Origin: Sulfolobales archaeon Acd1
GTDB taxonomy: Archaea > Thermoproteota > Thermoprotei_A > Sulfolobales > Sulfolobaceae
Length of the DNA stretch: 64,000 nucleotides
Assembly (NCBI GenBank): GCA_000389735.1
Contig: APJY01000005.1
Location: 1 to 64,000 of the forward strand
Direction of reading: 5' to 3'
In this document: piece after piece, positions 1 to 64,000 of the stretch
How the letters are laid out: every line of letters begins with the position of its first letter
How positions within the stretch are numbered: position 1 is the stretch's first letter
Notes under the pieces: model-generated
Told to the model about the DNA's origin: nothing
The model's input: the letters and a program-made list of their open reading frames with translations, nothing else
Database searches by the model: none
Position numbers and translations under genes: made by a program

Positions 1-2
1 TT

Positions 3-815
3 CTACACTTTCATGTAGAGCGTAACGTAAAACAGCAACATTAAAGCCAAGAATAACAGTATTTTGCCAGTTAGAATTAATATCACTGATAACGCGATTG
101 AAATTAAGAGAGTAAGTAACCTCGTTATAGAATCCTTAACTATCCACCTCTCACCAGTGAAGGCCCAATAGGCCTTGGCGCCCTTAGCGGCCTCGGCGTT
201 CTGCTTTACGTAAGACCTCAAGGAGTTCCTGTGGTAGTGATAAATGTAGTCAGAATAGTTGACGTAAAAAGTATAGCCGGCCTTCTTTAACCTGAACAAC
301 AGCTCGTCCTCCTGCATATAGTTCATCTTCTCGTTGAAACCGCCTACTTTAAGTACCGCATCACGCCTGTAAACAGCGCCGTTAGCAGTAGTAAATCCCT
401 TACACAAGAAAGTATCTATCGCCTTTTGCATTATCGTAGAGTCAGGGGGTGAGTACACCTTAGTGAAAACAACTGCTACCTTGTCGTCGGTTTCCATGAC
501 CTTAACCGCGTCGCTTATCCAACCTGGAGTAGCTATAGTAGCATCGCTGTCGAGAAACGCGACGTACTTACCCTTGCTCTCCAAAACGCCCCTGTTGTAA
601 GCGACTCCCCTACCTCTCCTCTCCTCAATTACGATTCTTAAGTTGTAAACGTTTTCGTACTCTTTAACGATATCCAAAGTTCCGTCGTCCGATTTACCGT
701 CAACTACTATTAATTCAACGTTAGAGTAATTCAAAAGCTTAATAGACTCTAAAGTCTTTCTAATAGTCTTAGCCGAATTTAAGGTGGGAATCACTATACT
801 GACCAGAGGTTCCAT
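3..815 (-). CDS. GT2 family glycosyltransferase with C-terminal membrane anchor
   Basis: 270 aa, complete. The N-terminal part is a GT-A fold: a VSIVIPTLN strand near residue 5, VVDGKSDDGT at 37-46 for nucleotide-sugar binding, and the metal-binding DSD at 89-91. The last 45 residues form about two hydrophobic segments, so the catalytic domain probably faces the cytoplasm on the membrane. It likely transfers a sugar from an NDP-sugar to a lipid carrier or surface glycan; the acceptor cannot be read from sequence. It is divergent from a heavily sequon-rich surface protein at 1059, which fits a protein glycosylation context. ATG at 815 is the only good start before the conserved strand. Confidence 0.85.
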   Translation of the reverse strand: MEPLVSIVIPTLNSAKTIRKTLESIKLLNYSNVELIVVDGKSDDGTLDIVKEYENVYNLRIVIEERRGRGVAYNRGVLESKGKYVAFLDSDATIATPGWISDAVKVMETDDKVAVVFTKVYSPPDSTIMQKAIDTFLCKGFTTANGAVYRRDAVLKVGGFNEKMNYMQEDELLFRLKKAGYTFYVNYSDYIYHYHRNSLRSYVKQNAEAAKGAKAYWAFTGERWIVKDSITRLLTLLISIALSVILILTGKILLFLALMLLFYVTLYMKV

Positions 816-1022
816 AAGAGGCGTCCTCGTTTGATTTTCGAAGTTTTCTCAAATCGATTTAGTCCATTTGTACTGTTTTCGGAATAGTAAAGGATAGCTA
901 TATATCTAATCTTTAAAAATCTTCCAAAATTATAATCTGTAAATACATTATAAAGTTCTTAAAATTCAATCCTACGCTCATTGCTTTAAAGGCATATAGG
1001 GCCATATGCGCTGAAATAAGAG

Positions 1023-1036
1023 CAAAATACTTTTAA
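1023..1036 (+). promoter_or_regulatory. TATA-like element for the surface glycoprotein gene
   Basis: An A/T-rich aaaatacttttaac stretch lies 23-36 nt before the ATG at 1059. That spacing is right for a leaderless crenarchaeal transcript starting at or next to the ATG. Confidence 0.45.
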
Positions 1037-1058
1037 CTAACTTCTCATAAATATTATT

Positions 1059-2696
1059 ATGGATATAGTAAAGCTTATTGGGGCTGTTATTGCTATAGCC
1101 TTTTTCTTGGCTTATGTTGTAGTAACCGACGTTCCGGCGAATATAAATACATACGTAAATCAACCTGAGCTAATAGCTAATCAAATAAACAATATAATAC
1201 CTAAAAATTTCTCTATCTCTTCGTTCAACATAGATCTCGCAAACCTCACTCGATTAGCCAATGAGTATAAACAGATTTCCGGCAAGTTGAGTATTGAAGT
1301 TCCCTCTTTTTATCATAATTTAACGGGAAATTTAAAAATAAATATGCCTAAAATTCCTAAGCAGATCACTGGAAAGCTAATGGTAAATCTTAGTTCTATA
1401 AACGTTAGAGGGGTTTACTTAAATATATACAACGATTTCAATCAGAGTATAATAATAGAAAATATTACAGGAAAGTACCTATTTCTTTCCTCAGAGCAAT
1501 TTTTTACCCCAATGGAGGAGAAAGAGGTGTTCATCAATATAACGAACTTCACGGGGTTCTACGAGCTATATAGCGAAGGAGAAGAGAACGTCACTTTCCG
1601 CATAAACGTCGACGGAATGAACTTCAGTAGTAACATGATTTTGTCCAAAAGCTCAAACGTCTCCCTATCTGTACCGAATTATCGAGGTGGAACGGTAAGT
1701 GTGAATATTACCAACACTTTCCCTTACAGCATAACTATTTACAACATAACTGGAAAATATCTGTACTTAGAGAAGAACGTTACCATAGGGAGTAACGCTA
1801 CTTCCACTGCGATGTTTTACGTTAGTAATTTCACCGGGTTTTACAATTTATATAATCAAAGTAAGGAAATAGTTAATGTTAGTGTAGAAGTTGACGGAAT
1901 AAAAATAAGCAAGGAAGAATTGTTAGGCAAAAACTTCAACGTTTCATTACCTAACACTCTTGGAGGAGTCGTAAACGTAAAAATATATAATCCATTCAAT
2001 ATCACTATCATGCTATACAAAGCTTACGGAGAGTACTTCCAACTAGAGAGGGCACACGCTCTGAGGCCAGGTTACTCGTATTTGCCTCTCAACGTAACTA
2101 ATTTCTATTTATTATACAATAATATAAAAAACAAAACTGAAAACATAACTATATTAGTTGGAATAGGAAACATCAATATTACTAAAACATTTCCTTTAGG
2201 CAGTTCCATAAACTTAACGTATTACGAGAGTGGAGAAGTATCCATAGCTGTTAGCAATCCTCTGAACACCACTCTTATAATCTATAACATAACCGGCAAA
2301 TATTTATATCTATTAAATAAGACTGAAATTAAACCATTCAGCTCTGGAATTTTAAGAATTTATGTAACTAATTTCACCGGCGTTCCTAACGAGAGAATAA
2401 CGCTCCTCGCCAACGTTTACGGAGAAAACGTAAGCGAAAGCTTCGAAGTAAGCAACTCATTATCTATATCCATAAATCAAGTGAACGTTCCAGTCCACAA
2501 TCCCTTCAACGAAACTATTATCATATACAACATAACCGGCGAATACTTATACTTAACCAAGAGTTACACCATTCCCCCTGGTAGTACACAATTATTGGAA
2601 ATCAAAATAACAAACGAAAGCGAAGTGTTTAACGAAAATATCACTATAAAAGCTCAAATAGGTCAAACGAACATTACATACGTGACGGGACTATGA
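1059..2696 (+). CDS. Secreted/membrane-anchored sequon-rich repeat protein
   Basis: 545 aa. One N-terminal hydrophobic segment (about residues 5-25) acts as signal or anchor; the rest would be outside the cell. From about residue 110 to the end there are five tandem units of roughly 90 residues. Each opens with a V-x-I/V-x-N-x-F/L strand, continues with I-x-Y/N-NITG-K/E-Y-L-Y-L and closes with V-x-NFTG or similar. The strand pattern resembles WHy/LEA14-type beta-sandwich repeats, but I infer this from pattern only. At least 30 N-x-S/T sequons are present, so heavy N-glycosylation is likely. The gene overlaps the next membrane-protein gene, suggesting a two-gene operon. Role unknown; surface layer, adhesion or stalk are all possible. 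Confidence 0.75.
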   Translation: MDIVKLIGAVIAIAFFLAYVVVTDVPANINTYVNQPELIANQINNIIPKNFSISSFNIDLANLTRLANEYKQISGKLSIEVPSFYHNLTGNLKINMPKIPKQITGKLMVNLSSINVRGVYLNIYNDFNQSIIIENITGKYLFLSSEQFFTPMEEKEVFINITNFTGFYELYSEGEENVTFRINVDGMNFSSNMILSKSSNVSLSVPNYRGGTVSVNITNTFPYSITIYNITGKYLYLEKNVTIGSNATSTAMFYVSNFTGFYNLYNQSKEIVNVSVEVDGIKISKEELLGKNFNVSLPNTLGGVVNVKIYNPFNITIMLYKAYGEYFQLERAHALRPGYSYLPLNVTNFYLLYNNIKNKTENITILVGIGNINITKTFPLGSSINLTYYESGEVSIAVSNPLNTTLIIYNITGKYLYLLNKTEIKPFSSGILRIYVTNFTGVPNERITLLANVYGENVSESFEVSNSLSISINQVNVPVHNPFNETIIIYNITGEYLYLTKSYTIPPGSTQLLEIKITNESEVFNENITIKAQIGQTNITYVTGL

Positions 2697-3217
2697 TGAA
2701 GTATCCCTTCACGCTAATCTACCTGATTTCTAGCCTGATTATAATCGTACTACCTTTTTACTGGTGGACTTACGATTTCGGCGGACTTGTAGTAATAGAG
2801 ACCTCTCCGTTCCAGATGTCCATATATTTCCTAGGGACGTTTCTTAAGGTTTCAGACGTAATAAGTGCGGCCCTGGAGGCTTTTAGAATATTTTTAATAA
2901 TAGTAATAAGTAGAGATATTTACTTATTCTTTAAAGGTAAAATAATTAGAAACAGAGCTTTGCCGACGTTAACTGTCTCATATTTATTGTATCCTATCAT
3001 AATATATATAGTGATAACGTATTTGATGTCATCGCACGGAATATACTCTAACTATTCGTTTTTAGAAATAGGAAAGGAATCAGTGAGCGTGAGATATGAT
3101 AACGCTGACTTACTGTTAACCTTTGCCTTCTATCCTCAGATAATATATTGGATTGCGTTAGCGATAAGTTTTCTATTCATCCCATCGTATTTAGAAACTA
3201 GAAAGCTTAAGAAATGA
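2693..3217 (+). CDS. Four-TM membrane protein of unknown function
   Basis: 174 aa with about four transmembrane segments, around residues 5-25, 60-78, 93-113 and 142-165. ATG at 2693 overlaps the stop of the upstream repeat protein in an ATGA arrangement; a second ATG directly follows at 2696, so the start is uncertain by one codon. No family recognised. The tight coupling suggests it anchors or helps export the repeat protein. Confidence 0.6.
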   Translation: MMKYPFTLIYLISSLIIIVLPFYWWTYDFGGLVVIETSPFQMSIYFLGTFLKVSDVISAALEAFRIFLIIVISRDIYLFFKGKIIRNRALPTLTVSYLLYPIIIYIVITYLMSSHGIYSNYSFLEIGKESVSVRYDNADLLLTFAFYPQIIYWIALAISFLFIPSYLETRKLKK

Positions 3218-3315
3218 GCCTCTCTCCCCTTTTTAATTTTTGTTGATTTATGTAATTTTAAGAGCCCTATTAGTGTGTTAGCGTCTTGTATCTAGGTTAG
3301 CCAATAGCTGCTTAG

Positions 3316-3394
3316 TTCCTAACTTCTCTTCTTACAAAGAAAGGCGGTTAAAGAGGCGGAAAGCCTCGCCCATTCAGGGCGGGGAGGAAGTCAG
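3316..3394 (+). ncRNA. Orphan TnpB guide-RNA-like (omega RNA) 3' end
   Basis: This stretch matches the 102-bp repeat at 57684-57785 with small gaps. It ends in a strong hairpin (gcctcgccc ... gggcggggagg) followed by aagtcag, the typical right end of IS200/IS605-type TnpB elements in Sulfolobales. In such elements the guide segment is the roughly 16-20 nt that follow. No tnpB gene is adjacent upstream, so it is either a relic or a stand-alone non-autonomous copy. It lies in an otherwise empty 262-nt gap. Confidence 0.55.
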
Positions 3395-3479
3395 TAGATA
3401 GCCTAAATATTCGGCGAGAGAAACGCCTCCTAGTTCAAAGCAGTTTAAATACAGAAAATGGATTTAGATAACTATAATT

Positions 3480-3953
3480 TCAGCTCCCAATTACCTTCTC
3501 AGTGTTCTCCAACAATTTTTTAACCCCTTCTAGGTAAGGGATTACATCAGTTACACTGAGTTTAGACTCGTGAAAGCCCCAAACGTGAAGGAAATACGCA
3601 CTACTCCACCCATTAACTACCCATTCACCCAACATTTTCGATAGAGAGGCTGACGCACTACCTAAAGTGTAAGCGTACCATCTCCCTTCCTTAACGGCTT
3701 GTTGATACTCCGGCAAATTGAACTTCTCCGATAAGGCTTTAACCACTTCCTCAGCGGCCTTATACGCCTTCTCAGAAGCCTGTACCGAATCGCCTTTCTT
3801 CAAGTACTCCTCGGCCTCGGCCATATATTTCCTAGCTAGGGTGAGTCTGAGCTTTACTCCCTCTTGAGGGTCCTTCCTCGACATCGCTGTAATTATTAAA
3901 TCCTCAACATCAATCCCCATCTCTTCGGCTCTTTTTATTAACTCTTCCATCAT
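3480..3953 (-). CDS. PaREP1 family protein
   Basis: 157 aa, almost all helical. The centre (LTLARKYMAEAEEYLKKGD, then QASEKAYKAAEEVVKALSE) is the signature of the crenarchaeal PaREP1/DUF2 family, often multi-copy and in variable regions. The helical pattern with repeated A/K/E resembles HEPN-like bundles, and function is unknown. ATG at 3953 is preceded by a TATA box about 25 nt upstream (3973-3984), arguing for a leaderless transcript; the ATG four codons further on is not needed. Confidence 0.8.
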   Translation of the reverse strand: MMEELIKRAEEMGIDVEDLIITAMSRKDPQEGVKLRLTLARKYMAEAEEYLKKGDSVQASEKAYKAAEEVVKALSEKFNLPEYQQAVKEGRWYAYTLGSASASLSKMLGEWVVNGWSSAYFLHVWGFHESKLSVTDVIPYLEGVKKLLENTEKVIGS

Positions 3954-4266
3954 AAATTACCTAGTTAAGGACAAAAATATACTTAACGAGATGTACGCAA
4001 CTGGAAGTTTTACCAATTATTATATTTGGTATACAAAACTTCTCATGAATATTTTTCAAGTGGTGTTGCATAAAAGTGTTTACCCGCGGCGTAACTTTTT
4101 CCTTATTTTTAATTACTTCTAATTCCACCACGGGCACCCCTCTTAAGGGATTAATAGAGCTCCATGGTAAATCTAGGAGGACCATCACCTCAAGAGCGTA
4201 TGTAATAGGCTTAGGTCTCGCAGGGGTAAAGGGACTACTAAAAGCCCATATAAGCTCTCTTATGGG
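3954..4266. other. Gap of 313 nt with only doubtful reading frames
   Basis: Apart from the PaREP1 promoter at its left end, this stretch shows open frames on both strands (plus 4076-4270 from a GTG, minus 3961-4293) that overlap each other and match no family I know. The plus frame ends in an ATGA overlap with the small gene at 4267, so it could be a decayed upstream partner. It sits beside a TnpB remnant, so it is probably mobile-element debris. Confidence 0.4.
3973..3984 (-). promoter_or_regulatory. TATA box of the PaREP1 gene
   Basis: On the minus strand the motif reads aagtatattttt and lies 20-31 nt before the ATG at 3953, matching a leaderless archaeal promoter. Confidence 0.55.
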
Positions 4267-4476
4267 ATGAGAGAAGTCATTGTTATTGCTCATCCGTTAT
4301 ACGATACTGTAAAACTCCTTAGGTTTTTAGCAGATGCAAAAAGTAGGGGAATTAAGGTGAAAGTCATTTACCCGGAATCGCCTTGGCTTGACTCCGAGGA
4401 TTTAGAGAAAGCTTATATCGAATATCAGTCCTTCCGTAAGGTTACCAAAGTAATTGAAGATTTAGTAGAGGGATGA
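4267..4476 (+). CDS. Small hypothetical protein
   Basis: 69 aa. Predicted alternating strand-helix start (EVIVIAHPLYDTV, then GIKVKVIYP) that looks like half of a Rossmann-like unit. No family recognised. It may be a fragment of a larger protein interrupted by the neighbouring TnpB remnant, which starts 13 nt after its stop codon. Confidence 0.35.
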   Translation: MREVIVIAHPLYDTVKLLRFLADAKSRGIKVKVIYPESPWLDSEDLEKAYIEYQSFRKVTKVIEDLVEG

Positions 4477-4488
4477 TAGAGTTTATAG

Positions 4489-4860
4489 GAAGAGGAATTA
4501 GGGATTAAGATAACGAAAGTAGACGAATCCTATACCTCTAGGACTTGCTCCCTATGCGGGGAAGCCCATGAGGGTGGGTGTGTTAAACGTGGTTTGTTTA
4601 AGCGTCCCCGCGTAGGGAAAGTCATAAACGCGGACCTGAATGGGGCGGTAAATATTCTACATATCCCCGAGTCCCTAAGATCCGTGAGTAGGGGGCAACT
4701 CACGGTGAGGGATAGGTGTAACGGGCTGAAGACCCAGCCCGCGGTCTACCGCTGGACGAGCGGAGCGGGGTGGGAAAAACCCACCAGCTATGAAGTGATG
4801 AAAATGAAGGCGGTAAACCGCGAACCTATGACCCGTCCTAAGGGAACCCTCGCCCTTTAG
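4489..4860 (+). pseudogene. TnpB (IS200/IS605 family) C-terminal remnant
   Basis: The frame from 4489 to the TAG at 4858 encodes the end of a TnpB RNA-guided nuclease: KVDESYTSRTCSLCG, then INADLNGAVNIL, the zinc-ribbon and final RuvC segment. An in-frame TAG at 4486 cuts off everything upstream, and about three quarters of the protein is missing. The second zinc pair (usually C-P-x-C) reads RPRV, so two metal ligands are lost. The 3' part overlaps the guide-RNA end, as in intact elements. Clearly inactive as a nuclease. Confidence 0.85.
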
Positions 4861-4877
4861 GGCGGGGAGGAGGTCAG
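4848..4877 (+). ncRNA. TnpB element right end / guide-RNA terminal hairpin
   Basis: Hairpin cgccc-ttta-gggcg followed by gggaggaggtcag, directly over the stop codon of the TnpB remnant. It is the same terminal structure as at 3394, 57785, 58457 and 58609, and marks the end of the decayed element. Confidence 0.6.
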
Positions 4878-5020
4878 TGCATAACCGTTGTCGTAATGTA
4901 TTTCTACTCCGTTATCTGTTTTTCTGAACGTCATCAAAAAGAAATTAGGAGGTAAAGCTGAAAATAAGTATCACTCGCATAGAGTTGTAGCCGTTATTTT
5001 CGGTTTTTCCTCTTAACAAC

Positions 5021-5030
5021 GTTTTTAATT
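5021..5030 (+). promoter_or_regulatory. TATA box of the TPR gene
   Basis: gtttttaatt lies 21-30 nt before the ATG at 5051, consistent with a leaderless transcript. Confidence 0.5.
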
Positions 5031-5050
5031 CTAATCTCGTATTCGCTTAT

Positions 5051-5590
5051 ATGAACGATGTAGATATTAAGATCGACGAGTACAAAAGGCTAATTAAAAT
5101 AGAACCGAATAACGCGTGGCATCACTTTCACTTGGGAGAAGCTTTGGAAGAGAAAGGCGAGCTGAGTGAGGCTATAGAGGAGTACTCGAAGGCGATAGAA
5201 CTGGATCCGACCTTTCCGGACTTTCATTTCAAGAAGGCTGAGGCCCTACTGAAACTGTCTAGGTTCCAGGAGGCGCTACGGGTGTACGATAACGCCGTAA
5301 GAAAGGATCCTAAGAACGCGCACCTTTACCACTACTTCAAGGGAGAGATTTACGAGAGATTAGGCCAATATGAAGACGCGTTAAAGGAATATGATAAGGC
5401 AATAAAACGGTCTCCTACCAACTCTTGGTACAGGCAGGCGAAGATATACCTCCTGGAGAAAACGAACAGGCTGGAGGACGCCCTCAAAGAGGCAGAGGCA
5501 TTAATTAAGATAGACCCTTCAGCCGTCAATCAGGAACTGAAGAACGAGATCCTAGCTAAGCTAAAGAATAAAAAAGATATCGAAGTTTAA
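5051..5590 (+). CDS. Tetratricopeptide repeat (TPR) protein
   Basis: 179 aa composed of about four TPR units. Clear ones are around residues 19-52 (AWHHFHLGEALEEKG then AIEEYSKAIELDP), 53-87 and 90-124 (YHYFKGEIYERLGQYEDAL then EYDKAIKRSP), with a fourth diverged unit to about 160. No other domain. Such small TPR proteins act as protein-binding scaffolds, and the partner is unknown. Leaderless start with a good TATA box. Flanked by mobile-element debris on the left and an empty 400-nt gap on the right. Confidence 0.85.
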   Translation: MNDVDIKIDEYKRLIKIEPNNAWHHFHLGEALEEKGELSEAIEEYSKAIELDPTFPDFHFKKAEALLKLSRFQEALRVYDNAVRKDPKNAHLYHYFKGEIYERLGQYEDALKEYDKAIKRSPTNSWYRQAKIYLLEKTNRLEDALKEAEALIKIDPSAVNQELKNEILAKLKNKKDIEV

Positions 5591-6002
5591 TTTGATGAAT
5601 TTCTATAATTCTCTTTGCTATCCATCTCCCTGTCTTTCGAAACGAGCTGAAGGCTGATAGATTCGCAACCGTTGTGGAGGCGTTGAGAATAACGTAAGCG
5701 GAACAGAACGCTCGATGTATAGAAGGACGTCTCGCATCGTATGAGTTCTGCGGTAGTTGCGGATGAAAGTGAACGGAAAGCCTGAGTTAGGGTGTAAAGA
5801 GGTCGCGATGAGTGAGAGGGCGTTTGATAATCGAGAAAGGTTCTATCCGCGACTCAAGCCGGACGTCCAGAACAATTTCGGTTGCCGATGGACTCTGCGG
5901 TCACCCTTCTCGATGAGGAAATTATGACTCCTCGGTTCGTCTAACGCAAGTGGGGCGAAATCCGTAACGCTTAAGGTTTTGTTTTGGCGTTTTGATGGTG
6001 TC
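5591..6002. other. Non-coding gap of 412 nt
   Basis: No reading frame with protein-like composition on either strand. GC content rises through the gap to core-genome level. I looked for a C/D box RNA near 5770-5830 but the boxes do not line up. No terminator or repeat stands out. Confidence 0.4.
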
Positions 6003-6746
6003 ATGGGCGCGCTTAAGTACGCGGTCATCGGCGTTGTGGCTATTGTGGTTGTCGCCGCAGCCCTGGTCTTATTGCTACAGACGCCGCACGGCGTGCCCGT
6101 ACAGTATTTCGGTTCACCCAGCGGTTATGAGGCGTTCGTACCGAACGGCCAAACAATAACTTATAACGGACATACAGATCCTGTAGGCGAGTTAATATTA
6201 AACAATGGAAAGACAATAGATGATGTAATATGGGATGGTCAATATGCAGGTACAATAATAGATAATCATAATCAAATAGTTCAATTGAATAATCAATTTG
6301 TTGGACAAACTGATCCAATAAATAATCAATCGTATGTACCTTTACAGGATTTATATGTAATTAAAGGTCAGGTGCCAGTTGAGAATGTAACAATAAATGG
6401 ACAAACATATTATGTAATAGGAGCTAATAGTATAAACCCAGCAGACATTGCAGGATTCTATACATATCAAGGATGGGTATCTAATTTTGTAGAAGCAATG
6501 AATACACCAGGAACATACGCAGCAGTATTACCAGGAAACTCACCAGTATTTACTTGGACGAACACAACAGGAACAGTAGCATACCAAACGATAAAATATG
6601 AGCAATATGGACTAAATGGTGCTGGACGACATGTATTGATATTACCTAACGAAACTATAATTCCATACGGGGCATTTGATAACATTGCTGGTCCATCTCT
6701 TAACAACTATATTGTTGTACAACAGGTATATAATTCTTCTAGTTAA
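6003..6746 (+). CDS. Membrane-anchored extracellular protein with mosaic composition
   Basis: 247 aa from the ATG at 6003; a TTG eight codons upstream is less likely because ATG directly precedes the hydrophobic helix (YAVIGVVAIVVVAAALVLLL). The remainder is Asn/Gln/Gly/Tyr-rich and would be outside. The first ~150 nt are GC-rich like core genes, whereas from about 6150 the codons turn strongly AT-rich, within one reading frame. This suggests that a foreign or recombined 3' segment was joined to a resident anchor. No family recognised; a virus-like or pilin-like surface protein is possible. It converges with the AT-rich gene at 6763. Confidence 0.6.
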   Translation: MGALKYAVIGVVAIVVVAAALVLLLQTPHGVPVQYFGSPSGYEAFVPNGQTITYNGHTDPVGELILNNGKTIDDVIWDGQYAGTIIDNHNQIVQLNNQFVGQTDPINNQSYVPLQDLYVIKGQVPVENVTINGQTYYVIGANSINPADIAGFYTYQGWVSNFVEAMNTPGTYAAVLPGNSPVFTWTNTTGTVAYQTIKYEQYGLNGAGRHVLILPNETIIPYGAFDNIAGPSLNNYIVVQQVYNSSS

Positions 6747-6762
6747 TTTTTTAGTAATATTT

Positions 6763-7218
6763 TTAGGATACACTCGCAACATAAGGAACCCCATATGTTA
6801 CTATAACCCAATCCAAATACATATATCCAGATCCACCTCCAGAACCTGCTGAAACAAACAAATAAGGAGTTCCAGTATATACATTAGTATTATCTCGTAA
6901 GTAACTTATATACAAAGATTGTGAAAGACTATTATATCCTTCCTGATATCCAAATGTTCCAGGTACAAAATTAATATTTGTATTATCAGAAGTAAATTGC
7001 GAATATCCATATAAAGCTACCTGACGATTTGCTGGTTGATTAAACGCTGTATTATATGCGTTTATGTATGATTGTGCGAATATTGGTTCTCCAGTTGCTG
7101 TACTTATATTTCCAGGAGGTGCTGGTGGTATTGCATTCGCATTACAACTACTAAAACCACACGAACCAAAGCTATATGGTACTGAAGCTAGTGAAGATCC
7201 GAAAATATTTCCATTCAT
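6763..7218 (-). CDS. Hypothetical surface-type protein without a signal peptide
   Basis: 151 aa, Asn/Gly/Ser/Tyr-rich with a CGFSSC pair near the start. The C-terminal GSGYMYLDWVIVTYG resembles the closing strand of concanavalin-like DUF2341 domains (a pattern guess). ATG at 7218 is the only start: in frame upstream lies a hydrophobic stretch (SFSVVAIYFL) but no ATG, GTG or TTG before a stop codon. The protein therefore looks like an extracellular domain that has lost, or has yet to acquire, its signal sequence. It lies 28 nt downstream of the HypB-like gene on the same strand, with an abrupt change from GC- to AT-rich codons at about 7250. Confidence 0.5.
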   Translation of the reverse strand: MNGNIFGSSLASVPYSFGSCGFSSCNANAIPPAPPGNISTATGEPIFAQSYINAYNTAFNQPANRQVALYGYSQFTSDNTNINFVPGTFGYQEGYNSLSQSLYISYLRDNTNVYTGTPYLFVSAGSGGGSGYMYLDWVIVTYGVPYVASVS

Positions 7219-7246
7219 TAAGAAGTATATAGCAACAACTGAAAAA

Positions 7247-7921
7247 CTAAAACAAGGCCGAGAGGAACTCCCCGACCTTCGCCCTCACCGGTCCCTCGTA
7301 GTCCTGGATCCTGCCGACGTAGTTCTCCAGGTCAGGATCTAAGGGCAGACCGAAGCCCTCGTAGTCACCGAAGGGTTTGACGGTTTTGCCGTCGCACTCC
7401 ATGTACGCCATGTTGACCAACACCTTCGCCTTCTTCCCCCTCTCCTCGAGGTACTTCAGTAAATAATCGACCACCTTCCTCGAGACCCTCGACGGAGTCG
7501 TCACCACCACGGGCACGAAGTCCGTGACCCTCTCCAGAACCAGCACCTCGTCGCCCAAGCCTGGAGGGAGGTCGAAGACCACGTAGTCCGTGTCGATGTC
7601 CGAGAAGGCTATGATGGACTCCATCGTTGAGGCCACGTTGCCCCCGGGGAGCACCACGAACCTGTCCCTGACTATCCCCGAGAGGCTCACTATCGCCACG
7701 TTCTTAACCCTGAAGGGCTCTATCCCCTTACTCGTCACCTCGTGTAGCCTCCCCTCGAGGCCGAAGAGCTTAGGAATTGCCATAGCGTGAACGTCGAGAT
7801 CGATGAGGGTAGCCCTCGGGAGGCTGAGGGCCATGAGGGAGGATATGACGCTCTTCCCCACCCCTCCCTTAGCGCTCATTACGGCTATGACCTTCCTCCC
7901 GGAGAGCCTGTCCTTAGCCAG
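7247..7921 (-). CDS. Mrp/MinD-type ATPase, likely HypB-like nickel chaperone (CTG start proposed)
   Basis: P-loop ATPase of the Mrp/MinD class: deviant Walker A KGGVGKS with signature lysine, LIDLDVHA switch, DYVVFDLPPGLGD Walker B. It lies directly downstream of hypA. In Thermococcus the nickel-insertion partner of HypA is exactly such an ATPase (HypB_AT), so a role in [NiFe]-hydrogenase maturation is the best inference; a generic Fe-S carrier is the alternative. The first beta strand (RKVIAV) lies upstream of the ATG at 7879, and no ATG, GTG or TTG exists between it and an upstream stop. A CTG at 7921 overlaps the hypA stop region and would supply the strand, giving 224 aa. If only the ATG is used the protein is 210 aa and lacks strand 1. 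Confidence 0.7.
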   Translation of the reverse strand: MAKDRLSGRKVIAVMSAKGGVGKSVISSLMALSLPRATLIDLDVHAMAIPKLFGLEGRLHEVTSKGIEPFRVKNVAIVSLSGIVRDRFVVLPGGNVASTMESIIAFSDIDTDYVVFDLPPGLGDEVLVLERVTDFVPVVVTTPSRVSRKVVDYLLKYLEERGKKAKVLVNMAYMECDGKTVKPFGDYEGFGLPLDPDLENYVGRIQDYEGPVRAKVGEFLSALF

Positions 7922-8354
7922 AGCCCTGAGGGCCTCCGTCTCCCTCCACCTCCAGCTGGTCTATCGTTATGTCCTGGGCCTTGGCGGAGATGTCGTGGGA
8001 GCCGCAGTACGGACAGCTTATGAAGGCGGGGGCTAAGGCAGGGATGAGGTGCATGGGGTAGTCCTCGCCGAACTCCGCCCTCACCCTGTCGAGCTGGTCC
8101 TTAACGTCGTCGAGCGAGAAGTCCCTGTTGCAGCTGTTACAGTGGAAGGTGGGGCTCTTGAACCTCACGACTAGGGTCGCGTCCTCCAGTATTGAGTCCC
8201 TCTTCAGCGTGTCGAAGGCCTCCTTGAGCAGGTCTGAGTCGAGGAAGGAAACGGCGGGGACCCCGAGGACGACCCTCTTGACCTTTACCTTCCTCCCGTC
8301 AGCCCAGTCCATGACGGTCTTTATGACGGCCTCAGCCACCGACCACTCGTGCAT
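7914..8354 (-). CDS. hypA: Hydrogenase nickel-insertion protein HypA
   Basis: 146 aa. Begins MHEWSVAEAVI, the nickel-binding M-H-E motif at the very N-terminus, which fixes the start. Two zinc pairs, C-x2-C near residue 72 (CNSCNRDF) and near 117 (CPYCG), form the HypA zinc domain, with the insertion typical of archaeal HypA between them. HypA delivers Ni(II) to [NiFe]-hydrogenase large subunits together with a HypB NTPase, here the overlapping downstream ATPase. No hydrogenase structural gene lies in this window. The C-terminal tail after the zinc domain is Gly-rich. Confidence 0.88.
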   Translation of the reverse strand: MHEWSVAEAVIKTVMDWADGRKVKVKRVVLGVPAVSFLDSDLLKEAFDTLKRDSILEDATLVVRFKSPTFHCNSCNRDFSLDDVKDQLDRVRAEFGEDYPMHLIPALAPAFISCPYCGSHDISAKAQDITIDQLEVEGDGGPQGSG

Positions 8355-8475
8355 CTTCCACTATCCCTTAATTTTCGTAAGTGGAATAATAAGGTGCAAC
8401 AGTGAACGATGGTTCCTACAAAGGTTGTAGTGAGTCCTCAATCCCATTGATTAATCAGTTAATCATAGCCGAAAA

Positions 8476-8487
8476 GCTTATATATTA
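8476..8487 (+). promoter_or_regulatory. TATA box of the TFB gene
   Basis: gcttatatatta, one of the best TATA matches in the window, lies 31-42 nt before the GTG start at 8518. This would give a leader of roughly 10 nt. Confidence 0.6.
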
Positions 8488-8517
8488 AAACGGCGTTAGA
8501 TTTAAAAGTCCATCTCG

Positions 8518-9444
8518 GTGGCCGCTTTGCCTGAGACCTCCGCTTCTTCAACCCCTTGTCCCCCCGATAAGATCGTGTTCGACGAGGAGAGGGGGGAGTT
8601 CATCTGCAGCGAGACAGGAGAGGTCATAGAGGAGAGGATCGTAGACCAGGGGCCGGAGTGGAGGGCGTTCACCTCTGAGGAGAAGGAGAAGAGGAGCAGG
8701 GTAGGAGGGCCTTTGAACGACACCATTCACGACAGGGGCCTCTCGACGATCATCGACTGGAGAGATAAGGACGCGATGGGAAGGACGATAAGCCCGAAGA
8801 GGAGGCTCGACGTCCTCAGGTGGAGGAAGTGGCAGATAAGGGCGAGGATCCAGTCCTCAGCCGACAGGAACTTAGCTCAGGCCATGAACGAGCTGGAGAG
8901 GATCTCCAACCTCCTGAACATCCCCAAGAGCGTGAGGGACGAGGCGGCGAAGATCTACAGGAAGGCGGTTGAGAAGGGGCTCGTGAGGGGGAGGTCGATA
9001 GAGAGCGTCGTGGCGGCCTCGATTTACGCCGCCTGTAGGAGAACCAAGATGGCCAGGACTTTGGACGAAATAGCCCAGTACACCAAGGCCAACAGGAAGG
9101 AGATAGCGAGGTGCTACAGGCTCCTGATCAAGGAGCTCGACGTTACGGTGCCCGTGAGCGACCCGAGGGACTACGTGGGGAGGATAGCCAGCCTGCTGAA
9201 CCTGAGCGGGCAGACCATAAGGGACGCCATCGAGATCATAGAGAAGGCGAGGCAAAGGGGCCTGACCGCGGGTAAGGACCCCGCCGGGTTGGCGGCCGCG
9301 GCCCTTTACATCGCGGCCGTGAAGAACGGGGAGAAGAGGACTCAGAAGGAGATAGCCCAGGTGGCCGGAGTCACCGAGGTGACCGTGAGGAACAGGTACA
9401 AGGAGCTGATAAACGAGCTGAAGCTCGACGTACCCCTCAGCTGA
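8518..9444 (+). CDS. tfb: Transcription initiation factor TFB
   Basis: 308 aa. N-terminal ribbon and B-finger ([17 protein letters not shown], then WRAF and KRSRVGGPL), followed by two cyclin folds: about 108-200 ([14 protein letters not shown]) and 205-300 ([12 protein letters not shown]). The last helix-turn-helix ([23 protein letters not shown]) contacts the BRE. As in Sulfolobus TFB1 the ribbon keeps only one Cys of each usual zinc pair. TFB bridges TBP-DNA and RNA polymerase. GTG at 8518 is chosen because the conserved N-terminus begins soon after and a TATA box is well placed. Confidence 0.95.
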
Positions 9445-9503
9445 GAAGCCCCTTTGCCTTAAAATCGTCCCTTTTTTATCGATCTCTGTTTTCCCTATTT
9501 TAT

Positions 9504-9806
9504 TTATTCTAGAACCACTATGTTCGACTCCGGGTAGCCCATCTTTATCAGTAGCTCCTTCACCTTCTCCCTGTGGTCTCCCTGGATCTCTATTCTCCCG
9601 TCCTTCACTGTCCCTCCCGCCGCGAGCTTGCTCTTGAGCTCGGAGGCTATCCTCTTGAGCTGGGCGCTGTCCTCCGCTATCCCCTCTATTATGGTCACTT
9701 CCTTGCCGAACTTCCTCTTCTCGAGCTTTATCTTAATGTACTGTTGCTCTTTGTTCAGCTCGCTACAAAGCTCGGGTGGTAGGCCACCGCAAACCGAATC
9801 TTCCAT
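9504..9806 (-). CDS. Translation initiation factor aIF1 (SUI1 family)
   Basis: 100 aa from the ATG at 9806. The SUI1 core is complete: [14 protein letters not shown], then [13 protein letters not shown] and [15 protein letters not shown]. It binds the small subunit near the P site and checks start-codon selection. A GTG ten codons upstream (9836) is also open, but archaeal homologues start just before the CGGLPPELC segment and a GGGG-containing Shine-Dalgarno-like motif sits ahead of the ATG. Monocistronic, convergent with tfb. Confidence 0.92.
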
Positions 9807-9900
9807 CTTTTCTATTGACCCCTGAAGGACTCTCACACCTTTTAACTTTTCGGTTTACAGCGGGAAAGCTTAATATCCTGAGGAGTCCTCCTTTCCTCTC

Positions 9901-10047
9901 GTGGCGATTTACAGGTGCGGTAGGTGCGGGAAGGAGTTCGACGACGAGCAGCTGAGGATCCTGCCCGGAATCAGGTGCCCGTACTGCGGCTACTCGATCC
10001 TGTTCATGGTCAGGAAGAGGACGATAAAGATAGTCAAGGCTATTTGA
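9901..10047 (+). CDS. rpoP: RNA polymerase subunit Rpo12 (RpoP)
   Basis: 48 aa starting at GTG. Small zinc protein with C-x2-C (CGRCGKEF) and C-x2-C (CPYCGYSIL), then a basic tail ([12 protein letters not shown]), the full signature of archaeal Rpo12/RPB12-like subunits. It sits at the Rpo3-Rpo10 side of RNA polymerase and stabilises the assembly platform. Its last 8 nt overlap the convergent agmatinase-like gene. Confidence 0.93.
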
Positions 10048-10945
10048 GGAACCTGTTCTTGTAGATCACGGTCGAGGTCTCCAGTATTAACCTCCCGGCC
10101 AGAATCGCCGTTATCCCGCCGTAATCGAAGGGAGGGCTGACCTCCACTACGTCGAAGCCGGAGAACCTCTCGTCGGCTATCCCGTTGATCAGGTCGAGCA
10201 CGGTCGTTGGCCTGAGCCCCTCAGGTTCAGGGGTGGCGACTCCGGGAGCGTAGGCCGGGTCGAACCCGTCCATGTCGTAGGTTACGTAGACTTCCTTACA
10301 CTCCTCGAGAACCCTCGAGACGTAGCTGATCAGCCAGTTTGTTCCCATCGACTCGGCCTGCAGGGAGGTCACGAAAGGGATGTCGTTCTTCCTCGCGAAG
10401 TCCAGCTCCTCCTTGGTGAACGCCCTAACCCCCACCAAGACCACCTTGGCCCCGAGCTCGTGAACCCTCCTCATGGCGCAGGCGTGGTCGTACTTGTAGC
10501 CCATGTAGTCGTCCCTCAGGTCCATGTGGGCGTCTATGGAGAGGACGCAGGGAGGGGTCTTGGTCGCCCTCCTGAAGCCCTCTATTATCCCCGGCGTAAC
10601 CGTGTGCTCTCCTCCTATGCCTATCGTGATCTTGTCCCTCTCCCTGAAGTAGCTCACCACGTCGCTGATCCTCCTCAGGTTCTCCTCCACGTCCGACGGG
10701 TGGAGGACTACATCGCCCACGTCGCTGAACCCGAACTCGCCGGCGTCTATCCCGTTCCTCACGGAGTAGAACTCGAGGGTCTGGGCCGAGCTCCTGATGG
10801 CTTGGGGAGCGAACCTGGAGCCGGGCCTGTAGCTGGAGGTTATGTCCATGGGGAGGCCGAGGATCACGAAGGGCGACTCCTCCCTGTTGAACCCCGCGAA
10901 CCTCTGGGAGACCTCGTTGAGCCAGAGGAGCCTCGCGTCGCTCAC
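10040..10945 (-). CDS. speB: Ureohydrolase, probable agmatinase
   Basis: 301 aa. Contains all binuclear-manganese motifs of the arginase/agmatinase family: [10 protein letters not shown] near 113, [12 protein letters not shown] near 136 and [17 protein letters not shown] near 219. The lid sequences favour agmatine over arginine, so it likely makes putrescine plus urea in polyamine synthesis; guanidino-acid substrates cannot be excluded. GTG start at 10945; it is divergent from glyS with a 50-nt promoter region between. Confidence 0.85.
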
Positions 10946-10965
10946 AGCACGCCCATGACGCGGAG

Positions 10966-10975
10966 CTTTAAATTA
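10966..10975 (+). promoter_or_regulatory. TATA box of glyS
   Basis: ctttaaatta lies 24-33 nt before the ATG at 10999. This favours that ATG as a leaderless start over the TTG and GTG just upstream. Confidence 0.55.
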
Positions 10976-10998
10976 CTGAGCCTGAGCTTTTGGTGAGC

Positions 10999-12726
10999 AT
11001 GACCAACGTTCACGAGAGGGTAGTGGAGCTCGCGAAGAGGAGGGGGATATTCTGGCCTTCCTACGAGATCTACGGAGGGGTCGCCGGCCTTTACGACTTG
11101 GGGCCGATTGGGTTGAGGATAAAGAACAAGATCGTCCGGCTCTGGAGGAAGTTCTTCATCGAAGATAACGACGACATGGTCGTTGAGATCGAGACCCCTT
11201 TGGTCACCCCTTCCAGGGTTCTGGAGGCCAGCGGACACGTGGAGAACTTCACCGACCCAATAGTCGAGTGCAAGAAGTGCGGCAGGGTCTTCAGGGCCGA
11301 CCACCTGGTTGAGGAAGCCTTGAAGATCAACGCGGAGGGGCTTAAGCCGGAGGACTTGACGAGGCTCATCAGGGAGCACGACCTCAAGTGCCCCGTCGAC
11401 GGAGGGGAGCTGGGGGAGGTCAGGCTCTTCAACCTCCTGTTCAGGACCCAGATAGGCCCCTATTCGTCCTCCGTGGGTTACCTCAGGCCGGAGACCGCCC
11501 AGGGGATGTTCACGTCGTTCAGGAGGGTCTACGAGACCTTCAGGCAGAGGCTCCCCCTGGGCATAGCTCAGGTAGGTAGGGTGGGGAGGAACGAGATCTC
11601 CCCCAGGCAGGGGCTCATAAGGATGAGGGAGTTCAGCATAATGGAGGTCGAGTTCTTCATAGACCCGGAGTCGGGGGAGTCACCCCCCTTCGAGAGGGTC
11701 AAGGGGGAGAGGCTCAAGGTCCTGATTGCGAGCGAGAAGGAGAAGGGGGGAAGCCCGTCGGAGTTCGACGTGGAGGAGCTGGTGACGGAAAGGATAGTGG
11801 TGAACCCCTGGATGGCCTACTGGATGGCGGTCGCGAGCAGGTTCGTGAGGGCGTTGGGGATCAAGGACTTCTACTTCGAGGAGAAACTGCCCCACGAGAG
11901 AGCCCACTACTCCAGGCAGACATTCGACCAAATAGCGCTGGTGAAGGGAGAGAAGGTCGAGATCTCTGGCCACGCTTACAGAGGGGACTACGACCTGAAC
12001 AGGCACTCCAGCTTCAGCGGGGAGGACCTGAGCGTCTTCAGGAAGTACGAGCAGCCGAAGGTGGTCAAGAGGAAGAGCGTGGTGGTGAACAAGGAGGCCC
12101 TGAACAAGGAGGGGAAGGAATTCGTCAAGGAGTTCATGTCCAGGCTCGCCAAGATGTCCCCGGAGGAGGTGGAGGAGGCCCTGAGGAGGGGAGAGACCGT
12201 TAACGGTAGGCCCATCGCCAACTACGTCACTATAGCGGAAAGGGAGGAGAAGGTTCACGGGGAGAAGTTCATCCCTCACGTCGTCGAGCCCTCCTTCGGC
12301 GTCGAGAGGTCCCTGTACTTGGCTATCCTGAACGCCTACACCGAGAGGAAGGACAGGACCCTCCTCCTGTTGCCTAAGGAGATCGCCCCCTATCAGGTGG
12401 CCGTCTTCCCGCTGTTGGAGAGGGAGCCCCTGATCTCTAAGGCCAAAGCGATTTACGAGAGGCTGAGGACGGAGTTCGAGACCATCTACGACGAATCCGG
12501 AAGCATAGGGAGGAGGTACGCGAGGGTGGACGAGATAGGCGTTCCCTACAGCGTAACGGTGGACCCCCAGAGCCTTGAGGACAACACCGTGACTATAAGG
12601 GACAGGGACACGTGGAACCAGGTCAGGGTGAAGGAGGAGGACTTAATTACCGCCCTGAGGAAGTTGTTATACGACAACGCTAGGTTGGAGTCCGTAGGGA
12701 TCCCGGTGAGTGGGACTCATGAGTGA
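10999..12726 (+). CDS. glyS: Glycyl-tRNA synthetase (archaeal/eukaryotic alpha2 type)
   Basis: About 575 aa. Class II synthetase: motif 1 region ([21 protein letters not shown]), zinc-like insertion with CKKCGRVF near 85, motif 2 ([32 protein letters not shown]) and motif 3 ([18 protein letters not shown]), then the anticodon-binding domain from about 440 (PYQVAVFPL). It charges tRNA-Gly in the cytoplasm. ATG at 10999 chosen from TATA spacing; a TTG at 10990 and a GTG at 10993 are also in frame. Its stop overlaps the next gene, the start of an operon running to endA. Confidence 0.95.
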
Positions 12727-13063
12727 GGAGGAGAAGAGGAAACAGGAGGAGCTTAAGAAGGCCCTCAGCGTTATCCCTCCTCCCTCGGCTTTGAGGGGGG
12801 AGAGGAAACAGATCCTGGAGAAGAGGGTCAAGCTCAGGAAGAGGCCCGACGTTAACCAGGGAGTAGTGATAGTCCCTGAGAAGACCGCCAAGGAGTTGGG
12901 GATCCAGGACAAGGCGGAGATATCCGTGAAGGGCAAGAGGCATGTCTTCGAAGTCGTGATTCTTGACAAGATGCCGGAGCACGAGGTCTGGGCTAATCCG
13001 GCCGACATGGAGGTAATGGGCTTAGAGGACAACAGCACCGTAACCCTGAGGGCTACGAAATGA
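12719..13063 (+). CDS. Conserved hypothetical protein, possible double-psi-barrel domain
   Basis: 114 aa from the ATG at 12719, which overlaps the glyS stop by 8 nt. A charged helical N-terminus is followed by a compact beta-rich domain ([50 protein letters not shown]). The strand order and the V-W-x-N-P-x-D-M-x-x-M-G-L segment recall double-psi-barrel or AbrB-like folds, but I cannot assign a family. Its position between glyS and further operon genes suggests information processing. Confidence 0.65.
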
Positions 13064-13458
13064 GCGAGGCCAACGCGAGTAGGGCTTTGCTTTACTTGGA
13101 GAAGGTAGTTGAGGAGCACCACCTGCTTGTCGAGAGGCTCGAGAACCTAATCTTGTTGGACGAGCCGGACGAGGAGGAGACCGTAAGGGTCCTCAAGGAG
13201 CTGAGGAACAAAAGGAGGGAGCTCTACGAGAGCTTCAAGACGCTAGCCGAGAACCTGGAGTACGTCACTTACAGGCAAACCAGGGAGGAGGCGCTGGGGT
13301 TGCTGAACTACTACTACGCGGTGATGCTCCCCGACGAGATCAACGCCCTGAGCGAGGTACCGAAGAAGGCCAACCTGAGTCACTTGAAGGAGGACATAGA
13401 AAAAGATATTGTCATGATAAATAGAATTAAGAAATTAATTATGCAATTCGTTTATTAA
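13060..13458 (+). CDS. Helical coiled-coil protein of unknown function
   Basis: 132 aa, nearly all amphipathic helix rich in Leu/Glu/Arg, with likely coiled coils around 10-75 and 105-130. It starts with ATGA overlapping the stop of the preceding gene and is followed 28 nt later by a PhoU-like gene. No family recognised. Confidence 0.6.
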   Translation: MSEANASRALLYLEKVVEEHHLLVERLENLILLDEPDEEETVRVLKELRNKRRELYESFKTLAENLEYVTYRQTREEALGLLNYYYAVMLPDEINALSEVPKKANLSHLKEDIEKDIVMINRIKKLIMQFVY

Positions 13459-13486
13459 CTGTTATCCTGGATTTTTCGAAGAAAAG

Positions 13487-14116
13487 ATGCCGGACAGGAT
13501 CTCCGAGATAAACGTCGACGAACGGTTCATCGAGATGCTCAACAACGTGCTGGACGGCGTGAGAACCTTAAGGGAAGCCGTGGCCAACGGGGTTTCGGGC
13601 AACGCGTTCGCCAAGATAAACGCGATAAAGGACGCCGTGGAGAGAGCTAACTTCGAGTTGGGCTCTTACCTGATAAAGATAAGGGACGCCGTGGAGGCCT
13701 ACGACCTCTACATGATGGTGGGGGATAACATAGAGAGGATAGCCCAGAACCTGAGCGCCGCTGCTTATAGAACGTCAATGCTCCTGTCCAAGAACTACCA
13801 GATGCCGGAAGTGCTGAAGGTCCTGGCCCTGTCCATGCTGGACAAGCTCATCTCGCAGACAATGAGCCTAATCGAGGGCTTCAGGCTACTATCCGTGAGC
13901 CCCAATAAGACCGTGGAGGTCCTGAGGAACGTCAAGTCCCTCGAGGAGGACGCGGACGACCTGTACAGGAACACCGAGCTCAAGCTCTTCGAGAGCTCTA
14001 CTGACCTCTTGACAGCCATGCTCATCAAGGACGTCATAGACAGGCTCGAGGACTCGGCTGACGCCATGTTGAGGATTGCGAACTCTTTATACTACATATC
14101 CTACCTTAGGTCGTAA
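13487..14116 (+). CDS. DUF47 / PhoU-like protein
   Basis: 209 aa, all-helical. The repeat of helices with E-x-D-x-x-x-D and E-D-S-A-D-A-M (LKDVIDRLEDSADAM near 185-200) is typical of DUF47, the cytoplasmic PhoU-like partner of phosphate transporters, where acidic residues bind metal. No Pit transporter is adjacent, so the partner is unknown. ATG follows a weak leader and the stop abuts the endA start. Confidence 0.7.
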   Translation: MPDRISEINVDERFIEMLNNVLDGVRTLREAVANGVSGNAFAKINAIKDAVERANFELGSYLIKIRDAVEAYDLYMMVGDNIERIAQNLSAAAYRTSMLLSKNYQMPEVLKVLALSMLDKLISQTMSLIEGFRLLSVSPNKTVEVLRNVKSLEEDADDLYRNTELKLFESSTDLLTAMLIKDVIDRLEDSADAMLRIANSLYYISYLRS

Positions 14117-14659
14117 ATGAGGGCCGTTCTGAAGGGGATCCACGCGATAATTGAGGACGTCAACGAGGCCCGGAAGGTCTACTCGTTGGGCTTTTACGGG
14201 AGACCCCTAACGACGGGGAAGCCGAAGGGGCCAGAGGACATAAACGAGCCCCTGATACTTTCGTTAATAGAAGCCGTTTACCTGGCCGAGCAGGGCGTCC
14301 TGGAGGTCTTCGCGGAGGACGGGAGGAAGCTCAGCGCCGAGGAGCTCAAGACCTGCGGCTTAAAGGCTATTGACAGGTTCGACGTACTCTACGGGGTCTA
14401 CTCTGATTTGAGGAGGAAAGGCTTCGTGGTCAGGTCGGGGATGAAGTACGGAGCGGACTTCGCGGTTTACTCCGTGGGCCCGGGCCTAGAGCACGCCCCC
14501 TACTTGGTGATAGCCCTGAAGTACGGCCAAGAGCTGAAACCTCACGAGCTCCTGAGCTTCGGCAGGGTGTCGCACAGCACGAGAAAGGAGCTGATCTTAG
14601 CAATAGTGGGGCCAGGAAAGGTTATTAACTACGTTTCGTTTAAGTGGACTAAAATCTAA
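14117..14659 (+). CDS. endA: tRNA-splicing endonuclease catalytic subunit EndA
   Basis: 180 aa, standard length for the crenarchaeal alpha subunit. The catalytic triad is visible: Tyr in MKYGADFAVY (about 117), His in LEHAPYLV (about 133) and Lys in TRKELILAIVG (about 164). The enzyme cuts bulge-helix-bulge motifs in pre-tRNA and in the cbf5 pre-mRNA, an example of which lies at 54222-54244. Sulfolobales enzymes need a second non-catalytic subunit, not found in this window. ATG directly follows the DUF47 stop. Confidence 0.93.
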   Translation: MRAVLKGIHAIIEDVNEARKVYSLGFYGRPLTTGKPKGPEDINEPLILSLIEAVYLAEQGVLEVFAEDGRKLSAEELKTCGLKAIDRFDVLYGVYSDLRRKGFVVRSGMKYGADFAVYSVGPGLEHAPYLVIALKYGQELKPHELLSFGRVSHSTRKELILAIVGPGKVINYVSFKWTKI

Positions 14660-14683
14660 AAGTCGGCCGAGGAGGTCGTACGG

Positions 14684-15070
14684 TTGAACGGGAAGGGAGC
14701 TCCTGGTAAGCCTCAGGGGAGAAGGTTCGAGGACGACAAGGAGCCCAATCCTCTACCCCTGGGGGATCAGTGCAACCCCCTATGCCCCTTCTTCAGGTGT
14801 AGCAAGAAGGCGCTGAAAATAGATAAGAAGTACGTTAAGGGCCTCCTCCAGAAGGTCAGCTTCTGCATGTGGGTCGGGGACAACTGCATAGCGGGACAGT
14901 GTCAGTACGCCTACTGCGAGAAGAGGGCCTTACTGCCGGGCAACAAGTGCTCCTTCGCTGTGAAGGCGAAGGGCGGTAGCGAGGAGTTCGAGAGGGAGCT
15001 GGAGAGGGAGGAGAAGGAGATGAGCGTGTTGTCCTCTAAAGTCTCTCGCAGAGGCCTCGATCTGTTCTGA
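14684..15070 (+). CDS. Cysteine-rich conserved hypothetical protein
   Basis: 128 aa from a TTG start. Cysteines cluster in NPLCPFFRCSKKA, FCMWVGDNC, GQCQYAYC and GNKC, enough for two metal sites (zinc or Fe-S). A charged coiled C-terminus follows. It converges with ubiX and overlaps its 3' end by 35 nt. No family recognised; it could be a zinc-binding accessory protein. Confidence 0.65.
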   Translation: MNGKGAPGKPQGRRFEDDKEPNPLPLGDQCNPLCPFFRCSKKALKIDKKYVKGLLQKVSFCMWVGDNCIAGQCQYAYCEKRALLPGNKCSFAVKAKGGSEEFERELEREEKEMSVLSSKVSRRGLDLF

Positions 15071-15650
15071 CGCCCTCCCAGCGCCTGTACAAATCGTTCT
15101 CAACGCCCAAGGCGTCGAGGGTTTTACCCACAATGAAATTGATCACGTCCCTTAGGCCTTTAGGGTTGTTGTAAAACCCAGGGGAGGCCGGCAAGATTAT
15201 CCCTCCCGCCCTAGCCACCTTTAGGGCGTTCTCCAGCTCTATTTCCCCCAGAGGGGTCTCCCTGATGACGAGAACCAGCCTTTTCTTGATCCTCAGTGCC
15301 GCCAGGGCGGCCCTCGAGATCAAGTCCTGGGCTATGCCGTGAGCTATTAACGCCAGAGTCTTCGTGCTGCAAGGGCTCACCACCACCCCAACGGTCTTGG
15401 CCAGGTAGCTCGAGCTGGAGGGAGGGGCCTCGATCTCGTTCTCCCTGTAGACCCTGAAGCCCTTGAGCATCTCGAAGAGGGACTCGCCGCACTCGTAAAT
15501 CGAGACCTTCTCGGCCTCGAAGGAGACGACCACGTCTACGTCGAAGCCCTTCTCCTTCAGCGCCTGAGCGGTCCTGATGCCGTAAATTACGCCCGAGGCC
15601 CCGGTTATCGCAACGACCGCCTTCTTAACTGCTCCTGCGCCCTGAGCCAC
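15036..15650 (-). CDS. ubiX: Flavin prenyltransferase UbiX
   Basis: 204 aa from the GTG at 15650. N-terminal AVVAITGASGVIYGIR binds FMN; SSSSYLAKTVGVVVSPCSTKTLALIAHGI and LVIRETPLGEIELENA are UbiX/Pad1 signatures, as is GGIILPASPGFYNNP. It makes prenylated FMN for UbiD-type decarboxylases. I prefer GTG 15650 to the upstream codon at 15674 because the fold starts only ten residues later; either way it overlaps the TRASH gene upstream. No ubiD is in the window. Confidence 0.92.
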   Translation of the reverse strand: MAQGAGAVKKAVVAITGASGVIYGIRTAQALKEKGFDVDVVVSFEAEKVSIYECGESLFEMLKGFRVYRENEIEAPPSSSSYLAKTVGVVVSPCSTKTLALIAHGIAQDLISRAALAALRIKKRLVLVIRETPLGEIELENALKVARAGGIILPASPGFYNNPKGLRDVINFIVGKTLDALGVENDLYRRWEGVRTDRGLCERL

Positions 15651-15802
15651 TCCCTCTTCCAAGAGTCGTAGCACCTCTGCGAGCAGAAGGCCCTGGGCTT
15701 ATTACTGCAACAGGTCTTTACGACTATTGGCTTCCCCTTTATCACTGAACCGCACCAGTCGCACCTCTCGAACCTCTCCTCGGAGTCCAGGACGAACGGC
15801 AC
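15605..15802 (-). CDS. Small TRASH/MYM-type zinc-finger protein
   Basis: 65 aa from a GTG. Cysteine pattern C-x2-C (CDWCG), CC, then C-x3-C (FCSQRCYDSWKREW) matches TRASH-like treble-clef domains seen in metal sensing or trafficking. It overlaps ubiX by 46 nt and lies divergent from thi4, so it may be cotranscribed with ubiX. A direct functional link is not established. Confidence 0.7.
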   Translation of the reverse strand: MPFVLDSEERFERCDWCGSVIKGKPIVVKTCCSNKPRAFCSQRCYDSWKREWLRAQEQLRRRSLR

Positions 15803-15842
15803 TTCGTGTCATTTGTTGTAACAGAAACTAACATATAAAAAT

Positions 15843-15856
15843 AAGCTTATTATTAA
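15843..15856 (+). promoter_or_regulatory. TATA box of thi4
   Basis: agcttattattaac lies 20-33 nt before the ATG at 15876, leaderless spacing. The near-palindromic ataagcttat core may also serve the divergent TRASH-ubiX transcript. Confidence 0.5.
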
Positions 15857-15875
15857 CTAGCTAATATTCAATCCC

Positions 15876-16664
15876 ATGGCGTCAGTAAGGAGGGTCCCCG
15901 AGTCGAAGATCTCGAGGTTCATCGTCGAGGAGACCATGAAGGACTGGATGGACATAGTCGAGAGCGACGTCGTGATAGTGGGAGCGGGCCCCTCCGGGAT
16001 GACGGCGGCTTACTACCTGGCCAAGGCGGGCTTGAAGACGGTAGTGTTCGAGAGGAGGCTGGGCTTCGGGGGAGGAATCGGGGGAGGGGCCATGCAGTTC
16101 CACAGGCTGGTCATCGAGGAGCCGGCGGACGAGGTGCTCAGCGAGTTCGGGGTCAGACTGAAGAAGGTCGACGAGGGGGTTTACGTGGTCGACGCCGCGG
16201 AGTTCATGGCGAAGTTGGCCTCCAAGGCGATTGACGCGGGGGCCAAGATAATCCTGGGGGTGACCGTGGATGACGTCATCTTCAGGGAGGATCCCCCGAG
16301 GGTCGCTGGGGTTGCCGTGGAGTGGACGGCCACACAGATGTCGGGCCTCCACGTGGATCCGCTGTTCATAAGCGCCAAAGCGGTGGTTGACGCCACGGGC
16401 CACGACGCTGAGGTGATATCAGTCGCCGCCAGGAAGCTTCCGGAGCTGAACATAAGCGTTCCGGGCGAGAAGTCAGCCTACAGCGAGGTAGCTGAACAGT
16501 TGGTAGTCGACAACACCGGCCCCGTGGCGCCGGGGCTTTACGCCGCGGGTATGGCTGTCTGCGAGGTTAAGAGCCTGCCGAGGATGGGGCCCATATTCGG
16601 GGCTATGGTGCTCTCGGGCAAAAGGGTTGCCGAACTGATAATTCATGACCTTCGTAAGTCTTAA
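15876..16664 (+). CDS. thi4: Thiamine thiazole synthase (Thi4 family)
   Basis: 262 aa. FAD/NAD-type Rossmann start ([18 protein letters not shown] near 32-49), [16 protein letters not shown]-terminal [12 protein letters not shown] and [11 protein letters not shown]. It makes the adenylated thiazole of thiamine from NAD and glycine. The position of the sulfur-donating Cys of yeast Thi4 is His here (SGLHVDPLF), as in archaeal enzymes that use free sulfide catalytically and iron instead of being single-turnover. Leaderless ATG; monocistronic or leading into the ribosomal-protein operon. Confidence 0.95.
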
Positions 16665-16699
16665 AACCTCGAGGGGTTTGGATAGGGAGGAAGACCCGG

Positions 16700-17053
16700 A
16701 TGTCCCAGACCGTGAAGCTCTCGGACAAGCTCAGCGGCGTCGTTGAGTCCGTTAAGGACAACTCGGTTATCGGCAGGAAGGAGGTGGTCATTAAGGTCTT
16801 CCACATTGGCGTAGGGACCCCTTCCAGGAAGGAGCTCGTGGAAGGGATAACCAACGCCTTCGGGACGTCCAAGGAGTTGGTGCTGATAAGGAGGGTAGAC
16901 ACCGTTTACGGCGCGGGGATCAGTAAGGTGATAGCCGAGATCTATAAAGACAAGGAGACCATGAGGATGTTCGCCCCAGCTCACCTCGTCGGGAGGGACA
17001 CGGGCCAGAAGGTGAAGAAGGGAGGTGGTAAGGGTGCCCAGCAACAAAAGTAA
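16700..17053 (+). CDS. rps24e: Ribosomal protein S24e
   Basis: 117 aa. Family core [42 protein letters not shown] and a lysine/glycine-rich tail. Small-subunit protein. First gene of the S24e-S27ae-Kae1-Bud32-ITPase run, with overlapping genes throughout. Confidence 0.95.
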
Positions 17054-17243
17054 AGAGGGCGGAGTTAAGGCGGCAGTCAGGCTCTACTACGAGATCCAGG
17101 GCGACCAAGTGGTCCTCAAGAACAAGAAGTGCCCCAGATGCGGAAGCGTGATGGCCCACCACATGAAGCCAGTGGAGAGGTGGCACTGCGGGAAGTGTAA
17201 TTACACGGAGTTCGTAGGTTCCAAGACAGGTACCAAGAAATGA
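17034..17243 (+). CDS. rps27ae: Ribosomal protein S27ae
   Basis: 69 aa. C4 zinc finger ([11 protein letters not shown], then [11 protein letters not shown]), the complete S27ae signature. Two GTG starts are possible (17025, 17034); the second has a GGAGGT 8 nt upstream and is preferred. Overlaps S24e by about 20 nt and Kae1 by ATGA. Confidence 0.93.
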
Positions 17244-18235
17244 TTGTTTTAGGTATTGAAAGCACAGCCCATACGTTCGGAGTAGGCCTAGTTACGGACG
17301 AGCCTGAGGTAAAGATATTAGCGAACGTCAGGGACACTTACGTCCCCCCTAAGGGGGGTATGAAGCCCGGCGACCTCGCGAGGCATCACGCCGAGGTCGC
17401 GGCCGAGGTGACCAGGACCGCCTTGGAGAGGGCTGAAGTCTCGATTAGGAACATCGACTCCGTAGCCGTGGCCCTCGGGCCTGGGATGGGTCCTGCCCTG
17501 AGGGTGGGGGCCGTAGTCGCTAGGGGGTTGGCCCTGAAGTACGGCAAGCCCCTGGTTCCGGTGAACCACGGCGTCGCCCACATAGAGATCGGTATGTTCG
17601 CGACTAAGAGTAGAGACCCCCTGATCCTCTACCTGTCGGGAGGGAACACGATAATAGCTACCTACTATGAGGGGAGATACAGGGTCTTCGGCGAGACTTT
17701 AGACATAGCTCTGGGCAACATGATGGACGCCTTCGTCAGGGAGATAGGCCTCGCCCCGCCCTACGTGAGGAACGGGATGCACGTGATCGACATATGCGCC
17801 GAAGGGGGGAAGAACCTACTGGACCTGCCCTACGTGGTTAAGGGCAACGACATGTCCTTTTCCGGCCTGCTCACCGCCGCCCTTCGCCTTAAGGACAAGG
17901 TGAACATCCACGACCTGTGCTATAGCGTTAGGGAGTACGCCTTCGACATGCTCCTGGAGGCGACAGAAAGGGCCCTCGCTTTGACGGGCAAGAAGGAGAT
18001 CCTGGTAGTGGGAGGAGTGGCGGCTAGCGTCTCCCTGAGGGGCAAGCTCGAGGCCTTGGCCAAGGACAGGGGTGTCGAGCTGAAGGTCGTTCCTCCCGAG
18101 TACGCTGGGGACAACGGCGCCATGATAGCTTATACAGGGCTGTTAGCCTACAAGTCCGGCCAGAAGGTGGATCCTGAGAAGGCTATGGTGAGGCCGAGGT
18201 GGAGGATAGACCAAGTGGAGATTGGCTGGAGATAG
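17240..18235 (+). CDS. kae1: KEOPS catalytic subunit Kae1 (t6A synthesis)
   Basis: 331 aa. ASKHA fold starting [14 protein letters not shown]; metal-binding RHHAEVA near 48; nucleotide motifs [11 protein letters not shown] and [24 protein letters not shown] near the end. It transfers threonylcarbamoyl to A37 of ANN-decoding tRNAs. It overlaps the S27ae stop by ATGA and the Bud32 start by 37 nt. In this archaeon Kae1 and Bud32 are separate genes, unlike the fused euryarchaeal form. Confidence 0.96.
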
Positions 18236-18867
18236 TCAGGGAGATAAAGAGGGGAGCGGAGGCGATAATCTACGAGGGGAGGCTGAAGGACCTCAAGGTA
18301 GTGATAAAGAGGAGGGTGAGGAAGCCCTACAGGCACCCGGGGCTGGATCACGCGATAAACTCCGAGAGGACGGCCAAAGAGGCCAGGCTGATGTACTTGG
18401 CTTTGAAGGCAGGGGTCAACGTGCCTGCCGTGATCCTCGCCCTCCCCCCTGAGTACACGCTGGTTATGGAGTACGTCGAGGGAACCCTCCTGAGGGACTC
18501 GCTTAAGCCGGACAGGAAGCTGGGGGAGACGATAGGGGAGATGGTGGGGAAGCTCCACAGAGGGGGGATAGCCCACGGCGACCTGACCACGGCTAACATG
18601 ATATTGACCCCGCAGAACGAGCTCTTCCTCATAGACTTCGGCCTAGCGAAGAGGAGCGACGACCTGGAGGACCACGCCACGGACGTGCACCTCTTCATGA
18701 GGGCTTTAGAGAGCGCTCACCCTGAGGCCAAGGAGGTGGTGATGCAGGGGTTCGTGGACGGCTACTCTATTTATGTTAGCGACTACAGGGACGTGATGGA
18801 GAAGGTTAAGGAGATAAGGATGAGGGGGAGGTACGTTGAGGAGAGGCGTAAAGGTTCTCACGTCTAA
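18199..18867 (+). CDS. bud32: KEOPS kinase/ATPase Bud32
   Basis: 222 aa from GTG. Minimal RIO-type kinase: [15 protein letters not shown]-loop equivalent, VVIKRR lysine, catalytic [11 protein letters not shown] (HGD) and metal-binding LIDFGLA. Bud32 activates Kae1 by ATP hydrolysis. Overlaps both neighbours, so translation is probably coupled. Confidence 0.95.
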
Positions 18868-19408
18868 CGAGGGGAAGTTCAGGGAGCTCGAAGCCCTGGC
18901 CAAGGGGTACGGGATAGAGCTGGAGTGGGTGAGAACGCCGAAGTGGGAGATACAGTCCGAGGACTTAGCCGAGATAGCCAAGTTCTCCGCTGAGATAGCC
19001 TTCTCTATGCTTAAGGAGCCGGTAATAGTGGAGGACACGGGCCTCTTCATAGACTCGCTCAACGGCTTCCCCGGGCCCTACACCAGTTACGCTAGGAAAA
19101 CCATAGGGCTTGAAGGGGTCCTGAAGCTCATGGAGGGGAAGAACGACAGGAGGGCCAGGTTCGTCACTTACCTCGCTTACGCTGACCCCTTCAACACCAA
19201 GGTGTTCGTTGGGGAAGTGAGGGGGGTCATAGCGGATTCGATCAGGGGGAGCAAGGGGTTCGGGTTCGACCCCATATTCGTGCCGGAAGGGAGCGACAAG
19301 ACGTTCGCCGAAATGGACGTGGAGGAGAAGAACAAGTACTCCCACAGGGCGAAGGCCTTCAGGGCTTTCGCGGAGTTCTTCAAGTCTTATACGCTAGAGT
19401 CTCCTTAA
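18836..19408 (+). CDS. dITP/XTP pyrophosphatase (Ham1/RdgB family)
   Basis: 190 aa from a TTG. Motifs [43 protein letters not shown] and SHRAKAFRAF are the Ham1 signature. It removes deaminated purine nucleotides. The start lies inside the end of bud32 (32-nt overlap), continuing the operon; the 3' end overlaps the convergent aldo/keto reductase by 29 nt. Confidence 0.93.
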   Translation: MRRGVKVLTSNEGKFRELEALAKGYGIELEWVRTPKWEIQSEDLAEIAKFSAEIAFSMLKEPVIVEDTGLFIDSLNGFPGPYTSYARKTIGLEGVLKLMEGKNDRRARFVTYLAYADPFNTKVFVGEVRGVIADSIRGSKGFGFDPIFVPEGSDKTFAEMDVEEKNKYSHRAKAFRAFAEFFKSYTLESP

Positions 19409-20354
19409 CGCTCTCCTCGTTGAGCTCCTTCAGGGAGGCCTCATAAACCGCCTTGATCTGGTTCATCAGCTCCTCGTCCAAGTCCTTATTCAGGGCATCA
19501 ACGAACCTCTCCAGATCCCTCGGGCTAGCCACGTTAGGCACCACCGAGCTGAAGCTGAACTTGAGGACGTAAAGGATCGCCACCTCGTAGAGCTTCAGCC
19601 CCTTCCTGTAGGCCAGTTCCTTAATAGGCTCAACGGCCTTCATCGCCCTCCTTATCCACCCCGAGTCCTTGAACCTCCTGTGGAGCTTCGGGTCGAAGGC
19701 TAGGGGGTTCCTCTCCTCGTCCAGGACGTCGGAGGCGTGGGGAACCCTGACCACTTTGCCGACGTTGTACTTGTCGAACGTCCTACCGGGCTCCTGCTCT
19801 ATGAGGTTGAATATGAACTCGAGGCCCTGGTAGCCCACCTCTATGGCCTTCAGGCCCTCCTCCAGCCAGCCCAACGTGGGTCCTAGGGCAACGCCGACGC
19901 TCCTGGCTATCCCGTCTCGCCTCAGGGACTCCATGAACTCGAAGACCTTCCTGTCCTCTATGTTCCTCATCTTCGGGTTGTGCAGCATCAGGATATCGAT
20001 GTAGTCGGTGTTGAGCCTCTTCAGGGACTGTTCAACCGCGAACCTCAGGTAATCCAGATCGAAGTTGAGCCTCACCCTTCCCCCCTGTTTGTGGTAGAAG
20101 TCTAGCCCCACCTTGGTCAGGATGACTATCTTATCCCTCTTGGTCCCAAGGGCCCTGGCTATTACCTCTTCCCCCTTCCCCTCGCCGTAGACGTCCGCGG
20201 TATCGAAGAACGTTATCCCGAGATCGAAGGCCCTCCTAACGACCTCCTCCGCTTTATCTATATCGCCTCCCCATTCCTCGCTCACCAACGACCAAAGGCC
20301 GAGGCCTAGCTCGCTGACCAAGATGCCCGTAGTACCGAAGGGCCTGTGCCTCAA
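19380..20354 (-). CDS. Aldo/keto reductase
   Basis: About 324 aa from the TTG at 20354; a GTG seven codons further upstream at 20375 is also open. TIM-barrel with the tetrad visible: Asp and Tyr in FFDTADVYGEG, Lys in ILTKVGLD and His in LMLHNPKM. NAD(P)H-dependent carbonyl reductase of the bacterial/archaeal YajO-like group; the substrate is unknown. RHRPFGTTG at the start is typical for the family and supports the shorter version. Confidence 0.85.
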   Translation of the reverse strand: MRHRPFGTTGILVSELGLGLWSLVSEEWGGDIDKAEEVVRRAFDLGITFFDTADVYGEGKGEEVIARALGTKRDKIVILTKVGLDFYHKQGGRVRLNFDLDYLRFAVEQSLKRLNTDYIDILMLHNPKMRNIEDRKVFEFMESLRRDGIARSVGVALGPTLGWLEEGLKAIEVGYQGLEFIFNLIEQEPGRTFDKYNVGKVVRVPHASDVLDEERNPLAFDPKLHRRFKDSGWIRRAMKAVEPIKELAYRKGLKLYEVAILYVLKFSFSSVVPNVASPRDLERFVDALNKDLDEELMNQIKAVYEASLKELNEESVKETLAYKT

Positions 20355-20420
20355 GGTTCTACACTGAAAACCCACTTCACGGAATTTGAGTAAAATCGTT
20401 TCAGTTAGTGAAGTGGCTAC

Positions 20421-20750
20421 ATGCTAGTGAGAGTGCCGCAGGAAGGGCTGGAGAGGATAATAGAGGGCTTAAAGAGGAAGGTCTACGACTATAACTCGAG
20501 CCTCAGGGGCACCGGGGTTTACCTCAAGCCGTACCACATAGTTAAGAAGGGATGGAAGACTTACGTTTATGTCGGGAGGTACTGGTACCACTTGGAGAGG
20601 GTGAACGGGAAGCTGAGGTGGAGGTATTTAGGCAAATCCAAGCCCTTCCCCCACCTCCCGGACCCGCCGGCGATACCGGAACTGACGATTGTGATAGAGG
20701 GTAAGGAGTGCTACGTCGACGATAAGGCCTTAGAGCAACTCGAAGGATAA
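20421..20750 (+). CDS. Conserved hypothetical protein
   Basis: 109 aa, basic, rich in Tyr/Trp/Lys (YVYVGRYWYHLERV, LRWRYLGK), suggesting a nucleic-acid-binding beta domain. No family recognised. ATG start; its 3' end overlaps the convergent A-ATPase subunit C gene by 21 nt. Confidence 0.6.
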   Translation: MLVRVPQEGLERIIEGLKRKVYDYNSSLRGTGVYLKPYHIVKKGWKTYVYVGRYWYHLERVNGKLRWRYLGKSKPFPHLPDPPAIPELTIVIEGKECYVDDKALEQLEG

Positions 20751-21725
20751 TAAGCTAGCTATTTTGTCCCTGGGGAGCCTCGCGTCTATCCCTGAAACTA
20801 TCGTGACTAAGTCCTGGTAGTCTAGCCTGATTAGCTCCGCCACTGCGACCGCGGTGGCTGGAGTGAAGGGAGAGCCCTGGAAGGCCAGGTAAGCTGCCCT
20901 CCTGGCGTTCCTCCTGGCCAGGACCCTCAGCTCGTTGAGTGCCTCCAGCGGTTTCTCTGACTTCACCTGCTTCCCCAGCTCCGTCTTCCTTATAACCTCG
21001 TACAGCAGGCTAGGGTTGCCGGTCGCCGCGTCCTTGACCTCATCGCCGACCGTGCAGCCCTCCATCACCGCGTTCCTCAGGGCGAAGGCCGTGGAGAGGG
21101 CGAAGTAGTCGGCGTAGCCGCAAAGGATCTTCTTTATCGGTCCCTGCCAGTCCCCCCTCAGGGAGACGGTCGAGGCGTAAAGCCTCCTAAGAATCAAGGC
21201 CTCCACGAGGTTGCTGATCACTGAAGGTGAGGACTCCTTGCCCGCTTTGTTCAGGGCCTCGTTCAAGGCCGAGGCTAGGGTCCTAGACGAGTTGGAGACC
21301 AGGTTGATGAGGGACTGAACGGTGGATATAGACTCGATCCCCCTGATCAGGGTCAGGTTCTGCCTGGCGAACGCCCGCGCCGGGTTACCCCTCTCGAGGG
21401 AGAAAGCGTAAGATATCGCGGACTCCATTTCGTCCAGGGCCAGCAACCCCACATAAGCGTCGACCACGTCGGCGACAAACTTCGAGTTCTTCGACATACT
21501 GGAAAGGCCCTTCAGCTTAAGCAGGGCCGTCTCCTTAAGGTTGGTCAACACGGGACCAGGGGCGTTGAGGCCCTCCTTGGTGACCAACTTCTTCTCGTAG
21601 AGAACTGCGAGGAGTTCCTGGAAGTTCTTGGACGTCAGAAGCTCCTCCACATCCTCTTTACTTATCGTACCGGACTTCAGAATCCTCGAGATGGCGCTGG
21701 TGTAGGCGAACACCGGCATGCTCAA
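20730..21725 (-). CDS. atpC: A-type ATP synthase subunit C
   Basis: 331 aa, all-helical. The layout (MPVFAYTSAISRIL..., LLALDEMESAISYAF, paired ..LLYEVIRKTELG..., final LIRLDYQDLVTIVSGIDARLPRDKIASLLSF) matches V/A-ATPase subunit C, which couples the central stalk to the membrane ring. It overlaps the upstream stalk-like gene by ATGA. The main catalytic atp operon is not in this window. Confidence 0.75.
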   Translation of the reverse strand: MSMPVFAYTSAISRILKSGTISKEDVEELLTSKNFQELLAVLYEKKLVTKEGLNAPGPVLTNLKETALLKLKGLSSMSKNSKFVADVVDAYVGLLALDEMESAISYAFSLERGNPARAFARQNLTLIRGIESISTVQSLINLVSNSSRTLASALNEALNKAGKESSPSVISNLVEALILRRLYASTVSLRGDWQGPIKKILCGYADYFALSTAFALRNAVMEGCTVGDEVKDAATGNPSLLYEVIRKTELGKQVKSEKPLEALNELRVLARRNARRAAYLAFQGSPFTPATAVAVAELIRLDYQDLVTIVSGIDARLPRDKIASLLSFELL

Positions 21726-22054
21726 GACTTCAGCACCTCAATTACCTTAGAGACGAGGAAGTCGACGGCCCTGTTGAAGTTCCTCTGTGCGGCACCGTCC
21801 ACAAGGCTGATCTCTTCCTTCTTCTTGGCCTCGTAGTTGGCCCTCATCTTCTCGAGCTCCTCGTTGATTTCCTTGTCTATCATGGCGTAGATCTCCTGAA
21901 GCTTCTTCTCCGCCTCCTTGGCTATGGCGTTCGAAAGGTCGTTAGCCAAGAGAAGGAGCCTCTTACCCATATCTGAGACCTCGAACTCCTTACTGTTCAG
22001 ACCGTTCTCGAGAGCCAGGACCGCGTTGACGTAATCGGCGAACTTGGACGACAT
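21722..22054 (-). CDS. Coiled-coil protein, possible A-ATPase peripheral stalk subunit
   Basis: 110 aa; a long charged helix (residues 30-85, LLANDLSNAIAKEAEKK, EEMRANYEAKKKEE pattern) then a short amphipathic end (RAVDFLVSKVIEVL). Size, coiled coil and its position directly upstream of atpC suggest an E/G/H-type stalk component, but sequence alone does not prove it. Confidence 0.55.
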   Translation of the reverse strand: MSSKFADYVNAVLALENGLNSKEFEVSDMGKRLLLLANDLSNAIAKEAEKKLQEIYAMIDKEINEELEKMRANYEAKKKEEISLVDGAAQRNFNRAVDFLVSKVIEVLKS

Positions 22055-22077
22055 CAGAAATGAAGGAAAAGCCTCAC

Positions 22078-22839
22078 TTATATTGATTTCCTCGCCCTGA
22101 TGATGTAACCTGTGTGGACAACTCCTACGTTCCTGGGTCTCACGGCGTTCTCCTTGACCTGATACTCCCTGAGTATTAGCTCCTCGGCGTGTACGTCGGT
22201 GAAGCCGTTGGCCTGCATGGCCAAAGCGACCTTCTCGACCTGGTTCACGGTGGGGACGAAGACGACCAGGGAGGCGGAGGGCTTCAGGGCGTTGTGAGCG
22301 GCTCGTAAGGCGTTCCAGGGGTCCGGCATGTCGAGGAAAACGGCGTCAGCCTCCTCCTCGTCGAACCCCTCCCTAACGTCCTTAAGCCTGAACTCTATGT
22401 TCGTGAAGCCGAGCGTCTCCGCGTTCCTTCTGGCCGCCTCTTGCATGTCTTTCCTGACGTCGTAGGAGATCACCTTACCCGTGTTGTTGAGGAAGTAGGC
22501 GAGCGTTAACGCCAGGAATCCCGAGCCTGTGCCTGCCTCGAGGACCTTAGAGCCGGCCCTTATTCCGGAGGAGTAAATCATGTAAGCTATGTCCTTAGGG
22601 TAAAGGACTTGAGAGGGCCTGTTCAGGCCGAAATAAATGTCGAAGGGAGTGGGCCTGAGGATCTCGGCCTTAGCGCTTTTCGAGGTCTGAACCGAGCTGC
22701 CGTACTCCTTGCCTATGACATCGGCGAGCCTTATGAAGCCCTTATCGGTGTGCAGCGTCTTCTGAGGCAGGGCCTTGACCAGGTAGACCCTCTTCGGGTC
22801 TATCCTTATTACCACCGGATCCCCTTCCTTGATGGGCAT
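22078..22839 (-). CDS. trmI: tRNA (adenine-57/58-N1) methyltransferase TrmI
   Basis: 253 aa from the ATG at 22839. N-terminal barrel ([10 protein letters not shown]...) then a class I SAM domain: [28 protein letters not shown] and VFLDMPDPW. The [21 protein letters not shown] linker is typical of archaeal TrmI. Makes m1A57/58 in tRNA, important for heat stability. The frame is open 31 codons further upstream, but homologues begin at M(P)IKEGD and GAGG directly precedes this ATG. Confidence 0.9.
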
Positions 22840-22955
22840 CCTCGGGAAGAGGTTAAGGCCCTCGTTAAAACGTTTAGGGAAAAAGCCGGTCGAAGAGTAC
22901 GTTAAAACGTCAGATCTGGTGTCTTTCTTCACCTATCTAGGATTACCAGCCCTCA

Positions 22956-23102
22956 TCACGTTTCCATGTAAAGTTCCTTCCGCAGGAACTCGTTGAGGGC
23001 GAGCCTAATAATCTCGCTCCTGTTGGAGTACCTACCCGTTACGACGAGTTCGTCCATCGCCTCTAAGAATTTATCAGGCAACTTCACGGTTACTATCCTC
23101 AT
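22956..23102 (-). CDS. Ribbon-helix-helix (CopG-type) regulator
   Basis: 48 aa. [20 protein letters not shown] gives the ribbon strand and helix 1, then [18 protein letters not shown] is the classic RHH second helix with its Ser/Arg N-cap. Such dimers bind palindromic DNA and often control adjacent genes; the neighbouring TrmB-type regulator gene at 23140 and trmI are candidates, but no operator was identified. Confidence 0.85.
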
Positions 23103-23139
23103 ACCGCTTCGGAAGGAATGTTTCATCTGATGAACCCTT

Positions 23140-23868
23140 TTAAGCGGTTTCCCAGAGGTGGTCGAAGTAAATCCGTCCGATGGAGACGAAAAACTGGTGG
23201 TTGGAGGTTATCGCTCCCATCACGTTCCCTGTCTCGACAACTAGAACTATTGAGTTGTCCCCCACAGCTCCGCTCCCGAACATCCCCTTCCTCACCTTCA
23301 CCTCCACCCTGCTCGGCATTGAAAGTTCTATCCCATGCTCCAAGAGGACCCTGACGGAGGCCCTCTTCGACGCCTCCTCCAAAGCCCTGACGAGATGATC
23401 GTCGATCAACGCCCTGTGAGCCAAGGCCACGTCGAGGCTCCTGATAGACCTCCTCACGACGCTCAGGAGCGCGTCCTTGACGGCCCTCCCGCTCACGACG
23501 CCCACGGTCTCCACGGATGGTCTGGTGGATAGGAGCGAGTGGAAGGGAATTATCACGTCCCTCTCTATCTCCTCTACAGTGTCGTAAACCTTATCTTTCA
23601 GCGACCTCCAGACCTCGAGGAGCGGAACGGCCTCGTACTTGGCGGGCCTTTCCGAGGTCTTCCTCACCCATCCCCTCTCCACGAGCGCTCCCAACATTGG
23701 ATAGACCTTGACCTGGCTTATGCCAAGCCTTTGGGCCAGCTCCTTACCGGTCAGCGGACCCTCCATTAGTAAAGTGACGTAAAGCTTCACCTCGTTCTTG
23801 GTGACCCCGAGGGCTCTGGCGTACGGCGAAACCCTCTCGATGAGCTCGTCCAGGAGGTTCAACGCCAT
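23140..23868 (-). CDS. TrmB-family transcriptional regulator
   Basis: 242 aa. N-terminal winged helix: [43 protein letters not shown] (about 26-68). A short coiled dimer helix follows, then a phospholipase-D-like effector domain ([21 protein letters not shown]..., [22 protein letters not shown]) as in TrmB relatives. The ligand is unknown. Divergent from rps25e; TATA-like motifs for both genes lie in the 49-nt gap. Confidence 0.82.
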
Positions 23869-23917
23869 ATTAAGAGGTTATAAGCCTGAACGGTTAAATT
23901 TTGGCCGAGGTGAGGCC

Positions 23918-24244
23918 ATGGGCGGAGCGTCGAAGAAGCCGATATCGAGCGTAGAGAAAAGGTTGAAGAGACAACAGGAGGAGGCCGAGAAGAAGGAGAA
24001 GAAGAAGGCCGCTTCTAAGACCGGGAAAGAAGTCATAAGCAGGAACGTTACGGTCGATGACGAGACGAGGAAGAAGATCCAGGAAGAGCTCAAGGCCGAG
24101 AAGGTCGTAACGCCATACGTGTTGGCCCAGAGGGCTGGCGTTACGATTAGCGTAGCTAAGAAGATCCTGGAGCAGCTGGCTAACGAGGGCGAGATAAAGC
24201 TGGTAGCCAAGAACAGGAGAACCGCGATTTACGTAGCTTCATAA
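23918..24244 (+). CDS. rps25e: Ribosomal protein S25e
   Basis: 108 aa from the ATG at 23918, preceded by gaggtgagg. Basic N-terminal tail rich in lysine, then the winged-helix core VTVDDETRKKIQEEL, TPYVLAQRAGVTISVAKKILEQL and TAIYV. An open frame continues 40 codons upstream but is not conserved-looking and crosses the divergent promoter region. Confidence 0.93.
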   Translation: MGGASKKPISSVEKRLKRQQEEAEKKEKKKAASKTGKEVISRNVTVDDETRKKIQEELKAEKVVTPYVLAQRAGVTISVAKKILEQLANEGEIKLVAKNRRTAIYVAS

Positions 24245-24253
24245 GGTAGGACC

Positions 24254-25183
24254 TCAACCTTCCTCCAGCTCTTCCTCCTCTTTTTTCTCGTCCTCTTTCT
24301 TCGTTGTCGGCTCCCTCCACTTGACGTGGGACTTGCTCCTAGCCCTCTCATCCGCGAGCTTCCTTATGCCCTTACATATCTCGAAGACCTCCTCCGGGGT
24401 GTCGGTCATCCTTCTGACGCTGTTGCTCTTCTGAAGGAGGACCACGCTCTCGAAGGTCAGGAGGCTGTCCTCCTTCTCGGCCATGTCGTAGACCGAGCCG
24501 TCCGGCAGGACCACCATGGAAGGCGCCCCGCCTAGGAAGTTGTTGTACTTATCAACCACCTCGCCTCCAGCTACGACCACGGGTAAGCCCAATTGGACTG
24601 CCATCGCTGTGGCGGAGCTCTCCAGGGCCTTATTGAAGTCCAAGGGCCAAGGCTTCATGACAGAGTAAAGCATGTTAGCGCCGTAGAGCCTCAGCAACCT
24701 TCCTATTTCCGGCGTGAGCAGGTCGTCCTCCAACAGGACGCCTACCTTCCTTTCGAGATCCATCGTTACGGGCTCCTTACCCGAAGCTATCCCGAGCTCC
24801 CTCTCCCTCGGAGAAGTTATGACCTTCCTGTACTTGCCTATTATCTCCCCGTAGGGGTTAATGAATAGGCTCGTCAGGAAGACCTTGGGTCCCGCCTGCT
24901 CGACGATTGAACCCGTCATCACGTACATCTCCGACTCTGTGGCGAGCTCAATGAGCGTGGTAGTGATCTGGCCGGGGATCTTCTCGCTCAGGTTCTTCAC
25001 CAAGCTCCTAAGCCTCTTCGTGTTGTCGTAGACTTCTATGACGTTTCCCACGGGAAACAACGAGGGGAGGATCACCATTTTGACGCCTTTGTCCTTGGCC
25101 TTCTTCAGGAGCTCCTTAGCCTTCTCGATGTTGTTCCTTCTCATCAGCTCCACTAACCTTAGGTGCAGTATCCCGACGAGCAA
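24254..25183 (-). CDS. Nitrilase-fold protein lacking catalytic residues
   Basis: 309 aa. Overall nitrilase/C-N hydrolase layout (KAKDKGVKMVILP, GEIIGKYRKVI, GANMLYSVMKPW), but of the Glu-Lys-Cys triad only Lys120 remains. The Glu position in the usual L-P-E reads LPSLF (Ser41), and the usual I-C-Y-D reads LEDD (Glu152 instead of Cys). An amidase activity is therefore unlikely; a binding or regulatory role is more plausible. A highly charged Lys/Glu tail (about 280-309) is added. It lies 51 nt after reverse gyrase on the same strand. Confidence 0.75.
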   Translation of the reverse strand: MLVGILHLRLVELMRRNNIEKAKELLKKAKDKGVKMVILPSLFPVGNVIEVYDNTKRLRSLVKNLSEKIPGQITTTLIELATESEMYVMTGSIVEQAGPKVFLTSLFINPYGEIIGKYRKVITSPRERELGIASGKEPVTMDLERKVGVLLEDDLLTPEIGRLLRLYGANMLYSVMKPWPLDFNKALESSATAMAVQLGLPVVVAGGEVVDKYNNFLGGAPSMVVLPDGSVYDMAEKEDSLLTFESVVLLQKSNSVRRMTDTPEEVFEICKGIRKLADERARSKSHVKWREPTTKKEDEKKEEEELEEG

Positions 25184-25234
25184 GCCATAGCACCTCAGCT
25201 GTACGCCAATCGCCTCTTTTTCAAATTGATCTAG

Positions 25235-28200
25235 TTATATTATTTTGCTGATCTCCTCGTAAACCTCGTTCAGGACGTCCACGTAATACCTTGCTCCCTG
25301 TTCAATCTCGTCCATCTTTTTGAGTAGGGACACCGTCCTAGCCTCGCTCACCAGCTCCTTTATCTTCTTCCTCACCTCGCTCAGCCCGGAGTCGTCCTTA
25401 GGGCTCAGGAACTCGTAAACCGCCGTTCCCAAGGGGGTCGGGATCAGCCATTTCTTGCTCTTGCTCTCTAACACGTAGCCCCTCCTCTTCAGGGTCGAGA
25501 TTATTGTGGCGTAAGTGCTGGGCCTGCCTATTTCCTTCCTCCTCATCTCGCTCACTAGCTCCCCTTCTGAGTAGAGCCTGAAGTCGCTCTTCTGGAAGGA
25601 CTTGACTATTTGCAACCCGAAGGAACACTCGCCGGAGCCGCAGAGCTCCTTGAGCTGGGGTATTATGGGCCTCTGCAGCCTGAAGGGGGTGTAAACCATC
25701 AGGTCCTGGAGATCCTGGGAGAGCTTGCCGAACCCCTTAAACGAGAAGTCCACCACCCTCTCAGCCCTGTTACAGTCGGCCTTGTTATCGGAATCGCAGT
25801 CCAACTTGACCTCGTTGCCCTCCTCGTCGTAGACCTTGTACTCTAAGACCTCAAAGGTTAACTCCATGGGAGCCAGCTGGCTCGTTATGAACCTCCTGAA
25901 GATCAGGTCGTAAACTAAGAAGTGTTCCCTCCTGAACTGCACGGGCGGGTTTATCTCTGCTTCCTCTATCGCCAGCCTGAGCTTGTCAACGTCTAGCGGC
26001 TTAGTGGGCCTTATCGCCTCGTGTGCCCCTCCCTCGCCCCAAGTCCTGGGAACGAAGAGCCTCTTGTAGTCCTCGCCCAACGCGTCCTTCAGGTAGGATT
26101 CGGCCACACCGATGCCTGCGCTAGATATTCTGGTGCTGTCGGTCCTGTGGTAAGTTATCAGGCCGCTCTCGAAGAGGTCCTGGGCTATCCTCATGGTCTC
26201 CGAGGCGGTTAGCTTGTAGAGCTGGGCCGCGTCGGCCAGTAAAGCGTCCGTCGTGTACGGGGGCAGGGGGTTCTGGACTTCTGTTTTCGTGTCTAGCCTG
26301 AGGAACTTTATGACCAGACTCGAGTGCTTATTTATTCCCCTGTCCTTGTCCCTTGGGATCAAGACGTAAAAGCCCTCGAGGCCCCTTATCTCCGCCGTGT
26401 AGACCCTCCTCTTGGTTCTGTTGAAGTCCTCGTAGCGTTTGACCACCCATCCCAGGACGGGGGTTTGAACCCTTCCCGCGCTCAGGTTCCTGTTCTCGTC
26501 GCAGGAGTAACCCTTCTCGTCCAGCCTCTTCTCCCTGCAATAGTCCCTCCAGAACTCCGTCTGTAGCTTCCGGGAGAGGGTGAAGCCTATCCACCTGTCC
26601 TCTATTCTCCTAACTATCTGGGCCTCAACTAGGTTCAGGTTGAAGTCCCTCGGGTTGTTGATAGCGTTAACTATCGCCTTCCTGGTCACCTCGTGGAACT
26701 CCGCCCTCCTTATGTTGGGGTTGAAGGGCCTCAGCGCCAAATACAGGTCCCAGGCGATCTTCTCGCCCTCGGTGTCGGGATCCGTTCCGATGAGCACTAA
26801 GTCGGACTCGACCACCAAGTCCCTGAGGGCCTCCACGGTCCTCGTCTTGTCCCTCACTATGGGGGAACCGCAGATGGGGCACTTGCCCTCGACCGTCTGG
26901 GTCAGTTGGTGACCGTTAGCACACCTCTTTATGGTGGCGTAGTAGGGGACGTACTTCACCCCTCCGTTCCTTTCGATCTCCACCCCGTGGAACCCTCTCT
27001 CCTCGGTCGTCAGGTCGTAGACGTGTCCCTGGCTGGCCACAACGTTGAGTATCCCGTTCTCTATGACGGTCTCGTAAACCCTCAGGCCGCCCAGGTCTCT
27101 CACGCTAGGTTTCGAGAAGAACCCGGAGATCGTCTTCGCCTTGGTAGGCGACTCCACTATGAAGGTTATCGTCTTTATCTTCTCCAACTGCGGCTCGGTG
27201 CTCTCCTTCCTAGCCTTGATTATCTCGTTCCTCTCCCTCTCTATCTTCCCTATTATTTCGTCAGCTGACGAACCCCCGATGGTCCAGGAGTCCAAGTCAA
27301 AGGGCTTCCAGTCGACCTGCTCTAGGACTAAGCCCAGCCTCCAGCTGAGGGACTGGAATAGGGCGTCGTGATCGACCATTAGGATCGAGAGGCCGGTGGT
27401 TAACGAACCCGCGTAGATCCTAGATGTCCTACCGCTAGCCTGGATGTAAGTCAGGAAATCGGGCGCGAGTATGCTGTCCCCCTCTATTATGATGTTGCCC
27501 TTCTCGGCCACCACCTTGAGGGTCGCCTCGTCCTTGAGGGTCTCCCCCACCACCTCGTAGGCCCTCTTGAACGTTTCGTCCTCCAGCTTGCCCTCCTTGA
27601 TCTCGTTGTAAAGCATTGCGACTCCGGAAGGCGACATCGCCATCAGCCTCTTCCTTATCCTACCCGCTAGCCTCGCCAGTTCCTTATCTTGCTTTACAGT
27701 GGCCAAAACGGAAAGAATCCTGGAGACGAGGAACGGGGGCGGGGTCTCGCCTATCCTGAACTTGAACTTGGGAATGCCGTAGAATATGGCGTACTTGACC
27801 CTCCAAGGGATGTCGAGCCCCCTTACCAGAAGGCCGTAGTGGAAGGCCGAGCCGACGAGGGCCTTGAGCTCGCCGTTGATGAAAGCGCCTATCTTCCTCG
27901 TGCTCTCGGACGCTATGAACTCGCTGGGTATCCCGTTGTCCTGGAGTAGCTCAGCCAGCTGCTTACCTTTCTTCTGCCCCTTATCCACAGGGACGAAGAC
28001 CAGGATCCCGTCTCCCAGCCTCTTAGCTAATTTAAGCAAGAGCTCGTCCGCCTCCTCCTCGCTCCCCGGCATCCTCAAGTAAGCGTCGATCACGTTCCTC
28101 AGGTAAACGACGGCTCCCCCAGGCCTGAAACCCATGAGCGACGACACCGTGGGGCTCCCCCTGGTTATCGTTGCCGAAGAGAACACCACGATCTTGCCGC

Positions 28201-29005
28201 TCAGCCTCTTCTTCCTCAGCTCCGCGATCTTGTCGTAGACAGTCTCGTCGGTTTTCGCTTGTTTCAGCAGTTCCTTGACGTCCTTTATGTCGTCCTCCGT
28301 GAAGCCCGCTATCTCCAATATCGCCCTAGCGCTCTTACTCGCCTTCAGCGCGGCGTCAACGTCGTCAACGAAGAGGAAGCGGTATCCCACTTTCCTCAGT
28401 AACTCTACGTTGGCTGTCATGAACCTCGTGGTTGTGAGGAAGACGTCAAAGCTCCCGCTCTTCAGGGCGTCAAGTGCCTCCTCCTTCTGGGACTCGCTGA
28501 GGCCCGCGTGATAGTGAACCAAGTCGAAGGAGGCCTTGGTCCTCTCGGCTATCAGCTGGAGCCTCTCGACCCCCTGTTGGACTATGGTCTTAGTCGGGAA
28601 GACGATTACGGACTTCACGCCTTCCTCGGAGGCGAAGTAGGCCGCCATTATCAGGCCGAAGGTCGTTTTCCCCAGTCCCGGAGGGGCTACTATCGCGAAG
28701 CTTTCGCCTTTGAGAACCCTCAACACCCAGGACCTCTGTGGACCGAGAGGAGGGAAGCCGAGGGAGTTCCTGAAGAACTCCGCTACCCTCCGGAACCTCC
28801 TACTTATCTCATCGAACGTCTTCAGCCTGTTCAGGTTCCCGTTGGCTTTGAGGGCGCTAACGAGGTCGAAGACGCTGGTGAACTCCCTCTCGGACCTGAG
28901 GCAGTTGGAGCACACGCTGCCCTTCGCGAGCCTGAAGGATGATATCTCGCCCCCGCAGTTGGGGCAAGAGGATAAGTATACCGAAGGGGGTAATTCGGTG
29001 GTCAA
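25235..29005 (-). CDS. Reverse gyrase
   Basis: 1256 aa, full length. N-terminal zinc finger (C14, C17, C32, C35), helicase-like domain with Walker A APPGLGKTT (107-115) and a DDVD box near 214, then the type IA topoisomerase half: FIVESPTKAKTI toprim start, DTEGE metal site, second zinc motif (CANGH ... CPICG) and the active Tyr in LITYHRTDSTRIS. It introduces positive supercoils with ATP and is a hallmark of hyperthermophiles. Sulfolobales carry two paralogues (TopR1, TopR2); I cannot decide which this is. The frame ends with ATAATATAA at 25235. Confidence 0.97.
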   Translation of the reverse strand: MTTELPPSVYLSSCPNCGGEISSFRLAKGSVCSNCLRSEREFTSVFDLVSALKANGNLNRLKTFDEISRRFRRVAEFFRNSLGFPPLGPQRSWVLRVLKGESFAIVAPPGLGKTTFGLIMAAYFASEEGVKSVIVFPTKTIVQQGVERLQLIAERTKASFDLVHYHAGLSESQKEEALDALKSGSFDVFLTTTRFMTANVELLRKVGYRFLFVDDVDAALKASKSARAILEIAGFTEDDIKDVKELLKQAKTDETVYDKIAELRKKRLSGKIVVFSSATITRGSPTVSSLMGFRPGGAVVYLRNVIDAYLRMPGSEEEADELLLKLAKRLGDGILVFVPVDKGQKKGKQLAELLQDNGIPSEFIASESTRKIGAFINGELKALVGSAFHYGLLVRGLDIPWRVKYAIFYGIPKFKFRIGETPPPFLVSRILSVLATVKQDKELARLAGRIRKRLMAMSPSGVAMLYNEIKEGKLEDETFKRAYEVVGETLKDEATLKVVAEKGNIIIEGDSILAPDFLTYIQASGRTSRIYAGSLTTGLSILMVDHDALFQSLSWRLGLVLEQVDWKPFDLDSWTIGGSSADEIIGKIERERNEIIKARKESTEPQLEKIKTITFIVESPTKAKTISGFFSKPSVRDLGGLRVYETVIENGILNVVASQGHVYDLTTEERGFHGVEIERNGGVKYVPYYATIKRCANGHQLTQTVEGKCPICGSPIVRDKTRTVEALRDLVVESDLVLIGTDPDTEGEKIAWDLYLALRPFNPNIRRAEFHEVTRKAIVNAINNPRDFNLNLVEAQIVRRIEDRWIGFTLSRKLQTEFWRDYCREKRLDEKGYSCDENRNLSAGRVQTPVLGWVVKRYEDFNRTKRRVYTAEIRGLEGFYVLIPRDKDRGINKHSSLVIKFLRLDTKTEVQNPLPPYTTDALLADAAQLYKLTASETMRIAQDLFESGLITYHRTDSTRISSAGIGVAESYLKDALGEDYKRLFVPRTWGEGGAHEAIRPTKPLDVDKLRLAIEEAEINPPVQFRREHFLVYDLIFRRFITSQLAPMELTFEVLEYKVYDEEGNEVKLDCDSDNKADCNRAERVVDFSFKGFGKLSQDLQDLMVYTPFRLQRPIIPQLKELCGSGECSFGLQIVKSFQKSDFRLYSEGELVSEMRRKEIGRPSTYATIISTLKRRGYVLESKSKKWLIPTPLGTAVYEFLSPKDDSGLSEVRKKIKELVSEARTVSLLKKMDEIEQGARYYVDVLNEVYEEISKII

Positions 29006-29201
29006 CTTAGGAAGAAAAGCGGAACGTTTTAGAATTTAATTTTACGGGTGACCACTGCTAACGAAGTGCTAACGAAAGTTTCAGGTTTTCGTTCTATTCC
29101 TTCAAAACCTTGATTCTTCATCTAAACTCGTAGAAAACGCTGTCGGATGAAATAACGTGTAAAGTAACTATCTTTTTCGTTCGCTAGCTCCCCGAACTGT
29201 A

Positions 29202-29210
29202 AGTTATAAT
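29202..29210 (+). promoter_or_regulatory. TATA box of the Cdc48/VAT gene
   Basis: agttataat lies 32-40 nt before the TTG start at 29242, giving a leader of about 10 nt with a weak aaagg motif. The rest of the 236-nt gap from reverse gyrase holds nothing recognisable. Confidence 0.45.
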
Positions 29211-29235
29211 AGCGTTGGAGGAGACTCTTCGCTGA

Positions 29236-32719
<3,484 letters not shown>

Positions 32720-32723
<4 letters not shown>

Positions 32724-32768
32724 GGAGGCTCGAAAGGGCTGAAAGGTGAGGAGCCCGCGCAGGGCTGA
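32720..32768 (+). ncRNA. Candidate C/D box sRNA overlapping the apgM stop
   Basis: In order: C-like box gtgagga (32720-32726, containing the stop codon), 12-nt guide, D' box ctga (32739-32742), 4-nt spacer, C'-like box tgagga (32747-32752), 12-nt guide, D box ctga (32765-32768). Equal 12-nt guides and a 4-nt inter-box spacer are typical for archaeal 2'-O-methylation guides. Both C boxes carry G in place of the usual fourth-position U, which lowers confidence, and these short boxes are common in this GC-rich DNA. Confidence 0.35.
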
Positions 32769-32880
32769 CCCATTTTCACCCCTTGATCTTTCTAAGGCCG
32801 TCGCCAACAGTTTTCAATAAGCCGTGAGTTTTGTGTCATTTGATATCATTTCAACCTCTGCGAATACACTACAGATTACG

Positions 32881-32890
32881 TTTATATTAT
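32881..32890 (+). promoter_or_regulatory. TATA box of the SMR-like transporter gene
   Basis: tttatattat, preceded by cg and followed by aaagg, lies 20-29 nt before the GTG at 32910. It is the left border of an AT-rich island. Confidence 0.55.
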
Positions 32891-32909
32891 AAAGGAATAT
32901 TGTTGTGCT

Positions 32910-33287
32910 GTGGTGAGGAGTTTGTTGTCGTCAGCAACGCTGTGGCTTATTAACGTAGCTATAGCGCTCTTAGCTGCTGTAAACACAGTTGCGTGGGGTT
33001 TCTCCATAAGGGAAGTTGGGGCTCCTAAGCCGTCGATAGAGTTCCTAACTAGGTTAGTGTTTAACAAGTGGTTCATAATTGCTATGGCATCAGCATTCGC
33101 AGCATCGATACTTAGCTACATAGTTCTCCAGAGAATGGGTGTGCTGGCCGGTAGATTCATCCTAACAATACAAATGGTAGCAACAATACTGGCAGCATAC
33201 CTCGTATTAGGAGAAAGGCTTTCCCTGTGGAGCTGGATCGGAGTAGCATTGATCATATCAGGAGCGCTTTTAGTTGGAGTGCGATAA
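32910..33287 (+). CDS. Small four-TM transporter, EamA/SMR-like
   Basis: 125 aa with four hydrophobic helices (about 8-28, 50-70, 75-98, 104-123). Helices 3-4 (GRFILTIQMVATILAAYLVLGERLSLWSWIG, ALIISGALLVG) match the end of the DMT superfamily, including the conserved G-E-R-L-S turn. Such half-size DMT proteins in glycan islands can flip lipid-linked sugars (ArnE/F-like). Here the neighbours are glycosylation genes, which supports that reading. Leaderless GTG. Confidence 0.7.
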   Translation: MVRSLLSSATLWLINVAIALLAAVNTVAWGFSIREVGAPKPSIEFLTRLVFNKWFIIAMASAFAASILSYIVLQRMGVLAGRFILTIQMVATILAAYLVLGERLSLWSWIGVALIISGALLVGVR

Positions 33288-33289
33288 AA

Positions 33290-33526
33290 ATGCGCGTTCA
33301 GAATAAAGATGAGAAAAGAGCACTAATAACAGGCGTTACTGGTTTTGTTGGCGCTATCTTAGCCAAAAAACTTTTAGAACGCGGCAGACTGGCTGATGTA
33401 CTAATACTACTATTGAATCCAAGGAAGGCTATGCATGAGCTGGGATTCAAGCCCACAAAGCAGTTGAAGGATATCATAGAAGGATATCATAAGAGATCAG
33501 GTGAACTACTATTTGAATCCGAATAA
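33290..33526 (+). pseudogene. NAD-dependent sugar epimerase with the middle deleted
   Basis: From ATG 33290 the frame encodes the N-terminal Rossmann motif (ALITGVTGFVGAILAKKLL) and, after only a few residues, the C-terminal end of an SDR epimerase (NPRKAMHELGFKPTKQLKDIIEGYHKRSGEL). The roughly 230 residues holding the Y-x3-K active site are missing. The frame is intact across the junction. Likely an in-frame deletion remnant of a GalE- or GDP-mannose-dehydratase-like enzyme. Confidence 0.7.
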
Positions 33527-33565
33527 TAGGAAACCTTGGCTGTAATATTTACATAGGGGAAAAAG

Positions 33566-35923
33566 ATGAAAGGTCCAATTTCTTCACAACAATTTGAAGT
33601 ATTCCTCGCTAAAAAAGTTAAAGTCCTCTCTCATGAAATCGAAATCGGACTAATACTAAGTATAGTAATCTCGTTGATTTACACGCTCATATTTTCGTAT
33701 GTGACGATATTAAGGTACTATGCATTTGAAGCTACTGGCTGGGATCTCGGCATTTTCATGCAAGTTTTGTGGAATACCGTACACGGGAGACCATTCTTTT
33801 ATACCTATGAACTTTCTGTAGTTCCAAGCGGTAATTTTTTGGCACTGCATTTCTCTCCGATACTTCTCTTAGTAGCACCTTTCTACGCTTTATTTCCCAG
33901 AGCTGAGACGTTGTTGATTTTGCAATCATCAGCTTTAGGTTTCGGAGCCATACCACTGTATTTGTTAGCTAAAAAAGTGCTGAACCAAAGACTGATAGCT
34001 TTAACATTAGCTTCTGTTTATTTACTTTATCCTCCCCTACAGGGAATCAATTGGTTCGACTTCCATCCAGAAGCTTTCCTCGTGCCTCTACTCCTTCTCA
34101 CATATTACGCTGTGGAATCGAATAACGTGAAATTACTCTACACATCGGTAGCGTTAGCATTAATGGTAGACGAATACGCTCCTGTAATAGTTGCTAGCGT
34201 GATAATTATAAAACTCCTGAAGATGATTAAGATAAAGAAGATAAGGTTTCACCTAACCATATTAACAATACTGAGCATAGTATACTTCATAACCGCTTTA
34301 AACGTCTCGAAAGTCCTGGGGCTTTCTGGAGCAGGGGAGACTTCCGCTTTCAGAGACCAGCAGTGGAGTTATTGGGGTACATCTCTCCCTCAAATAGCCC
34401 TTAACATTACTACACATCCTTTCCAGGCACTAGTTTTTATGGCAACTCCTCCTTTCAAAATCCTCTATATACCTACGATATTGGCTCCAGTAGCCTTCCT
34501 GTCGGTTTTCGACTTCCCTGAATTCCTCCCGATACTGGCGTGGGTAATTCCAGCTCTGCTAAGCGAGAGCCAGCCCTTCTCGGTATACTTGAACATATAC
34601 TCACAGTACCCCGCCTTCATAACAGCTCAAGTTTTTGCCGGCACCGTATACGGAATCAAGTACCTGTTTGACAATTCCGATTTAGTGAGGTTAGCCAGGA
34701 GCTTGCTGATATTAGCCCTCGTGTTCAGTACCTTCCTTTCCCCTCTGGGACTTTCAGGGGTTGTAGCTACTAAGCAGGGAAACAATTTCTTAACTTTCCC
34801 GGTGATAACAGAGCATGACGTTTTGCTTGAGAAAGTTATCCAATTAATACCTCCAAATGCTAGCGTACTCACGCAGAACAACATATTGCCTCACGTGAGC
34901 AATAGGGAGTACGTCTTCGGAGACTATGTGCCTGAAAACGTGGTTCCAGAATACGTATTAATCGACATAACTAATGAATGGAGTAGAACTCCAGTAATAA
35001 CTGGCCCTCTTTCTCCGAAAGAACTTTCTACAGTGGATATGTTCTATAACTACCTGGACAAGAACTATAGCTACGGACTTTACGCAGAAGCGGATGGGAT
35101 ATTGTTGTATAAACTTGGTTACAAAGGTGAACCTGTCTTATACGTCCCTTACGACAGGGTATTCCTTCCGAATGAAATGATTATAAAGAACGGTAGCTTC
35201 TACGGCCCCTATACGGTTCTGCCTCCAGGCACGTTCAACGTTACGTTCACCTTATACTTACCGAAACCCATCAATCAAGACACTTACGTGATAACGTTAG
35301 ATGTGTCAGCTAATGACGGTCAGGAAATTTTAGCATCAATACCCCTTTATGGGTTTGACCTGAAAGAAGGTTTCAACAACATAACATTAACGGTATCCAC
35401 CGATAAACCGCTTTTCAATGTCGAATTCAGAGGTCTGAACCCCAACCCGAACGTATCATTAAGCTTAGTAAAAGTCTACGTGAAACAATTAAGTTATAGA
35501 TATCTTGGAATAGTCTCTATCGGGTTTCCAGGGAGCTCTCTAACTGTTGGCCCCGCGGGAGAGGTAATTGATGGGAAGATAGTCCATGAACCTGGAATGG
35601 GTACAGGCAACATGTGGTACGGCCCTTACATTCCCTTAAAGCCTGGCAAATACAACGTGACGTTCGCTTTAATAATTAGAAACGCTACAAAAAGTGATGT
35701 AATGTATCTGGACGTCGTATACGACTTAGGTAGAATAACCTTAGCTAACACTACAGTATATGTCTACAACTCCACACAGCTTAATAAAACGCTTTTAGTA
35801 ACTCTAACGGTAGATGTTAAAGAACCGATAAGCGATGCGGAGTTCAGGGGATTCGTTATAGATGGAAACGCTTGGATAGAGCTCCTGTATATACAAGTAA
35901 ACGGTGTTGCCTATGAAGGTTAG
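33566..35923 (+). CDS. DUF2079 membrane protein with extracellular C-terminal domains
   Basis: 785 aa. Residues 25-400 hold about nine TM segments and the DUF2079 signature (ATGWDLGIFMQVLWNTVHGRPFF, then HFSPILLLVAPFYALFP), a GT-C-like architecture. After about residue 410 comes a soluble part with two similar beta-sandwich segments (GPYTVLPPGTFNVTFTLYL near 550 and GPYIPLKPGKYNVTFALII near 690), probably extracellular carbohydrate-binding-like. DUF2079 proteins are suspected glycosyltransferases of surface glycans. AT-rich codons unlike the flanking core. Overlaps the GT4 gene by 11 nt. Confidence 0.8.
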   Translation: MKGPISSQQFEVFLAKKVKVLSHEIEIGLILSIVISLIYTLIFSYVTILRYYAFEATGWDLGIFMQVLWNTVHGRPFFYTYELSVVPSGNFLALHFSPILLLVAPFYALFPRAETLLILQSSALGFGAIPLYLLAKKVLNQRLIALTLASVYLLYPPLQGINWFDFHPEAFLVPLLLLTYYAVESNNVKLLYTSVALALMVDEYAPVIVASVIIIKLLKMIKIKKIRFHLTILTILSIVYFITALNVSKVLGLSGAGETSAFRDQQWSYWGTSLPQIALNITTHPFQALVFMATPPFKILYIPTILAPVAFLSVFDFPEFLPILAWVIPALLSESQPFSVYLNIYSQYPAFITAQVFAGTVYGIKYLFDNSDLVRLARSLLILALVFSTFLSPLGLSGVVATKQGNNFLTFPVITEHDVLLEKVIQLIPPNASVLTQNNILPHVSNREYVFGDYVPENVVPEYVLIDITNEWSRTPVITGPLSPKELSTVDMFYNYLDKNYSYGLYAEADGILLYKLGYKGEPVLYVPYDRVFLPNEMIIKNGSFYGPYTVLPPGTFNVTFTLYLPKPINQDTYVITLDVSANDGQEILASIPLYGFDLKEGFNNITLTVSTDKPLFNVEFRGLNPNPNVSLSLVKVYVKQLSYRYLGIVSIGFPGSSLTVGPAGEVIDGKIVHEPGMGTGNMWYGPYIPLKPGKYNVTFALIIRNATKSDVMYLDVVYDLGRITLANTTVYVYNSTQLNKTLLVTLTVDVKEPISDAEFRGFVIDGNAWIELLYIQVNGVAYEG

Positions 35924-37022
35924 GGTTATCGGAGACCCTATGTCAAGTAAGTACGGTGCTTCTGGGCCTCTAATATTGCTTGCAAAGGAATTCCATAAGA
36001 GAGGTATAGATGTGGAGATGGTTTCATCTACAATAAAACCCGAAATAAAGAATGAGCTAGAGCAATACGCTTCCATAATAGATCTCGGCTTCGAGAACGT
36101 GCTATTAAAAGACGCTAGTACTTCGTACGTTGAGATATGGCTGAGGGAAGCGGTTATGCATCAAGTAAGCAAGAGAGCCGAACAATTAATTAACAGTGAG
36201 AGTTCCGCTACCGACGCGACTATTAACATGTCCAACACTATCGCTATAAAATCGACAGTGTGGTTCGCTCAAGGCCCAGTTTTCGAAGCTATGGAAAATA
36301 TCTATCCCTTCTTCCCTCTGAAATACAAATTGCCTTACATCGTAGTTAGAAGACTCGTTAAGCACTTGGATATCAAGTTGATGAGATCCCTTCGTGAGTT
36401 ATCCGAAATTGCGTGTGCGAACTCGAACACTATAAGGAGAGTTTATGAAGGTTTGGGGATTCCCATCGACTGCGTGATTTACTCACCTATAGACACGGAA
36501 TTCTTCCAACCTAAGACGGGAAGTCCCAGAGGAGATTACGTACTGACTTACTTCGGTAAGGAGACGGATTATTTAGCCGTTAAGAAGGTCGCGGATAAGG
36601 GGGTTAAAATTAAGGCTTTCGGCAGTAAGGCTATATCAATAGTTCCAAAATACGTACTCAACCACCCGAATATAGAGGTTTTAGGATATGTAACCGATGG
36701 TGAACTAGTAGACTTATACTCTAACGCTCTGTTCACTCTTTTCCCATTTACCGAAGAGCCCTTTGGCTACGTACCCGTCGAGTCTATGGCTTGTGGTACG
36801 CCTGTTCTGACATATAAAAAACAAGGGCCTAGTGAAACAGTTGTTCATGGCATTACTGGATGGCTTGTGAATAACGATGAAGAGATGGCAGATTTAGCTG
36901 TTGAGATTTGGAAGGAAGGGTATCCGAGCTGGATGAGGTCTAAGAGTAGGGAGAAAGCATTACAATTCGACGTTAAGACCATAGCTGATCAGTGGATTGA
37001 AACCCTGAAGAAAACCAACTAA
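35913..37022 (+). CDS. GT4 family glycosyltransferase
   Basis: 369 aa from ATG 35913 (a TTG three codons upstream is less likely). GT-B fold: N-terminal VIGDPMSSKYGASGPLILLAKEFHKRGIDVE, C-terminal donor site LTYFGKETD and NALFTLFPFTEEPFGYVPVESMACGTPVLTY with the E-x7-E motif. It probably extends a surface glycan in concert with the DUF2079 protein whose gene it overlaps. Confidence 0.87.
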   Translation: MKVRVIGDPMSSKYGASGPLILLAKEFHKRGIDVEMVSSTIKPEIKNELEQYASIIDLGFENVLLKDASTSYVEIWLREAVMHQVSKRAEQLINSESSATDATINMSNTIAIKSTVWFAQGPVFEAMENIYPFFPLKYKLPYIVVRRLVKHLDIKLMRSLRELSEIACANSNTIRRVYEGLGIPIDCVIYSPIDTEFFQPKTGSPRGDYVLTYFGKETDYLAVKKVADKGVKIKAFGSKAISIVPKYVLNHPNIEVLGYVTDGELVDLYSNALFTLFPFTEEPFGYVPVESMACGTPVLTYKKQGPSETVVHGITGWLVNNDEEMADLAVEIWKEGYPSWMRSKSREKALQFDVKTIADQWIETLKKTN

Positions 37023-37458
37023 GCTCGCTTAACTCTATCTCGATTATACCCTTAAGCTCTGGCGACCCATAAACGTTAGAAAAGCTTCCTATTCGATCCA
37101 TAAACCATTAATTTAAAGCGACTCCTACCTAAAAGCGCTATTACACCACCGCATGTCAGAGCGAACGTGTGCTAGGATAGTTGAGGAGTCCCGCAAACTG
37201 GATGTGAAAACAGAAATCCTTGAAACTTACTACAGCACCGTAACCCTCCACCTTCCTTCGAGATAACTCCTCTAATTCTTTAAGCAACGGCAAGTACTCC
37301 TCGCTGAAGTAAGCTTTGCCAAAACCCACTTACCCCAGGGATCCTTAACCTTAAATTAAAACGTGGTCTTCAAAAACGTGGAACTTCACATTCCTGATCC
37401 CCCTTATCGGCTCTATTTCCTCTACTGGCAAAACAGAACCTCTTGACCTTAGCGTGTG
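37023..37458. other. Gap of 436 nt with decayed coding fragments
   Basis: Two short overlapping frames are visible: a plus-strand frame of 37 codons from ATG 37153 and a minus-strand frame of 57 codons from a GTG near 37330, encoding FGKAYFSEEYLPLLKELEEL and similar. Neither matches a family I know. This is the right border of the AT-rich glycosylation island, so gene debris is the most likely content. Confidence 0.35.
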
Positions 37459-38163
37459 TTATCTCAATGAAAGCCCGACCCTTGTCACCTGATCCCAGAA
37501 CTCCCTGATCTCCCTGAAGCTTAGCTTGCTTTTCCCTCTCTCCCTGTTCACGAAGGTATAAGGCACGTCGCATACCTTCGCTTTCGGGTTTCTAACCAGG
37601 ACGTCCAACAGGGCCTTGTAACCCGAAGTCGTTATCTCGGGCTTGACCCTCTCCTTGTTGATCGCGAAGAACCCCGAGACTGGGTCGCTCGTCCTCCTCG
37701 CCTCCGGTATAAGTAGCTTAGCCAATATAACAGCACCTAAGGAGATCAACCTCCTCCTAAGAGGCCAACCGACTATCCTCCCTCCTTTAGTATACCTCGA
37801 ACCCACGACTATATCACAGCCCGCCCTGAGCTTCTCAAGGAAAACCGGCAAAGCCTCGGGAGGGTGTTGCAAATCGGCGTCAATCACGGCAACGAACTTA
37901 CAGGGAGCGTTCTCGATTCCGACCCTTATAGCGGATCCCAAACCCCTGACACCACGCCTCTCTATCAGCGAGATCTTACCCTCCTCGGCCAACCTCTTGG
38001 CCAACTCGAACGTGCCGTCTGTGCTCTCGTCATCAACGACTGTTATCGAGTAGCCGTAGGGGAGGATCCTCTCCACGAGTACAGGTAAGTTCTCAGCCTC
38101 GTTCCTGGTCGGGACGACTACGCAGAGCTCCGAGTCCTTGAAATCGCCGTACTTCTCTAGCAA
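37459..38163 (-). CDS. Polyprenol-phosphate mannosyltransferase-like GT2 (DPM1 type)
   Basis: 234 aa. CVVVPTRNEAENLPVLVERIL, VVDDESTDGTFELA, AVIDADLQHPPE and VVGSRYTKGGRI are the Dpm1 signature; no C-terminal membrane segments, as in the soluble archaeal class. It would transfer mannose or a related sugar from GDP/UDP-sugar to dolichyl phosphate for N-glycosylation. Last gene of the S6e-aIF2gamma-Rpo7 operon, overlapping the dephospho-CoA kinase stop by 7 nt. Confidence 0.88.
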   Translation of the reverse strand: MLEKYGDFKDSELCVVVPTRNEAENLPVLVERILPYGYSITVVDDESTDGTFELAKRLAEEGKISLIERRGVRGLGSAIRVGIENAPCKFVAVIDADLQHPPEALPVFLEKLRAGCDIVVGSRYTKGGRIVGWPLRRRLISLGAVILAKLLIPEARRTSDPVSGFFAINKERVKPEITTSGYKALLDVLVRNPKAKVCDVPYTFVNRERGKSKLSFREIREFWDQVTRVGLSLR

Positions 38164-38657
38164 ACCTCCGGCTGAAAGCTTTCGAGCAAGTTTTTAACTC
38201 TGAGCCTGGAGAACTCGTTCACCTCCAGGGCCACTACGCCCGCGTTAGGCTGGCCGTAAACTACGTAAGTACCCTCCTTCAGGTGAAGGACTAGAGGGAT
38301 GACGAGTAGGTCTTCCTCTCCCTCAACTACCACCAAGTACTTCTTCCCTGAGGCTATCAGCTCCCTCATTTTCTCAACGGCTGAAACCCTTATGAGTCCG
38401 GGCTCGTTCCTAAGGGTGACGACCTCGTAGCCCTCCACCCCCTTGACCTCCTTAGCTATGACCCTCTTGGTCCTGCCGTCGATCAACGCCATTTGTGGCC
38501 TGAGCCCCAGCCTGAAGGCGGTCTCCGTCACGACGTCTCCTACGGTGACGAATTCCTTGTCCTTGAGGAACTCGGCGAGGGGCTCAACGTCGATGAAGAG
38601 ATAGCCGTAAGGTCTGGACAGCTGACCCCTTAAAGGTAAAGGTAACTTCAAACACAC
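38157..38657 (-). CDS. GTP-dependent dephospho-CoA kinase (DUF359)
   Basis: 166 aa from the GTG at 38657. KLPLPLRGQLSRPYG, FVTVGDVVTETAFRLGLRPQMALIDGRTKR, TLRNEPGLI, VVVEGEEDLLVIPLVLHLKEGTYVVYGQPNAGVV match the archaeal DUF359 family, shown in Thermococcus (TK1697) to phosphorylate dephospho-CoA with GTP, the last step of CoA synthesis. An open frame extends 45 codons into spt4 but that part is not conserved; GTG right after the spt4 stop is preferred. Confidence 0.9.
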   Translation of the reverse strand: MCLKLPLPLRGQLSRPYGYLFIDVEPLAEFLKDKEFVTVGDVVTETAFRLGLRPQMALIDGRTKRVIAKEVKGVEGYEVVTLRNEPGLIRVSAVEKMRELIASGKKYLVVVEGEEDLLVIPLVLHLKEGTYVVYGQPNAGVVALEVNEFSRLRVKNLLESFQPEVC

Positions 38658-38659
38658 GT

Positions 38660-38872
38660 CTACTTGACCTTCACGGCGTACCTCCAAGGCTTTTGCACTC
38701 CCATGAGCTGAGCGACGTACGACTTCGTGTCCAAGATAACGACCATCCCTTCCCACTCCTCGCTGTAATCGACTTTCCCGCAAACGGGGCACGGCTCTCC
38801 CTTTTCCTTGTAGCTGCTTATAACCAGGGCCCTGCAGTTCCTGCAGGCCACGAACTCCTTGAGTTTAGCCAA
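38660..38872 (-). CDS. spt4: Transcription elongation factor Spt4 (RpoE'')
   Basis: 70 aa. Zinc ribbon C-x2-C (CRNCRAL) and C-x2-C (CPVCGKVDYSEEWEGMVVILD) with the W-x-G-M-V-V/I motif of archaeal Spt4. It pairs with Spt5 on the RNA polymerase clamp. Located directly after rpo7, its usual neighbour. Confidence 0.95.
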   Translation of the reverse strand: MAKLKEFVACRNCRALVISSYKEKGEPCPVCGKVDYSEEWEGMVVILDTKSYVAQLMGVQKPWRYAVKVK

Positions 38873-38883
38873 AGTCGCTCACC

Positions 38884-39429
38884 TCACGCCTTCTGGCCCT
38901 TTGCGGTTATCCACTCGAGCTTGCCCAAGTAGGGCTGTCTCATGGTCATCTGAACCCTCATTCCTTTCGCCGGATCTATGCTGACCCCTATTATCCTGGC
39001 TCTCACTGTGTCGCCCTTCTGAATCGTTTTCTTGCTCGTCTCCCCTATCAGGGCCCCTCTGTTAGGGTCGAACTTGAGCTTGTCGTCGAGGACCTGAGAC
39101 ACGTGAACCACCCCATCGACTGGGCCTATGTTAATGAAGACCAAGTTCTGAGTGACCTGGCTCACGATCCCCTCAACCACTTCGCCCTGAACGGGATAGA
39201 ACGTCAAGGCGGTGAACTCCACCTCGTGATACGTGGCCCCGTCTCCAAGAATAACGTAACCTTCCTCGCTCACGGACTGGTCAAGAATCGCCACGACGAG
39301 CCCTATATCTTTAAATATCTTGTCCTGGTAAGTTTCTCTCAGTATATTGTTCGCTATTTCGTTGAGGTCTGAACCGAACATGCTGGGAGGAATCCTAATG
39401 ACGCTCCTCAACTTCACGAGCTTAAACAT
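38884..39429 (-). CDS. rpo7: RNA polymerase subunit Rpo7 (RpoE')
   Basis: 181 aa from ATG 39429; a TTG one codon upstream is in frame. Tip domain FKLVKLRSVIRIPPSMFG..., then the S1/OB domain from about 82 (VQGEVVEGIVSQVTQNLVFINIGPVDGVVHVSQ). Stalk subunit of RNA polymerase binding Rpo4 and nascent RNA. Confidence 0.95.
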   Translation of the reverse strand: MFKLVKLRSVIRIPPSMFGSDLNEIANNILRETYQDKIFKDIGLVVAILDQSVSEEGYVILGDGATYHEVEFTALTFYPVQGEVVEGIVSQVTQNLVFINIGPVDGVVHVSQVLDDKLKFDPNRGALIGETSKKTIQKGDTVRARIIGVSIDPAKGMRVQMTMRQPYLGKLEWITAKGQKA

Positions 39430-39453
39430 CAAGCGGTCGCCCTACGCATTCGT

Positions 39454-39834
39454 CTAATAAAAATTAATAGTTTTACCTCTGCCCCTGGGGGTTACCGCCG
39501 TTATACCTTCCTTGATGGCCCTATCCCTCAGCCTCACGTCTGCCGTGAACAGGGCCGCCCCCTCAGCCTTACAGAGCTCAATCAGGACGTCGTCCGTCTT
39601 CCCCTGGGGAGTCTCGACTATTCTGAGTTTCCCCGAGTTGATCCTGATGTACTCCATGGCAACCCTCGCCTTTGACATTTCAGCGAACCTTCCCGACCCC
39701 AATTTGGTCTTGATCTCGTTAAGCACAGCTGTAGCAACTATGAACTCAACGTTACCCGAGTACTCGCTGCTCAAAACCTCGATTGGGTCGAACCCGTCCT
39801 TCACCATAAGGAGAACGCTCGTGTCTAGGACCAC
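39454..39834 (-). CDS. PIN-domain protein, Fcf1/Utp24-like
   Basis: 126 aa from a GTG. PIN acidic residues: VVLDTSVLL (Asp4), VLNEIKTKL (Glu), TDDVLIELC and FTADVRLRDRA. In archaea this family sits between aIF2gamma and rpo7 and is related to eukaryotic Fcf1, so a role in rRNA processing is more likely than a VapC toxin; no antitoxin is adjacent. Confidence 0.85.
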   Translation of the reverse strand: MVLDTSVLLMVKDGFDPIEVLSSEYSGNVEFIVATAVLNEIKTKLGSGRFAEMSKARVAMEYIRINSGKLRIVETPQGKTDDVLIELCKAEGAALFTADVRLRDRAIKEGITAVTPRGRGKTINFY

Positions 39835-39836
39835 CT

Positions 39837-41090
39837 TCAGAAAGAAATCTCACCCCAACCCGAGAGCCTCCACCTTTGGCCTATTTGTCTGCTCACCACG
39901 ACCTTTAGGTTCTTCGCGTAGAGGACGACCGGCCTCTTGAGATCCACGACAACCCTTTTCTTGGAGACGCTCTTAACGACGCCCAGAGTGGTCGAGGAGC
40001 CCACGTTGAGCATAAGCGTCTCCTTGGGCCTTATGGGCTCAGGCTTCACTTGATCCTTAGTTCCCACGATCCTTTCCAGGTGCTGGTAATTCTCGATCTC
40101 GAGCTCCCAAACCACAGGCACGTCGGCGTCGGCCTTGACTAGGACGCTCCCTATCAGCGCGTCGGCCTTCGCGTAAGACGGATCCAGATAAGTCCCTACC
40201 GCCAACAGCCCACCCGGCCTAGCCTCGTTGACCTCGAGGTCGCCGAACCTCAGGGAGGCCACCCTGGTTATCAAAGGTACGTACTCGACCTTTCCCCCCG
40301 GCCTCTCGATCCTGTAACCTGGGAGTATCTTGACCTCGTCGTCGACCTTCAGCCTCCCTTGGATAAGGCTACCTCCCACGACGCCTCCTTTCAGATCCTT
40401 ATATGTGGTTCCCGGCCTGTTGACGTCGAAGCTCCTCACTATGAGCATGATCGGATCTACGTCCACGTTCCTCTCGGGAGTCTTGATCGTTCTCTCCATC
40501 TCCATGATCAAGGCGTCTATGTTGACCTTGTGTAGCGCGCTGACAGGGACTATCGGGGCGTCCTCCGCCCAGGTCCCCTTCAAGAACTGCCTTATATCCT
40601 TGTACTGCTTCACCGCATCCTCCTTCTTGACCACGTCTATCTTGTTCTGAACGACGACAAGTTGCTTGATCCCAGCTATCGTTAAGGCCGTGAAGTGCTC
40701 CCTCGTCTGAGGCTGCGGGAACGGCTCATTTGCAGCGACCACCAGCAGAGCGCCGTCCATTAGGGCCGCTCCAGATAGCATAGTCGTCATCAGGATCTCG
40801 TGACCTGGAGCGTCTATGAACGAGACCCTCCTGAGGAACTTCGGCTCCTGATCGCTGTTGCAGTGCGAACAAGAGGGCTCGGTGACGTAGGCCTCGTAGC
40901 CCTGACAGGCCTCACACTCGCCTACGCTTGCCTCGGCGTAGCCCAGCTTTATCGTCATTCCTCTCTTCAGTTCTTCGGAGTGTTTGGCGGTCCAGATGCC
41001 CGTTATGGCCTGAACAAGAGTGGTCTTGCCGTGATCCACGTGGCCAACTACGCCGATGTTAACCTCGGGCTGAACCCTCGGCCAGGGCAA
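39837..41090 (-). CDS. Translation initiation factor aIF2 subunit gamma
   Basis: 417 aa. GTPase motifs [22 protein letters not shown] in [12 protein letters not shown] and VVQNKIDVV; the zinc knuckle [19 protein letters not shown] near 58; domains II and III after 210. Delivers Met-tRNAi to the 30S subunit. Four nt after the S6e stop in the same operon. Confidence 0.97.
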
Positions 41091-41094
41091 GTGA

Positions 41095-41736
41095 TCACCT
41101 GACTATAACGGTGTTGACTTGGACTATTTCAGGGGAGATCTGGTTGCCCCTCACCGTCTTCTTCTTCCTCATTCCGTCCTCATAGGGATGAAGGCCCGGA
41201 GGGCCGCTAAGCAGAAGCTTCCTCTTGGCCGGCCCGGTGACGTCAAACCTCATTGTGAAACCGCTGTTGTCGGAGCCGCCGGTTATCTTCAGCTTGAGGT
41301 TTACCCCTGCGACGTTGGTCTCAAAGACTTCCCCTATTCTCATCCCTATGAGCTGAGTCAGCTTGTCCTGGCTGACCATCAGCTGAAACGCCTTAGTCCT
41401 ATAAGCCTTCGCCTCGAACTCGTTGCCCCCGTGCTTCTCCCCCACCGTCTGGCTGACCCAAACCTCGTTCTCCGGTACCTCGTTGGAGACCTTGACAAGG
41501 AGGTGGGTCTTAACCTTCTGCTTCTTGTCCCCTTCCTGCTTGACCGTCTCGATGGTGAGGAAGTTATCCAAACCTAAGGCCTCCTTGGTCTTCTGGTTGA
41601 TCAGGGCGATCGGCAAAGCCCTTCCCTCCTTCTCGCCCTTGACGCTCTCGACCTTCTCCGATACTTTGACCTTAACGGTCATGACCTTGGGCTCCTTCGT
41701 CTGCGGGTCCGAGATGACGAGCTTGAAGTCGGGCAC
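41095..41736 (-). CDS. rps6e: Ribosomal protein S6e
   Basis: 213 aa from a GTG with a ggggagg Shine-Dalgarno motif immediately before it. [39 protein letters not shown] and [10 protein letters not shown] are typical. First gene of the operon that runs through aIF2gamma, PIN, rpo7, spt4, dephospho-CoA kinase and DPM1. Confidence 0.95.
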
Positions 41737-41767
41737 CTCCCCTTTCCCTGCCTTCAGGATGTTTGCT

Positions 41768-41778
41768 AGATATAAAAG
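41768..41778 (+). promoter_or_regulatory. TATA box between rps6e and cbiX
   Basis: agatataaaag lies 22-32 nt before the GTG of cbiX (41800), leaderless spacing. Read on the minus strand it is cttttatatct, 32-42 nt before the S6e start, so the single element could serve both directions. Confidence 0.5.
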
Positions 41779-41799
41779 TTCGAGGGGATCTGGTATCGA

Positions 41800-42177
41800 G
41801 TGATAGGGGTTTTACTTGCCCTCCACGGCTCCAAGGACCCCGCGTGGAGCGAGGTAGCTAACGGCTATAAGGAGCTTCTCTCGAGGTGGTTCGGCCTACT
41901 GGAGGTAGGTTATTTGGAGTACAACTCCCCGACTTTGAGGGAGGCCTTGGAGGCCCTCGCGGCCAAAGGCGCTGATTCGGTGGTGGTAGTGCCCCTCTTC
42001 ATCTCGTTGGGGACACACCTCAAGAAAGACATCCCGAAAGCTTTAGGACTGGAAGGGGAGTTCGCAGTGGTAAACGGTAAAAAGGTCAGGGTTAGAGTGG
42101 CCGAACCGATAGGGGTTGACGAGAGGGTTGCTGAGGTCCTCGCGGAGAGGGCTAGAAAAGCCATGAACGGCCTTTAA
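41800..42177 (+). CDS. cbiX: Sirohydrochlorin cobaltochelatase-like CbiX (short form)
   Basis: 125 aa from a leaderless GTG. Metal-binding ALHGSKDP at the start and [22 protein letters not shown] with the second His, the hallmark of the small homodimeric archaeal CbiX that inserts cobalt (or nickel) into sirohydrochlorin. Cobyrinate diamide synthase cbiA lies at 45562, supporting cobamide synthesis. Confidence 0.9.
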
Positions 42178-42632
42178 CTCGATCCACTCACCAACAGCTT
42201 CGCGGTCTCCGGGTCGTACTTCCAGTCCTGAGGGAGCTTTCCGATCCTCTTGTAGTAATTCACTAACCTCCTTATCTTCGACTCTATTTCTTCCAGCCCT
42301 CTCTTCGCGGTCTTGTCCTTGGGGTGCTCCATCAGGTGCCTCCTCGCGTTGACCGCTCTCTTCATGAGGTTGAACAGGTCCTCAGGGATCTGTGGGGTTA
42401 AGTTCCTCTCTTCCAATATCTTGGAGAGCTTCTTCCCTGTAACCTGTTTGACCAAAGGTACCCCGAACTGGTCCCTCAGGATTACGCCGATCATGCTGGG
42501 CGGATACCCCTTTTTCGCCAGCTCCTCCACGATCAGCTCTACTTCCTCGCTGGTGTACCTCACCCACTTGGGCAGACCGGACCTAATTGGCCTGGTCGAG
42601 CCAGAACGTCCCTTAGCCCTCCTCTTTCTCAC
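42174..42632 (-). CDS. rps15: Ribosomal protein S15
   Basis: 152 aa. Archaeal S15 with basic N-terminus ([19 protein letters not shown]), [32 protein letters not shown] and the C-terminal [12 protein letters not shown]. Overlaps the convergent cbiX end by 4 nt. On the same strand it follows metE with only a few nt between. Confidence 0.95.
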
Positions 42633-42636
42633 GCTC

Positions 42637-43659
42637 TCACCTGTTGATTATTGGCTTCAGGCTAGTTGTGGTTATCCCTTTCTTTTTAAGCTCTTCTCTC
42701 ACCATCCTCGTACCCTCCACCATGACCTTCAGCTTCTCGAACGCCACCCTCCTGGGCCTCAGCTTGAGCCCGCAGTCTGGGTTAATGAAGAGCCTCTCGG
42801 GCGGGAAGATCTCGAGGGCCTTCCTTATGGCCTTCGCCACGGTCTGAGGCTCCTCGACCTTATTGGTATGTACGTCCACCACCCCGAAGCCCAGCTCGAG
42901 GTCGTACTTGTACTCCTTGAAGAGCTTGAGGGGCTCGAAGTTCCTGTTGGCGAACTCGAGGGCGAGCTGATCCACCTTTAACCTATCGGCGTACCTGAGC
43001 ACCCTCGAGTAATCGCCGTAGCATATGTGCACAGCGACCTTCACCTTTATCCCCTTAACCGCCTCATTGACCGCGTCTATCGCCCACTCGACCTCGTCCT
43101 CGTGGGTCGGCAAAGCTGGCTCGTCCACTTGGATGAACTTGGCCCCTGCCTCCACTAGGGTCTTAAGCTCCTGGTTTATCACCTTGGCCAAGTCGAAGAC
43201 TAGGTCCCGCTTGGTCTTGTAGTACTCGTTGAAAGACCATTCGGCTATGGTGTAAGGCCCCGTTATCGGAACCTTCACGACAGGTGAGTAGCTCACGTGC
43301 TGGGTGAACTTGAACTCGTGAAGGAGCATGGGACCCAGGTACTCGACCCTGCCGACCACGGAAGGTTTCCTGTAGTAAGCCGTCCCCCAGACCCTGACAG
43401 GGCCGTAGAACCTGAAGCCCCCGAGCTTTTCCGCGAAGTACTCGACCATCTCGTCCCTCCTCATCTCCCCGTCGGAGGGTATGTCCACCCCAGCCACCTG
43501 CTGATCCCTCATAACCGCAACAACGGCGTCGTCGAAGGCCTCGGTAAGCTCCTCGTCAGAGACCTTGCCGGCCTTATGGAGCCTGATGGCCTCCCTGAGC
43601 CACTTCGGCCTTGGATAGCTCCCTATAACCGTGGTGGGCAATATGGGAAGCTCGCTCAT
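42637..43659 (-). CDS. Methionine synthase, catalytic half (MetE C-terminal type)
   Basis: 340 aa from ATG 43659. TIM barrel with homocysteine/zinc ligands: [11 protein letters not shown] (His, Cys), Glu in LALEFANRN and NPDCGLKLR (Cys). Starts [15 protein letters not shown] as in archaeal MetE. It transfers a methyl group to homocysteine. The separate upstream gene encodes a homologue of the N-terminal MetE half, so the enzyme is probably a two-protein MetE. The methyl donor (folate-like or corrinoid) is unproven. Confidence 0.9.
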
Positions 43660-43664
43660 CCAGT

Positions 43665-44630
43665 TCACCCCTTTAGGCCTGAGGCTACCTTGAACTTCCT
43701 GTGTATAATAACTTCGGGGATCAGGTCTAGGAGTGATGAGTTACCGACTATCACTTCCTTCGCTCCCACCCCTCTCGCCCCCTCGACGAACCTCCTGAGC
43801 GAGGTCAGCTTCTCCACCTTAGTGTTCCTGGAGTCAAGTAACCCCAGGTAGACGCCCTTGCCCTTCACCGCCCTGTAAACGAAGGCAGCTAACTTCTTCC
43901 TGTCCTCGGTCAGGTCGAAGCCGTAGTAATCGGCTTTCAGGGACGTGAAGTCCTCGAGCCTGTCAGCCCTCAGGTTGAAATAAGAGATCAGGTGGACCTC
44001 CTTGTTGATCCCCTCCAGTAGGGTCGGATAAACCTCCTTGTAGGCCTCTACGACCTTCGTGGCTAGGCCTTTCTGGAAGAAGGAAGGCTCTATGACCTCT
44101 ACCGCGTCGTACAGGTTCTTTTCAGCCTTCATGAAGGAGTTTATCGCTGAGGCGTAATCGCTCATTAGGGCCTTTAAGTCGCTATAGTGCTTGTCCTCGG
44201 AAAGAAGGGCGAAGGACAGAGGGCCCACAACCGTCAGCTTGAGCTTGGCCTTCAGTTTGAGGTCTTTTATCACGTTCCTGGCGGTCTCTAAGTCCTTAGC
44301 GTAGTCCTCCCCCTCGGAGGGCTCGAGCTTCCCCTTTATGACAGGAACCCTGTAGTAGAAGTTGTTATCGTAAAACCTCACCAGGCCGTTCTTTTCCACG
44401 TTCTTCAAGAGGGAGACCATTGCGTCTACGGGATCGTCGAACCTCATGAGGCCAGCCGTGAAGTAGTCCAACCCGTAATCTTTCATCGTCGTAATGTAGT
44501 ACTCGATCTCCTTAGCCACCGCCCTGTCGTAGTCTTGTTTACTCACCTTCTTGCCCAGGAATCTGGACACGACCTTGGCGAAGTTGGGTCTTCTAGGATA
44601 AGGGCCCGTTACTGCCAGCGAAACGGACAT
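43665..44630 (-). CDS. MetE N-terminal-domain homologue
   Basis: 321 aa, TIM-barrel-like: [88 protein letters not shown]. It resembles the N-terminal half of bacterial MetE, which arose by duplication of the catalytic half and helps bind the polyglutamyl methyl donor. The stop lies 6 nt before the catalytic-half ATG, so the pair is cotranscribed. Confidence 0.85.
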
Positions 44631-44774
44631 CAGGTTTCCAAGCCCACATGGGGGGTCGCCGTTTTATGTATTTATCGCTTCGATCGCGATGGTTGTTGAA
44701 GCGTCGATTCCCTGCCTCTCCGTCTCTGAAGCTCGCGTGAAATGAGGTCTGACGAGTTACGCGCTCCCGCACGA

Positions 44775-45512
44775 TCACGCGACCTTAGGCGCGAGCAGGT
44801 AAGTGACCTTCCCAGTGGTCTCGGAGCCGAACTCCATTTGTAAGGGCTTGTTCTCGGAGAACGCTATGCTCACCGTGTCGCCCAGCCTCGTCAGGCCCAT
44901 CACGTCATTGATGTAAGCCACGTCATAAGTCGCCGTGGCCGGTTTCTTGACGGCTATGTCCACGAGGCCGCCCGTGTCCTTGTCGAGCACCACCTCGACC
45001 TTGGATTCTCCCTCGGTGTAGAACTTCACCGAGCCCTCGTCGGCGGAAATAGTGACGCTGTCCGAGACGGTTCTGGCCTCAGAAACGGCCTTGTTGACTC
45101 CCGCTGAGCTCACTGTGGCCGTGACGTCGAACTCGAGGTTCAGCTCGGGAACCTCCGGAGGCACCACCTCGAGGTTCTTGACGCCGAAAGACTTCTCGAC
45201 CGCTCCTACCAGCTTGATGGTCACAACGTCGGGTGACGTAGACTCTATGACTACGGACTCCTTCCTCGCGGCGGCCTTCAGGATCTTGGCTAACGTCGCG
45301 GCGTTGAAGCCGAACTTGAACTCCTCACTGACGTCGTACTCCTGGAAGGCGCTCGAGGGGATGTTGAGTTTGATCAAAGCGATGTGAGCCCTATCCACGG
45401 TGACCAACTCTACGCCCTCCTGCTTGAAGACCATCAGGGCCTCGTCAACCAGCTTAGTTAACGTAGTTATAATCGCCTTGAGGTCCCTGACGTCCGAGTG
45501 AACTACCCTCAT
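44775..45512 (-). CDS. pcna3: Sliding clamp subunit PCNA3
   Basis: 245 aa. Two clamp half-domains; N-terminal VHSDVRDLKAIITTLTKLVDEA, VDRAHIALIKLNIP, EYDVSEEFKFGFN closely resemble S. solfataricus PCNA3 as I remember it, as does the end KVTYLLAPKV. Sulfolobales clamps are PCNA1-PCNA2-PCNA3 heterotrimers; PCNA1 lies 3 kb away at 48077 and PCNA2 is not in this window. ATG start. Confidence 0.9.
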   Translation of the reverse strand: MRVVHSDVRDLKAIITTLTKLVDEALMVFKQEGVELVTVDRAHIALIKLNIPSSAFQEYDVSEEFKFGFNAATLAKILKAAARKESVVIESTSPDVVTIKLVGAVEKSFGVKNLEVVPPEVPELNLEFDVTATVSSAGVNKAVSEARTVSDSVTISADEGSVKFYTEGESKVEVVLDKDTGGLVDIAVKKPATATYDVAYINDVMGLTRLGDTVSIAFSENKPLQMEFGSETTGKVTYLLAPKVA

Positions 45513-45561
45513 ATCCTTTAGCCTAAGCTTATTCTCCGAATAAGGGTTTTATCCATTTGGC

Positions 45562-46857
45562 TTGACTAAAGGTATAATCCTCTCCTCGGACAGGAGCGGT
45601 AGCGGGAAGACGCTGATCTCCTCCGGAATAATGATGGCCCTCTCGAGAAGAATGAGAGTGGCGCCATTCAAGGTGGGCCCCGACTACATAGACCCCGGCT
45701 ACCATAGGCTCGCCACCGGAGAGTGGTCGGCCAACCTCGACCTCTGGCTCATGGGAGAAGAGGAGGTCAAGAGGGCCTTCGTTAGGTATTCCAGAGGTAA
45801 GGACGTAGCGATCGTTGAGGGCGTAATGGGGCTCTACGATGGGGTGGGACTCAAGTACAGCACTTACGAGGTGTCGGAGGTACTCAAGCTCCCTATAGTC
45901 CTAATAGTGAACTGCTCGAACGTCTCGAGCACCGCCTCCGCCATAATCCACGGCCTGAAGACGTTCAGGAACGCCAGGGTCGTAGGGGTTATTTTCAACA
46001 TGGTAGGTTCCGAGAAGCACTACAACTACTGCAAGGAGGGACTCGAGGGGGTCAAGACGTTGGGATACGTGCCCTATTCGAAGGACCTTAAGGTCCCGTC
46101 AAGGCACTTGGGACTGCATTTGGCGGAGGAGAACAGGGAGGCCCTGGAGGCCGTGAGGAGAGCCTCAGAGCTGGTTGAGGCCAACGTCGACTTAGACTCG
46201 TTGGTCGAGCTCGCAGAGGAGGCGAGAGCTCCTGAGGATGACGTGGAGAACGGGAGGCGTGAGGGCGGGAAGAAGGGCAAGGCAGCCGTTGCCTACGATC
46301 ACGCCTTCAGTTTCTACTACCGCGACAATCTAGAGCTCCTAAGGGAGAAGTACGATCTCACCTTCTTCAGCCCGCTCAGGGACGAGTCGGTGGAGGACGC
46401 TGACCTCATATATTTGGGCGGAGGTTACCCGGAGCTCCACCTCGAGGAGTTGGAGAGGAACACGACGACTAAGAGGTGGCTCCTGAAGTCGGCCGAGGAG
46501 GGTAGGACCGTAATCGCGGAGTGCGGGGGCATGATGTACTTGGCTAAGGAAATAGTCGATTCTAGGGGTTACAGAATGGTGGGGCTATTCGACATGACCG
46601 TTAGGGCTAAGGATAAGCTGACGATAGGCTACACGCTCCTCGAGGCCTTGAGGGACAGCCCGCTGGGGAGAGCCGGGGAAAGGATTAGGGGACACGAGTT
46701 CCACTACTCCGTCGTCACGGATCCCGGACAGACCAGGTTCGCCCTGAGGAACGTCCTCGGTAAGGGTATTTGGGACTCCTTGGACGGGGCCCTAGAGTAC
46801 AACGCGATAGCGACTTACAGTCACTTCTACTTCAGGGCTTCCCCTCTGCTTCTTTAG
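45562..46857 (+). CDS. cbiA: Cobyrinic acid a,c-diamide synthase CbiA
   Basis: 431 aa from a TTG. P-loop-like GIILSSDRSGSGKTLISSGIM, VGPDYIDPGYH, VEGVMGLYDG, then a glutamine amidotransferase domain with catalytic Cys in IAECGGMMYLAKEI and His in IRGHEFHYS. ATP-dependent amidation of cobyrinate in cobamide synthesis. Divergent from pcna3; its end overlaps the DUF2208 gene by 26 nt. Confidence 0.94.
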   Translation: MTKGIILSSDRSGSGKTLISSGIMMALSRRMRVAPFKVGPDYIDPGYHRLATGEWSANLDLWLMGEEEVKRAFVRYSRGKDVAIVEGVMGLYDGVGLKYSTYEVSEVLKLPIVLIVNCSNVSSTASAIIHGLKTFRNARVVGVIFNMVGSEKHYNYCKEGLEGVKTLGYVPYSKDLKVPSRHLGLHLAEENREALEAVRRASELVEANVDLDSLVELAEEARAPEDDVENGRREGGKKGKAAVAYDHAFSFYYRDNLELLREKYDLTFFSPLRDESVEDADLIYLGGGYPELHLEELERNTTTKRWLLKSAEEGRTVIAECGGMMYLAKEIVDSRGYRMVGLFDMTVRAKDKLTIGYTLLEALRDSPLGRAGERIRGHEFHYSVVTDPGQTRFALRNVLGKGIWDSLDGALEYNAIATYSHFYFRASPLLL

Positions 46858-47587
46858 CGATCCTTTGGAGCCTCTCCACGGCTTCCTTCAGGCGCTGTAA
46901 GTCCTTCGAGTAGAGCCTGACCCTGTAGGGTAGCTTCGATGATTGGCTGTCGATCTCGATATACGACTTGTCCGGATTTACCGTGATCCTCGCGTCACTC
47001 AAGTGCTTGAAGTAGAGGACTAGGCCCGTCACGTCAGTAGACGCTATCCCCTTGATTGTAATCTTGTAGTTCGAGGGGGCCACCACCTCCATCATCCTGA
47101 ACTTCACGATCCTCCTGTAGACGAAGAAGTTGAAGAGGAACAGGGCCTCGAAGTAAGTCACGTAAGCCAGAAACCTGTAGAGTCCAACGTAGTTCTCGGT
47201 TATCTTTACGAATACCGTGTAGTAAAAGGCGATAAGGAGGAGCATGTAAAGCGACATAATCCCTAGCGACCTGAGGGTCTGCGACGTGTAATCCCTCAGC
47301 ATGGCCTGGTACTCGTCGTCCCTCATGGCCACTTCCATGGCCTTCCTCTCCTCGAAAATCGACGGTGCTTTAACCACCTCAGAGAGGTACTTCCTCTGTG
47401 ACATGAGGGGGTTGCTCTTCTGGGCCATGTAGAAGCTCACGCCCATTATGATGAAAATGTAAAGGATGTAGAAGGCGAGGAAGTACTCGGGGTAGAAGGA
47501 AAGCACGGCTGAAAGAGCTAGCATCGCGGCCTGGCTGATGACTATCATCTTCCAGTTGTACGGGTTGTAAGGGAGTTGCTGGCTCAC
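46832..47587 (-). CDS. DUF2208 membrane protein
   Basis: 251 aa. Four hydrophobic segments (about 12-30, 34-53, 105-128, 138-158) followed by a cytoplasmic beta domain (YKITIKGIASTDVTGLVLYFKH... YIEIDSQSSKLPYRVRLYS). Matches my memory of the Sulfolobales-specific DUF2208 family; function unknown. Confidence 0.7.
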   Translation of the reverse strand: MSQQLPYNPYNWKMIVISQAAMLALSAVLSFYPEYFLAFYILYIFIIMGVSFYMAQKSNPLMSQRKYLSEVVKAPSIFEERKAMEVAMRDDEYQAMLRDYTSQTLRSLGIMSLYMLLLIAFYYTVFVKITENYVGLYRFLAYVTYFEALFLFNFFVYRRIVKFRMMEVVAPSNYKITIKGIASTDVTGLVLYFKHLSDARITVNPDKSYIEIDSQSSKLPYRVRLYSKDLQRLKEAVERLQRIAKEAEGKP

Positions 47588-47625
47588 GTGAAGCCATAAT
47601 AGCGCGATCCTATAAGGGTTTACCG

Positions 47626-48111
47626 ATGCCTTTTCCGTTGGCGGTGCTCACGCTGACCCTCGCCACCAACTTAGTCAATTTAACGATAGTGGTCCACTTC
47701 GTCGGTAGCCCTCCCAGCTTCGGGGTTCTGCCAAGCGGTTATTTGGTCATATCGGCTCCCGCCAACCTGACTGTGAGTTCCCCCATCCCATTCTCCCAAC
47801 TCAACTCGACCACGATAGTCCTGAACCCCTTCCTGATATCTAACGGTACTACCATAACCATGAAGTACCTCAACGGGTCGGCCAACGTGACTTTCCTGAC
47901 GCGGGCCAGCGACTTGAAGGTTCCTTTCACGGGCAACATCACGCTCACGCGCGACGGTGCCCCCTATAACCTGTCGGTGGTTTCGTCAAATGGCTCGTTA
48001 GAGGGCGAGCCCTCTGGTTTTCCTACGTCGGAAAAAACGGTTTACTTGGCGATCGCCTTAGCGGCCGTCGGCTCAATCACAGCCTTGGAGCTATCCAGAA
48101 GACGAGCTTAG
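47626..48111 (+). CDS. Small secreted/anchored protein
   Basis: 161 aa. N-terminal signal-like helix (1-25), Thr/Ser/Asn-rich extracellular part with about ten sequons, C-terminal TM helix (TVYLAIALAAVGSITALEL) and a basic tail, i.e. a C-terminally anchored surface protein. Its 3' end overlaps pcna1 by 35 nt, tail to tail. No family recognised. Confidence 0.6.
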   Translation: MPFPLAVLTLTLATNLVNLTIVVHFVGSPPSFGVLPSGYLVISAPANLTVSSPIPFSQLNSTTIVLNPFLISNGTTITMKYLNGSANVTFLTRASDLKVPFTGNITLTRDGAPYNLSVVSSNGSLEGEPSGFPTSEKTVYLAIALAAVGSITALELSRRRA

Positions 48112-48823
48112 CCCCTTCCTCCCCCAAGGCCTCTATCTTCATGGGGACGTTGTTGCCGAAGAACACGTCTACGTTATCGGAGAAGCTGGACCCCGAGACC
48201 GCGTCCTTAAGCACCTCAAGGCTGTAAGTCGCTGACCCCGGCTCGTTTACCTGCAGCTCCTTCAACGGCTTGTCAGGGAGCAAGTGCGCCTCATACGTCT
48301 TCCCCTCCGCCTCCGACTTGACGAGAACCTTGCCCTCCTCTGCCTCGAAAGTGGCTTCTGATGATACAACCTCGGCCTCCTTGATCACGCTCTTCAGTAT
48401 CTTGCCCTCCACCTTCATCTTTACCGAGTGGGTCACCTTCGGCTCCTGGAGGTTCTCGAGTAGGGTCTGCTCAGCCTTAACGTACAGGTTGCTCTTGGTC
48501 CCTGACCTCACGTCGGTTACGATTATCTTCAGCCCTCCTTCGACCTCCTGAACGGTTACGGTCGCCCTCTTGGACTGGGCCTTACCTAATACCTTCTTCA
48601 GCTCGGTAACGCTCATCTTGTAAGCCACGGGCTTATCGATCACGTACTCCCCCATCACCGTCTTCGGGATGCTCAGAACGCCCATCAACACCTTATCGTC
48701 GGTCAGATACCTAGAGTAAATCCCGTCCTCGCCGAAGTTGAGCGTTATCTCTTCGGAGAGCCTAACCATCCCGCCGATCAAGTGATAGAAGTCAGACGCG
48801 TTCGGGTAAGTGGCCTTGATCAG
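48077..48823 (-). CDS. pcna1: Sliding clamp subunit PCNA1 (CTG start proposed)
   Basis: 248 aa from CTG 48823. The sequence matches Sulfolobus PCNA1: ITLNFGEDGIYSRYLTDDKVLMGVLSIPK, KPLKELQV and final FWIAPRL. The first canonical codon in frame is a TTG at 48781, but that would remove the first strand and helix (KATYPNASDFYHLI), which correspond to the KIVYPNAKDFF start of S. solfataricus PCNA1. The codon aligned with that protein's Met is CTG, overlapping the upstream stop as cTGA. PCNA1 holds the heterotrimer together and binds FEN1. Confidence 0.9.
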   Translation of the reverse strand: MIKATYPNASDFYHLIGGMVRLSEEITLNFGEDGIYSRYLTDDKVLMGVLSIPKTVMGEYVIDKPVAYKMSVTELKKVLGKAQSKRATVTVQEVEGGLKIIVTDVRSGTKSNLYVKAEQTLLENLQEPKVTHSVKMKVEGKILKSVIKEAEVVSSEATFEAEEGKVLVKSEAEGKTYEAHLLPDKPLKELQVNEPGSATYSLEVLKDAVSGSSFSDNVDVFFGNNVPMKIEALGEEGAKLVFWIAPRL

Positions 48824-49209
48824 CCCTCCTCGCCCCCCTCGGACTTCTCCTTCTTTCTGGACTTCTTCTTAGACTTCGTCTCCTTTTTAGCGGATTTGCC
48901 CTCTGACTCTTCCTCTTTTCCTTCTTCTTCCTTTTGTTCCTCCTTCGCGCCCCTCCTGCTCCTCCTACCTCCCAAGTGGGCCGACGTCTGCTTCCATAGG
49001 CTCGTGAACGTCTTTTCCGCCCGCTTGACCGAGATCTTACCTGACAACAGTTTGTCCCAGGTCTCCGTTTCGATGAGGAGGCCCTCGATCTCGGCCACGC
49101 TGAGCTCGGGGAGTTCCTCCTCTTCCCCGCCTACGGGTAGCTCCTGAGCCTCCCTACCTTCCAGTGTAAGTTCCTCCTCTTCCTCCGTCCTTACTTCCTG
49201 CTCACTCAT
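48820..49209 (-). CDS. Charged hypothetical protein upstream of pcna1
   Basis: 129 aa from ATG 49209. Acidic N-terminus (runs of Glu), a short folded middle (LSVAEIEGLLIETETWDKLL, then FTSLWKQTSAHLGG) and a Lys/Glu/Ser tail. No family recognised. It overlaps the pcna1 start and begins 4 nt after the CedB-like gene, so the three genes form an operon. A tail of this composition suggests binding to DNA or to the clamp, but that is inference. Confidence 0.6.
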   Translation of the reverse strand: MSEQEVRTEEEEELTLEGREAQELPVGGEEEELPELSVAEIEGLLIETETWDKLLSGKISVKRAEKTFTSLWKQTSAHLGGRRSRRGAKEEQKEEEGKEEESEGKSAKKETKSKKKSRKKEKSEGGEEG

Positions 49210-49213
49210 AATC

Positions 49214-50863
49214 TTACCCGGGGGGTAGGCTAAAGCGTACAACACGGCCAGTTAAAAAATCTCTTGCTATCACTTCCCCCCTCTTCAGGCTGGTCAAAGC
49301 CGTTATTAACGCTTTCGCGAGCCTCTCGTCGCCCCCCGACAGCAAGGACGCCGCGTACCTCGCGTCCTCGGGGTTCGTCAACCTCAAAATCATCTGATAG
49401 CTGGTGTTCGGAATGACGTCCTTGACCGGGTCCATCTGTTGACTTATCAGAACTACCCCTAGGCCGAACTTCCTCCCCTCCGAGGCAAGCTTCCTTAATA
49501 TAGCCGAACCGCTCTCCTTCTCCAGCACGAAGGGAGCCTCGTCTACCACTATCAAGTTCGTCAGCCTCCCCTTCTTCTCCCTCAGGTAGTACAGCGAAGC
49601 CCTAAGGACGGTCTCGATTATCATGTAAGCGACCTCCCTCGTGGGGACGGAGGACACGTCGAGCACCTTCCTTCCCTCGAAAAGGTCCTCCAGCTTGACC
49701 CCTTTGCCTGGGAATATGGCCTCGTTGAGGAACTTTAGGTAAGGTTCGACCGAGGATAGCCTGCTCAACGTTTGAGCGTCGGATGCCAGCTTCTTCTCCT
49801 TCTCAAGGACCGCAAGGACTTCTGAGAACGTGGGAGGATCGTAGGACCAGGTTGTGGGGTCGTCGGTTATCCCCTTCAGGGCGTAGGCCTCAACGAGGAG
49901 GTTGACTAGGGTTATCTCCTGCAGGGGGCCGAGCCCGAAGACCGACTTGATCATGGAGGCTATCTCGACGCTTCTCGAGTGGGGTGAACTGCCGAGGAGG
50001 CTCAAGGGGTTGAGGGAAACCTTGCTGGCGTCTATCCTCTCGCCCAGATCGGAGTGCTCGCCGTGGGGGTCGACGACCAGGTAGTTGACGTCCCTAAGCC
50101 CCCTCAGTAACGCCCTAGCCAGGCTCGACTTCCCCGCCCCCGAGGAGCCCACTATGACCAGGTTGTAGTTGTTGCTCCTCGAGAAGTCGATACAGAACTC
50201 CCCTCTGGCCTTCCTCCACCCGGAGCTCAGTTGGCCAGAAGAGAACAGTGAAGGCGCTAGTTCAGCCTCCAACCTCCCCAGGCAGGCCCCTTCGCTCAAC
50301 CGCGTGTATGGCGCGTCGTAAAGGGCTGGAACGACGAGCCAGGAGGCTAAAGCCGCGAAGCCCCAGTACCAGGCGTCATTGAGCGTGGAGAGCAGGCCCG
50401 CCAAAACTGAGCCGAGCACTAAGAACGGGTCGTGAGTGAGTAAGTACACAGCTAGGGTTGAAAGCGCGGCGGGCACAGCGGGCCTCCACGTGAGTCTCCT
50501 CAGCTTCAGGGACTCTACGGCCGGGTCGCTTGCCCCCTTGGTCAGGAAAGCCTCTGCCACGAAGGCGAAGAAGGCCGCCCCCAAGTAAGGTGGGAAGTAG
50601 CTGGCGAAGAACTCGCTCGGGTCCAGCCCGTCCAAGACGTTGAAGGATGTCGTGAGGACAAGGAAGAAGAGCAGGGACGTGGTGAGGGATCTGGACAGCG
50701 CGTAAGAGAACAAAGCATAGAGGATGACGAGTAAAAGCAACGCGAGCGGGGCCCACGTTACAGTTAACCCCGCCAAGCTGAAGGTCAATCTACTCACTAA
50801 GTAAGGGAAGACGTAAGCTATCAGTAAGGCAATCGCGACAAGCACCAGGTGGGAAGGTCGCAT
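49214..50863 (-). CDS. Membrane-anchored HerA/VirB4-like ATPase, CedB-like
   Basis: 549 aa from ATG 50863. About six hydrophobic segments in residues 1-190, then a HerA/FtsK-type motor: Walker A VGSSGAGKSSLARALL near 240, VVDPHGEH, Walker B NLIVVDEAPFVLEKE, LASEGRKFGLGVVLISQQ. This layout is that of CedB, the motor of the crenarchaeal DNA-import (Ced) system used for repair by DNA exchange after UV. CedA genes are not in the window. The upstream extension to 50908 overlaps the helicase promoter and is unlikely. Confidence 0.75.
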   Translation of the reverse strand: MRPSHLVLVAIALLIAYVFPYLVSRLTFSLAGLTVTWAPLALLLLVILYALFSYALSRSLTTSLLFFLVLTTSFNVLDGLDPSEFFASYFPPYLGAAFFAFVAEAFLTKGASDPAVESLKLRRLTWRPAVPAALSTLAVYLLTHDPFLVLGSVLAGLLSTLNDAWYWGFAALASWLVVPALYDAPYTRLSEGACLGRLEAELAPSLFSSGQLSSGWRKARGEFCIDFSRSNNYNLVIVGSSGAGKSSLARALLRGLRDVNYLVVDPHGEHSDLGERIDASKVSLNPLSLLGSSPHSRSVEIASMIKSVFGLGPLQEITLVNLLVEAYALKGITDDPTTWSYDPPTFSEVLAVLEKEKKLASDAQTLSRLSSVEPYLKFLNEAIFPGKGVKLEDLFEGRKVLDVSSVPTREVAYMIIETVLRASLYYLREKKGRLTNLIVVDEAPFVLEKESGSAILRKLASEGRKFGLGVVLISQQMDPVKDVIPNTSYQMILRLTNPEDARYAASLLSGGDERLAKALITALTSLKRGEVIARDFLTGRVVRFSLPPG

Positions 50864-50900
50864 TACTATTTTAGACGATGTCGGTATTACGTAAAAACCA

Positions 50901-53636
50901 GTGAGCATAACAGCGAGGGAGTTCGCCAGGAAGCTGGTAGAGCTCGGCTATAAGGAGCTTACTCCAATACAGAAGGTAGCCATCCCCCTTATCCTGAAGG
51001 GGCACGACGTCTTGGTAATGGCTCCCACGGGCTACGGCAAGACTGAGGCCGCCGTTTTCCCCGTGTTCTATGAAATAGCGTCTAACGGCCTGAAACCCAT
51101 CACCGCCCTTTACGTCACCCCGCTGAGGGCGTTGAACAGGGACATAGCCAACAGGATCTCGAGGATAGGCGAGGCCCTGGGAGTGAAGGCGATGACGAGA
51201 CACGGCGACACACCGCAGTCGGAAAGGAGAAGGATTTCAGCGTCGCCCCCTCACGTCCTGATAACGACCCCCGAAAGCCTCCAGTTCCTTATAGTACAGG
51301 ACAGCTACCGCAGGGCCTTTCAGAACCTGAGGTTCGTGATAGTCGACGAGGTACAGGAGCTGTTAGACGACAAGAGGGGCCTTGAGCTGTCGATAGTCCT
51401 GGAGAGGTTGAGGAGGATCGCCAATCGCAGGCTCCAGATGATCGGCCTCTCCGCAACTGTGGGCGACGTCGAAACGGCCAAGAGGTTCCTTAACCCCAGC
51501 GGCGAGGTCGAGGTGGCTTCGGTCGACGCGGTCAAGGAGATGGATGTCAGAGTGGCGACAGCTCCCGTCGACGAGAGGATAGTGAATGAGGCCTTTAAGG
51601 CAGGCCTCAAGCCCCAGCTCTACGCTAGGCTGATAACCCTCAAGGAGTTAGTCGAGAAGCACAAACCTGTCCTGGTCTTCACTAACGTCCGCGACACGGC
51701 TGAGTTCCTGGCGAGCGAGCTGAAGAGGCTTTCTAACCTGGAGCTCGAGGTTCACCACGGCTCCCTTTCCAAGGACGTGAGGTTAGAGGTGGAGAGGAGG
51801 CTGAAGGAAGGGGAGGTAGATGCCGTCTTCGCGACCTCCTCGTTGGAGTTGGGGATAGATGTCGGGAAGATAAACGCGGTCATCCAGTACATGTCGCCGA
51901 GGCAGGTTACTAGGCTTATCCAGAGGGTGGGAAGGAGTGGTCACAGGATAGGGTCGAAGTCCTTGGGCTTCATAGTCCCGGGGGACAACGTCTTCGACGC
52001 CCTGGAGTGTTTGGCTATAGTGGAGAAGATGAAGGAGGGCTATTTGGAGAGGCCGACCGTGGAGGAGAAACCCTATGACGTCGTAGCTCACCAGCTGGTC
52101 GGTATGGTGCTCGAGGGGTATAAGGACCTGAACCAAGCGCTCGAGGTGATCAAGTCGTCGTACTTCTTCAGGGACCTGACCCTGGACGAGCTGGTCGAGA
52201 TCGCCTCGTTCTTGGAAAGCGCCAGGATCGTAAAATTGGAGGGCATGTTGATTAGGCCCTCAGCTAGGGCGAAGTCGTACCACTTCACGACCAGCATGAT
52301 ACCCGACTCTGTGAGGAGCTTCAAGGTCGTGGACGTGGAGGCCGACTCAATCATAGGGGAGCTCGACGAGGAGTTCGTGACCTCTCTCAGCGAGGGCGAA
52401 GTGTTCGTCCTGGGCGGGAGGCTCTGGAGGGTCGTGAGCGTGGAGAAGGAGAGGATTTACGTAGAGAGGGCGAAGGAGGTGAGGGGCCTATTGCCCACCT
52501 GGTTCGGCGAGTCGATACCGGTCGAGAAGGAGGTGGCCCTCAAAGTCTATGAGATGATAGCGAAGGCCTTCCGTGGCGACCTATCCGGGCTCCCCCAGGA
52601 CGTGGCGGAGGAGCTGAGCGAGCTGGCCTCGGAACACAGGAGAAGGGGCTATCCGGAGGTCGGACCAGACAGGATAGTCGTGGAGGTCTCCGGGGACGTT
52701 GCGGTCATCCACTCCCCCTTGGGAACTAGGGGTAACAACACCTTGGGCTCCGTGCTGAGCGGCCTCTTCAAGTCCCTCATGAAGCCCACCTACAGGTCGA
52801 ACGCCTACTTCATAGCCCTGGCCTCCCCGTCAGGCATACAGGAACAGGAAATGAGGGAGGTGGTCGAGACGTTCCTGAAGAGTCCCAAGGAGGTCCTGCT
52901 CTCGAGGCTTGAGACAGCCGTGAAGAACAGCCCCAACTTCAAGTGGAAGCTCTTCATTGAGGCCGAGAGGTTCGGCGCTATAGAGAAGGGTTCAGAGTTC
53001 AACTACAACTTCAGCCTGCTCAAGCCCTACGCGGAGACCGTCGTTGGTACTGAGGCGGTGAAGGAGTTGATAGCTAAGGAGTACGACGTCGATGCGTTAG
53101 ACAGGGCGAAGGAAATGGAGTGGGTCGTCGTTAAAGTCCCCAGCTTCTCCCCCTTGGCCGAGACCTTCCTGAGCCAGCTCCTCCTCCACTCGGACTCCAA
53201 CGACAGTCCAGTGATGCTGGAGATAATTAAGAGGAGGCTGTCCAGCAAGGAACTCAGGCTGATCTGCCTCACCTGCGGCTGGAGCGACGTCAGGAAGGCG
53301 GGGGAAGTCCCCCAGAGGTGCCCGAAGTGCGGAGGGGCTTTCCTGGCGGTCACTTACCCTGACGACTCCCAGGCCGTTGAGGTAGTCAGGAAGAGCCTCA
53401 AGGGGGAGAAGCTCAAGGGAGCCGAGAACAGGAAGCTCAGGGAGCTGAAGGCGACCGCGAGCTATTACCCGCAGTTCGGGAAACACGTCGCGTTGGCCAT
53501 AGCCGCGAGGGGGGTAGGGGCGGGGAACCTGGCGAGGGTTCTGGCGGAACTGGACAAGGGGGAGGAGGCCTTCTTTAAGGCGGTCATGGAGGAGGAGAAA
53601 AGGTTCCTGAGGACTAGGAAGTATTGGCAGGATTAA
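50901..53636 (+). CDS. Lhr-type superfamily 2 helicase
   Basis: 911 aa from a GTG. Motif I APTGYGKTEA (about 42-51), Ia TPLRALNRD, II VDEVQ, III LSATVGD, IV-VI SSLELGIDVGKI and QRVGRSGHR; winged-helix and Lhr C-terminal domains follow; zinc pair near 785 (CLTCGW ... CPKCGG) and a C-terminal tail. Archaeal Lhr proteins remodel forks and RNA-DNA hybrids; this fits the aLhr2-like group. Leaderless: a ctattttaga TATA lies 27-34 nt upstream. Divergent from the CedB-like gene. Confidence 0.92.
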   Translation: MSITAREFARKLVELGYKELTPIQKVAIPLILKGHDVLVMAPTGYGKTEAAVFPVFYEIASNGLKPITALYVTPLRALNRDIANRISRIGEALGVKAMTRHGDTPQSERRRISASPPHVLITTPESLQFLIVQDSYRRAFQNLRFVIVDEVQELLDDKRGLELSIVLERLRRIANRRLQMIGLSATVGDVETAKRFLNPSGEVEVASVDAVKEMDVRVATAPVDERIVNEAFKAGLKPQLYARLITLKELVEKHKPVLVFTNVRDTAEFLASELKRLSNLELEVHHGSLSKDVRLEVERRLKEGEVDAVFATSSLELGIDVGKINAVIQYMSPRQVTRLIQRVGRSGHRIGSKSLGFIVPGDNVFDALECLAIVEKMKEGYLERPTVEEKPYDVVAHQLVGMVLEGYKDLNQALEVIKSSYFFRDLTLDELVEIASFLESARIVKLEGMLIRPSARAKSYHFTTSMIPDSVRSFKVVDVEADSIIGELDEEFVTSLSEGEVFVLGGRLWRVVSVEKERIYVERAKEVRGLLPTWFGESIPVEKEVALKVYEMIAKAFRGDLSGLPQDVAEELSELASEHRRRGYPEVGPDRIVVEVSGDVAVIHSPLGTRGNNTLGSVLSGLFKSLMKPTYRSNAYFIALASPSGIQEQEMREVVETFLKSPKEVLLSRLETAVKNSPNFKWKLFIEAERFGAIEKGSEFNYNFSLLKPYAETVVGTEAVKELIAKEYDVDALDRAKEMEWVVVKVPSFSPLAETFLSQLLLHSDSNDSPVMLEIIKRRLSSKELRLICLTCGWSDVRKAGEVPQRCPKCGGAFLAVTYPDDSQAVEVVRKSLKGEKLKGAENRKLRELKATASYYPQFGKHVALAIAARGVGAGNLARVLAELDKGEEAFFKAVMEEEKRFLRTRKYWQD

Positions 53637-53674
53637 CCTTATTTTCGCCTCGAGGATAACGTTCTCGATCCGTG

Positions 53675-53965
53675 ATGGCTGTCATCGAGGTAGGGAGGAT
53701 CGTTGTTAAAACGAGGGGTAGGGAGGCAGGAAGGAAGGCGGTCATAGTGGACATCGTTGACAACAACTTCGTTATAGTAACAGGCCCCAAGAGCGTTACG
53801 GGAGTGAAGAGGAGGAAGGTCAACATAAACCACGTAGAGCCGACGGACAAGAAGGTAGACATACCGAAGGGGGCAAACGATAAGGCCGTCGAGGACAAGC
53901 TGAAGGCTGAGAACCTCATAGACTATATGAAACAGGGCGTTAAGGTGACCCTGCCCAAGTTATGA
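53675..53965 (+). CDS. rpl14e: Ribosomal protein L14e
   Basis: 96 aa from ATG 53675 (GTG one codon upstream also open). IEVGRIVVKTRGREAGRKAVIVDIVDNNFVIVTGP is the KOW-type L14e core. Upstream of cbf5, its common archaeal neighbour, and probably cotranscribed. Confidence 0.94.
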   Translation: MAVIEVGRIVVKTRGREAGRKAVIVDIVDNNFVIVTGPKSVTGVKRRKVNINHVEPTDKKVDIPKGANDKAVEDKLKAENLIDYMKQGVKVTLPKL

Positions 53966-53980
53966 ACGAAAGTGGTCTTG

Positions 53981-55008
53981 ATGTACGATTTCATCCGAAA
54001 GATCGACGATTTTTGTGGTTACAAGAACGATTGGGTAATAGTTAGGGACGAGAACACGGACGAGAGGTACGGAAGGTACGCCGACAAGAGGCCCATAGAG
54101 GAGCTCCTGAAGTACGGCGTCGTGAACCTGGACAAACCCCCAGGCCCTACGAGCCACGAGGTGGCCTATTGGGTTAAGCAGATGCTGGGCCTCAAGAAGG
54201 TCGGCCACGGGGGGACCCTAGAGCCCCTTTAAGGGGGCGGGGAGACCCCAAGGTAACCGGAGTCCTTCCGATAGGTCTCGAGGAAGCGACCAAGCTGATG
54301 ACGTACGTCACGAAGTCAGGCAAGGAGTACGTCTGCGTTATGCAGGTCCACTGCGACTTCCAGCTGGAGGAGCTGAAGAAAGTCCTGAGCCAGTTCGTCG
54401 GGACGGTTTACCAGAAGCCCCCCGTCAGGTCGTCGGTGAAGAGGAGGATCAGGAAGAGGAGGATTCACGATTTGGAGCTCCTCGAGACTTCGGGCAGGTT
54501 AGTCCTGCTCCGGATCTCCTCGGAGCCGGGCACTTACATGAGGAAGCTCTGTCACGACGTGGGCGTGATCCTGGGATGCGGGGCCCACATGAGGGAGCTG
54601 AGGCGAACGAGGTCAGGCCCGTTTACGGAGAACGCTAATCTGGTCACCCTGCACGAGCTCTCGGAGGCCGTTTACCTCTGGAAGAACTGTAAAGACGGGA
54701 CGGAGCTGGAGAAGGTGGTAATGCCGATGGAGCTCGCGACCTGCGGGATGCCTAAGGTCCTGGTCTCCGACGGGGCGGTCAACGCGATAACCTACGGCTC
54801 CACCCTCAACGTCCCGGGGATAGTCGCGCTTCAGAAGTTCAAGAAGGGCGACAACGTGGCCATGTTGACGCTTAAAGGCGAGCTGATCGCAATAGGCCAG
54901 GCCCTCATGTCGAGCGAGGAGATCCTGAAGAGCAAGAGGGGTCAAGCGGTACAGCCGAGGAGGGTGTTATTAGCGAGGGACGTATATCCGAGATCGTGGA
55001 CACAATAA
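53981..55008 (+). CDS. cbf5: tRNA/rRNA pseudouridine synthase Cbf5, interrupted by a 23-nt intron
   Basis: Exons 53981-54221 and 54245-55008 join to 334 aa. Without splicing the frame stops at 54230-54232. Spliced sequence reads GHGGTLDPKVTGVLPIG, the invariant TruB-family motif, with catalytic Asp. C-terminal half: KPPVRSSVKRR, PGTYMRKLCHDVG, and a PUA domain (MPKVLVSDGAVNAITYGSTLN). Cbf5 is the catalytic subunit of H/ACA RNPs and also makes psi55. Introns in cbf5 are known from Crenarchaeota. A GTG at 53972 is also in frame. Overlaps the methyltransferase gene by 13 nt. Confidence 0.95.
54222..54244 (+). other. Archaeal BHB intron in cbf5 pre-mRNA (23 nt)
   Basis: Fold seen by eye: inner stem GCCCC (54223-54227) with GGGGC (54234-54238) closed by a 6-nt loop; 3-nt bulge AGA (54220-54222); central 4-bp helix CCCT (54216-54219) with GGGG (54239-54242, one T-G pair); second bulge AGA (54243-54245); short outer stem of about three G-C pairs. 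Cutting AG|A in both bulges removes 54222-54244, 23 nt, exactly restores frame, and creates the GAC codon of the catalytic aspartate. Confidence 0.9.
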
Positions 55009-55553
55009 CCGTCTCAGACGTCGTCGACGGTATCCCCTTATCCCTCGTCTCTAGCCACGGCGTGTTCTCCAAGAAGAGGCTGGACTTGGGGACGAAGACG
55101 CTCCTCCAAAACCTGATCCTTGTAAATGAGGGTACAGTAGCTGACGTGGGGTGCGGCTACGGCCCCATAGGCATATTCGTTGCCCTGAAGAACCCTAAGC
55201 TCAGGGTCTACATGCTTGACGCAGACGAAAGGGCCGTGCACTTAGCTAAGGAGAACGTGAGGCGTTACGGCTTGGAGGACAGGGTGACCGTGCTGAGGAG
55301 CGACGTGCTGTCCGCGCTTCCGGAAGGCGTCGAGTTGGACGCGATTTACTCCAACCCTCCGCTCAACAGGGGGTTCGACTTCCTGGAGAAGCTGGCCGAG
55401 CAGGCGAGGGACAGACTGAGACCTGGAGGACTGATAGAGCTGGTCGTCTACAAGGGGGAGGCCAACGTCCTGAAGGCGTTCGGCTCGGACTTCAAGGTGG
55501 AGGTCGTCAAGAGGAGCAAGGGCTACTCGGTGATAAAGGCCGTGAAAGGCTGA
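54996..55553 (+). CDS. Class I SAM methyltransferase, RsmC-like
   Basis: 185 aa from a GTG overlapping cbf5. GTVADVGCGYGPIGIFVAL (motif I), MLDADERAVHLAKENV (II), YSNPPLNRGFDFL with the NPPL catalytic motif of N-methyltransferases acting on exocyclic amines, as in RsmC-type m2G enzymes. The RNA target is unknown. Cotranscription with cbf5 suggests rRNA or tRNA modification. Confidence 0.87.
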   Translation: MDTITVSDVVDGIPLSLVSSHGVFSKKRLDLGTKTLLQNLILVNEGTVADVGCGYGPIGIFVALKNPKLRVYMLDADERAVHLAKENVRRYGLEDRVTVLRSDVLSALPEGVELDAIYSNPPLNRGFDFLEKLAEQARDRLRPGGLIELVVYKGEANVLKAFGSDFKVEVVKRSKGYSVIKAVKG

Positions 55554-55589
55554 AAGAAAATATAGGCAGGGCGGTGAATAAGTTATCTC

Positions 55590-55673
55590 GCCGGGGTGCC
55601 CGAGCGGTTAAGGGGCCAGCCTTGAGAGCTGGTGGGGTTCCGCCCCTCGTGGGTTCGAATCCCACCCCCGGCG
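55590..55673 (+). tRNA. tRNA-Ser (anticodon TGA)
   Basis: 84 nt class II tRNA. Acceptor GCCGGGG pairs with CCCCGGC (55666-55672) plus discriminator G; anticodon stem CCAGC/GCTGG with loop CTTGAGA, anticodon TGA; long variable arm tggggttccgcccc; T arm GTGGG-TTCGAAT-CCCAC. No intron and no encoded CCA. 36 nt after the methyltransferase stop, with an A/T-rich aaaatata stretch upstream as box A. Confidence 0.96.
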
Positions 55674-55690
55674 TGCCCTATGCTGTTTCC

Positions 55691-56803
55691 TCACCTCTCG
55701 CCCCTAAACTTCGTTACTAGACCGTAAGGGACCAAGGCGCCTCTTCTCTCCTTCAGTTTCACACCCCTGGACTCGGCGAACCTGAAGAAACTCTCGTCCA
55801 GCTCCACCCTGCTCACGGATTCCAGGGCCTTCACGAACCTCAGTAGGGAGGCTGTCATTTCCCTCTTGAAGGCCTCGTCGGTCTCGTTAGGGAGATCCGC
55901 GTCGGAGTGATAGTAAGGGATTAAGTCGTCGTTGTAGAGCACGACCCCAGGGTGTCCCTCGGTCACGAAGGCGAAGTGGTCCGAAAACGGCGTAGTCATC
56001 TCAACCCTCTTAAGGCTGAAGAGTTCGGAGTACCGCCAAAGGTCCGGGGTCGCGGAGAAGACGACCCTGCTGGGGAACAACGCGTCAAGCGATATCATAA
56101 CGTGCGTATCCTCCTTGGGGTGCTGGAAGGAACCGGTGCAGCACCGCGGCCCCTCCTCGGAAGAGAAGAAGACGACCTTCAAGCCCCGCTTTAGGTTCGG
56201 CCTCTTGAGCTGATCCAGGAGATCCAAGAGGATCTCGACTGAGAAAAGGTTGTCGTGGTAGCCCGAGAGCCAGTGGTCGACGTGGGCGCCCAGGACTATG
56301 TAGCTCTCCCCTTCCTGGACAGTCACCTCCAGGTTATAGGACTCAGCGTCCTTGAGGTAGGCATCCGCCTCGACGTCCACTTTGTCCCCCTCTCTGACCC
56401 TTTCCCTGACGAAGGCTGAGGGTTTCCCTACACTTACGGCTATCCTCCTTAGCTTGCCAGAATCGTAAATCAGAGCGGCCTTCACGCCCTCCCGATTCAT
56501 TAAGCCTTCGTAAAGCGGCTTAACCTCGAAGGGGTGGGACGGCATATCGAGCAAGACGACGTCTTTGCCTGCCACGCCCTCAGCGTAGCCTTGCGTGTAG
56601 GGAAGAAGGGAGGCCTCGACTTCCCTCCCGTTAACCCTCACGTGGAACTCCTTTACCTCCCAAACCTTCGTCCTAACCGGAACCCTCTTGACCTCCCGAT
56701 CCAAACTCTCCTCGATTAGCTTCAGGATAGCCTTCTCCTTCTCAGACCCGTGAACGGCTTCCCCCAGTGAGAGGGCCCTTTCGACTACCTCCTTTCCGTT
56801 CAA
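55691..56803 (-). CDS. M28 family zinc aminopeptidase-like protein
   Basis: 370 aa. Co-catalytic zinc site: LGAHVDHWLSGYHDNLFS (His, bridging Asp), SSEEGPRCCTG (Glu-Glu), MISLDALFP (Asp) and IPYYHSDADLP (His). An insert of about 60 residues before the first motif resembles a PA-like subdomain. No signal peptide, so cytosolic peptide turnover is likely. Converges on the tRNA-Ser gene. Confidence 0.87.
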   Translation of the reverse strand: MNGKEVVERALSLGEAVHGSEKEKAILKLIEESLDREVKRVPVRTKVWEVKEFHVRVNGREVEASLLPYTQGYAEGVAGKDVVLLDMPSHPFEVKPLYEGLMNREGVKAALIYDSGKLRRIAVSVGKPSAFVRERVREGDKVDVEADAYLKDAESYNLEVTVQEGESYIVLGAHVDHWLSGYHDNLFSVEILLDLLDQLKRPNLKRGLKVVFFSSEEGPRCCTGSFQHPKEDTHVMISLDALFPSRVVFSATPDLWRYSELFSLKRVEMTTPFSDHFAFVTEGHPGVVLYNDDLIPYYHSDADLPNETDEAFKREMTASLLRFVKALESVSRVELDESFFRFAESRGVKLKERRGALVPYGLVTKFRGER

Positions 56804-56852
56804 TTCCGTCCTTTAGGATGTTTGTCCAGCTTCTAAAGTCGATTAAGCGAGG

Positions 56853-56862
56853 GTTTATTTAG
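56853..56862 (+). promoter_or_regulatory. TATA box of the 56884 gene
   Basis: gtttatttag lies 22-31 nt before the GTG at 56884, leaderless spacing. Confidence 0.5.
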
Positions 56863-56883
56863 TTCGGTTTCGAACAATCCGCC

Positions 56884-57549
56884 GTGAGGCCTAAAGTTCT
56901 CTCCGCACCCGGCCCGGTCTCTTATCCGCTAATAGTTTCAGGGAAGGTGGAGCTAATATTCGGCAAAGAGGGGACCGAGGCGGACGCGATCGCGGACTCC
57001 CTGGTCTCCCTCACGAGGAGGGGGCTCAGGGCTCATTACGGAGCGCTGAGGGGCTTATTGGCCGTCTATCCGGAGCTGAGGAGCCCCACGGCCGTTTGGA
57101 GGAGGGGAAGCGCCGCCGACGTCCTGGTCAGGGTTGCTTATAAGAGGCTCGGAACGAGGGACTTCGAGTTGGTTTATTACGAGGACCTCTCGGAGGCGCA
57201 GAGGCTCCTGGCGGAAGGTAAGGTCCGCTCAGTGGTCGGTTCGACCGCGGCGTTGAACGGCTTGAGGCTGGAGGATCTGCTCGAGACCCTGGGGGTTAAG
57301 GTTCCTTCGTCGTGCGGGCTCCATATAGTTAAGAGAGAGGCTGAGGACGCGATCGTATCGGCCTACCTGGAGGGAATTGATAGAATCAGACAGGACCCCG
57401 TGGGGACTTCCGAAACAATAGCTGAAGCCCTTCCCATCGGGAGGCCTCCGAGCTTCATCGAGCGAGTTCTGAGGTCGGCTGACCTGTTCCTGAAGAGGAT
57501 CGACGACTATTCCGACCTCGAGGCTGAAGTGAGGTCGGTGATCGTCTGA
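56884..57549 (+). CDS. DUF3834-like / solute-binding-fold protein
   Basis: 221 aa from a leaderless GTG. VLSAPGPVSYPLIVSGKVELIFGKEGTEADAIADSLVSL and VRSVVGSTAALNGLRLEDLLETLG give the two-lobe pattern of periplasmic-binding-like proteins, yet there is no signal peptide. I believe it is the archaeal DUF3834 family; a cytosolic ligand-binding or biosynthetic (MqnA-like) role is possible. It is the last core gene before an AT-rich mobile zone. Confidence 0.55.
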   Translation: MRPKVLSAPGPVSYPLIVSGKVELIFGKEGTEADAIADSLVSLTRRGLRAHYGALRGLLAVYPELRSPTAVWRRGSAADVLVRVAYKRLGTRDFELVYYEDLSEAQRLLAEGKVRSVVGSTAALNGLRLEDLLETLGVKVPSSCGLHIVKREAEDAIVSAYLEGIDRIRQDPVGTSETIAEALPIGRPPSFIERVLRSADLFLKRIDDYSDLEAEVRSVIV

Positions 57550-57683
57550 AGGCTTGGTCTGTAGTACTTAGTTTTGTCCTTCTTTACTGCTTGCTACCTC
57601 GGTTTTTTGAATGAGTTAAGGGAACTCGTATGCCTCAAAAAGAACCGTTTTAAAAACCCATGCTTCAGATACTTCTCACAAAG

Positions 57684-57785
57684 ATTAGAATTAACTCCCA
57701 AGTTTAATGAGAAAAATTCTAACTTACAAAGGAAGGGGGTTAAGGCTCGAAAAGCCTCGCCCTTCCAGGGCGGGGAGGAAGTTAG
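57684..57785 (+). ncRNA. Orphan TnpB guide-RNA-like copy, left arm of an inverted repeat
   Basis: 102 bp identical to the inverse of 58457-58558 except at two positions. The 3' part has the 8-bp hairpin cctcgccc/gggcgggg followed by aggaagttag. In TnpB systems the bases after this are the guide, here beginning ttcttcaggtac. No tnpB is present within 50 kb to the left except the dead fragment at 4489. The 130 nt before this copy, after the DUF3834 stop, hold nothing recognisable. Confidence 0.6.
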
Positions 57786-57811
57786 TTCTTCAGGTACAAG
57801 AAATTATAAAG

Positions 57812-58237
57812 TCAAATCAATGAATTAATCTTAACGAGTAACCTAACGTTCTTATCAAAGCATATCGTTACTCTAGAAAAGAAGTCACCCCTACCTAAGA
57901 TTAGGCTGGGAAAAATCCCTCCGATTTCTCCGAAATCGGCTACTGCAACTGGAATTTCGAAATCCTCCTTAAGTTCCACAAAATGGAATTTTAGTTTGTG
58001 CCTTTTTGTATACAGATTCAGATTAGTTAATACTACCGTGTCCAAATAACGTTCTTCTAAGTTGTCAAAGCACTCGTTTAAAGTTTTCCTATTTATTAAA
58101 GAGAACCTACTACTGCTGTCTGGTAAAGCGTAAATTAGTAAGTTCCCTCCTATCTTGGGGCATTCCATCTCTGCTTTTAGTAAAGGTACCGCATAGCCTC
58201 TTAAGGTAATGAAGGGGATTTCTATGTAGTCAGTCAT
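57812..58237 (-). CDS. Retropepsin-like (clan AA) aspartic protease-type protein
   Basis: 141 aa. IPVAVADFGEIGG resembles the D-T-G active-site region with altered residues, followed by FPSLILGRGDFFSRVTICFDK, close to the L-L-G-R-x-x-F-F end typical of archaeal clan AA retropepsin-like proteins. ATG lies 1 nt after the stop of the small upstream gene, the usual pairing. If the motif is the active site, Asp is kept but the following Ser/Thr is replaced, so proteolysis is uncertain. Confidence 0.65.
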   Translation of the reverse strand: MTDYIEIPFITLRGYAVPLLKAEMECPKIGGNLLIYALPDSSSRFSLINRKTLNECFDNLEERYLDTVVLTNLNLYTKRHKLKFHFVELKEDFEIPVAVADFGEIGGIFPSLILGRGDFFSRVTICFDKNVRLLVKINSLI

Positions 58238-58238
58238 G

Positions 58239-58406
58239 CTAACTCTTCTCTGCTTCCACTACCGTTAAAATGTCGTATTGACTTCTTTTGTATCCCTTCT
58301 TCTTCATAATCTCTTCCACTTCTTCCCAAGAATTACCCTCAGCTACTATATTCCTATTTTCGTCTATTGCATAATATTTCCTAACTATCCTGATGGCTTC
58401 GGGCAT
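58239..58406 (-). CDS. Small protein paired with the retropepsin-like gene (DUF5678-like)
   Basis: 55 aa. RKYYAIDENRNIVAEGNSWEEVEEIMKKKGY is a strand-turn-strand-helix unit like the small 'never far from a retropepsin' proteins annotated as DUF5678 in archaea. Probably the antitoxin-like or substrate partner of the 141-aa protein; function unknown. ATG at 58406; the next gene starts 1 nt after its stop. Confidence 0.65.
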   Translation of the reverse strand: MPEAIRIVRKYYAIDENRNIVAEGNSWEEVEEIMKKKGYKRSQYDILTVVEAEKS

Positions 58407-58456
58407 ATGTTCTCAGATTAAATATGAACTTCTGAGGCTATAACTTTGCCTTGCTT

Positions 58457-58558
58457 CTGACTTCCTCCCCGCCCTGGAAGGGCGAGGCTTTTCGAGCCTT
58501 AACCCCCTTCCTTTGTAAGTTAGAATTTTTCTCATTAAACTTGGGAGTTTATTCTAAT
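58457..58558 (-). ncRNA. Orphan TnpB guide-RNA-like copy, right arm of the inverted repeat
   Basis: Same 102-bp sequence as 57684-57785, on the minus strand, differing at two positions. It would be transcribed toward the module, with its putative guide (aagcaaggcaaag...) directly upstream of the small gene's start region. Confidence 0.6.
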
Positions 58559-58587
58559 TCCCCACAGAGAGGAATAAGCAAGGAGCG

Positions 58588-58764
58588 TTAGGGCGGGGAG
58601 GAGGTCAGCAGTTCCTTAATACACCTCCTTACATTTCCTCTTAAATGACCTGGAAACCTCCTCAACACTGCTTCTAATGGGACGTGTGCAGATAATGAAC
58701 CGTTTGTAGCATCGAAAACAGCTACTAATATTGCGTTAAGTGTCTCAATACAGCATTTGACCAT
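58588..58764 (-). pseudogene. Small winged-helix-like gene truncated by a TnpB-type end
   Basis: 58 codons from ATG 58764. MVKCCIETLNAILVAVFDAT, then HVPLEAVLRRFPGHLRGNVRRCIKELL looks like a DNA-binding helix pair, but the frame runs straight into the reverse of the TnpB right-end hairpin (LTSSPP and stop). The C-terminal half is therefore lost. This dates one element end as an insertion into a once-functional gene. Confidence 0.55.
58590..58609 (+). repeat. Partial TnpB right-end motif
   Basis: agggcggggaggaggtcag is the last part of the guide-RNA hairpin seen at 3394 and 4877, here without its 5' half. It lies head-to-head with the complete minus copy 30 nt to the left, probably the scar of an older insertion. 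Confidence 0.55.
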
Positions 58765-58826
58765 TTTCTGCCAGAATCATTTTATTCTTAACAAGATTTA
58801 TGAGTTTTTGGTAGAAAGTGGTAATT

Positions 58827-59099
58827 ATGGAAAGCAAACAAGTAGAGAAGGAGGTAGTTTTCGTAAGCAAGGTCTCTGTAACTAAAAGTAAGAAAAACGG
58901 TAAGGAGTACGTCACGTATAGGATAACTATTCCTATGGATAAGGCTAAGGAATTGGAGTTAGACGACGGGGATTATCTTTTAATAAAGGCTAAAAAGGCC
59001 AAGTGGTATCACCTCTTAAATTGGGAGGAAATGAAGAACGTTTACAACATGTTACCGGAAGAAATAAAAAGAGAAGTCGATGAACTGAATCATAAATAA
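58827..59099 (+). CDS. AbrB/SpoVT-type swapped-hairpin protein
   Basis: 90 aa from ATG 58827 (GTG three codons upstream also open). VVFVSKVSVTKSKKNGKEYVTYRITIPMDKAKELELDDGDYLLIKAKK is the AbrB-type DNA-binding dimer fold; a helical tail follows. Likely a small DNA-binding regulator of the toxin-antitoxin class; no toxin gene lies directly next to it. The 228 nt after it show no gene. Confidence 0.7.
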   Translation: MESKQVEKEVVFVSKVSVTKSKKNGKEYVTYRITIPMDKAKELELDDGDYLLIKAKKAKWYHLLNWEEMKNVYNMLPEEIKREVDELNHK

Positions 59100-59328
59100 G
59101 GTTTCAACCTATCTCTTGTTAGAAATATTATAGCCTTAGGAAAATCGGTCTCCCTATTAAGGTCAGCTTTTTCGGATGAGTCTTCGCTCAGCCTCACGGG
59201 GTTCCCCACCTCTGCGGACGATTCGTTGTTTTAGGAGATAATTAGCGCCCGTATAGGCGGGGGAGGTCAAATCACGGAGAGCGAAGAACACTGCGCTGAC
59301 GTTCGTTAGCCACACGTCCTAAGAACGA

Positions 59329-60912
59329 CTACAGGGTTCCGCTCGCCCTCACGTCCTTCACCCTCGTCTGGCCCTCCCTGACCCTAGCGTCTTTCCTCAA
59401 GTAATTGAGCGGCACCGTTAACGCCGTGATCGCGAACGAAACCAACACCACGCCCTTGAAAGCCTCCATGAAGGGTTCCGCCACTAGGCCGCCGAAGGTC
59501 TTAGGGTCGAGGTTCACTCCCGGGAACGGGTCGTAACCCAAAAGGGCGGAGAAGACGACCACGGGCGGCGGAACTATTTGGGACAAACGGAAGGACAGCT
59601 CCGCGTTCACCAGGGGCTGATACAGGAAGAGGAAGAGCAGGGTGAAGTAGATCGCGACCGAAATGGCTGAGGCCGTGTTCTGCAACGTGCCCCTCATCCC
59701 CGAGGTGGCCCCCCTGTAGTTCGGAGGGGCGGAAGCCATTATGTCCGCCAAGTTGGGGGCGGAGAAGAGCCCCATTCCGAGGCCGCTGAAGAAGGTTATC
59801 ACGAAGAGCTGCCAGATCTGGAAATCGTAGGGCAGGAAGTAGAGGGCGAGGGTGGAGACGGCCGTTATCGAGAGCCCGGCGGTGGTCAGCTTCTTGGAAC
59901 CCAACCTGTCCGAGAGCCTCCCCGCCACCGGAGCGGAAACCATGAAGCCGACGCTGTTAGGGAGCATATAGAGCCCCGCCAGCAGGGGGGTCAGGCTGAA
60001 GGGGACTCCGTGGAGCGGCAACCAAACCGCCTGTAGCAAGATTATGATGAGCAGAGTCAGTCCCTGCCTTACACTCGAGACTAAGGTGTTGGACGCGATA
60101 GCGATACTGAAGTCCACGTGCTTGAACAGCGAGAAGACGAACAGGGGACTCCTAACCTTCCTCTCCACGTAAATCAAAGGAAGTAAAGTCGACACGCCCA
60201 TCGCGACTAGCCAGTAGCTCGCGACTCCCTCCCCTGGAACTAGTATCAACGTCGTGCCTATCAGAATCAAAGTGAGGGACGAGGCGAACAGAAGACCTCC
60301 CAGCCAGTCGAGGCTCTCGCTTCTCCTCGCTGAAACGCTGGGCAGGCCGGAGGTGAGCGAGTAGCCCAGAAGTCCGACGACGGCCGGGAAGAGGAACACG
60401 AGCCTCCAGTCGAAGAACGCCAACACACCTCCCAAAACGAGGCCCATAACTCCGCCGACCAGCCCCATGGACTGGGTCAGGGAAAGGGCGTAACCCAACT
60501 TATTCTTAGGGATCAGGTCCGCGATTATCGCGGTTCCGTTGGACATCAGGAACCCTCCCCCAACGCCTTGGATCACCCTGAGTAGGATGAGGGCCAGCAC
60601 CGCGGCGTCTCCCCAGGGGGGAAGTAACGACATGAGTAAGGCCGATACGGAGAATATCAGGAAGCCTACCCTGAACACCTTAACCTTGCCGTAAACGTCG
60701 CCTAACCTGCCGAACAGGCTCAGGAACGACGCCGTAACTGTCATGTAGCCGACAATTAGCCATACTATGTAGGGTAACGACGAGGGCGAGTTGGGGTTGA
60801 AGCTGAGCCCGTTAAGGATCGCAGGTAAGGCGATTATTATTATGTTGTAGTTCGCGAAGGCGACGAAGGAGGCTATGCTGACGTTAAAGACGACTCTCGT
60901 CTCCGAGTTCAT
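59329..60912 (-). CDS. MFS multidrug exporter, DHA2 family (14 TM)
   Basis: 527 aa, about 14 hydrophobic segments. Motif A FGRLGDVYGKVKVFRVG (about 64-80), motif C-like QSMGLVGGVMGLVLGGVL, and a second-half GRLSDRLGSKK loop. EmrB/QacA-type proton-driven export of drugs or organic ions. GC-rich like core genes although the flanks are AT-rich. Leaderless ATG with TATA at 60933-60942. Confidence 0.9.
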   Translation of the reverse strand: MNSETRVVFNVSIASFVAFANYNIIIIALPAILNGLSFNPNSPSSLPYIVWLIVGYMTVTASFLSLFGRLGDVYGKVKVFRVGFLIFSVSALLMSLLPPWGDAAVLALILLRVIQGVGGGFLMSNGTAIIADLIPKNKLGYALSLTQSMGLVGGVMGLVLGGVLAFFDWRLVFLFPAVVGLLGYSLTSGLPSVSARRSESLDWLGGLLFASSLTLILIGTTLILVPGEGVASYWLVAMGVSTLLPLIYVERKVRSPLFVFSLFKHVDFSIAIASNTLVSSVRQGLTLLIIILLQAVWLPLHGVPFSLTPLLAGLYMLPNSVGFMVSAPVAGRLSDRLGSKKLTTAGLSITAVSTLALYFLPYDFQIWQLFVITFFSGLGMGLFSAPNLADIMASAPPNYRGATSGMRGTLQNTASAISVAIYFTLLFLFLYQPLVNAELSFRLSQIVPPPVVVFSALLGYDPFPGVNLDPKTFGGLVAEPFMEAFKGVVLVSFAITALTVPLNYLRKDARVREGQTRVKDVRASGTL

Positions 60913-60932
60913 GAGGAAAGTTAGCCTCCGAA

Positions 60933-60942
60933 CTATTTAAAG
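60933..60942 (-). promoter_or_regulatory. TATA box of the MFS gene
   Basis: ctttaaatag on the minus strand, 21-30 nt before the ATG at 60912. Confidence 0.55.
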
Positions 60943-61555
60943 CGGTCGTCTCTGCCTTGATCCTAGATCGAGAGTTGACGCCTTTGAAGTAGGATGGTCA
61001 GAACGGCGTTGTGTTAAAGAAAGGAAGCTAAGGAGGTGAATAACGTCTTCAAGGTCGCTTCATACACCCCTCTGTCGGGAAAATTTCAATGGTTTGAAAG
61101 ACTTCTAGCATTCTTTTATAATATTCCGCGGACCTTAATTCCTTCCTGAACCATTCCACCTCATGTGAACGGGAAAACTTTGAACAGAGTTTTCTTCTTC
61201 ATTTAAGTGCCTAGCTGTTTGCTCAGCCTTCATATATCTATTGTAGCTACGTTAAATTAGTTTAAGTAATTTCCATGAGTTAGACTTCCTGTGGGTTCGT
61301 GCTCAGGCTCTTCTGTTTCTTTAAGATCTGTATACCTCCTTGTAAGCTCTTTAACCTCATTTGAAATTTCCTGCGCCTCTCTTCATTGTCTTAGGCTAAA
61401 GTTGATTACGTTCGCTACGACGAGAGTTAACGTTATTGATGACGTGCGATCAGAAAAAATCCTTCAGATAACTTCTCAGTAGCATGTTGTAGATCCCCCG
61501 ATCCTTCCGTATTTAAGCCTCTAAATCTATGAATAGTATAATCAGGTGAAAGGAA
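60943..61555. other. AT-rich gap of 613 nt with a decayed membrane-protein fragment
   Basis: On the minus strand, around 61430-61260, a frame reads a hydrophobic stretch (SITLTLVVANVINFSLRQ), an in-frame TGA, then a coiled tail (REAQEISNEVKELTRRYTDL). It looks like the C-terminal part of a small membrane protein broken by a nonsense mutation. Nothing else is recognisable in the gap. Confidence 0.4.
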
Positions 61556-61954
61556 GTGGATTATAACAAAGTTATAGACATTGCCCAAAAGGCGCTTTAT
61601 TACGTTAGATATGGAGTAATGAATAAAGGAATAGATCTAGTGATAGCAATTACTATTTCTGGTATAATTAACATGGTATTTGAAATTTTAAAATATTACA
61701 ACTTGGGAGTACCACCACAAATTTTGGCTTTTTTAGCATCAACCTTAGTATCTCTTGTTTTGGTCCTCAGAAAAGTGTTCGAATATCGCAAACTTTACGA
61801 TGAAATTAAATTCTACGTCATACCCTACGTAATAGGTGAGATAACACTTCTTGCTTTAGTCGTGAAGCCTCTAAATACATCACTGCCGACTGAGATAGTA
61901 AAAGACGCTATACCACTGTTTATAGCGTTAACGTTAACACGTGTTAAAAAATGA
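61556..61954 (+). CDS. Small membrane protein, about four TM segments
   Basis: 132 aa from a GTG with aggtgaaagga upstream. Hydrophobic segments around 25-43, 55-72, 86-104 and 113-128, separated by a charged loop (RKVFEYRKLYDEI). No family recognised. AT-rich accessory zone; a small membrane protein of similar build is suggested by the decayed fragment upstream. Confidence 0.55.
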   Translation: MDYNKVIDIAQKALYYVRYGVMNKGIDLVIAITISGIINMVFEILKYYNLGVPPQILAFLASTLVSLVLVLRKVFEYRKLYDEIKFYVIPYVIGEITLLALVVKPLNTSLPTEIVKDAIPLFIALTLTRVKK

Positions 61955-61998
61955 ACTGAATTATAATCACACAATTTTTCTCAGATGAGGTGAACAAG

Positions 61999-62118
61999 TT
62001 GAACTCGACTGCCATGTTGGTTCCCTTATTTCTCACAAGTCTCACATCACCCATAATTTCCGCATCAATTTCAGGGATATTATCATTCATAACTATCATT
62101 GTATATGTAGCGATATGA
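61999..62118 (+). CDS. Possible 39-aa membrane peptide
   Basis: From a TTG with a gaggtgaa motif 6 nt upstream the frame encodes 39 mostly hydrophobic residues (MLVPLFLTSLTSPIISASI, then FITIIVYVAI). One TM helix. Start codon and ribosome site are plausible, but length and location in decaying DNA leave it doubtful. Confidence 0.3.
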   Translation: MNSTAMLVPLFLTSLTSPIISASISGILSFITIIVYVAI

Positions 62119-62234
62119 AGTAGGAGTTAACAGAGAGGGAATATTGAGAGCGTTATTCAGGAATATTGAGATACCTCTAAAGGGAGGATATCAGAAAGAG
62201 CTACTTAACCCTTATGACACGATACACACATTAA

Positions 62235-62450
62235 AAAACTTCGAACTTTTTATATTTCCTCACACTCGTAATTTTTACATTACCGCGTTATCGCTATCCA
62301 TTGTTCATTCTTCCCTCTTTATTCAGCGTAATCTACAAATTTTGGGGTACACTAGTAGTAGGATCGGCCATAACAAGGTTAATTATGGACACATTCCCAA
62401 CGAAACAACGAAGAAGTCTCGGCCTTACTTTGACCCCTATTTTCTCCTAA
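62235..62450 (+). pseudogene. Fragment of a membrane transporter
   Basis: An open frame without start codon reads FLYFLTLVIFTLPRYRYPLF, then YKFWGTLVVGSAITRLIMDTFP, hydrophobic and reminiscent of an MFS or similar transporter piece. A longer overlapping frame in another phase (62144-62476) has less protein-like composition. Remnant only. Confidence 0.35.
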
Positions 62451-62507
62451 TGCTCAGTATTTTTTACTGCATTTGAGATTCTGGCCTAAAAACGGTTTCA
62501 GAAGCCT

Positions 62508-62741
62508 TCACCCCCATCGAGGGGAGACCCTTCTGAAGAGCTTCCCTACGACCTTCGAGAGCGAGGTGACGAACGTGAGCTCTATTAAAAATATTAAGGT
62601 GAAATAAATTAAATTTATTGGGAAAGAGGAAAAAACCGAGGCTATCCCCTCACCGTAAGTTCGCCTCAGCAACTCGATGCCCGTGAAGTAGTCGAACAGC
62701 GATAAAACCAGGGAGACCGCGACGAAAGTGATCTGTTTCAC
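62508..62741 (-). CDS. Two-TM small membrane protein
   Basis: 77 aa from ATG 62741. TM helices about 3-22 and 41-63, basic C-terminus. Sequence FDYFTGIELLRRTYGEGIASVF between them. Unknown family. A ggtttaaattt TATA-like motif lies about 20-30 nt upstream. Confidence 0.55.
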   Translation of the reverse strand: MKQITFVAVSLVLSLFDYFTGIELLRRTYGEGIASVFSSFPINLIYFTLIFLIELTFVTSLSKVVGKLFRRVSPRWG

Positions 62742-62895
62742 ATGGTCAACTCCCTTTACCGGTTTAAATTTCCTAAATTAAGTCCGAAAATTTCAGTATT
62801 ATAAGGCCCTTATGATCGCAGACTTCCTTCGGGGCAAAGCTTACGTCACGTAACTTTCGCCCGCCCGTTCGTCGGTTAATTGCCTGAAGCTTAAC

Positions 62896-63255
62896 GTGTA
62901 CAGCTACGCGGTGTCCAGTGAGGCCAGGGGAACCAGGGAGGTTTACGTTTTCGTCGTCGACAGCGTCTCTTACCCCCTGAGGTCATATATCGTTAAGGTC
63001 GAGGTAACGGAGGGGAGGATCAGGAAGGCTTCCTGTAGCTGCCCGGGCTTCGCGGTCAGGGGGAAATGCCTCCACCTGAGTTTGACCTTGAGGAAGCTCC
63101 AGGTCGTGAAAGGCCTCAAACTAAACGCAACAGCTCAGCCTGCTCACGTCGACGTAAAACGAGAGGGCCGCGAGCCTGAGCGATTCGGCGACCGTAGGGA
63201 AAGGATGAACCACTTCGATGATGTCGTCGATCGTCAGGCCGTGCCTGATCGCTAA
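62896..63255 (+). CDS. SWIM zinc-finger protein with a suspicious C-terminal overlap
   Basis: 119 aa from a GTG. SWIM motif C-x-C-x(n)-C-x-H in KASCSCPGFAVRGKCLHLSL (about 50-70) preceded by a beta sheet (VYVFVVDSVSYPLRSYIVKVEV). The recognisable domain ends near residue 76; the last 43 residues are charged, low in structure, and lie in antisense to the mercuric reductase gene. A one-base shift at about 63110-63120 would meet a TAA at once, so a frameshift has probably read the gene through its original stop. Homologous small SWIM proteins bind DNA or partner with Rad55-type factors. Confidence 0.65.
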   Translation: MYSYAVSSEARGTREVYVFVVDSVSYPLRSYIVKVEVTEGRIRKASCSCPGFAVRGKCLHLSLTLRKLQVVKGLKLNATAQPAHVDVKREGREPERFGDRRERMNHFDDVVDRQAVPDR

Positions 63256-64000
63256 CGCGGCCTCAGCTATGACGTCTCCCGCGTTCTCGGCGACCATCTG
63301 TACCGACACTATCCTCTTGGTTTCCCTCTCTACAGTCATCTTGACCAGCCCCCTCTCGTCGCCGAGTATCGAGGCTTTAGGCAGTTCGCTGAGCCAAATG
63401 ACCCTGCTCTCAAGCGAGCCTACCTCGTAGCCCTCCGCGCTCCCCACCCTCGCTATGTTGGGTTGAGTGAAGATGGCCTGGGGGGCCAGCCTCCTGTTGG
63501 TGCTCTTTCTCGACCCCGTCAGAGCGTTTTCAGCCGCTATGGACCCCTCGTACCCGGCCAGGGACTCCAACATGGGCTCTCCTAAGACGTCCCCCGCGGC
63601 GTAAACGTTGGGGTTTGTGGTGCTCAAGTCGTCGTTCACCTTTACGCCTCCGTTTGGGCCAAGCTCCACCCCGGCCGCCTCGAGGTTGAGGTCGACGTTC
63701 GGCTTCCTGCCAGTAGCTAGGAGGATCTCCTCCGCCTCGATCTCACCCCTGTTGGTCACTATTACCTTAGAGTTGGCGGACCTCCTGACTTCCCTCACCT
63801 CCACGTTAGTGAAGACGTAGACTCCCTCGTCGCTGAGTACCCTCTCCGCCAGGAGGGAGACCTCCGGCTCCCAGTCGGGCAGCAGGACTTTACTCCGCTG
63901 TAGCACCGCCACATCCACGCCGAGCCTTCTGTACATTTGGGCGAACTCGAGAGCCTGGGCCCTCCCTCCTATGATGGCTAGGGAGTCGACTTCCCTATCG
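63121..64000 (-). CDS. merA: Mercuric reductase MerA (3' part, runs off the window)
   Basis: About 293 residues are visible; the frame stays open to the right edge, so the N-terminal FAD site and CxxxxC are outside. Seen: NAD-binding IIGGRAQALEFAQMYRRLGVDVAVL, FAD-contact PNVYAAGDVLGEPML, dimer domain HPFPTVAESLRLAA, and the vicinal cysteine pair in SRLSCCV at the C-terminus. That terminal Cys-Cys is the Hg(II) handover site and separates MerA from dihydrolipoamide dehydrogenase. It reduces Hg(II) to volatile Hg(0). Confidence 0.9.
   Translation of the reverse strand, partial: DREVDSLAIIGGRAQALEFAQMYRRLGVDVAVLQRSKVLLPDWEPEVSLLAERVLSDEGVYVFTNVEVREVRRSANSKVIVTNRGEIEAEEILLATGRKPNVDLNLEAAGVELGPNGGVKVNDDLSTTNPNVYAAGDVLGEPMLESLAGYEGSIAAENALTGSRKSTNRRLAPQAIFTQPNIARVGSAEGYEVGSLESRVIWLSELPKASILGDERGLVKMTVERETKRIVSVQMVAENAGDVIAEAALAIRHGLTIDDIIEVVHPFPTVAESLRLAALSFYVDVSRLSCCV

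Follow-up and report, generated by a model that had tools for sequence, protein, structure and literature searches.

Transposition by the TnpA of IS200/IS605 elements takes place on a single strand and requires a left end (LE) and a right end (RE) in order on that strand. Terminal-only elements of the IS605 type have been described in Haloquadratum walsbyi as palindrome-associated transposable elements (PATEs), for example the 52-bp form of ISHwa23 (PMC3119063). The solo-tnpB IS200/IS605 elements of S. islandicus have the TAM 5'-TTTAT-3' and a tnpB gene with an overlapping omega-RNA right end (PMC10640517), and the Sulfolobus MITEs SMN1 (320 bp) and SM3A (164 bp) are tied to ISC1733 and ISC1058 (PMC3718332).

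The locus described here lies in a 64,000-nt stretch (hereafter the window) at the start of contig APJY01000005.1 of Sulfolobales archaeon Acd1. A first-pass annotation of the window had reported two inverted 102-bp copies, identical at 100 positions and bracketing only a 55-aa and a 141-aa gene, and its coordinates and counts were reproduced: inverted repeat I1 consists of 57684-57785 and 58457-58558 (102 nt each, 671 nt apart), its arms are 100/102 identical when inverted (98% complementary) and the two mismatches fall at 57692 (T/A) and 57783 (T/C). A 102-nt inverted repeat cannot be explained by chance. The 55-aa and 141-aa genes are the only ORFs between the arms and, as annotated, neither tnpA nor tnpB lies there. 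The host genome (1.51 Mb, 93.5% complete) has three over-threshold TnpB matches, all outside the module, and a Y1 TnpA was not found in it; judged by its relatives and plasmid matches, this genome belongs with the Sulfolobaceae. The tail GGCGGGGAGGARGTYAG has five exact occurrences in the 64-kb window (0.08 expected, counting up to two mismatches). The whole arm-to-arm unit measures 875 bp and was seen once.

Composition of the inverted arms

Each arm has two layers: a plasmid motif block and, directly after the TTAC in which this block ends, a 58-bp terminal-only element of IS200/IS605 (TnpB) type. The annotation of the arm as one 102-nt feature thus holds for length and inversion and not for unity, since blastn of one arm divided it at positions 41-43; one part is a plasmid-motif block of 43-44 nt, the other a transposon-end unit of 58 nt, and each was found separately elsewhere (positions 1-43 match pYN01, G018:C10 and G000:C1; positions 41-102 match pHVE14). 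The features of the arms and their surroundings are as follows.

57560-57683, minus strand: left outer flank, a truncated DUF87-type gene of plasmid origin, represented by its 5' end and promoter region (match to pYN01, NC_012624; GC fall ~58% to ~38%).
57684-57727, plus strand: left arm outer half, plasmid motif block with core 57692-57706 TAACTCCCAAGTTTA, ending in the target TTAC at 57724-57727 (43 nt at 93% to pYN01, 91% to G018:C10).
57728-57785, plus strand: left arm inner half, 58-bp terminal-only (LE+RE) derivative of a TnpB-type IS200/IS605 element (55-59 bp unit at unrelated sites).
57786-57823, plus strand: 3' end of a plasmid marR gene (aligned with pNOB8, pYN01 and G012; 85-88% over 40 nt).
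57812-58237, minus strand: 141-aa retropepsin-like protein with DSS for DTG/DSG (DDI1-type retropepsin profile alignment, E 0.05).
58239-58406, minus strand: 55-aa protein with weak DUF5678 (PF18929) similarity (Pfam E 0.0037, below cut-off; plasmid homologues annotated DUF5678).
58407-58456, minus strand: conserved promoter-proximal block of the gene pair, AAAGTTATAGC..TATTTAA, intact to the arm border (nine homologous upstream regions aligned).
58457-58514, minus strand: right arm inner half, 58-bp terminal-only (LE+RE) element (55-59 bp unit comparison).
58515-58558, minus strand: right arm outer half, plasmid motif block with core 58536-58550 on the minus strand, ending in TTAC (motif and blastn matches).
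58559-58591, no strand: right outer flank, common to plasmid-like loci (matches in G018:C10 and G000:C1).
58592-58608, plus strand: additional TnpB-type right-end tail GGCGGGGAGGAGGTCAG, just outside the right arm (tail search).
58609-58764, minus strand: 3'-truncated plasmid gene (DNA-binding-like protein in G012 and G006; intact homologues of 93 aa).
58818-59099, plus strand: AbrB/MazE-like 93-aa gene, the last of the low-GC island (85-86% aa identity to G012 and G006; MazE/AbrB profile below cut-off).

The inner half of the arm, AAAGGAAGGGGGTTAAGGCTCGAAAAGCCTCGCCCTTCCAGGGCGGGGAGGAAGTCAG, directly follows TTAC and measures 58 bp. Units of 55-59 bp bounded by TTA(C/T) and GTCAG stand between unrelated flanks in the host genome and in G002, one is carried by the conjugative plasmid pHVE14, and TTTAC or TTTAT precedes the unit at many sites. 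At 1005893 in G002 a copy is inserted into sequence that in G024 runs on unbroken from TTAT into CATATATAAG; there is no target duplication, and this pair of genomes gave the one clean empty site in seven joined-flank tests. An 81% match in G011, considered as a second empty site, failed on alignment.

Both ends of the unit are common to a size series of 1271-1284 bp, 341-357 bp (TnpB-less) and 58 bp, and the 1271-bp copy in G011 holds the TnpB C-terminal domain in broken frames (PF07282, E 1.7e-9). Since the ends are those of larger TnpB-type elements, the inner half joins a left end to a right end; the earlier assignment of the arms to TnpB-related IS605-type ends is borne out, both LE and RE being common to full tnpB-type elements. 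As in PATEs, near-terminal palindromes are present without terminal inverted repeats, the LE and RE hairpins are those of the 1271-1284 bp tnpB-type elements, insertion is 3' of TTA(C/T) at all sites listed (without duplication at the G024 empty site), and 58 bp is too short for a transposase gene. A clean definition of the unit (TTAC-58 bp-GTCAG) and the size series (about 1.27 kb, about 0.35 kb, 58 bp) describe the decay of TnpB elements in Sulfolobaceae and help to avoid false calls of orphan guide RNAs.

Related elements were seen nearby and in other genomes. The TnpB-less elements of 341-357 bp (L147, L148 and L149 in G002; L150 and L151 in G008) occur as near-identical copies at many sites and comprise the left end, a TATA-like stretch, a guide-RNA-like body of ~200 nt and the right end; these, rather than the arms in the window, are candidates for stand-alone guide-RNA elements. 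At 4267-4877 the window has the remnant of a broken tnpB, with a right-end tail of its own; this remnant gave the best HgcC match among the loci scanned (40.4 bits, below gathering). Just outside the right arm, the segment 58559-58608 (ACAGAGAGGAATAAGCAAGGAGCGTTAG), common to G018 and G000:C1, is here joined to a right-end tail and could be a second, different truncated element.

The outer 44 nt of the arm are built around AAACTCCC(N)AGTTTA, a core with 85 exact matches in the 31 family genomes against 2 for the reversed control. The matches cluster on extrachromosomal or integrated plasmid-like segments (Sulfolobaceae plasmids), for example in contig 1 of G024, with another, equally spaced set in its contig 2, and in contig 2 of G028, and a scan of viral contigs returned 36 stretches, several of them multi-copy. 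The reverse complement of the core is probably the TAAACTGGGGAGTTTA motif known from conjugative plasmids of the pNOB8 type. CRISPR-like arrays with spacers holding the AAACTCCCCAGTTTA plasmid motif were observed at L087 (G000:C4, around 872-886; 14 repeat copies, period 58-62) and L086 (G003; 46 repeat copies), as expected of plasmid sequence. At two further places in the genome, the G000:C1:613141 region (L010/L061) and G000:C1 at ~380800 (L043), whose blocks resemble one another, the motif is followed at most ~40 nt on by TTAC and a shortened TnpB-type end.

In both pYN01 and G018 the small regulator-like gene that is truncated in the window ends in the motif block and the sequence beyond the motif differs between the two, which points to exchange of flanks at the motif. 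A role of the motif as a recombination site is presumed here from this exchange and from the general background on conjugative plasmids. Motif and 58-bp remnant may together form a recombination handle, the inverted copies of which would let Sulfolobales conjugative plasmids flip or swap small modules such as the DUF5678 and retropepsin-like pair; we consider this rather unlikely, and if it were true, remnants of TnpB elements would drive the shuffling of plasmid modules.

The DUF5678 and retropepsin-like gene pair

The gene pair had been annotated as a recurrent archaeal couple, and homologous pairs were indeed found in nine other Sulfolobaceae genomes and on plasmids. Full or nearly full pairs stand there without arms (G030, G020, G026, G028, G011, G014, G009, G002 and G024); the retropepsin-like gene is present on five S. 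islandicus plasmids, in four of the five with an annotated DUF5678 neighbour, and the pNOB8 homologue of the 55-aa protein is 81.5% identical. The arm halves, for their part, occur independently, so that at the level of sequence the proposal of arms jointly bracketing the pair as a recurrent unit fell away. The pair is ordinary plasmid cargo, independent of the arms, and is probably transcribed from its own conserved upstream region, with a predicted promoter, rather than from the arms. In pNOB8 (L093) a GNAT gene occupies the place of the retropepsin-like gene beside the DUF5678-type gene, which suggests partner exchange.

Both ORFs have been maintained by selection; pairwise dN is about 0.04-0.20 with dS above 1, values of which only the direction is meaningful as dS is saturated. 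Similarity to retropepsins is seen as weak profile matches (DDI1, E 0.05, with the catalytic motif aligned; Asp_protease_2, best E 0.11). The ten aligned homologues have DTG or DSG as the catalytic motif whereas the window copy has DSS, outside the D-[ST]-G pattern, and reads LGRGD where the homologues have GRED; with these changes the window copy may be inactive as a protease. An AlphaFold single-sequence model built without an alignment was uninformative (pLDDT 30). Pfam, NCBIfam, PADLOC and PHROGs assigned neither gene of the pair to a family with confidence, the phage records held no relative of the retropepsin-like protein, and nothing usable came from scans of the genome-contig and viral-contig collections for this protein, of the collection for the DUF5678 DNA pattern or of viral contigs for the 58-bp remnant.

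A probable plasmid-derived island

GC content falls from ~58% to ~36% between about 57550 and 59200, and homologous genes or flanks for the sequence within were found on pYN01, pNOB8, pHVE14 and other conjugative plasmids. The left flank (57560-57726) is 85% identical over 167 nt to pYN01 (NC_012624) 37278-37442, which comprises the start of the DUF87 gene and the motif. The right flank (58516-58591) is 94% identical to G018:C10:657315-657391 and 88% to G000:C1:381661-381737; further right, 58609-59089 is 87% identical to G012 and 58609-59108 is 84% identical to G006. The plasmid-like loci of G006 and G012 have an intact small regulator-like gene, truncated in the window, together with the AbrB/MazE-like gene. 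A chromosomal empty site was not found, as the two chromosomal neighbours are adjacent in no relative.

We hold with strong confidence the composition described above and its plasmid origin, and the island at about 57560-59110 is probably a chromosomal mosaic fossil of pieces of Sulfolobales conjugative plasmids. The explanation looks like an ordinary one, in which remnants of known kinds lie nested within a chromosomal island of plasmid origin, rather than a new RNA-guided or cargo-carrying element. It illustrates how unrelated mobile pieces, nested in one another, can produce a conspicuous gene pair that seems to be flanked by guide RNAs.

Proposed rearrangement history and alternative explanations

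At the left inner junction the marR homologues (pNOB8, pYN01 and G012) read CAATTAC followed by TTCTTCAG, and the window reads GTTAG followed by the same TTCTTCAG, as would be left by insertion after TTAC. The sequence left of the left-arm element is the flank made up of DUF87 and the motif, and not marR, and the orientation of marR relative to DUF87 is opposite to that in pYN01. A left junction at the plasmid marR TTAC, in flipped orientation, suggests an inversion between remnants. Such remnants would have lain on a plasmid in opposite orientation, one beside the motif and the other within the marR 3' end; their recombination would have inverted the block of marR, retropepsin-like and DUF5678 genes, the arms would then have been homogenised or duplicated, and the mosaic would have been captured in the chromosome, followed by decay. 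Block inversion is plausible, with chances a little short of even, and the inversion, the homogenisation and the order of events are inferred. If the inversion is right, it offers a concrete route for the rearrangement of plasmid modules. Against a single inversion, the outer flank of the right arm consists of the motif and a G018-like flank and not of the predicted 5' part of marR, so that a second event (gene conversion or duplication of an arm) is needed; the 98% identity of the arms likewise suggests gene conversion or duplication. At the right inner junction the homologues have no TTAC.

The arms differ from one another at 2 of 102 positions, yet the motif block has diverged by 7-9% from pYN01 and G018, and this would suit a simple history in which template switching duplicated one composite arm in inverted orientation, without block inversion. 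We regard that history as unlikely, since the left inner junction falls exactly at the marR TTAC in an insertion-like manner and both outer flanks are known contexts of the motif. It is improbable that the locus is an invertible cassette, in which the 102-bp repeats still recombine and flip the pair in living populations: long, nearly identical inverted repeats and the reversed order of marR and DUF87 relative to pYN01 are in keeping with it, but no recombinase gene lies nearby, the second orientation was not seen, and the upstream region of the pair is retained inside the arms.

The first-pass annotation had also called the arms orphan guide-RNA repeats that might be a pair of regulatory RNAs; in this rival reading the guides of two orphan TnpB guide RNAs would regulate or cut the edge of the module. 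The arms do end in the conserved right-end hairpin and tail, and both gave weak matches to HgcC (RF00062; E 0.07 and 0.29), but at 20.6 and 18.3 bits these fall far below the gathering score of 50. The right ends of TnpB-type elements match positions 29-63 only of the 63-nt query (~35 nt), and the region between the LE and RE hairpins, kept in the 341-357 bp and full copies, is missing from the arms; the 58-bp LE+RE element has thus kept the last ~35 nt of the omega-RNA/right-end region and lost the omega-RNA body. The supposed guides are flanking sequence (the 3' end of marR on the left, the DUF5678 upstream region on the right), and the fold of the 146-nt strand is hardly better than that of shuffled sequences (z -1.2). 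Taken together, this makes the guide-RNA reading very improbable. Rfam returned only sub-threshold HgcC, which cannot tell remnants from fuller copies.

The other suggestion of the first-pass annotation, a cargo-carrying non-autonomous transposon that IS605 TnpA would mobilise in trans, is scarcely credible: IS605-type ends do lie on both sides of the cargo and a Y1 TnpA is present in 11 of the 31 genomes searched, but each arm by itself contains both LE and RE and the arms face in opposite directions, leaving no LE-RE pair that spans the cargo on one strand, so that IS605 machinery should not carry the genes, and moreover the host genome gave no Y1 TnpA, the gene pair is found without arms in all the other genomes compared, and ends and cargo do not recur there as a unit, the arm-to-arm unit having been seen a single time.

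Comparison with known systems

The inner arm element is close to the PATEs of H. walsbyi, with which it has in common fused IS605-type ends, a lost core, near-terminal palindromes, a length of ~50-60 bp, and the lack of terminal inverted repeats and of target duplication (PMC3119063); unlike PATEs, it occurs in Sulfolobaceae, derives from a TnpB-type element that inserts after TTAC/TTAT, and is found in the window as two copies within composite inverted arms. It resembles the S. islandicus solo-tnpB elements in its insertion after an AT-rich tetra- or pentanucleotide, their TTTAT being close to the TTTAC/TTTAT seen here (PMC10640517), but has neither tnpB nor the omega-RNA body. Like the SMN1 and SM3A MITEs it is short and non-autonomous, with a transposase acting in trans (PMC3718332), although mobility in trans is putative for the 58-bp unit; it differs from these MITEs in size and in the linked IS elements, a separation drawn from their descriptions. 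With the conjugative plasmids pNOB8, pYN01 and pHVE14 the locus has in common the DUF5678 gene or the pair, marR, the DUF87 flank, the motif and (in pHVE14) the 58-bp element. The island differs from those plasmids in being a rearranged chromosomal fragment of ~1.5 kb without conjugation genes.
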